Notes under the pieces: generated by a model
The model's input: only the letters and a program-made list of their open reading frames with translations
What the model was told of the DNA's origin: nothing
Databases searched by the model: none
In this document: positions 1-31,667 of the stretch, piece by piece
Position numbering within the stretch: the stretch's first letter is position 1
Layout: each line of letters starts with the position of its first letter
Position numbers and translations under genes: made by a program
Assembly (NCBI GenBank): GCA_009602725.1
Contig: WELB01000044.1
Span: 779,476 to 811,142 of the forward strand
Direction of reading: 5' to 3'
DNA: 31,667 nt
Source of the DNA: Spirogloea muscicola
Lineage: Eukaryota; Streptophyta; Zygnematophyceae; Spirogloeales; Spirogloeaceae

Positions 1-182
1 CGGGGCCGCCGCCGCCGCCGCCGCGCCTGGAGCCGCCGCCCGCGCCGGTCTCGGCCCCATTCCGCTGCGGCACTGCAGGTCAGCCAGCGCCGTCGAGCGG
101 GCGTCAGGCCCTCGCGCCGCTGAGCGAGCCGGCGACGGCTCCGGAACGAAGCTGCTGGTCCTCGATCCTCGTCTCCGGCGCC
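1..182. other. GC-rich unassigned stretch with CCG triplet run
   Basis: A very GC-rich stretch opening with a CCG/GCC triplet run. It could be 5' UTR, promoter or an exon of a gene running off the window edge. A possible donor (CAG|GTCAGC) lies near 77. No frame gives a recognisable protein, so no gene is called. Confidence 0.3.
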
Positions 183-381
183 ATGATCGCGCCGCTTGGA
201 GGTGCTTCCACCACTGACTGCAAGTGCCGATTGATGGCACAATTGGCGCCGGCAGCTCTGCGGGGCGTCCGGGATGGCGGAGCGGCTGCGCGGGCCGTGC
301 GCCGGCGGATCGGAGGCGCAGCCCGCGCCGTCTCGCCGTCCGCGGCTCCTCTGACGGCGCGGCGGCTGCAGGCGCTGTGCA
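183..381 (+). other. Possible first exon (plastid transit peptide) of the UPF0114 gene
   Basis: From the ATG at 183 the frame is rich in Ala, Arg and Ser and poor in acidic residues, the composition of a chloroplast transit peptide. It could end at the donor CAG|GTGCAC near 381. Plant UPF0114 homologues are predicted plastid proteins, so a targeting exon is expected somewhere. However, the donor leaves phase 2, and the only phase-matching acceptor I see (CAAG before 803) is weak. The link to the downstream exons is inference; this may be 5' UTR. Confidence 0.3.
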
Positions 382-782
382 GGTGCACACCCACCCCCCC
401 TCCTCCTCAATTGGACAGCTCTCGTGCCCTCTCAAGACCACAATCCAGTGGCCCCGCTGGTTGCCTGCCACAAAAGTAGCGTTCCTGACGCTACGAACGA
501 GAACAAGGACACTCCGTGGCTCACCAGCTTCGTTGGCATGGAGTAGTCTTGGGCTCATTGGGAAAAACAGGGCAATTCCGTGTGCAGCGAGCACTGACAA
601 TGGCCACTTAGCTCGGGCAGCTCTTGCCTACATACTCGAAACAGCTTGTCGTTTACAAGCTTTTGGAGCCGGCAGCAGGGGCGCAAGTCTGGTGCCTCTG
701 AGCAAGCATTGAGGACATGTTCTTCTCAATGTTATAAAGCATCTGACACCCGTTTTGGCTAGCCAAGTAACGGTCCAGCACT

Positions 783-2528
783 ATGACGAAATCTGATGCA
801 AGCTGGCACTGCGTTTGCCAGCAGTTGCAGCAATTGCTCGCCAACGAGATAGAGGTTGGGGCCATGGATGGCTATGAGGAAGGAGCAGCTGTGCTCGCTG
901 CGAGGGCTCGAGCAGGAGCCTGCACTCCTGTCAGTGCCGAGCAGGCTGAGCGGATACAAAAACTTGAGTCATCCATTGAGCGGGTAATCTCCGTCTGCTT
1001 AGAAGCACATTCTCTTCGAAGCACATTCTCTTTTGGGCTCCCTGACATCAGTGTGTACTGTTATGTGGCCGAATCAAGGCCTCCATAGACCTTACCTGTT
1101 TCCAGTCTCACCCCATTGCTTCTTTACTCTTGGCCATTTTGCAGGCCATTTTTGATTGTAGGTTCTTCACTCTCTTTGCCGTCGCTGGCAGTCTTGCGGG
1201 TTCTCTCCTTTGCTTCTTGAAGGTGAGGTGCCAAGAATGATAGGTGTTGACTTCTTGCAGTCGAGGAACTATGTGCTTGGGCCTTTTGCCACCGTATTGC
1301 ACTCTACACATATTGCATGTCTAGCAGCTGCAAGCCTCTACTAGGACTTTCAATAGGAGCGTAGCCTGCACCATCTTCCGCTCCGAGGCTATATTGGCAG
1401 CTCTTGTACAGAGCAAATAGCCCGGCCTTCTGTGAGTATTTGGGTAGGCTGAGAGAGGCAGGTTGGAGGATGTGATGGCAAAGGCCCTGTCTGGTTCCTT
1501 AAACAAACCCTTTTGTTCTCTTGCAGGGTTCTCTGTTTGTTGCACAGTCTTTCATGGAGTACTTTTCCTCCTGCTGGCAAGGATTTGGCACAGGGAAGGT
1601 GATCCTTCTTCTTGTTGAAGCCGTCGGTGGGTTGGCAGCTTTCTCAGAGACTTCTTCCTCATCTAGATAGTGCAATGCATTCGTTGCATGCTGCTTTCAG
1701 CATAGGCAGGCCCACAATAGCTTGGCTTCTTGTGAAGGACATGTTGATATGCTAAAAACGCCTATGAAGTTCCTTTAAGGCTTGGCATGCTTTTGCAAAC
1801 TTGGTGCAAGTTGATGGTCATTGTTGCAGCACCTTTCCTGCAGATGTGTACCTCATGGGCACTGTGATGCTCATCTTTGGGATGGGCCTCTATGAGCTTT
1901 TCGTCAGCACTTTCGAAGTCCCTATAGCAGCTGCTGGAGTTCCGCTTAGCGCTGGCAGACCTATCTGTGGCTCCAACCTCTTTGGCCTGTTCCGCCTCCG
2001 AGTAAGTACAAGCTTCTGCAAATATCATGAATGAAAATTCTGCTTTTGTTATAATCTCAGATAATTGGACATTGAAAGTCCATTTATGGCAATCTCAACG
2101 TTCTGTAGCAGCTCGACGTACCGTCCAGCTTGTGCATGTATGGCCATTGTATTCACTTTCCACTTAATCATCTTACGAAGGCCTTGGCCTGTGTGATGGT
2201 TACCTTGTCGAAACCTTGTCGAAGAGCTAGCCCAGATAGAAGGCCAAGCAGCTATGAGGAACACCAAGCCCTTGAGCTAAGGATTAAATACCAAGGGTGA
2301 CTCCTTCGTGACTTTTCTTTGCAGGAGCGGCCAAAGTTTTTGAACATAACATCCCTTGATGAGCTCAAGACAAAGCTGGGCCATGTGATTGTCATGATTC
2401 TTCTTGTCGGGATGTTCGAGAAGAGCAAGAAGGTGATAATCCGCAGTAGTGTCGACCTCCTGGGCTTTTCTTGCTCAATCTTTGTTGCCTCTGGAAGCCT
2501 GTATTTACTCTCGAAGTTGCACCATTGA
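783..2528 (+). CDS. UPF0114 (YqhA-like) integral membrane protein, five exons
   Basis: Exons: 783-983, 1145-1222, 1527-1626, 1844-2001, 2325-2528. All introns are GT-AG and phases agree throughout (0, 0, 1, 0), giving 246 aa. The family match is clear in VYLMGTVMLIFGMGLYELF (exon 4), LDELKTKLGHVIVM (exon 5) and the C-terminal SGSLYLLSKL. Four hydrophobic segments are visible: exon 2 (CRFFTLFAVAGSLAGSLLCF), the exon 3/4 join, the centre of exon 5, and the C-terminus. Exon 1 holds a charged helix (AERIQKLESSIER) as in plant members. UPF0114 proteins occur in bacteria and plastids; their biochemical role is not established. The ATG at 783 follows an in-frame TAA at 768, so it is a possible start, but exon 1 could instead begin at a CAG acceptor near 821-830 and join an upstream targeting exon. 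The downstream exons are secure; the N-terminus is not. Confidence 0.9.
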
Positions 2529-3360
2529 GGCGGACGGGTCCTTGTCATTTGAGGCTCATGTATTCTCAGCTGCAGATAGTGGCAAAGTTTAATTGCCTGG
2601 ATAGGTTGCACATATTGGTCCTGCTTGCGGCAGGAGATAGCTGTACATCTGTACAAATATGTCATTATAGTGAGTATGTCAAGGGCAGGTACTTCAATTT
2701 GAAGAATGACTGCAATATGGGACTGCAGCAACGACCAGGGCTCATGTGTCTATCAATCCAATTCAAGCCGAGATCATATTGAGCGCAGCATGGATTAGAA
2801 GTAGATTAGACAATTTTGAAATGAGGGCACTCAGTCGCGTTTTCTACAATCTCGGCGAGCTGTGTCAAGCTAGATGTGCCCAGGTTGTCAGCCAAGGGCT
2901 TGGCCATAAGAAGGTAAGGTTTGACTGGTATGGTGATTGTGAAGGCTCGGGCTGGGCTTAGTTGTGGCCAACCCAGGACAAATAGCGAGAATGAGAGTGC
3001 AGACATGCCAGTGGACGTTTTCAACAGAGGTGGCACTCAAAGATGTGGCCACTCCACTGAAGTTCCCCGTCGTCTTCAGTCAGTACATGGTATATATCTA
3101 GACAATTTGGGGACGACCAGAATGACAAAGGCGATGCAAAGGGCTCCGTGCGGACCACCTGAATGGCTTGACTGCAGCTTGAGCTAAACTCGAGCATCTG
3201 AAAAGAGAGAAGCTCTTGCAGACAGAGCGTGGTGGAAAAGGGCAACGCAATGAGAGTGCTCAAGGATGTTGGAGCACCAACGCGCTCGTCACAGGTGCTT
3301 GAGAGAACCTCAGCCCCATGGCAGTTTGGAATTGCGAGCCGGGTGGAAGCCTGCTGTGCA
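2529..3360. other. Intergenic region after UPF0114, no gene recognised
   Basis: Lower GC than the surroundings. One exon-like piece ends at AAGAAG|GTAAGG near 2914, but its peptide matches nothing I know. The region probably includes the UPF0114 3' UTR. Confidence 0.3.
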
Positions 3361-3367
3361 AAGGGAA

Positions 3368-3411
3368 AGTGGCTCCCCTAATGGGGGCAAGGGCTGTGAG
3401 AAGCCAACGCG
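3368..3411 (-). repeat. LINE-tail hairpin repeat, minus orientation
   Basis: Reads AGTGGCTCCCC...GGGCAAGGGCTGTGAGAAGCC on the plus strand, the reverse complement of the hairpin and its downstream tail. The LINE ORF is absent here. Confidence 0.7.
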
Positions 3412-3551
3412 ACACCACTTCCGATGGTGGTTATGGCTTATTCTACGTTACAACATTCAGCACTAATCCAGGCCACTGACTTCCGTGGCGGTGCTCCAGC
3501 TCGCCAGATTAGCCTATTGATAGTATCTATGCTCAATCGCGGGTACTGGAG

Positions 3552-3685
3552 TCCCCCTTAGCATAGGAGTGATGTCTCTGTCCGGCTTCCGCACGGTCAC
3601 CATCAGCCCTTCTTAGCATCGAAAGAAATGGCTCGGCTCATAGAAAAAGAGATGCTAGCAAAGCCCCTTAGCATAGGAGTGATGT
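3552..3685 (+). repeat. Pair of short direct repeats (CCCTTAGCATAGGAGTGATG)
   Basis: CCCTTAGCATAGGAGTGATGT occurs near 3553 and again near 3665, about 112 bp apart. The same CCCTTAGCAT...GGG block occurs in the LINE 3' UTRs at 10577 and 11013 and, inverted, at 5490, so these are probably remnants of such UTRs. Confidence 0.55.
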
Positions 3686-3777
3686 GACAGGCAGAGTGAA
3701 CCAAATCAAGTGCAAATGAAAAGCAGCGCAAATGAGCTTACTCCAGAAAATTTGACAAGGACAGTGTATGTATGATG

Positions 3778-3830
3778 AGTTGCCCTGCGAGAAGTGGAAG
3801 TTCATCCCGAACAGTTCTCGCAGGGCAACT
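3778..3830. repeat. Perfect 16-bp inverted repeat (hairpin)
   Basis: AGTTGCCCTGCGAGAA at 3778-3793 is exactly complementary to 3815-3830. The 21-nt spacer itself contains a GTTC...GAAC pair, so transcription would give a long stable hairpin. It is not a copy of the LINE-tail family. Confidence 0.85.
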
Positions 3831-3909
3831 TCACTCCCACAATTCGCTCCAAACGAGCGTCCCTCGCAATTTCATGCGCACGGCGCGCATTTTCCCCTCA
3901 ATACTCGTA

Positions 3910-3945
3910 CGTACCTTCTGGGGTGGCCTCTCACAGCCAATGGAA
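3910..3945 (+). repeat. Degenerate LINE-tail hairpin repeat
   Basis: CTGGGGTGGCCTCTCACAGCC matches the hairpin core with one changed base on the left stem. The upstream CCTTGTCC block is not preserved. Confidence 0.5.
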
Positions 3946-4049
3946 AAGAGGATGCGGCTGCTGATCGTGAAAGCGGCTAACATATTTCATCAATGCATTG
4001 GAGGAGCTCTCTACTTTCGTCTTTCTTCTGCTCACGTCTGGGCCGCCAT

Positions 4050-4530
4050 CACCCCTTGGCCAGGCGACGGCAGCTGGCGTGGGGATGGGCCGGCCAGCTC
4101 GGGCATAAGCCCCCCCCTCATCAAAACCCCGGTTGGTCACAAAGCCCCCGCCCCGGTCAAAACCCCGGGCCCTGACGCGCGCGCGCGTGGGCCGGGCCAC
4201 GTGCCCCAGAACGCGGCCGCACGGCCGCGGCCCACGGGCCCGCGCCTGAGCGGCCACGTGACGGCCGTCGGTAGGCCACGTGGCGCCGCGCGCCTTCCCG
4301 CCGAATCATTGCGCGCGGCGCCCCGAGGCACGTGCGGCTTGCCGACGTGGCGGGCTTCCGGCGAGGGTCGGCGGGCCCCCGTGGGCGGCGCAAGTGTCGG
4401 CAGCAGGCGGGGAGGGGTGGCCCTCATGTGGCGGCCCGCCAAGCCAGGCGCTAGTCTGGCGGGCGGCGCTATTCCAGCGGACAGCGCTTTGGCGCGGCGC
4501 GGCAGGCCGGTTGCGCCGAAGCTAGGTGTC
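4050..4530. promoter_or_regulatory. GC-rich block with four CACGTG (G-box) sites
   Basis: CACGTG occurs at 4198-4203, 4255-4260, 4277-4282 and 4329-4334 within a very GC-rich, CpG-dense 480-bp block. It lies about 1.4 kb upstream of a bHLH gene whose basic region has the His-Glu-Arg residues of G-box binders. Promoter or enhancer function is inference. A long open frame crosses the block, but GC richness alone explains it. Confidence 0.4.
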
Positions 4531-4712
4531 ACAGCCTTATGCAGTCTGTCACGCAGTCCACTTTCATGCACGTTTGCTGTTTTGTTTCAGAGTCACCTCT
4601 CATTGCATGCCACTGCGCGCCTTTCTCCTTGGGAAGCACTTTCTTTGAGCTGGTCTTTCACAGCGATCGCCTCGAAGAGTGTGCTTCTTCTCCGAAGCAA
4701 TTAGCTTCTGCT

Positions 4713-4792
4713 TGGCAGCTTAGCATGTGATCAGGCATATGATACAACAGGGTGGCAGCTTAGCATGTGTGTCAGCCATATGACGTAACAGA
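4713..4792 (+). repeat. Tandem duplication of a 40-bp unit
   Basis: Two adjacent units start GGCAGCTTAGCATGTG and share CATATGA about 10 bases further on, with several substitutions between them. Confidence 0.7.
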
Positions 4793-5335
4793 GTGGGATG
4801 TGATACTTGACATTGACTTAAGCACAGGCAAGGTTGAACAGGGAGCTTGACTGATCTCCAGCACATCTACAGGTTGTGCATGGAGGAGGTATTTGCCCAC
4901 ACCGTCTGCGGCAAGTGTCCTCTGCTTCTCCACCTCGTACTCCACTCTCACAAGTCACGTTCTGTGCTTCAAAAGACAAAGAATAGGCTCTCCCAATGGG
5001 GTCGATGGCTGTGAACGCCAGCCCCAAGAGGATGAACAAGGTTCAAAGGGGCCTGTAAATGCAAGCCATGCAACTGTGCAAATGGCCACTTGAGTGCATG
5101 CTCAGTGAAACGTAGTCAGCAGGTCGGCAAGCGGCTGGTAGGGGAATAGAGGCGCCACGCCGAGGCCAGAGGCGGCAGCCAATGCATGGCCTGTTTGCTA
5201 ATGCACGGGAATGCCTGAAAATGCTAGAGCAAGATGATGAGGCACAGACGGCACACCTAAGTGAGTGACCCCGCGGCATTGAAAGAAGCTGAAAGAGGAA
5301 GAAGCAGCTAAATGGGAGGCTCGTCCAGCCCTTCC
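4793..5335. other. Intergenic region with one hairpin repeat, no gene recognised
   Basis: Apart from the hairpin repeat at 4986-5055 I find no coding signal with splice or family support. Confidence 0.3.
4986..5055 (-). repeat. LINE-tail hairpin repeat, minus orientation
   Basis: GGCTCTCCCAATGGGG, then GGCTGTGAACGCCAGCCCC and GAACAAGGTTCAAAGGGGCC: the full reverse-complemented consensus, including the TTCGAACCTTGTTC-like leading block. Confidence 0.75.
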
Positions 5336-5578
5336 ACAGGGGGCGACGGGTGTGAAGGCCAGTCCAGAAAAGGATGAACAAGGTCCAAGGAGAGAAGGCG
5401 AGCGCTGAGCATGATTGGAAAGGGGGGCCAATGCCAGCCAATACATTGTTCAGGCAAACGTAGTGCAAAAGATGGGGCTACATGAAACCAAGCCCTATGC
5501 TAAGGTGGCTGAGGTAACAGGCTGTTGTGACCTTGGTACCCACGAGTGAGCACATCACAAGTCCGACAAGCTAACTTG
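5336..5578 (-). mobile_element. 5'-truncated LINE 3' end (B-type UTR) with hairpin tail
   Basis: Read on the minus strand: the ORF end block (CTCACTCGTGGGTACC, 5533-5550), the UTR blocks CCTTAGCATAGGGCTTGG, TTTGCACTACGTTTGCCTGA and a GGCC-CCCTTCCAATCATGC block, then GGACCTTGTTCATCC and the hairpin. The same block order occurs on the plus strand at 10930-11128, without the hairpin. The junction from B-type UTR straight into the hairpin shows that the hairpin belongs to this LINE UTR too. Confidence 0.75.
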
Positions 5579-5688
5579 GGGAGCAAAGAAGAAGCTCTTC
5601 CGAAGGAGGCAACTGCCGCTTGTTATTGACCGCTGGAATCCACCGCTCTCAACCCCTTTCAACTGCAGGGTGGAAACCCAGCCGCCAG

Positions 5689-6880
5689 ATGTGGCGGGGG
5701 GGGGTTTGGCTGGGAGGGCCCTGCGCGCCCTTCCCCGGGTGGGGCCCGGAGGTCCCTTCCCCTTGCGCGGGAAAGTGGCCCTTGAGATGCGCCAGGGGCC
5801 AAGCCCTGGTGGCGCGCATGTGGCCCGGGGGGGGGGCCACGGGGGAGGAGGCTTCGTGCTTCCCCCCCTCTTACTCCGCCACACCCGCCGCGCCAGCGCC
5901 AGCCCCCGCCCGCCGCCGCCGCGCCCGTGGCGGCACCTCCGACGGCGGCGCCGGCGGCGGCGGCCGCAATGGCGGCACTCGCAGCGGCATGTGCGCCTCC
6001 CGCCACATGGCCGCCGAGCAGCGCCGGCGGGCCCGCATCAATGACCGGTAAGACGGGGCCTGCTGGTCTTCCCACGTCTGTGCAATTGTGAGTGTAAGCG
6101 GCCGCCCTGTCAACAGGATTGGGGTTCCTCTGCTCATATGTCACAGCGTTGGTGGTGCGCAGGCTGGATGCCCTGAGGACCATTGTGCCGCACTCGGCGC
6201 GGTCCAACACGGCGGCGTTCTTGACGGAGGTGTTCGACTACGTCTCCTCCCTCCACAAGCAGCTGGACAAGCTGCGCGACGGCTCGATTGACCTCAACAT
6301 CGCCGCCACCGAGGGCGGGAAGGCCAAGGAGGCAGCGTCTGCGGCCAAGGAGGCTGCGTCTGCGCTGGCCGAGCAGCAACAGCCGAGCGGCCGCGGTGGC
6401 CACAAGCGCTCCAGGAGCAGCAATTGCGACGAGGAGAGCGAGTTGGAGACAGAGTCGGAGGAAAGTCCTGCCAACAATTGCGTTGACAACCCAGGCAGCG
6501 GCGATTGCACGTGCCGCTCTTCAGCCTTCAATCTCCCACCGCCTGCGACCACCGCGCAGATGTCGCCCTACCCCTGCGCCACGTCTCAGGCCGTCACAGA
6601 TGTCGCGGCTGCTGCCAGGTCCTGGGGCTTGGCGCAGGCTCAGGTCCAGGTGTACACTCAGACTCATGCCCCGGTGCAGGCGCAAGCCAAGATGCAGCTG
6701 GATGCGCAGGCTCAGATCATTTTCGCCCAGCAGGGCCAGGCAGCCCTTGCGCTGGCAAGGGCAGAGGCACTGCAGGAGCCCTCGAAGAGGCGGAGGTGCT
6801 CGACCTTCAACTCGTGCTCCAACAGCTACAGGCTGGGCCAGGCTGTGCACCGCCCCATCGCCCTGAAGCCACAGCCCTGA
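5689..6880 (+). CDS. bHLH transcription factor, BIM-like, at least two exons
   Basis: Exons: about 5689-6047 and 6163-6880, joined by a GT-AG intron with matching phase (2/1). The basic region RHMAAEQRRRARINDR has the His-x3-Glu-x3-Arg set of E-box/G-box binders. It runs into helix 1 LDALRTIVPHSAR, a loop, and helix 2 AAFLTEVFDYVSSLHKQL. The sequence most resembles plant BIM (BES1-interacting Myc-like) proteins (EQRRRxKINDR...IPHSD...KASFLLEVIEYI). After the bHLH come an Ala-rich stretch, basic KRSR and SKRRR patches (possible nuclear signals), an acidic SEESELETESEES-like stretch and a Gln/Ala-rich tail. It should be a nuclear DNA-binding dimer; targets are unknown. The start is uncertain: 5689 is the first ATG in frame, 5989 is a later one, and a good pyrimidine-rich acceptor ending at 5668 suggests a further upstream exon. 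Confidence 0.85.
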
Positions 6881-8036
6881 GGCCAGCGGGTTACGACCTT
6901 CTTCACTTGAAGGCAGCATCTGCCACTGGATTTTCACGCTACAGCCACACTATTTGGGAGTTTGAGGAAGAGCTGTACAGCAGGTGGCCAAATTTTGCCG
7001 CCAAATGCGACTAGCTTTCACAGGAGGCAACTCGCTTACGCGACACATCCAATGGCAGGCCTCGATGTCTGTGCCCTGCGGACCGTAGCTTTTAGATTTT
7101 TGAGAGGGCGTGAGCCCAGAGAGTGGTCGCTGATGACAAAGTGGGCAAGGCCCCTTTCTTCCAATTGGGACAATTTTGCCGCGCTAAGAGCTGGATAGCG
7201 CAAGAGCGGGCTGCATTTGGCCCTGCCGCGGCGCGCTGCATGAACTTGATCGTCAAACATTTTTCCCTCTTCCATGTACCATCTGCTGGTCTTGTTCTGA
7301 TTTGACAGGGACGCGGGATGCCTATGCCTGCCACGGCTGCCTATGCCTGCCAAGCCAGCCCGCCGCTTGAAGCTGGCGGCGCAGCAATGGCACACCGCAA
7401 TGCCTTGCAGCGTCTTTCAGGGATGCAGAAGCAGTTGAGTCGGGTTTCAGACGAGCGTCTCGCACACGGAGGCTGCCGGAGTTTTTCAAGACTTGAGCTG
7501 GACGTCTCGAGAAACTGCGGCGAGAGCGGGGCAAGCGGCGTACGAGTCAAGGTAGGTCCAGGCCCGCCGGACAGTTGCTGCGATGGGGATGAAGGGGGGT
7601 CGTGGGTAGCCGCCGCCAGCCGCCGCCGGACCCTGGGGGACCGGCATCCCCGAGGATGCCTTCGTACTTCGCCACGCGTCGCCAGCAGCACCTCGCCATG
7701 TGGCACGGTGCTGTCGCCGTCCGACGTGGAGGTCCCCACGTGACGCGTCATGGGCGGTCGGATTGCTCCCCGGTGCTCATCGGGCGGCTCCAGGCCGCCC
7801 TCTAGATCTCTCCCACCCGATTGAAGCGGGTACGACTCCTGGGGCCCGCTCTGTGGACGGTGCTTGTGCTGCTACGGTGATGAATATGGTGGGTGACGGG
7901 CGCGGTGCGCATGGAGTGCAAGGGAGGGCCAATGCGAGCCAAACCTGCTGTTCAACCAGAGCAAAGAGTCAGGCCACACAAAGCGCTGTAAGAGGGTGGC
8001 CGAAGGTAGCAGTGCGTAAGTTGCTGAAGAAAGAGA
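6881..8036. other. Region downstream of the bHLH gene, no gene recognised
   Basis: It contains the presumed bHLH 3' UTR, then a GC-rich block (about 7330-7810) with one more CACGTG at 7737. Open frames in the GC-rich block overlap on both strands without family similarity or convincing splice sites. Confidence 0.3.
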
Positions 8037-8175
8037 GAAGGCGCGCGGTGCGCATGAAATTGAAAGGGAGGCCAATTCTAGCCTTACAAATGACCTGTTA
8101 ACTGGGTAATGAGCTGGCTAAGGGGGACACTAATAACCCCGAGTGAGCACATGCATATCTGACAAGCTATACTGA
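8037..8175 (-). mobile_element. 5'-truncated LINE 3' end, B-type UTR
   Basis: On the minus strand: AGCTTGTCAGATATGCATG, CTCACTCGGGGTTATTAG (ORF end), CCCTTAGCCAGCTCATTACC, then TTGGCCTCCCTTTCAATTTC and ATGCGCACCGCGCGCC. It matches the copies at 8695 and 11548 block for block. Confidence 0.7.
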
Positions 8176-8470
8176 GGCGCCAAACCACCACCACGGAAGC
8201 CATTAGCCTGGGCTAATATAATGCACGACCAGCACGCTGGTGTATCGCAAGTGCCTGGGAGCCCTGTAGACTCAATGATAGCCGCATTCAATAGCATACA
8301 ATGATGGCTTGCGGGACGCCAGAATGCCCCAAGCTACCCGCCCGACTACGTCGGCGGGCATCGACATGCAGTGCCAGGCAATGGAGGAGGGAAGATGAAG
8401 AAAAAAAGTGCTTGCGCAAACTGAGCATCCCTCTGCATCATTGTTGGTGTGTAGTTTTGTCTTTTGCTTT

Positions 8471-8525
8471 GGATTTGGACATTGTCCATTCTTTTTTGGG
8501 CTGGCTTTGCTTGCCCCCCTTCTCT
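8471..8525 (+). repeat. LINE-tail hairpin repeat, plus orientation
   Basis: GGACATTGTCCATTC, a T run, then GGGCTGGCTTTGCTTGCCCC. It faces the minus-strand copy at 8562-8622, so the two form a foldback with arms of about 50 bp. Confidence 0.75.
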
Positions 8526-8561
8526 CAGGGCGAGCACTTTCTTTCTTCTTGCGCATAGAAG

Positions 8562-8690
8562 GTAGGGGCTGGGAAAGGCCAGCCCAAAAGAATGGACAAG
8601 GTCCAAAGAGCCAAACAGTCCTAAAATTACACAGCTGGACACGAGACTACTGCAGATGGAAGCCTAGTAACCGCGAGTGAGCAGCTACTG
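8562..8690 (-). mobile_element. 5'-truncated LINE 3' end with A-type UTR and hairpin
   Basis: On the minus strand: the ORF end CTCACTCGCGGTTACTAG, then GGCTTCCATCTGCAGTAG, similar to the UTR at 25250, then GGACCTTGTCCATTC and a perfect stem GGGCTGGCCTTTCCCAGCCC. This copy directly links ORF end, UTR and hairpin. Confidence 0.75.
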
Positions 8691-8694
8691 AAGA

Positions 8695-8825
8695 AAAATG
8701 CGAGGTGCGCATGGAACGAAAGGGAGGCCAATCGAGCCTCAATAAGTCCTGGTAACGGGGCAATGAGCTGCCCAAGGGAGTCTCTAGGACCCTTGGAGCT
8801 CTCTAGGACCCTTGCAGCTCCTCTC
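8695..8825 (-). mobile_element. LINE 3' UTR fragment (B-type) plus 21-bp tandem duplication
   Basis: On the minus strand: CTCATTGCCCCGTTACCAGG and TTGGCCTCCCTTTCGTTCC, then ATGCGCACC. At 8780-8822 the unit CTCTAGGACCCTTGxAGCT is present twice in tandem. Confidence 0.65.
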
Positions 8826-9345
8826 TCGCTGCAGTATTGCCTGGCGGCAAGCATTATATGCTGTGCTCGCATTCGATGCACCAATGGAGGAGCGATCATT
8901 CTCCTTCACTGCAGCTGCTCGATGCAGTGGCCGTCCTTTCTTTTCTTGCATTGCCTCTTATGACCCTTGACATGCTTCTTTTTAGACGGGCACCACTTGC
9001 CACCTCATGTCGGCAGTATTGAGTGCGTCCTACAGCCACTGCCTCTTGGATCAACGACTTCGTTGCTTCGTTTGCTTTGTTTCTCCTTCAGCCAACGCTT
9101 TCTACACAAGCTTTTCGTTGACCTCTCTTACCATAGACAAAAATAGTGCTTTCTTCCCTTCGTGCACAAGGCCAGGGGCTCGCCCCCAGCAGCACAACTG
9201 CCTCATTTTGGTGTGGCAACATTTACCTGCTGCTGGTCATTCTGACTTGCGGCTCTTTGCCAGGATCAGCTGACCGCTTACCAAGAAATCATAGTCTGTA
9301 GCAATCATTTCGCTTAGAATTGTTCCTTCACCTTGCCGATTCTGT
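8826..9345. other. Pyrimidine-rich intergenic region, no gene recognised
   Basis: AT-richer and pyrimidine-rich on the plus strand. Several short frames are open but none has family similarity. Confidence 0.25.
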
Positions 9346-9416
9346 CTTTTCATCTTGCCATTCCCTCTTGGGCTGGCCTTCGACAGCCATTGCCCCTTTT
9401 GAGGGAGCTTCTTCGC
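9346..9416 (+). repeat. LINE-tail hairpin repeat, plus orientation
   Basis: CATCTTGCCATTCCC, TTGGGCTGGCCTTCGACAGCC, ATTGCCCCTTTTGAGGGAGC, then TTCTTC. This is a nearly complete consensus copy with its downstream tail. Confidence 0.75.
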
Positions 9417-9479
9417 CCTCCTATCCTGGGTGCTCTTCCCCAAAGACCTCGTGAATCTCGGGGGCGCGGTGCGCATGAA

Positions 9480-9880
9480 AAGAACAGATATGCAGCTGGC
9501 AAGCCCATCTCAGCCGGAAACACTCTGCACGTCGTGTGTAGCCTAAATTGGCAATCTTCTGAAGGAGAGTGTGAAAGCGGGGATCCAGACAGCCTTTGTC
9601 TGGGTCGACTGCCGCTGGCAGGAGCTGATCGCATTGGGGGTAATCGGAGCAGTGCTGCAACTTTCTTTGTTCTGCACCGCCCACTGCGTGGCCAGCGATG
9701 TGTTTCGATGCTGGACCTTTACACGCCTCCGTAACAACGACATCGACCAAGGCCCGCAGTCCTCCACCAGGTTGCACGCCCACAATGTCAAGTGTGCGGC
9801 AATGATGACGTCCCAAAGAAGGGAGGTCAAGCCGACCGAATAATGCACTGTTCGTAAAGGATGTGAAGAAATTATGATAA
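9480..9880 (-). pseudogene. LINE fragment (family 2): RLE endonuclease domain
   Basis: The minus-strand frame reads LGRHHCRTLDIVGVQPGGG, then LRALVDVVVTEA, AEQRK and LLPAAVD...FHTLLQKIANL. This is the R-x-x-D / V-D-V-x-x-T / K pattern of the restriction-like endonuclease at the C-terminus of R2/NeSL-type LINEs, with the usual PLAVD-type block after it. It differs clearly from the 22462 family. The reverse transcriptase part is missing, so the copy is strongly 5'-truncated. The frame runs on into repeat sequence at both ends, so the open length overstates the element. Confidence 0.7.
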
Positions 9881-9902
9881 TAATATGGGGCAAGAATGAG
9901 GG

Positions 9903-10016
9903 AGAGAAGCTCCTTTCCCAAGAAGAAGCGAAGGCTGTGAAAAGCCAGCCCACGAGAATTTGTCCGTGCTTTTTCGCGCTGGCCTCGCACAGCCCTCGCC
10001 TCCTCTGAAGAGCTTA
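9903..10016. repeat. Two abutting hairpin repeats in opposite orientations
   Basis: The minus copy (9903-9966: GAAGGCTGTGAAAAGCCAGCCC, written here as two halves GAAGGCTGTGAA and AAGCCAGCCC) is followed at once by a plus copy (9966-10016: CGCTGGCCTCGCACAGCCC, then TCGCCTCCTCTGAAGAGCTT). The arms could fold back on each other. Confidence 0.65.
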
Positions 10017-10139
10017 CTCCAAAGAAAGAACAAAGTCTGAAACGAGTCGGAAGGGGTACACCACGCTGCAAAGAAGAAAGAAAGGCTGCTCAAACATGCC
10101 TTTCAGCACCCGCAAGTCGGAAAATTTAGCAGCCGGAAA

Positions 10140-10500
10140 GAAGCGAAGAGCTGGCGAGGGCCCCTCGCCAAGAAACAGCTCTGCCAAAAACGGCGATGGC
10201 TGTGTGGCCAGCCCACATAAAATTGAACAAGGTCTGGAAGGGCCGAACGCGCAGAATGTGAAACTACTCTCCGTGACTCCTGCGGATGGACGCTCAACAA
10301 CCTATAATCTACAAATGCAGATTGGAGACCCAGAGGGCTAAAAAGCGTCGCCCTGTCGAAGTTGGGAGGCAGCAGACAAGACGGGGACTGCCCGCAAGTG
10401 CACGCCAGATGCCAAGGAACGCTGCAGAGAGATGGCAAGGCGCATTGCCCCGCCTGCTGTGCCTGCGACTGCAAAGCCATTTCTCTCCTCCCTAAAATGG
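10140..10500 (-). mobile_element. 5'-truncated LINE: ORF C-terminus, 3' UTR and hairpin tail
   Basis: On the minus strand the peptide MRLAISLQRSLASGVHLRA...AASQLRQGDAF (about 10463-10341) matches the C-terminus of the 22462-24498 ORF. It is followed by a mutated ORF end (CTCCAATCTGCATTTGTAG, then ATTATAGGTTGTTGAG), about 70 bp of UTR, CCTTCCAGACCTTGTTC, and the hairpin GGGCTGGCCACACAGCC with its tail GCAGAGCTGTTTCTTGG. The order ORF end, UTR, hairpin is the same as at 24498 and 25248. Confidence 0.8.
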
Positions 10501-10576
10501 CCTTTCGGGATCGTATGTGATTGCTTGTGGATACGGAGGTCCACCTTGCCGGCTTTTGCACGGTCAATCTGAATCC

Positions 10577-10668
10577 CCTTAGCATTGGGCTCCGTTCGTG
10601 TAGCCCCATCCTCTGCACTCGCCCTTGGCTGAACAGAGGTTGCTTCATATGGCCTCCCTAACTGGGAG
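10577..10668 (+). mobile_element. LINE 3' UTR fragment (B-type)
   Basis: CCCTTAGCATTGGGCTCCG, GTAGCCCCATCCTCTGCACT, a CGCCCTTGGCTGAACAG block and GGCCTCCCT follow the same order as at 11010-11110. The ORF end is missing. Confidence 0.6.
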
Positions 10669-10679
10669 AAAGTGCTCTC

Positions 10680-10742
10680 CAGTAGAGAGTGATGGCTGTG
10701 ATTGGCCAGCCCAGAAAGAGAATGCACAAACTTCGATGGGGC
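10680..10742 (-). repeat. LINE-tail hairpin repeat, minus orientation
   Basis: GTGATGGCTGTGATTGGCCAGCCC followed by GAATGCACAAACTTCG and GGGGCC, read here as separate blocks. The hairpin is intact and the leading block is mutated. Confidence 0.65.
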
Positions 10743-10924
10743 CAGACAGGCGCTGAAGCACATGTATTTGTCTGTCGAATATGTATGTGCTCTCGTGGAG
10801 TAACAGAGTCCCCCTTCCGTTGTAATTTCGTCCTGTTACTTAGCCCCTCTCTGATTAAGGTACTTTGTTCGTTCCACAACAGTGTTCTGACTCTTTTGGC
10901 CTCCATTTTAAATCATGCGCACCT

Positions 10925-11128
10925 CACGCCTTCTTTCCAAGTTAGCCTGTCGAAGTTGTATGTTCTTACTCGTGGGTATGTACGCCGTGGGTAACGTCAC
11001 ACTGTTACCTTAGCCCTCCTTAGAATAGGGCTTCGTTTTTTGGTAACCACTTCTTTGCACTAGCTTTGCCTGAACAGTGTACTGACTTAAATTGGCCTCC
11101 CTTTCATTTCATGCGCACCGCACGCCTT
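10925..11128 (+). mobile_element. 5'-truncated LINE 3' end, fullest B-type UTR
   Basis: AGTTAGCCTGTCGAAG, then CTTACTCGTGGGTATG (the ORF end, reading VLTRGY), CCCTCCTTAGAATAGGGCTT, CTTTGCACTAGCTTTGCCTG, and GGCCTCCCTTTCATTTC with ATGCGCACCGCACGCC. It is the plus-strand counterpart of 5393-5578. A second LINE fragment starts directly after it. Confidence 0.75.
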
Positions 11129-11510
11129 GTACTTTCCTACTACCTGCCGCAATTGACACCTTCGGCTACGTGGGGTCCTCGTTTCATACCCTACTGGAGA
11201 ACATCGCAAGTCTAGAACATGCACGACGTGAGAATATGCGTTCAGCCGAGATGGGAATGCCGGCCTCTCTCGTTTTTGCGAGAACGTCGTATGTCAGCCT
11301 GTTTGCAGCGGGCTCAGGCTCATGCTTTGCACCAGAATGCTGGTCGAGCCTTAGCTGGTGACACAAGGGCTTGCCAACGCGTCCGGTATTCGGGCATCAG
11401 TAAGCGACCTCTATGTGCTGACTCGTGGTTACTGAGCGGGTCAGCTTAGCAGCAGGTGATGTACATCTGTTAATGTGCTGCCTTTGTACTTGGCCTCTCA
11501 GGCCCCCCTT
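11129..11510 (+). pseudogene. LINE fragment (family 2): C-terminus and 3' UTR
   Basis: LLPAAIDTFGYVGSSFHTLL...IASLEHARR matches the 9480-9880 fragment (LLPAAVD...FHTLLQKIANL). After a frameshift, SACLQRAQAHALHQNAGRAL aligns with the SLQRSLAHAVHTRAGRAM block of the other family. The ORF end GACCTCTATGTGCTGACTCG / TGGTTACTGAG is followed by CGGGTCAGCTTAGCAGCAGG, which recurs at 20550. The copy is 5'-truncated and frameshifted. Confidence 0.75.
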
Positions 11511-11547
11511 CACTAATGCAGACTTCATTTCCCCGGATGGAAGAAAG

Positions 11548-11655
11548 GCGAGCGTTGCGCATGAATAAAGAGGAGGCTGAATTCGAGCCTTACAAACTCC
11601 TGGTAACTGGGCAATAAGTTGGCTAAGTGGGTCTCTAGCACCCACGAAAAGCCAC
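11548..11655 (-). mobile_element. LINE 3' UTR fragment, B-type
   Basis: On the minus strand: TTTTCGTGGGTGCTAGAGAC (ORF end), CCACTTAGCCAACTTATTGC, CCAGTTACCAGGAGTTTGTA, AGGCTCGAATT, then ATGCGCAACGCTCGCC. It pairs block for block with 8695-8797. Confidence 0.7.
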
Positions 11656-11699
11656 GGATGTAAGAAATGGTTGCGGCTGCTGATATTACCCACGGATGG

Positions 11700-11977
11700 A
11701 AAGGTCCCCAAAAAGCGAGGGTTCCCCCCGACGCAAGCCGTCGATGGCGGCCCAGTCGATCGGGCGGCTGGCAGGGCCCGGCCGAGTTCCAGGGTTTAAG
11801 ACCCCCGCCCCCACTCCCAACCCTCTCGAACAGCCTCGTCCACCTAGCCGCTGTCCTCCCGCCCGCGGCTTCGCCGCCGTCGCCGCCGCCGCCGCCGCCG
11901 CCGAAGGCCTCGCCTCCGGCAACGGCGTTGCACTCGTGAGCGTAGCGTCAACCGCGGCGTCTGTGCGGGGCGCGCTA

Positions 11978-12012
<35 letters not shown>

Positions 12013-12069
12013 CGNGTAGCGTCAACCGCGGCGCCTGTGCGGGGCGCGCTCGCGGCGGCGGCGGCGGCC
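11700..12069 (+). promoter_or_regulatory. GC-rich upstream region of RPS19 with duplicated segment and N
   Basis: A pyrimidine-rich then CCG/GGC-rich upstream region. GTAGCGTCAACCGCGGCG starts at 11942 and again at 12016, with the following bases also duplicated (two or three mismatches in about 45). A single N at 12015 sits exactly between the copies, so this may be an assembly join of overlapping or allelic ends rather than a true tandem repeat. Confidence 0.6.
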
Positions 12070-13409
12070 ATGGCGGCGGCCGCCAAGACGGTGAAGGACG
12101 TGCCGTCGCACGACTTCGTGCGCGCCTACGCCGCGCATCTGAAGCGCACCGGCAAGGTGGGAGCGCGCGCCGTGCCTATGGAGCTCAATGGCGGCGGCGG
12201 CGGTCGCTCACCGCAAGCTCTGCAGCCGCCCTGGCTGCTGTCAGTGGGGCAGCCAGATTGTGCATTGCACTCCTTATGGGCTGCCTTCCTCGAGCGTATG
12301 GAAGCGGTAGCCGGTCCCGGTCCGCCATGGAGCTTGGTTGAGATGCAAGAGGATGCTGTTGGCAGCTGCGGTTCCACTCGGCTGACACCGTGTACTATTC
12401 GCCGCACTGGGGGCAGATTGAGGTGCCGTCATGGGGCGACCTGGTGAAGACCGCTGCCTTCAAGGAGCTCGCCCCGTACGACGCGGACTGGTTCTACATT
12501 CGCGCCGGTGAGCCGCAAATGCACGCCTTTCTGTGTGCGCTGCTTAAGGCGACGTCCTTGCCATCTTTCTTTCATGCAGCAGTACTGGCGTCGCCACATC
12601 TGCGAGCCTTCCAGCCGTTGCTGCAGCCACTAGTTGCCAACGATGCTCGTCGTGGTACGTGCAGCCTCCATGGCGAGGAAGATTTACCTTCGGCAGGGGA
12701 TTGGCGTGGGCGCCTTCAAGAAGATATACGGTACATGCTCGCTGCTTGGCAGTGCTCTTTATTGGTATTATGCTTACGAGGGGCGCTCTTGGTGTTGTCA
12801 TGCGGTACATGCGCGCATGGTACCGCTTGCACTGCTGTTCATTGCATCTATACCCATGAGGCGCTGTTGTTGCTTCACCGATGCTAGCAAACCTGATGAC
12901 GATGGATGTAAGCGAGAATGGTCATGGTAGTCAGGACTAGATTTTTTGGGAGGAGAATGTTAGGGGCTCTATGTTTTTAGACTCCTATTCACACACCCTA
13001 TTTATCGTTATCTATGGTGCAGGTGGGCGGAAGAGGAGAGGTAGCAAGCCTTCACACTTTGCCAAGAGCAGTGGTTCCATAGCTCGGCATGTGCTGCAGC
13101 AGCTGGAGCGAATCAAGATCGTGGAGTTGGATACCAAGGGGTGAGTGGTTTGTCAAGCACGCGGGTTTGTCAAGTTGCTAGACAAGTGTGAAGCTCCTGT
13201 ATGGCTGCCAAAGGCCCTGTGTGATCATGCACACTGTTTCTGCTGGTTGCATCATTGAGATCCAAATGCTTGTCTGTGGCAGTGGACGGAGAATCACATC
13301 GGATGGTCAGCGTGATCTTGACCGCATCGCCGGTCGTGTCACAGTCCCCCCTGCAAACTGGGGCACCACAGTTCCTACCTCAGACGCTCCTCCTCCGGCT
13401 GAGTCATAG
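12070..13409 (+). CDS. RPS19: Cytosolic small-subunit ribosomal protein eS19 (RPS19), five exons
   Basis: Exons: 12070-12156, 12417-12507, 12665-12730, 13023-13140, 13283-13409. All introns are GT-AG with consistent phases, giving 162 aa. The protein follows the family throughout: [20 protein letters not shown], then [77 protein letters not shown] and [19 protein letters not shown]. eS19 is a eukaryotic/archaeal protein of the 40S head, needed for late 18S rRNA maturation. The start is the ATG with a short MAAAA extension before KTVKDVP. The C-terminal tail ([11 protein letters not shown]...APPPAES) is somewhat longer than in animal eS19. Introns are 142-292 nt. No defect is seen; the gene should be constitutively expressed. 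Confidence 0.97.
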
Positions 13410-14020
13410 GGTAGCACTTGGTTATGCAAGTGAGGATAGCAGGTCACGGAGAAATATCAGCCTCAAATGCAGCAGCTTTGGCCTGCTCGACTATATTCAC
13501 AACCACTATGTGCGCACGTCAGTCAATGCCGTGCATGAATTCCTGTTGCCTGTCCTTTGCAGTAGTCCCCCTTTTGAAGTATGGATTGGCTGTTGGACAA
13601 TTGTGTCCTCAGCCACTGTGCTCAGTGGGGGCGATCGCAGCGCTGGTCATTAGCATTGGGTGATGGGTAGCTGTCCTACTATCAACTTTGTGGTTTGTGA
13701 AACAGGGTGCAAAGCTAGACAAGGGCTCTTTTCACCTGCATTGAGTGATGCAACCATTCTGCATACTGCTGGTGCGCAGATTCTCACCAGTAAACAATGC
13801 TCTGCACCTTGAAGTTGCAAACCATGACTGATACCGCCCATTGTAGCGCACTGCTCAGCACCAGTTACTTGAGAGCAACTTCAGCCTTCTATGAGGTGCC
13901 TTTCCTTATGTGAAAGGGCATGCGTAACATGCAATAAGGCTCGGTAGCTCCTCCATGTTGCCAACTTCAGATAGCTGTATTTAAGTAGTGGATCTGCGTT
14001 CTGCTCCTGTACACTGGCTT
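13410..14020. other. Region downstream of RPS19, no gene recognised
   Basis: It includes the RPS19 3' UTR. A frame open to 13653 has no recognisable similarity. Confidence 0.25.
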
Positions 14021-14023
14021 GCT

Positions 14024-14068
14024 CTGGCCTTCCTTTCATTTCATGCGCACCAAGCGCCTACTATTCTA
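14024..14068 (+). repeat. B-type LINE UTR block (short copy)
   Basis: GGCCTTCCTTTCATTTC then ATGCGCACCAAGCGCC matches the end of the B-type UTRs at 11093 and 8060. Nothing else of the element is seen. Confidence 0.55.
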
Positions 14069-14069
14069 C

Positions 14070-15280
14070 TTCTGTGTGCACTTGTACTACACTTATACCT
14101 GAGTGTAAGGATCTAAGGTGGTCTCTCAGTGGCAGGGACATCACTTGGTCCCAAGTTACTGGATCTGGGCCTTGCCCATCCAAGAACAAGAGCTACTATT
14201 ACCAGGGGATGACATGGAGGTAGCATCACAGCAAGCTCGGCAAAATGCTAGACGAGTTTTCAAGTCGAAGAAAAGCTACCTGAAGACTCGACCTTCAATG
14301 AGGAGCACGACCGGCCAGAACGTGAGGCGGAAGGTTAGCTCAGCAGCCTTGATCGCCACGCTGGTCAAACAAAGCGCCACCAGTATACATTGCACCGTGA
14401 AGACCAGCAGAAGTGGTTGACCTTTCGACTTGCCAGGTGCTGCCTCTGCAGCCTGCCACCTTGGCGGCAGCTCCTCGGCCCTGCTCGGAGGTGTACTGGC
14501 CTCCACCTCTTGCCAAGGATGTCTGTCAGACCCACCAGCAGACCCAGCGCAGTCTCCTCGCCAATCCTCGTAGAAGCTCTTTGCAGACCTTGGCGGCTGC
14601 AGCTGGTCGGTGAAGACCATTACGACGCCGTCAATACCTGGCAATGCGCGTTTGGTAACATCACCTTCCTCAAAGGTGGAGGTAGCAGCCTGCAACTGTG
14701 GCCTAAAGTTGCCCGCTTCGGAAGTATGTGTCGTTTCGGCCTACTGCAACCGGCAATGTTTGGGACTTGGTTTCTGTCTCCTCGCCCAGCGGGGCAGCGG
14801 AGAAGCTCCGTCGCAAGAGTATGCCTGGTGGCTCCAGCGGATGCAGGAAAGAGCTCGCTGCGCTCGTGAAACTTGGGCTAGAGCTCCAGTCGTCAGTGCA
14901 TGCCCTGCTCGTCGTGCATGACGAGGCAGCATAGGTGGAGATGCCCGCACTGGCTGCAGCACCTGCACGAGGCAGAGCAGCGCTCCGTCAGCTCCCAGCC
15001 TTCGTCTGCGCCAGCGCTTCTGGGCAGCCGGCTCTGGTGCACAGAGCCGTCATCACTCCGTAGAATAACCGAGCCAAGCGCCGCACAGAGCCCACGAGGC
15101 CCACGTAAGGCACGCCCGCCACACACACATTGTCCAGCGGGAGCCGTGTGCAGTTACAGGACTGCAGTGCATTTGTGGCACCCATGCGGCGCCGGAGCCG
15201 AGACAGCTGTAAGCTCCCGTAGAGGGCCGCCGCTCATGGCTGAAGTTTGAGCCACGCAGCCGCCACAGGGATGGCGGCGA
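14070..15280. other. Unassigned 1.2-kb region with open frames on both strands
   Basis: Candidate coding pieces overlap: a plus frame containing ACNCGLKLPASEVCVVSAYC (a weak MYND-finger resemblance, 14670-14760) and a minus frame (14695-14276) with two hydrophobic stretches near its end. Neither has an ATG start plus splice support, so no gene is called. An unrecognised lineage-specific gene cannot be excluded. Confidence 0.3.
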
Positions 15281-15284
15281 CACT

Positions 15285-15600
15285 GGGCAGGGACCCTAAA
15301 CCCCGAAGCCTAAACCCAAATCGGCTCTCCCGGCGGGCGCCCACAGTGCGGGTCGGCGGCGCGGCGGCCCACCGGCGTCGTCGAGGGCGCCGCCGCTGGC
15401 GTCGTCGCGGAGCAGCAGCGCCCGGAGGCCGATCCCCGTCTGCGCCTCGGGACCCCAGCGGCCCCGCCTGGCGCCGCTTCCCGTGGTGGCGGCGGCGGTG
15501 GAGGTGTCGAGGCTGCGCCAGCGCGGGATGGGCATCCCGCGCGGCGCCGAGCGGCGGCGGTGGCCTGGCCGGCGGCGGCGGTTAGGGACTGCGGCTGCTA
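15285..15600. other. GC-rich block with degenerate telomere-like units at its left edge
   Basis: ACCCTAAACCCCGAAGCC followed by TAAACCC at 15292-15318 resembles two or three degenerate CCCTAAA units (the plant/Chlorella-type telomere repeat). The rest is CG/GGC-rich without a recognisable gene. Confidence 0.35.
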
Positions 15601-15700
15601 AAGTTGGAAGAGCGGCTGTAGAAGCCAGCCAGGTGCATAGAGACAGAAAGGCTGCGGCTGCTGATACAAAACGAGCGACTGTGAAAGCCAGCCAGATGCA
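15601..15700 (-). repeat. Two partial hairpin repeats
   Basis: GGCTGTAGAAGCCAGCC (about 15613) and GACTGTGAAAGCCAGCC (about 15678) match the hairpin core, each preceded by the GAAAG or GAAGAGC tail remnant. Between them lies GCGGCTGCTGATAC, which also occurs near 3955 and 11669. Confidence 0.5.
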
Positions 15701-15856
15701 TATAGGTGTTCATGACGGAGACGGTGATTATGACCATGTTAGCGGAGCCCCAGGCTCGGCAGACGAGAGGGCGGGCCCCGGGGTCGGCCCGACTCGACCT
15801 GTCGGTGTGCGGCCGACATGTGTGCCCCTCCGATCCGCCCGGTCTCGAGAAGAAAA

Positions 15857-15920
15857 GTGGCTCTCCCGAAGGGGCAAGGGCTGTGAACAGCAAGCCCGAG
15901 AGGCACTGACAAGGTCCGTC
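15857..15920 (-). repeat. LINE-tail hairpin repeat, minus orientation
   Basis: AGTGGCTCTCCCGAAGGGGC, AAGGGCTGTGAACAGCAAGCCC (given in two parts: AAGGGCTGTGAA and CAGCAAGCCC), then TGACAAGGTCC. Complete apart from point changes. Confidence 0.7.
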
Positions 15921-15936
15921 GACCGCCGCTTAATCA

Positions 15937-16145
15937 TGTCAATATGCCTCAGACAGCTGATCTGGCTTGACACATGTAATTCTCTGCGGCTCAATCAGAC
16001 AGTTTTGGGTGTGTATCGAGCCGGGGAAGGCGGACATCTTCCAGACCGAGGTCGAGGCGACAGCTCATCAATCTCGCTCATCAAACTCGGACGACAACAA
16101 GAACAAAGCGACTACAAGGGCCAAAGTCCACGCACGACGCCGACC
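15937..16145 (+). repeat. Dispersed repeat R3, copy 1
   Basis: It shares ordered blocks with 26952-27155: CTGGCTTGACAC, CTGCGGCT, TGGGTGTG, TCGAGCC, TCGAGGCGAC-GCTCATCA, then AGCGACTACAAGGGCCAAAG and CCACGCACGAC. It may be part of an LTR element, since the frame GTEVEATAH-like / SEIEATAHHM is partly kept, but I cannot assign it. Confidence 0.65.
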
Positions 16146-16284
16146 GACAGAAGACCGTTCGAAGCGCAACGAGGGAAGCCCCATCTGAAGGCACCTCAAC
16201 CACCCACAATTACCGAGAAGGTGGGCTCCACAGAAGCGGTGGCGCGGAGATCGTGGAAACGTAGCAAGCACGGCCAGGTCAACT

Positions 16285-16350
16285 GGTGGCTGGGAGAGGC
16301 CAGCCCAAAGGAATGGACAACGTCTGAAGGAGCCGGAGTGCTAAGGATCC
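16285..16350 (-). repeat. LINE-tail hairpin repeat, minus orientation
   Basis: GGCTGGGAGAGGCCAGCCC, AAAGGAATGGACAACGTC, then TGAAGGAGCCGG: a complete leading block in reverse. It faces the plus copy at 16380-16492. Confidence 0.75.
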
Positions 16351-16379
16351 AGCCCCTATCCTCAATGAGCGAGCCCTTC

Positions 16380-16492
16380 CTTTGGACCTTGTTCAACCGT
16401 CTTGGGCTTTTCCTTCACTGCTACCTCTGTCAATTCTTTTCGGGCTGGCTTTTCACAGCCCTTGTCCCCATTGGGAGAGCCACTCATCTTCA
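16380..16492 (+). repeat. LINE-tail hairpin repeat, plus, with partial second leader
   Basis: TTTGGACCTTGTTCAACC begins a degenerate unit. A good unit follows: TGTCAATTCTTTTCGGGCTG, GCTTTTCACAGCCC, TTGTCCCCATTGGGAGAGCC, ACTC. Confidence 0.75.
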
Positions 16493-16822
16493 CTGCTACC
16501 ACGTTATATAAGGGAACGGCGTGGTGGAGCCCACTGCCGTGGTCGGATCGGCCACGGGGTCTGGTGATTGGGCCAAGAAGGGCCGGCTAACCGCCTTAGT
16601 CAACGGCCGTACCTGGCCTATCAGGCAGCGCTAGGATCTCGCCGGTCACGGCGATACCGGCCCAAAGCGGGGCGAGCGGCCCCTGCCAAGCGAACACTCA
16701 TGCCGCGCCTGCGCCTGCGCTCACCCGCGCCTGCGTCCGCGCCCACGCCCAGAGACCGGGGAGCCCAGCGCACACGGCGTGCGCAGCTACTCTGCCTTGG
16801 GCTGCGGGCTTCATGAGCTCTC

Positions 16823-17059
16823 TGTAAGTGCTATGGCTGCGCCCAACGTGAAACAGCTACGAAGTTGCTGACCCTCAGTCGAGTCACCGCCTCCTGGTGG
16901 TGCCTCAGGGTAAACGTTCGCTGCGCTGTGTGCGCGTGTTTGTGCTGTATACGCTGGCTTTCCACTCTTGTAGAAGGGTTTGTCTCAGAAAGCTTCGATG
17001 TCCGAACCTTAAACAGGATGCTCTGAGCCTGACTGTGTGTACATGGATTGCTTCTTACA
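16823..17059 (+). repeat. LTR of the plus gypsy-like copy
   Basis: It starts TGTAAGTGCTATGG and ends GCTTCTTACA. The homologous LTR of the inverted copy starts TGTGAGTGCTAGTGG and ends CGGGTCATTACA. Similarity extends slightly upstream of the TGT, so the left boundary could lie some 20 bp earlier. Confidence 0.65.
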
Positions 17060-17060
17060 T

Positions 17061-17072
17061 TGGTCTCAGAGG
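17061..17072 (+). other. Primer-binding-site-like sequence
   Basis: TGGTCTCAGAGG begins one base after the LTR's terminal TTACA. It matches the initiator-Met tRNA PBS used by many Ty3/gypsy elements (TGGTATCAGAGC) at 10 of 12 positions. In the inverted copy the site is decayed. Confidence 0.55.
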
Positions 17073-17508
17073 AATTCTTGCATCTAGCCAGACTCGTGGA
17101 GATTTTGTCTTACGGCTGATAGTGCAAGGATCTTCCTGAGGTTTGGACTTATTTTATTCTCTTTCGAGTGGAAACGTTTGCAGACTGAAAGTGGAGCTGT
17201 GATCGGCGACGAGGCACATGCGCCGCCCTTTCGCCTTGACATCCACGCACCTTGCCGATGCACGGAGGTGAAACCGGTCGCCGTTGGGCGGCAAATCTTG
17301 GCTGTACGCCAGGGGCTGGTCAGTGTTCCAGCCCTGGTCCCTCCTCCTTGCTGCTTGTACAGCTTATGGTCAGGGGGTATGGCACACGTGCTGTCGAGTT
17401 TGCTTGTTGGTCTGGGGCACTGGTCCTTCTCAGAATTATCTTGCCAGTAAGGATCCGCGATATGTTTGCCGCCTCTGACTTGATCCGCCAATTTGTGGTG
17501 CATAAGTC

Positions 17509-18362
17509 ATGGAGTCGCCGAACTCCAGTACTTGACCTACCCCTCCTCCACCAGAGGCTCTGGCGGTACAATGTCCCGAGGTCGGGGAGCTCGTCGACGA
17601 TCTGGCCGAAGTACCGGCGCCAAGCTCAGATGGCCTGACCTCCGACGACTCTGGGCGCACTACGCGCCTCCTGGAGCTTCATGAGGCCGCGGTCCCGCAT
17701 GGGGACTTGGCAGTAGCCTCCTTCACGGGAGCGCTGTTGGAGTAAGTATGGACGCTCCTCGCTTGTTTGTGCAAGAGCGAGCGTCGTTTCTGCAAACTGA
17801 AGGCCAGTGTACATAAGTCACAGGTGGGGCGTGCCCGGCCCGCCTCTCCGGCCAAGTTCAATGGGCAATCTTTCAAAGGCGGCCACTCGCCTGGCTGGCG
17901 GAGATCTTGGCATGGTTCGTGCAATGTGGCACGGGCGCGCAACATCGGGTCTTGCTGCAACTTACCAATTCAGAGATCCCGCCTAGTGGTGGGACAGTGT
18001 CAAGGAGTCCTCCACCCCAGGGATCTGTAACGAGTGAGACTTCTTTGTGCGATCGTTGTCGAGCATGTCGGCGAGGTGCACGCCGAGTTGAACCCTAAAC
18101 CCAAGCCCGAACGAGTTAGATGTGATTGGTAAGCGCAACATCGATTTGAGGACTTTGTCCGCCACTTCCTTATGCTGCTCTCAAGACTCAACTCCAGGCT
18201 GATGGACAACGCGGACTAATGTCAACGATTCAACGCTGGAATTTCGGAGCATGTGGCTTTGTTAGCTCAATTGTCGCGCCTGCTTGATGAGACGCTCCAG
18301 CGTGTCCACTGGCTTGAAGGTGACAGCATCCAAACTGCTGGTTTGAAGGTGACCGCATCCAA
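17509..18362 (+). pseudogene. Decayed gag of the plus gypsy-like copy
   Basis: The ATG at 17509 opens MESPNSST, then an in-frame TGA. The frame resumes with DDLAEVPAPSSDGLTSDD and LLELHEAA and stops again near 17743. Farther on, in other frames, come LAWLAEILAWFVQCGTGAQH and the capsid-type block DFVRHF-like / LMLLSRLNS / MDNADY / QRFNAGISEHVALLAQL. The pattern (F.G..-W-L-x-x-I-x-x-W-F, then a Y/F-x-x-x-F-x-x-L-x-x-L block) is that of retrotransposon gag. Stops and frameshifts make it non-functional. It lacks a zinc knuckle because it ends before one. Confidence 0.75.
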
Positions 18363-19124
18363 TTGAGCTGGCAGAGCCACATGCACCAGACGACCCGCTT
18401 TGAACCGCTGATACTGGTCCGCGTTGTCCATTGGCCTCCTGCAATTGAGCTTCGACAGCAGCATGTGGAAGCGGCGGATGTAGTCATCAAAATCTTTGTT
18501 GCGCATCCGTTTCACATCTGATTCGTGGCGGGCGTTCAACTCGGCGTGCACTTCGCAGTACATGCTCAACAACGATCGTATGACGAAGTCCCATTGATTG
18601 TAGATCCCCGGGTGGAGGACTCCTTACATTGTCTCACCATTGTGCAGGATCACTGGAGAGGTATATGGCTGCAAGACCCACTCGGTGTTGCGCGCCCGTG
18701 CCGCGTTGCACGAACCAAGCCAATATCTTCGCTAGCCAGGCATTGAGGCCGCCTTTGAAGGTCTATTCGCTGAACTTGGCCAGAGGGGCGGGCCGGGCAC
18801 GCCCCAGCTGCGATTTCCGTACTTTGGCCTTGAGTTTGCGGGTCCGACGCTCGTCCTTGCATATACGGGCGATGAGTGTCTGTGCTTCCTCCAGAAGCGC
18901 TCCCATGAAGGAGGCAATTAACGGGTCCCTACTGGGACTGCGGCCTCATGGAGCTCCAGCAGGCGTGCGGTGCGCTGCGCGTCGTCGGAGGTCAGGCCAT
19001 CCGCACTTGGCGCCTGGAGTTCCGCCAGATCGTTGGCGAGCTCCTCGACCTCAAGAGGTGGTACTGCCGGTGGAGGAGGGCTAGGGCACGTACTGGAGTC
19101 CGGCGACTCCTTGCCTGACTCCAT
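18272..19124 (-). pseudogene. Decayed gag of the minus gypsy-like copy
   Basis: The start ATG at 19124 opens MESGKESPDSST, a PPPP stretch and ANDLAELQAPSADGLTSDD, then stops near 18918. After a frame change come IARICKDERRTRKLKAKVRK-like residues. Further on the frame gives CEVHAELNARHESDVKRM, DFDDYIRRFHMLLSKLN and MDNADQYQRFKAG, the typical capsid C-terminal region of Ty3/gypsy gag. From about 18362 the frame runs into the antisense of the other copy. Different lesions from the plus copy suggest independent decay. Confidence 0.75.
18312..18362 (+). repeat. Short tandem repeat at the foldback centre
   Basis: CTTGAAGGTGACAGCATCCAA and TTTGAAGGTGACCGCATCCAA-like units stand almost side by side (near 18313 and 18342), just before the two gag copies meet tail to tail. 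Confidence 0.6.
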
Positions 19125-19878
19125 GCCTTGTACACCACACACTGACGGATCAAGTCAGAGGCGGCAGACATATCGCGGATCCATACTGGCAAGATAATAC
19201 TCAGAAGGACCAGTGCTCCAGACCAACAAGCAAGCATAAAAGAACGTGTGCCATACCTCCAAACCACAAGCAGCAGGAGGGAGGGACCGGGAGTGGAACA
19301 CGACCAGCTCCTTGCACACAGCCAGACTTCGCCCGCCCAACGGCGACGAATTTAACATCCGTGCCATACAGGCCGGCAATCCCCCGGTCACAGGTGGTTT
19401 ACGCAGGCAAGAGCTGACCTGGCAATATATATTGCTGCCAGGAAGAAGAGCCACTCGGCATCTTGAAGGCCCGGTACGAGGCTGTCGAAGGCGAAAGGGT
19501 GGCACCTGTGCCGCTTCGTCACTGACAGTTTCATTTACTGTGTGAATCTGAGTATTTTCCACTCGAAAGAGGAAAATTGATCCAGAATTCAGAGAGATGC
19601 TTGCACTGCCGTAGAAGGACTCTTACGAGACTGGCTAGATGCAAGAACTCCTCTACTAATAATGTAATGACCCGGTTCCTGTACACACAGTCAGGGTCAG
19701 AGCGTCGTTCGGTTCGGACACAGGAGATTTCTAAGACAAACTCTCTTACATCTTACAGAGTGGAACGCCAGCGCACACAGCGCAGCGGAAGACTTACCCT
19801 GAGGCACTGCCAGAAGGCGGTGACGCTACTGAGGGTCAGTAGCTGTCCCCACATGGGGCGCAGCCACTAGCACTCACA
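18363..19878 (-). mobile_element. Ty3/gypsy-like retrotransposon, minus copy, truncated after gag
   Basis: In minus orientation: LTR 19878-19663, leader, gag start 19124, gag to about 18363. It ends at the same gag region as the plus copy, so the pair forms an inverted repeat of about 3 kb with virtually no spacer. Confidence 0.75.
19663..19878 (-). repeat. LTR of the minus gypsy-like copy
   Basis: Read on the minus strand it runs from TGTGAGTGCTAGTGGC to GGAACCGGGTCATTACA. It shares CTGACCCTCAGT, GCCTCAGGGTAA, CGCTGCGCTGTGTGCGC and CTGACTGTGTGTACA with the other LTR in the same order. Confidence 0.65.
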
Positions 19879-20049
19879 GAGAGCCGGCGAGGCCCGCAGC
19901 GACGAGCTGTGGCGATGGGCTGAGCAGCCGGCGGCTGCAGCAGCAGGCAGCAGGAGGTACCTCTTCTCTCGGCGTTGCTGGTCCGACTGCGGGGTTACTA
20001 AGCTCCCCTCCGCTGTGGGTTCGTGCATAGCTTCGTGGTTTAGGCGCCT

Positions 20050-20112
20050 CTCGGCTCTTTGGAAGTTGTCCATTCTTTTTGGACTGGCCTTTCACAGCCA
20101 CTGCCTTTGATT
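20050..20112 (+). repeat. LINE-tail hairpin repeat, plus orientation
   Basis: CGGCTCTTTGGAAGTTGTCC, ATTCTTTTTGGACTGGCC, TTTCACAGCCACTGCC. Nearly complete; one stem base (GGACTG for GGGCTG) is changed. Confidence 0.75.
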
Positions 20113-20490
20113 GTAGGAGCTGTTGTGACTGCGGAGTCCGGGGCCAAGGCTGGGGAACGGATGGCGGAGTGGACGGATCAGATGGCCGAAGCCATGGTGC
20201 GCGAGCGCAGCCGCTGCCTCCGAGACCGTCGCTGCACGCCACCTTCGGGACACGCGTCGCCACCCCAACACCCCGAGTAGTCAATGAAAGCCCCCCCCCT
20301 TACGAACTACGGCCCTCATGATTGCGGCACGCCCATGTTGCTTGTCCTGTCAATCTTGGCAGCCATCGCCGCCGCCGTCCGCCCCCGCGGCGCTCCAGCA
20401 GCGCCACCACCACGCTGCCACCATAGGCGAAGTCCTAGCTTGGGACCTCACCCCTCCTCCTCGAGCTTTCGCTGGTGGTATAAGGGCTTG
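20113..20490. other. Unassigned GC-rich region
   Basis: A plus frame (to 20280) and several others are open, but no family is recognised and no splice-supported exon is seen. Confidence 0.25.
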
Positions 20491-20499
20491 TCATTTGCC

Positions 20500-20640
20500 G
20501 TCTGAGTTTCGGACACTTAGCGACCTCTACGTGCTGACTCTAGGTCACTGAGCGGGTCAGCTTAGCAGCAGGTGATGTACATCGGCCAATGTGCTTGCCT
20601 TGGCCACTCAGGCCTCCATCACTCGATACGCACTCCATCT
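20500..20640 (+). mobile_element. 5'-truncated LINE 3' end (family 2 UTR)
   Basis: GACCTCTACGTGCTGACTC, TAGGTCACTGAGCGGGTCAG, CTTAGCAGCAGGTGATGTAC, then AATGTGCTTGCCTTGG and CACTCAGGCC. It matches 11407-11510 closely, so both are 3' ends of one LINE subfamily. Confidence 0.75.
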
Positions 20641-21092
20641 TCCCTCTCCCTGGCGCTCGCACGCTCAGCGGAGCTGTGCGCACCGCGGCGTAATGCAGGC
20701 TTGCACTCGCTGATTGGAGCGACCAGCACTTCCTGATTGGGGAGGCCGAGTCAAAGCGGCAGAGACAGAAGGTAGTGTTCCAGGAACCCTGGCTCCAGGT
20801 ACCCTGGCTATCTGGGCCTCACCATCCCGCCCTCCAAGTGTGCCGCGTTGTCACCACAGAGCTTGCCGCTCTTCCTCTTGCTGCAAGAGAAGTGCCAGAC
20901 TCCTCCACCTGAGCACCGTCCAAGCTGGGCGTACCTAGACTTGTGGCGGCCGGTGAGCGGCTCCAAGACCAACTAGATCGGTGGCCCACCTTTTAGCTGT
21001 CCAGGACCCCAGCGGACGCAGCAAGCGCCATTACTAACTACTCCGTAGCTGCTTGATTCCATTTGTGCTAGCTAGCTTCAGCGCTTTCCCTG
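20641..21092. other. Intergenic region, no gene recognised
   Basis: It contains a short direct repeat (CAGGAACCCTGGCTC / CAGGTACCCTGGCTA at 20790-20812). No other feature is supported. Confidence 0.25.
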
Positions 21093-21165
21093 GCCCCTTC
21101 GAACTTTGTTTATCTTTTCTGGGCTGGCCTCTCACAGCCACCGCGCTCTCCTGGAAGCGTCTTCT
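21093..21165 (+). repeat. LINE-tail hairpin repeat, plus orientation
   Basis: GGCCCCTTCGAACTTTGTTT, ATCTTTTCTGGGCTGGCC, TCTCACAGCCACCGCGC, TCTCCTGGAAGCGTCTTCTT. Complete with its tail. Confidence 0.75.
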
Positions 21166-21224
21166 TTTGCAGCCCTCGCTCCTATGGTACAAGCCGCTTA
21201 GTTTTCTAGGCTGGCATTTCCGCA

Positions 21225-21430
21225 GACAAATTGCCCTCCTCTTGGCAGGAGGAGGGCAATTTCCGGTTACCAGGACTTCTGCAAGGCTCGATTTTGGCCT
21301 CTCTTCAGTTTCCGTGCGCACCGCGCGCGCCTTCTCTCTTGGCAGGCCCCCTCCGCTTATCTACTAATAGGTTATGTAGGTCTTAAGATGTGCTTGCCTT
21401 TGTACTTGGCCATTTGGCCTTCGTTTGTTT
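21225..21430 (+). mobile_element. LINE 3' UTR fragments (B-type, then a family 2 end)
   Basis: GGTTACCAGGACTTCTGC, AAGGCTCGATTTTGGCC and GTGCGCACCGCGCGCGCC match the B-type UTR. From 21358 CTACTAATAGGTTATGTAG, then GATGTGCTTGCCTTTGTACT, match the family 2 ORF end and UTR at 11420-11495. Confidence 0.6.
21235..21263. repeat. Inverted repeat AATTGCCCTCCT...AGGAGGGCAATT
   Basis: AATTGCCCTCCTCTTGGC is followed directly by AGGAGGAGGGCAATTT, so a 12-bp stem with a short loop can form. Confidence 0.7.
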
Positions 21431-22214
21431 CAAATACACGATATTCCCCTCCGCGGTCAGGGCCGCCGGGGTTCCCCCCTGTCATTACATATCCGTTATT
21501 TAATTCCCAGGTGCGCCGCGGTCCTCCTGGCCGGGCACGGTCGGGGGCGGCGGGTTGCGCCGCGGTCGAGCCCAGCCACCTGAAGCCCCCTGTACGGTAT
21601 GGGATGCCGCCCTCCCACGCCGCATGGCTGCCGCTCCTCCCGGGCCGAGTGTGCGCCACACGTTCTCTCCACGTGGCAGTCATTCGCGAGTCCCGTGAAG
21701 GAGCGCCCCTGCCACTATTGCCATCTTGTCGTGTGCAGGCCGGTCAACGCCGCACAGTTGCCGCGTGGCGCCCGCTCCGGCGCCGCCGGCGGGCCCCCCC
21801 GTCGCGCCACCCTGGCGGCTCGCTGGTGCCGGCACGCACGTGCCGGCGCGCCCGCTGGCAAGGGGCGGACTGCCGCCCGCCAGCAGGGGGCGGACTGCCG
21901 CCCGCCCCAGATGCGGCCTGCAATAGACAAGCCGCCCGCCCACGTTGCCCTCCCTGACTGAACCCTGAGCTCGAGCCCCCCTTTGGGCCTCCTTGTAGCG
22001 GCCACTGGCCTTGCTGACGGCTCTGTCCCTCCTCTTGTTGGGGGCTTCTGCAGACACCTGTCCACACTCTCGGGCTGACCCTTCATGGCGCTTCCGGGCA
22101 ACCCCCTTACGAACGACCCTTCGCTCCATCCATTAAGTAATTGTCCAACTGGGAAAAGATTTAGGAAAAGTGTATTTGGAAGCCGCTGTTCTCCTTTTTT
22201 GGAGAAGCGCTTTC
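21431..22214. other. GC-rich unassigned region with a tandem repeat
   Basis: Long overlapping frames on both strands come from high GC. At about 21863-21905 the unit GGGGCGGACTGCCGCCCGCC is present twice in tandem, and GCCGGCACGCACGTGCCGGC (21828-21847) is a near-perfect palindrome. No conserved protein is recognised. Confidence 0.35.
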
Positions 22215-22404
22215 TGGCCCATTCGGACCTTCGTCAAATATTTGGACCGGCTGTTCACAGCCCTTGCCCCTTTCTGGAGAGCCATTTCTCTTGTTTTCAC
22301 TCCTCCAGACTTCTCACAGCCCTCGCCCCATGTGACAGAGCTTACTCTCTTTCCGTGGCTGGCCTACTACATTCTCCGCTCACTTACTCGTGGTTATTAA
22401 GTTG
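22215..22404 (+). mobile_element. LINE 3' end with hairpin repeats upstream
   Basis: CGGACCTTCGTCAAATATTT and GGACCGGCTGTTCACAGCCC, then CTTGCCCCTTTCTGGAGAGC are a hairpin unit, followed by a partial one (CTTCTCACAGCCCTCGCCCC, 22309). The frame then ends SLTRGY-stop (CACTTACTCGTGGTTATTAA at 22380-22400), the conserved LINE ORF end. Confidence 0.65.
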
Positions 22405-22461
22405 ATTCATCCTACCGGGCTTAACTACCTCTTTCCCTGCAGCGAGCAACTCAGATACTCA
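22405..22461 (+). mobile_element. 5' part of a resident LINE 3' end, split by the next element
   Basis: CTTTCCCTGCAGCGAGCAAC then TCAGA matches CTTTCCCTGCAGCGAGCTAC / TCAGA at 25196-25220, which encodes the SFPAASYSD of a LINE C-terminus. Its continuation (GATCTGATGTTGCTCACTC) is found only after 24603, so the 22462-24602 element interrupts it. Confidence 0.65.
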
Positions 22462-24498
22462 GAGGCGGTTGTCCACGGGGTGCGGGCTTCCCTCGACTTG
22501 CACCCGGAGTGGGTCGTGCTGGCGGTGGACGTCCGCAATGCCTTAAAATGCGTCGACCGCGCCACAGTCGCCGAGGAGCTCCGTGCGGCCTTCCCCACCC
22601 TGCTGCCGTTCTTTCGGCTGGGCTACGGCCAGCCCAGTGATCTGCTATGGCGGCATGGAGCCGGAGGGGTGGAGGTCCTTCAGTCTTCCACGGGCACGCG
22701 TCAAGGGGACCCGCTGGCGGGGTATTTCTTCGCGCTGGCCCACGACCGCGCCCTGAAGGCCACGGCAGCTGCTCACCCGGGCGTCCTCATGCCAACGTAT
22801 GCCGACGACACCTCCCTGGTCGGGCAACCAGACGAGGTCCTGGCTGCCTTCGCCACGCTCGAGGAGCAGCTGAAGGAGATCGGCCTGGACATCCGAGGGT
22901 CGAAGTGCAGCGCCTGGTCCCCCCAAGGGTTGCCAGCCCTCCTCCGCCTTCCCTCCGGCTGTCAGACACCTGCCGGGGGCCTCACCCTCCTCGGGGTTCC
23001 ATTGGGCTCACCTGCCTTCGTGGACGAGCAGCTGCGCAGCAAGCTGCAGGAGCACCTCCAGCCGGCGGCCCGCCTCCCTGAGCTGCATGATATGCAGCTG
23101 GGGCTTGCCATGCTGACGCGCAGCATAGCCCACCGTCCCCTGTACCTGGCTCGAGCCCTCCCCCCCTCCCCGGCGACGCAGGCCGCCTATGCAACTTTCG
23201 ATGCAGGTATCCTGGCCTGCACAGCGGCCCTGGTCCAACACCCGGCCTTCCTGGAGACGCCGGCTGCTGTGCACCAGGCCTCCCTGCCTGTGAGCCGAGG
23301 GGGTCTGGGCTGCCGCCCGCTGGCTCGTGCCTGCCGGGCAGCACACCTGGGGAGTTGGGCGCAGGTTGCGGCTTCGGTGGCTCAGCGTTTCATCCGGCAT
23401 GGGGGTCGCCTCCTGGAGCAGGCGGCCGCGGACGTGGAGACTGGCACGCTGCCTTTCCAGACGGCTCTCCGCTCAGCCCGGGATGAGCTGCTTGCGGATC
23501 ATCCCGCCCTGGTGCCACGGGCCGTCCCGTTCGCTCACCTCGCGCGCACGGCCGACCTGCGGGCCCAAGCTCGCTGCATGGCGGAGGTAGATGCGGCGTC
23601 TTTCTCCACGGCGCTGGGGCTTTTGCCTCCAGCCGACCTCCGGGGGCGCGCGCGACTGCTCTCGGCGTCCTCACCAGGGGCGGCTGCTTGGCTGTCGGCT
23701 CTGCCGATCCACGACGCGCTCCGGATGCCGGACGCCGCATTCCGAACGGCGGTGCACCGCCTCCTCGGCCTCCACCCACCATGCCTAGGTGGAGTACAAC
23801 AGTGCGAGTGCGGCGAGCGCAGCCCGGACGCGGCGTCACTGGCAGCTCACATGCTCCGATGCGCACGGGGAGGGGAGCGGACCGGCACACACGACCTGCT
23901 CCGGAACGCGATGTTTGGCATATTTGTCGAAGCCGGTTACACTGTGGCGCTGGAGAACTCCAGCATCATGCCTCTGACTGCTGGGGCGGACGGCCGCCTC
24001 CACACCCGGCGCGCCGATCTCGTCGCTAGCGCGCTCGGCGGGGGGCCTCGGCTCATTGCCGACGTCGTCACAACGGACTCCTTGGATTCCAGGAGCGCAA
24101 CACGCTCGGCGGAGGAGGCGGGCTACGCCGTCCGCCAAGCGGCCGCCGCAAAGGAGCGCAAGTACTCAGATCACCCGGTAGGCGACGAGTTTATCCCACT
24201 CGCCGTCGACGTACACGGCGCCTTTGGCGCCAAATGGCTGGACCTCCTTCACCGCCTTGCGCGGCGAGCAGCGGCCCGCCGCGACGGGCAGCAAGGCGAG
24301 CAGCCTGGCTTCCATGTCGCCGGGTCCCTCGCCCAAGTTTACCGGATGCGCCTGGCCGTCTCTTTGCAGCGGTCCCTAGCTTTTGCGGTCCACTTGCGCG
24401 CAGGCCGCGCTCTGGCGGCGGCCTCCGGCTTCCGTCAGGGCGACGTCTTTCCGCCTGCTAGCTACTCAGATTTGCATCTACTGACGAGAGGTTACTGA
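22462..24498 (+). CDS. LINE ORF (5'-truncated): reverse transcriptase, CCHC finger, RLE endonuclease
   Basis: A 2-kb open frame without stops. RT motif A is VLAVDVRNALKCVDR (catalytic Asp at 22528), motif B STGTRQGDPLAGY (about 22690), motif C TYADDTSL (about 22795-22820), with GSKCS after it. The fingers and RT motifs before A are absent, so the copy is 5'-truncated. A knuckle follows: CECG (23803), HMLRC (23848) and a following THD. Then comes a restriction-like endonuclease: RADLV (Asp at 24016), IADVVTTD (Asp at 24061) and KERKY (24151), followed by PLAVDVHGAFG. This RT-CCHC-RLE order is that of R2/NeSL/HERO-type LINEs. A further conserved C-terminus (RLAVSLQRSLAFAVHLRAGR ... LLTRGY) recurs in other copies. 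The frame is open upstream to a GTG at 22390, but that part is other sequence. Truncation should make it inactive for retrotransposition. Confidence 0.92.
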   Translation, partial: EAVVHGVRASLDLHPEWVVLAVDVRNALKCVDRATVAEELRAAFPTLLPFFRLGYGQPSDLLWRHGAGGVEVLQSSTGTRQGDPLAGYFFALAHDRALKATAAAHPGVLMPTYADDTSLVGQPDEVLAAFATLEEQLKEIGLDIRGSKCSAWSPQGLPALLRLPSGCQTPAGGLTLLGVPLGSPAFVDEQLRSKLQEHLQPAARLPELHDMQLGLAMLTRSIAHRPLYLARALPPSPATQAAYATFDAGILACTAALVQHPAFLETPAAVHQASLPVSRGGLGCRPLARACRAAHLGSWAQVAASVAQRFIRHGGRLLEQAAADVETGTLPFQTALRSARDELLADHPALVPRAVPFAHLARTADLRAQARCMAEVDAASFSTALGLLPPADLRGRARLLSASSPGAAAWLSALPIHDALRMPDAAFRTAVHRLLGLHPPCLGGVQQCECGERSPDAASLAAHMLRCARGGERTGTHDLLRNAMFGIFVEAGYTVALENSSIMPLTAGADGRLHTRRADLVASALGGGPRLIADVVTTDSLDSRSATRSAEEAGYAVRQAAAAKERKYSDHPVGDEFIPLAVDVHGAFGAKWLDLLHRLARRAAARRDGQQGEQPGFHVAGSLAQVYRMRLAVSLQRSLAFAVHLRAGRALAAASGFRQGDVFPPASYSDLHLLTRGY

Positions 24499-24602
24499 GA
24501 GTTCGCTTACTGCTGTCTCAGTCCTTAGCACTCCGACTCCTTCAGACCTTGTCCATTCTTTTGGGCTGGCCTCTCCCAGCCACCAGTTCATCTGGCCGCG
24601 CT
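22462..24602 (+). mobile_element. LINE copy with RT-RLE ORF, 3' UTR and hairpin
   Basis: The ORF above plus about 100 bp of UTR: CTTCAGACCTTGTCCATTC, TTTTGGGCTGGCCTCTCCC, AGCCACCAG, ending near GGCCGCGCT. The UTR matches 25985-26100. It is inserted into a resident LINE end (22405-22461 / 24603-24704); if it is removed, the flanks rejoin to match 25196-25250. Confidence 0.8.
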
Positions 24603-24704
24603 TGCTCGATCTGATGTTGCTCACTCGTGGGTACTGAGCTTCCCTCTGCATCGTCTATGTATTTTGCATTTTTTAGTGTAGTCCTTCTTCCGGCTCCTCT
24701 TTCG
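24603..24704 (+). mobile_element. 3' part of the resident LINE: ORF end and A-type UTR
   Basis: GATCTGATGTTGCTCACTCG, TGGGTACTGAGCTTCCCTC, TGCATCGTCTATGTATTTTG and TAGTGTAGTCCTTCTTCCGG are nearly identical to 25217-25312. The UTR breaks off after CGGCTCCTCTTTCG, where the next LINE fragment begins, before reaching its hairpin. Confidence 0.75.
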
Positions 24705-25386
24705 TCGAACTCCTCCATAATGCCCATCCAGCTGGGCGCGGATGGCCCACCCCATACACGACGCACCGACCTGGTCGCCATCCCGCCCGGCGGCGGTCCC
24801 CGCATCATCGCTGCTATGGTGACAACTGACTGCATCGACTCCGCCAATCCCACCAGATCGGCGTCGGTTTGCAGGGCACGCGGTCGGCCAGGCGGCCCAG
24901 GGCAAGGAGCGAAAATATGCTGATCACCCGGTTGGGAATGGATTCGCGGCCCTGGCGATGGATGTACACGGGGCTTTCGGCAGCCGCTGGCTGGATCTCC
25001 TTCAGCGGCTTGCCCGCCAGGCCATTGACCGGCGGCCGGGTCTGCCAGGGGCGCCCGGCTTCAACGCCGCCGGTTCGCTCGCACAAGTCTTCCGCATGCG
25101 CCTGGCCGTATCGCTTCAACGCTCCCTTGCCCACGCCGTCCACACGCGAGCAGGCCGTGCTATGGCCGCCGCCTCTGGGTCTCGGCGGAGTGCCTCTTTC
25201 CCTGCAGCGAGCTACTCAGACCTGATGTTGCTCACTCGTGGGTACTGAGCTTCCCTCTGCATCGTCTATGTGTTCTGCAGTGTTTTGTAGTGTAGTCCTT
25301 TTCCGGCTCCTCTTTCTTTGGCTTTGGACATTGTCCATTTTCTTTGGGCTGGCTTTGCCAGCCCCTCTTCTCCATGGGCGCGCACT
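24705..25386 (+). pseudogene. LINE fragment: RLE domain, C-terminus, 3' UTR, hairpin; frameshifted
   Basis: It starts at NSSIMPIQLGADGPPHTRR and continues TDLVAIPPGGGPRIIAAMVT. A frameshift or small deletion around 24865-24875 follows, then GHAVGQAAQGKERKYADHPV, then MDVHGAFGSRWLDLLQRLAR to SYSDLMLLTRGY-stop at 25248. The first endonuclease block (I-A-A-M for I-A-D-V) has lost its Asp. The 3' UTR (25249-25340) leads to GGACATTGTCCATTTTC and a perfect stem-loop GGGCTGGCTTTGCCAGCCC. It is a dead, 5'-truncated relative of the 22462 copy. Confidence 0.85.
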
Positions 25387-25423
25387 TCTTCTGCCGTAAT
25401 TGCAGCTTAGCTCGTATTTTGAA

Positions 25424-25497
25424 CCCTTCGAACCTTGTCAATTCTTTACGGGCTGGCTTCTCACAGCCCTTGCCCCCATTGGGAGAGCCACTTCTTC
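25424..25497 (+). repeat. LINE-tail hairpin repeat, consensus-like copy
   Basis: CCCTTCGAACCTTGTCAATTC, read as CCCTTCGAACC + TTGTCAATTC, then GGGCTGGCTTCTCACAGCCC, TTGCCCCCATTGGGAGAGCC, ACTTCTTC. It is the best example of the full unit. No LINE ORF end precedes it. Confidence 0.85.
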
Positions 25498-25539
25498 ATC
25501 CTACACCCGTTCTGACATAGCGCTTTCCCCTGCCCTGGA

Positions 25540-25600
25540 TGGCTTGGCTGTTCACAGCAAATTGCCCCTTCTGGGAGAGCCACTTCTTCCTCCGTACCAG
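25540..25600 (+). repeat. Partial LINE-tail hairpin repeat
   Basis: TTGGCTGTTCACAGC, AAATTGCCCCTTCTGGGAGAGCC (given as AAATTGCCCC and TTCTGGGAGAGCC), ACTTCTTCC. The tail is intact and the leading block missing. Confidence 0.65.
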
Positions 25601-25617
25601 CCTACGGAAGAAAGTGG

Positions 25618-25745
25618 CATCTCCCAAAGAAAGTGGCTCCCAAAAGAGACAAAAGGGAAGGAAAAATGCTGTGCCAAAAGAGGGCGATGGCTGTGAAAAT
25701 GCCAACCCAAAAGGAAATGGGCAAGGTCCGAAGGGGCCGGAAGCC
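25618..25745 (-). repeat. LINE-tail hairpin repeat, minus orientation
   Basis: AAGTGGCTCCC...GGCGATGGCTGTGAAAATG, CCAACCC, then GGGCAAGGTCCGAAGGGGCC. It contains an insertion between the tail and the hairpin. Confidence 0.65.
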
Positions 25746-25789
25746 CGACAGCCCTGCGTGCAGCCAGAGAAGAAAAGAGAAACAGCTCT

Positions 25790-25850
25790 TCCAAATTGAC
25801 AGCAATGGCCGGCCCAAAGGAATGGACAAGGTCTGGAAGGGCCGGATAAT
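25790..25850 (-). repeat. LINE-tail hairpin repeat, minus orientation
   Basis: GACAGCAATGGCCGGCCC, AAAGGAATGGACAAGGTC, TGGAAGGGCCGG. The leading block is perfect and the stem is altered. Confidence 0.7.
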
Positions 25851-25902
25851 AATCGAAAAATCGCTTCCAAATTGACAGCAGTGGTTGTGAGTCCCCTTGG
25901 CT

Positions 25903-26097
25903 GCGGCCTCCGGTTTCCGTCAGGGCGACGTCTATCCGCCTGCTAGCATTTCGATGTGCACTTACTGACTAGAGGTTACTGAGAGCCCCCTTGCTGCCGT
26001 CTTAGCACCTAGTACCTTGCTTTTTGCGCCATCCGGCTCCTTCAGACCTTGTCCATTCCTTTGGGCTGGCTTCTCACAGTCACCAGTCTATTTGGCA
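25903..26097 (+). mobile_element. 5'-truncated LINE 3' end, same subfamily as 22462
   Basis: GCGGCCTCCGGTTTCCGTC, AGGGCGACGTCTATCCGCC, TGCTAGC, ACTGACTAGAGGTTACTGAG match 24418-24498 almost base for base. The UTR (CCTTCAGACCTTGTCCATTC, CTTTGGGCTGGCTTCTCACA) matches 24536-24580. Only the last 80 or so bp of the ORF are present. Confidence 0.8.
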
Positions 26098-26099
26098 GC

Positions 26100-26160
26100 G
26101 CTGTAGTCGTGAGAGGCCAGCCCAAAGGAATGGGCAAGGTGTGAAAGTCTGAAAGGGACG
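26100..26160 (-). repeat. LINE-tail hairpin repeat facing the previous one
   Basis: GTGAGAGGCCAGCCCAAAGG, AATGGGCAAGGTGTGAAAG. With 26046-26090 it forms an inverted repeat with arms of over 40 bp and a short spacer. Confidence 0.75.
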
Positions 26161-26499
26161 GATAGAAAAGTGCCACCAGTGCGATCTGCAGCGCAGCTGG
26201 CGGCAGACGAACCGCCAACGGCCGCGCCGCTTTCCCTCAGCTGCCAGGTCCAAGAAACTTGCCCAAAGAGACAAGAGAGAATGACTCGTCCAGTAGAGGG
26301 CGATGGCTGTGATCGGCAAATCGCAGACGAAGGAATGAGCAGAAATAGCCGGAAAATCTCAAGCCCCCTCTGATGCGAGTGACTTCCCTGCCTTCGTGCA
26401 AAACAGTGTGGAATATATGCGCAAAACAGTGGAAAATTGGAACTGGGGCTCAAGCCGAGCCAACACACTGTTATGCAAGCGACAAAGAAACAGCTCTTC
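26161..26499. other. Unassigned region with a weak hairpin remnant
   Basis: GGGCGATGGCTGTGATCGGC at about 26297 is a partial hairpin unit. No gene is recognised. Confidence 0.3.
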
Positions 26500-26635
26500 C
26501 AAACGTGAGGCAATGGCTGTGAGAGATTGTACAAGCTCGTCCAAAGGGAGCGAGGGCCGTCAAAGGAAGTGGCAGTGAGGCAATGGGGGCAAGGGCTGTG
26601 ATAAGCCAGCCCGAAAAGAATTGACGGCGAGGGCC
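26500..26635 (-). repeat. Hairpin repeats (one partial, one good), minus orientation
   Basis: A partial unit AGGCAATGGCTGTGAGAG (26511) precedes a good one: GGGGGCAAGGGCTGTGATAA, GCCAGCCC, GAAAAGAATTGACGGC (26585-26625). Confidence 0.65.
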
Positions 26636-26950
26636 GTCGTAGGCCAGAGAATGCGGAGAGACTGTTATTCTCTGGGCAAAGCTTCCCTTTCCAATGGCAG
26701 CTGTGGGACGCAGCGCGGCGGTTGGTCTCCCGCCGCCAGCTCGGCGCCAGGCGCTGCTCCCACCAGTGGCGCTCCCCGTGGCTGCGCGCTGGGCAGTGAG
26801 CGACCAGCGACGAGGGTGGGAGGCGTCGCCGATGGCGCGCTTCCCGCCTCCGTCCACCACCGGTTGTCGTGGCCGACGGACTATTGCTGGGAGGTCTAAC
26901 CTTGACGGCGTGTGACGCAGTGAGGGCTGTCGTGCACGACGACGGCCTAT
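26636..26950. other. GC-rich unassigned block
   Basis: Frames are open on both strands. No motif or splice evidence supports a gene. Confidence 0.25.
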
Positions 26951-26951
26951 T

Positions 26952-27155
26952 TGTGTCGATCTGACTATCTGACTGAGCTGGCCTGGCTTGACACGTGGAT
27001 TCCTGCGGCTGAGGCATACAGTTGTGGGTGTGATTCGAGCCAAGGGTGGGACCTCCTCCAAATCTCCGAGATCGAGGCGACCGCTCATCATATGAGGACT
27101 ACAACAACGGAGCGACTACAAGGGCCAAAGCCCACGCACGACAGGCAGGAGCTGC
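26952..27155 (+). repeat. Dispersed repeat R3, copy 2
   Basis: A direct-orientation copy of 15937-16145, about 11 kb away. CCTGGCTTGACACGTGG, GAGATCGAGGCGACCGCTCA and GAGCGACTACAAGGGCCAAAG (as GAGCGACTACAA + GGGCCAAAG) mark the alignment. Confidence 0.65.
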
Positions 27156-28063
27156 AGCAGCTAGTACCTTCGCTCGGACCCGCTTGCAACTGCGAGAAAT
27201 AGTGGTGACTCTGCGGTGAGCAGCCTTGAGTATTACGCTGCATATCGCAAGCTTCACAAATGTTGAGCACTACTGCTCAGATCGCATCAATTAGAGCTGT
27301 GGATTGAGGCCTAGTAGCATCACAGATTGCTTGGTATTCACTAATCCTACACAAGTATACATCATGTGGACAAGGTACAGCATATTTGCTGGTGTGTATG
27401 CTCTTGCATCATCGGGCAGTCGGAACCATCTGCCTTGACACTGGCATGACTCTCATTATAGTGTAGCGGGCTTGGAGACCCATGCCCAAGCATGACTGGT
27501 GATCTGTGCTGGCGAATGAATGGCCACTGCAAGGTGAGAGCATGTGCTTCTCCAAGACGAGCGTGGTATTTCGTTGTCAGCCCACCAGCATGGACGGAGT
27601 CCTGAGAGGAAATACGTATCTTTTGCAGACTGCAATAGTCGTCCATTACTGAGCAGCATTACTGAGCAGCATAATTCTATGAGACTTGAGGTTGCTAAGC
27701 TTGCAACAGGGAGGGGCGCTTGCATTCACTGATCACCAATTCTTAAGATGACTGCTTGGGGCCCAGCGTCCGCATCGGGCATGCCACTCGAAGCGATTGG
27801 CTGCCTGCAACTGTCACCCTTCACTGCTCTGGCACTGGGCATTCATGCTGTACGACCGGGCCGGCTCTTTTGGACAGGCGCTGTCCCTCCTCAGCCAGCG
27901 CTGTCCCTCCTCAGCCTCTACAAGAGGCTCCATGTCTTGTGGCTGCAGCTATGTGCTGTGCATGACCAGCCCCGAGTAAGACAAAAGAGTAAGGCACCGC
28001 CAAGGGCAATGACCTTGAAAGCCAGAGCATGTTGTCCTACACCTGTACGGATGGCGGAAGTAA
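27156..28063. other. Region 3' of the oxidase gene, two short tandem duplications
   Basis: GCGCTGTCCCTCCTCAGCC is duplicated in tandem at 27881-27920, and ATTACTGAGCAGC at 27645-27671. The part nearest 28064 should be the 3' UTR of the minus-strand oxidase gene. No other gene is recognised. Confidence 0.35.
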
Positions 28064-28313
28064 CTAAGATGGGGGTGGCGGCATAGGGGGTGGCGGAGAT
28101 GGGGGTGGCGGTGATGGCGATGGTGGTGGCGGCATAGGGGGTGGCGGAGATGGTGATGGTGGTGGCGGGAAGGGCGGTGGTGGTGATGGCAGTGATGGCG
28201 GCGTCTTTGGTGGCGAAGGTGGCGGGCGTGGTGAAGGTGGTGGCCGCGGTGGTGGCGGAGGCCGCGGTGGTGGTGGTGGTCTTGGTGGTGGTGGAGGTCG
28301 NGTGGAGGTGGGC

Positions 28314-28347
<34 letters not shown>

Positions 28348-31300
28348 TGGGAACCCGCCGACCTGCACCCACGAACCTCTGGATGGCACGCCCTGATTCA
28401 CCACGAACAGCATCCAGTATCCGGGGGACACGTAGTTCTGGCTCGGCGGAGCGACGACGTTGAAGGTACACACAGTTCCCACCTGTCCACGAGCCAACCA
28501 CGGGTCGCTGGTCAGAACTGGGCCGTCCTGCAACAACTGAAGTTGCAAAAAGATTGGCAAGCGATGTTGGGAAGAGTTATAAGGAGGTGTTTACCTGCAA
28601 CACCAACGTGTACAAGCAGCGCACGAGATGCTGGCCCATCGTGTTGGCGTGCGAGTTAAAGCCTGCATCGTAAAGACCGCTGGATTGCCTGCCGCCCAAT
28701 GTCACATTCAAGCTTACTAGGTCCACTACCACCAGAAATGATGCCCCATAGTCTAGCGAGGTTGGCGCAACGACAATGACTGGCTGCGGTATCCTGCCAA
28801 TCATTGCAGACATACCACGCGGTCAGCAGGCCCCATGGTCAGCATTTTGTGCCCTTGCCGCATCATGATTCTGTAGAAGGACCTTGGTGTTGCTGCACAT
28901 GCACTCACCCTTGGAAAAAGTACGGCGGAGAGTAAGTCTCAATGCGGAATTCAGTTGGGAACCTGCCCGTATAGTTGGGCGGTGTGTATACACCACGGAA
29001 GTTGGAGCCTGCGAGCCATACAAGAGCGTCTGACCCAACAGTGACAGACGAGTGGTAAAGGCGGGCAATGGAAGAATTGCCAAGCACTGAAAAGCGCGGC
29101 GAAATTGTCTCATTTGTCGGGTAGGCCAGTGGCTTGGTCGAGTCATACAAATATGCTGCAAGCCAAATGCACAGAATGCGAGTAAGGTGAGCAGGTGTGT
29201 CGTCAAAAACGAGCAAAACAAGAGCAGTTCTAACAGGTGCTTATCAAGCCAACTCATCAGCATTATCTGGCCATTACACCTTGGTAATTGGGATCGTACG
29301 ACAAGTAATAGCCAGCCATGCCCGAGTTTGTGCCCTCGATAAGCAACAAATCGCCGGTGGGCAGTATGAGGGTAGCACTCTGTAGCCTGCGCTTATGTAC
29401 AGGTAGGACGAGTAAGCACCTCATGTTTAGGGCTCGCAGTACATCAGCAAGATGATCATCGAGACCAAAGCTACAGCAGGGCACGCAGCTTGCCACTCAC
29501 CTTTGGCCGGGCATGATCTCTATGAGCCACTGGGGGTTGGTGTCATCCAGCAGCAACGTTCCGCAGCTCTGCGAAGTTGATATCTGCCCTGCTGGGACAG
29601 GATTCTGGCCCCCACCACAGATGATAACATACTGCTTGTAGTCGTTGTAGGGGTCCACAGCGAGCATGGCGGATCCACCTATTGTACAACATTCCAATCG
29701 CTGTGTGCCAGATCAATCTTCCTAGCAACCTTGCTTAAGCTCAGGGACGGATTCACAGGCATAGAACGAAGTCGCATGTGGCCTTGAGCCCCATCTGCGG
29801 CTCACCCGTAAAGGGATGCGTGCGGGAGGTCTGATTGATGCCGTCCGGCGCGGTAAGGGGCGGGAAGTTGCGGAGGCAATCTCCACTCGTCATCATGTCT
29901 ATCTCGCACGAGATGGCACCCGCAAACAGAAAGATATGTCCATTGGTCATTTGGTGCACAAACGGGTAGAGATTGTAGGGCAGTGAGTCCACGAGCAGCT
30001 GCACATAGTACTGCTTCTTGTTGCTACTGGCAAAATACTGTTTTTGGAAAATCAAACAAAATAATGCGCGTCAGGAGGCCCCCTGCCCAAGTCCCAAGCT
30101 GATGAGGTAGGAGTGAATGAGCATAACCAGGAGTGCAGGTTGCCATGAAAGCAAGCCCTTGCAACAATCGGGTACAAATTCTTGTGTGGCTGTCTTCTCC
30201 CTGTGTATATCTTATGGTCTGCCTACCTGCACACACTCTCTCTCCCTCTCTCTCTCTCTCTCTCTCCAGTCTGTCCACTACCTCATGTTCCTCTGCCATT
30301 CCTTGTTACAGTACTCCAGGAATACAGACAGTGCATGGAGAAGGGGTGGGAAAGGGTGAGCAGGAGGGCAAAGATAATTAGAGAAGAAGACAATAAGACG
30401 AAGACTGACAGCTGCGAACCTCGAATGTTGGGTTGTTATGGATGTTTATTCCATCTCCTCCAATGCCGCTCGTTGAACCGCCTATGAAGGCGACGTTACC
30501 ATTGGGCAGGCGGATGGAGCTCGGGTACCAGCGTTTACTACCCATAGTTTGGTTGACAACCCAGTCGCACGACCCATCCAGGCATGGATCAAACTTGCGC
30601 ACTGAGATGTAGCTGTTGAGCTTGTTGGGCCCGATGTAGAGTGAGCCGCCGTTGTTTACAATAAGGCCATTGGGCAAAGAGTGGCCCGCCGAGCAGAAGG
30701 TGTTGGTCACCGTCTGGACCCCGCCGCCGCCGCCATCGCCGCTTAAGGCACAATGTAGCAGTCAGCTATTGCTGGCCGGATGCTATATGTGTGAGCGGAG
30801 CATCTCAACTGTGAATTGGCTCAGCGGCAGCAGCGGCTCAGTGGACTTTCTGCAATTTGCTCGCATACCTCGAGGCCACGCTTCTCAAGTGTGTGTATGT
30901 TGAGCTCGACCGAGTATGCCGACACCCCAGCAGACGTGTTGATACGGGTCGGGCCGACGTCCGAGCGATCGATGTATATCAGCGTGTCCTTGTTGGTGAG
31001 GATCACATGCATCGGTGCGATGCCCAGATCCTGCACGACCACCTGGTACTGCCCGCACACTGCCGCCACCGCTACATCGAAGGGTCAGCAATGCATCCAT
31101 GTTGCCGCCAGCGACTTGCGAGAATGTGCAGGACATAGCTGGTAGGTCTCGCAGCATCGATGCCGACAAGGCCGGCAACAGACTTGGCAACAGATTTGAC
31201 ACAGTGAGGGTGGCCATCGCCATGCGCCAGGGCTGAGCAGTCTTGCCAGAGGCCTCTGACAGGGCGGGAAGCCGAGCGCAATGGTGGGCTCGTACCCGAG

Positions 31301-31419
31301 AGGTCACCCGCGCAGGGTGGCGCGTTAGCAGGGGGCAGCGCCACAGCCGCCGCGGGCAGCGCCAGCGCGGTGAGCGCCGCAGCGGCCAGCCATCGGAGAC
31401 GGGCGAGGGGGCTGCTCAT
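28064..31419 (-). CDS. Secreted glyoxal/galactose-oxidase-like copper-radical oxidase with Pro-rich tail, nine exons
   Basis: Minus-strand exons: 31419-31308, 31059-30869, 30713-30420, 30037-29806, 29678-29501, 29386-29280, 29155-28909, 28793-28595, 28527-28064. All introns are GT-AG and phases agree, giving about 675 codons. A signal peptide (RLRWLAAAALTALALPAAA) opens the protein, so it is secreted. The fold is a beta-propeller with a C-terminal DUF1929-type domain. The copper-radical ligands of the family are all present: Cys108 (TFCSAGH), Tyr164 (RWYPSS), Tyr405-His406 (ARLYHSS) and His502 (NSHANTM). The enzyme should oxidise aldehydes or primary alcohols with O2 to give H2O2. After the DUF1929 end (PGYWMLFVVNQGVPS, WVQVGGF) comes a PPPP/PPSP tail typical of algal hydroxyproline-rich wall proteins. 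An N at 28301 breaks the tail frame; the frame closes if it stands for 2 (mod 3) bases. The exon 3 acceptor is the least certain: CAG at 30716-30714 fits the phase but lacks a pyrimidine tract. Confidence 0.92.
28301..28301. other. Assembly gap placeholder (N) inside the Pro-rich tail
   Basis: A single N stands between GGTGGTGGAGGTCG and GTGGAGGTGGGCGCGG. Both sides encode proline-rich sequence on the minus strand but in different frames. The low-complexity tract makes a collapsed or unsized gap likely. Confidence 0.85.
30235..30267 (+). repeat. (TC)n microsatellite in oxidase intron 3
   Basis: An almost pure CT/TC run within the intron 30038-30419; on the gene's own strand it is (GA)n. Confidence 0.95.
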
Positions 31420-31667
31420 GGCGTAGGCCGCCCTCCCGGGCCAAGGGCTGCAGGGGGGAATGGCCGCCGCCGCTTGTGGGGCCCCCTCGGGGCGCAGTCG
31501 GCGGCAGAAGACTTTCTGGGCTGGCTTTCCGCAGCCCCCGGCCCCCTTGTGTGCAATCCTTTGGGATGCCCTCTCACAGACATTGCCTGTGATAGCACTG
31601 CTTCTTTCGTTGGAGGAGCAGGTTTCAGATGGCTGGACTTCGCACAGCCCGTCGCCCAGGGGCGGGG
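31420..31667. promoter_or_regulatory. Upstream region of the oxidase gene with three hairpin-repeat remnants
   Basis: GGGCTGGCTTTCCGCAGCCC (31520), GATGCCCTCTCACAGACATT (31564) and GGCTGGACTTCGCACAGCCC (31631) are plus-oriented hairpin cores. The promoter or 5' UTR of the gene must lie here, so these insertions could affect its expression; that is inference. Confidence 0.5.

Follow-up and report, generated by a model that had tools for sequence, protein, structure and literature searches.

A conserved 3′-terminal module of R2-like LINEs in Spirogloea muscicola and its short stand-alone copies

In a 31,667-nt stretch of Spirogloea muscicola contig WELB01000044.1 (positions 779,476 to 811,142 of the forward strand, hereafter the window), a short repeated unit with a hairpin lies behind LINE reading frames and also by itself. 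The locus thus raises the question of whether the stand-alone copies belong to a SINE family with a borrowed LINE 3′ end, as the first-pass annotation had proposed, or are pieces of the LINEs themselves, and of whether the unit is maintained as RNA. The features of the window are collected in Table 1.

Occurrence of the repeated unit

The sequence CCTTGTCCATTCTTTT, allowing up to three mismatches, is matched 13 times in the window, where 100 shuffles give a mean of 0.29 and a largest count of 2. Iterated nhmmer seeded with four window copies returns 31 window matches at E ≤ 0.01. A second model rests on 17 distinct LINE ends and was put through one iteration; applied at E ≤ 1e-3 to the window and 13 other stretches of the genome, it finds 86 copies in the 14 stretches, 31 of them in the window on both strands and none in reversed sequences. 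This bears out the earlier description of a repeat on both strands, and all ten places named there (24540, 25327, 26046, 8562, 10190, 5336-5392, 25424, 16424, 21093, and 4986) coincide with a match. The figure of 86 is a sample count and not a genome-wide density; five of the extra stretches (L003-L007) were sited on exact-motif occurrences, L062 and L063 are wholly N, and L004, L009, L010, L060, L061, and L064 are partly N. Across the genome searched (153,112,186 bases in 471 contigs, parts of which read N), GGGCTGGCNTTTCACAGCC occurs 1,009 + 954 times, and the two-block pattern TTGTNNATTCN{3,7}GGCTGGN{4,8}CAGCC occurs 5,103 + 5,154 = 10,257 times, each with a backward control of 0. The 3′ part of the 18S (L011 and L014), by reading, resembles that of a prasinophyte-type green alga, and an early dinoflagellate assignment was dropped on the 18S. 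No Rfam family reaches its gathering score in the window, and the literature searched (the papers named below and, beyond them, records short of full text) gave no description of the module.

Table 1. Features of the window (positions counted from its first nucleotide)
Feature	Position	Strand	Evidence and remarks
F1 LINE, 3′ part of ORF, 702 aa to stop (RT, putative CCHC motif and RLE-like C-terminus)	22390..24498	+	RVT_1, E 3.2e-9; 5′ part of ORF missing or broken here
F1 3′ UTR, variable part	24499..24535	+	Sequence, conservation test
F1 conserved 3′ module	24536..24601	+	Sequence, ORF-end test, conservation, folding
F1 module, predicted inner stem	GGCTGG 24564-24569 with CCAGCC 24576-24581	+	Folding
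F1 module, block 1 TTGTCCAT and block 3	24549-24556; block 3 around 24592-24601	+	
F1 short pyrimidine-rich tail TTGCT	24602..24606	+	Next LINE fragment directly adjoins; 24608-24677 repeats 25219-25288
5′-truncated F3-type LINE fragment, last codons and UTR	24607..24700	+	Same orientation, directly behind F1 tail; boundaries by eye
F3-type LINE fragment, C-terminal codons and UTR	24718..25325	+	95% to L058; 5′ boundary by eye
F3-type copy, 3′ module and tail	25314..25395	+	Model match
Module, 5′-truncated F8 end, earlier named stand-alone	25405..25497	+	F8 tail as in L054; 5′ boundary by eye
Further truncated module copy	25535..25593	+	Weak match, 17.2 bits
Module behind F1-type ORF end	26032..26106	+	ORF-end match
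Module behind LINE ORF end	8541..8615	-	Model and ORF-end match
Module, tail-to-tail with the 8541..8615 copy	8470..8545	+	Model match
Module behind LINE ORF end	10172..10246	-	Model and tblastn match
Module	5328..5392	-	Model match
Module earlier named stand-alone, LINE-like sequence upstream	4981..5055	-	Model match, genome search
Module earlier named stand-alone, truncated close to its 5′ edge	16423..16490	+	Model match; cut point by eye
F1-type module, head-to-head with the 16423..16490 copy	16268..16339	-	Model match
Module with LINE UTR upstream	20049..20123	+	Model and UTR match
F10 module and UTR; unit common with L096 from the same 5′ point	21007..21175	+	Genome search

The LINEs that carry the unit

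The large window ORF encodes a reverse transcriptase (Table 1), and an intact ORF of 1,517 aa is present in L059. Pfam recognizes RVT_1 in all eight family members (8/8), finds nothing else above cut-off in the intact L059 ORF, and has no family matching the C-terminal CCHC/RLE region of that ORF or of the family members; an apurinic-endonuclease domain is absent from the intact ORF at E ≤ 1. A profile of the eight proteins has three matches at E ≤ 1 in the PDB, all of them R2 retrotransposon proteins (E = 2.1e-6, 2.8e-6, and 4.5e-4), and single proteins as queries gave no R2 match. Given the profile match of the RT to R2 proteins, we call the elements R2 group LINEs. As read from the alignment, the LINE ORF appears to contain N-terminal Cys/His fingers and a C-terminal CCHC motif with RLE-like residues, the C-terminus being what we take to be CCHC/RLE-like by the general motif definition. 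Genome-wide matches place the LINE copies at dispersed sites and not at the R2 site of the 28S rDNA only. Among four weak matches at the 5′ side of the intact L059 LINE, none is an HDV-like ribozyme.

Position and conservation of the module

The unit is the 3′-terminal module, about 66 nt long and followed by a CTT-rich tail, of these R2-like LINEs. A genome search with the C-terminal 332 residues of the window ORF gave at least 123 matches (121 of 22,614 first-look candidates were scored), and the 3′ ends of 40 among the 123 matches listed were taken for the module test. The module is present at 39 of these 40 ORF ends, and it lies 36-90 nt downstream of the ORF in at least eight families. 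Five window copies had been placed behind LINE ORFs by the first-pass annotation, and they stay there: for those at 24540, 25327, 26046, and 8562 the ORF end lies 36-68 nt upstream, and for the one at 10190 a tblastn match to the LINE protein ends 89 nt upstream.

The LINE groups were named F1-F10, and conservation was assessed in three superfamilies (F1, F1b, and F2; F3, F4, and F5; F7 and F8), with F6, F9, and F10 left out. Because of the pairwise identities in this comparison, we hold that the module outlasts the sequence around it and that its types track the protein groups. Between superfamilies (21 pairs) the identity is 72% for the module (shuffled 58%), 68% for the protein, 38% at four-fold sites, and 51% for the UTR from stop codon to module (shuffled 50%); within superfamilies (7 pairs) the corresponding values are 89% (shuffled 59%), 83%, 66%, and 66% (shuffled 56%). 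The loops of the module are group-specific. A module at 72%, next to four-fold sites at 38% and a UTR at the shuffled level, suggests selection on the module, and the same comparison, together with the ORF-end count, upholds the earlier claim that the unit is a conserved 3′ end common to several families of RT/RLE-type LINEs.

Two sampled ends have peculiarities of their own: L027 is without the module and has its UTR cut short, and in L036 the module is placed after a nested insert.

Predicted RNA structure

Folded singly, five of ten modules (those of superfamily B and F9) beat their shuffles, with z from -2.17 to -3.66, and are predicted to form a two-tier hairpin with an inner stem GGGCTGGC/GCCAGCCC and an outer pairing of TTGTCCAT with ATGGGCGA; the other five, from superfamilies A and C, have no such advantage over their shuffles (z from -1.69 to 0.02). 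Over 35 aligned modules 74.7% of the cells are paired, against 52.8% in the best slid control, with the structure taken from one row; 23 of 500 shuffles attain the same covariation score, so that compensatory change in the outer stem is weak. The outer blocks pair better than shuffled blocks (0 of 200), and for their own against swapped pairing p is 0.023 in 22 representatives and 0.14 in all 35; the outer stem is a fair proposal. The inner stem, judging from the aligned copies, is kept by sequence identity and barely varies. As for the earlier claim of RNA-level constraint, the stem does persist, but mostly by sequence identity; RNAalifold keeps four pairs and finds compensatory change in none of them, so that reading the shift of the closing bases as a sign of such constraint is not borne out. 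A further candidate hairpin, GGAC/GTCC at the module's 5′ edge, was rejected, being broken in families F8 and F9 when inspected by eye.

Tails, chains, and insertion junctions

In 39 LINE ends, pyrimidines make up 91% of the 8 nt that follow the module, and 38 of the 39 contain TTC, CTT, or TCT there. Among the 37 LINE tails with a readable flank, 15 adjoin (within 15 nt) a LINE in the same orientation and 2 one in the opposite orientation; reversed flanks give 0. There are 22 same-strand module pairs 40-200 nt apart, where shuffles give 7.0 and none of 500 reaches the observed number. Inverted pairs were dropped as a general feature, the tail-to-tail count being 16 against 10.7 (84 of 500) and the head-to-head count 8 against 6.9, no excess in either arrangement. 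Insertion junctions lie at the tail and not in the stem. In L082 a truncated F8 copy sits 5 nt behind the tail of another F8 copy with GCCCT on both sides, an arrangement that we read as serial insertion at the tail, and in L083 an F8 copy lies inside a B-type module. Of 13 flank pairs read by eye, L082 alone has a clear target duplication, the other twelve having none that is clear. Template jumping is known for R2 and can yield the same chains, and it may act alongside serial insertion. Two of the four opposite-orientation matches within 25 nt (L023 and L042) are to a library sequence with a nested insert in it.

Stand-alone copies

An ORF end is retained within 105 nt upstream in 23 of the 86 copies, and 7 further copies have an in-register LINE UTR match, both with a reversed control of 0. 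The other 56 are not linked to LINE sequence in a small library, where unlinked does not equal non-LINE. At 5 bits or more, the ORF-end profile has 30 matches upstream of modules and none when the sequence is reversed; another 12 fall 100-350 nt downstream, as expected in a LINE-rich stretch.

In family F8, among 40 scored of 4,289 candidates, 15 copies extend to the 3′ end at 97% identity or more, with 14 starts (query positions 830, 923, 1004, 1008, 1031, 1034, 1041, 1055 (twice), 1076, 1083, 1087, 1128, 1139, and 1140) and a single 3′ point; most other F8 matches start at 680, where the query itself is broken, and three more start at 689. Such scattered 5′ starts are, as far as the alignments tell, what 5′ truncation would produce. 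The sampled upstream links and the genome searches with two named copies brought up no abundant family with a common 5′ start. The idea that many stand-alone copies are SINE-like is not supported, although SINEs may be present among the 56 unlinked copies: the copy at 25424 is an F8 tail, the one at 21093 falls in a LINE family in which longer copies have the ORF end, and LINE-like sequence precedes the one at 4986. In appearance the short stand-alone copies are broken-off LINE ends and not a SINE family of their own.

The copy at 4986 falls into the unlinked class of 56, yet it has, by reading, an ORF end upstream as well.

Alternative explanations

A true SINE family that had borrowed the LINE 3′ end and lived beside the LINEs seems quite unlikely to us. 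The stand-alone copies and the LINEs do have a 3′ end in common, 56 of 86 copies are without recognized LINE sequence in the small library, and green-algal SINEs with the tails of RLE LINEs are described in PMC3747384, where SINEX elements of Chlamydomonas share tails with RandI LINEs. Yet none of 128 upstream links, examined by reading, leads back to one common start joining non-LINE copies, and the F8 starts are scattered. The promoter words are divided: A-box-like words occur in 65 of 86 copies, slightly above the shuffles (mean 53.1, maximum 63), but B boxes in 7 of 86 against 10.4 in shuffles are no excess, A and B boxes in register are found in 3 of 86 against 1.3 (maximum 4), and a tRNA scan of the window found none. 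A separate family is not supported by the upstream links, the B boxes, the tRNA scan, or the genome searches with two named copies. The common 5′ start by which the first-pass annotation would have recognized SINEs is missing from the sample examined, with a single two-copy exception: 21007-21175 and L096 have the same 5′ start and are 88% identical. L096 is, however, the only other place sharing this start among 40 scored of 1,660 candidates, and the likeness continues past the tail, so the pair may have arisen as a composite or by duplication of a block. An empty site for the 21007 insertion was sought in C106, which is alike up to the break and then does not resume.

The likeness of the module between families might instead come from exchange of tails by recombination, gene conversion, or template switching, and not from selection. 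Direct contact between different families within chains would ease such exchange, but the module types track the protein groups (89% within against 72% between superfamilies) and have group-specific loops, and we regard this explanation as unlikely. A further possibility is that conservation acts on the DNA, the module being for instance a target for insertion, rather than on the RNA, which would agree with a stem nearly invariant in sequence and with new copies at old tails; against this, the junctions lie at the tail and not in the stem, and the stem arms are complementary throughout the 35 aligned modules to the extent given above (structure from one row), which makes it highly improbable in our judgment.

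Proposed mechanism

Starting from the observed position of the module, its conservation, fixed 3′ end, scattered 5′ ends, and chains, we consider it likely that the unit is the 3′-terminal recognition module of a swarm of R2 group LINEs with a putative restriction-like endonuclease (RLE) type C-terminus, that the stand-alone copies come from early stops, and that old tails seed new copies. The module most likely starts target-primed reverse transcription. The LINE protein would bind the module in its own RNA through the inner hairpin GGCTGG/CCAGCC, which in some families would be lengthened by the outer stem of TTGTCCAT with ATGGGCGA, and reverse transcription would begin where the CTT-rich tail pairs with a nicked pyrimidine-rich target. 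Premature stops in synthesis would be frequent, and the 3′ remnants that they leave, some no longer than about 20 nt, would be the stand-alone copies. Since a tail closes each copy, old tails seem to serve new copies as targets or as template-jump start points, giving same-orientation chains.

A more doubtful, though possible, extension is that the module acts as a public 3′ tag, such that the RNA of one LINE family could be used by the proteins of others and the shared tail would be the preferred target, where each insertion would seed the next and mixed same-orientation chains would result. In zebrafish, binding by the ZfL2 protein is strict for its own stem-loop (PMC4176376), which counts against a public tag in that system.

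Comparison with known systems

The module is a real, conserved LINE 3′ end, ordinary in kind, and the tail-to-body chains are an interesting habit. The mixed chains raise the question of whether an RLE LINE protein uses its own RNA alone or any RNA that has a common tag, and the results caution against naming short module copies SINEs. RandI/Dualen LINEs have both an apurinic endonuclease and an RLE, whereas in the intact ORF here no apurinic-endonuclease domain is found at E ≤ 1, and no SINE family was found beside these LINEs. They resemble the Chlamydomonas RandI/SINEX system, as described in PMC3747384, in a LINE 3′ end common to short elements and in short 3′ repeats, (CTTT)n in SINEX-2. 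EhLINE/EhSINE of Entamoeba are likewise RLE LINEs with short partners in the same paper; the partners there are SINE-like families, whereas truncated LINEs explain the cases tested here.

The R2 elements (R2Tg, R2Bm) are alike in their RT, matched by the profile among PDB sequences at E ≤ 1, and in one long ORF with, as read, N-terminal Cys/His fingers, RT, and a C-terminal CCHC motif with RLE-like residues. The present LINEs differ in being dispersed, not confined to 28S rDNA, and in their CTT-rich tail. R2Tg, the nearest tested parallel, requires no more than the final 65-67 nt of its 3′ UTR (PMC12222951), close to the approximately 66 nt here; its element is a pseudoknot, whereas a plain or two-tier hairpin is predicted for the module. 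The families offer a compact natural series of R2-type 3′ elements of about 66 nt, common to families with saturated synonymous sites, that could be compared with one another in the in vitro reactions in use for R2. ZfL2 and UnaL2 also have a 3′-terminal stem-loop followed by short repeats (PMC4176376 and PMC3747384), but they belong to the L2 clade and have another sequence, and here one module serves several families. Like the stringent-type LINE 3′ ends, the module is a conserved 3′-terminal sequence with a stem-loop.

Paired and interrupted module copies

Among the matches listed in a search of the same genome with a copy of the module, the conserved 3′ end of R2-like LINEs, five of the six opposite-strand pairs (L087-L091) are arranged tail to tail, with a spacing of 10-125 nt. 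Both arms as well as the spacer are common to L088 and L089, which therefore represent a repeated palindromic block.

At another locus, L041, the third block of the module of LINE family F4 is split at a pyrimidine run by a short foreign piece. Tail pieces of a second module-bearing family, F8, merely ~20-25 nt in length, are clustered next to longer copies at L077 and L078.

Foreign sequence in 18S rRNA fragments

An 18S rRNA fragment in locus L011 is interrupted by a LINE 3′ end (see Table). In L012 and L014, whose 18S fragments are located on separate contigs, one foreign sequence recurs at one junction, upstream of the 18S word GGTGGTGCATGG; this common sequence is either part of a block that was duplicated or an insertion specific to that site.

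Table. Positions of the 18S junction in L011 and of tandem repeats in the window
Feature	Location	Description
LINE 3′ end/18S junction	L011 (contig C33), around 1560-1620	...GCCAGCCCCTGTCTTC then 18S sequence AGTAAGGATTGACAG
Tandem repeats	window 28068-28346	GGTGGC-rich, several periods
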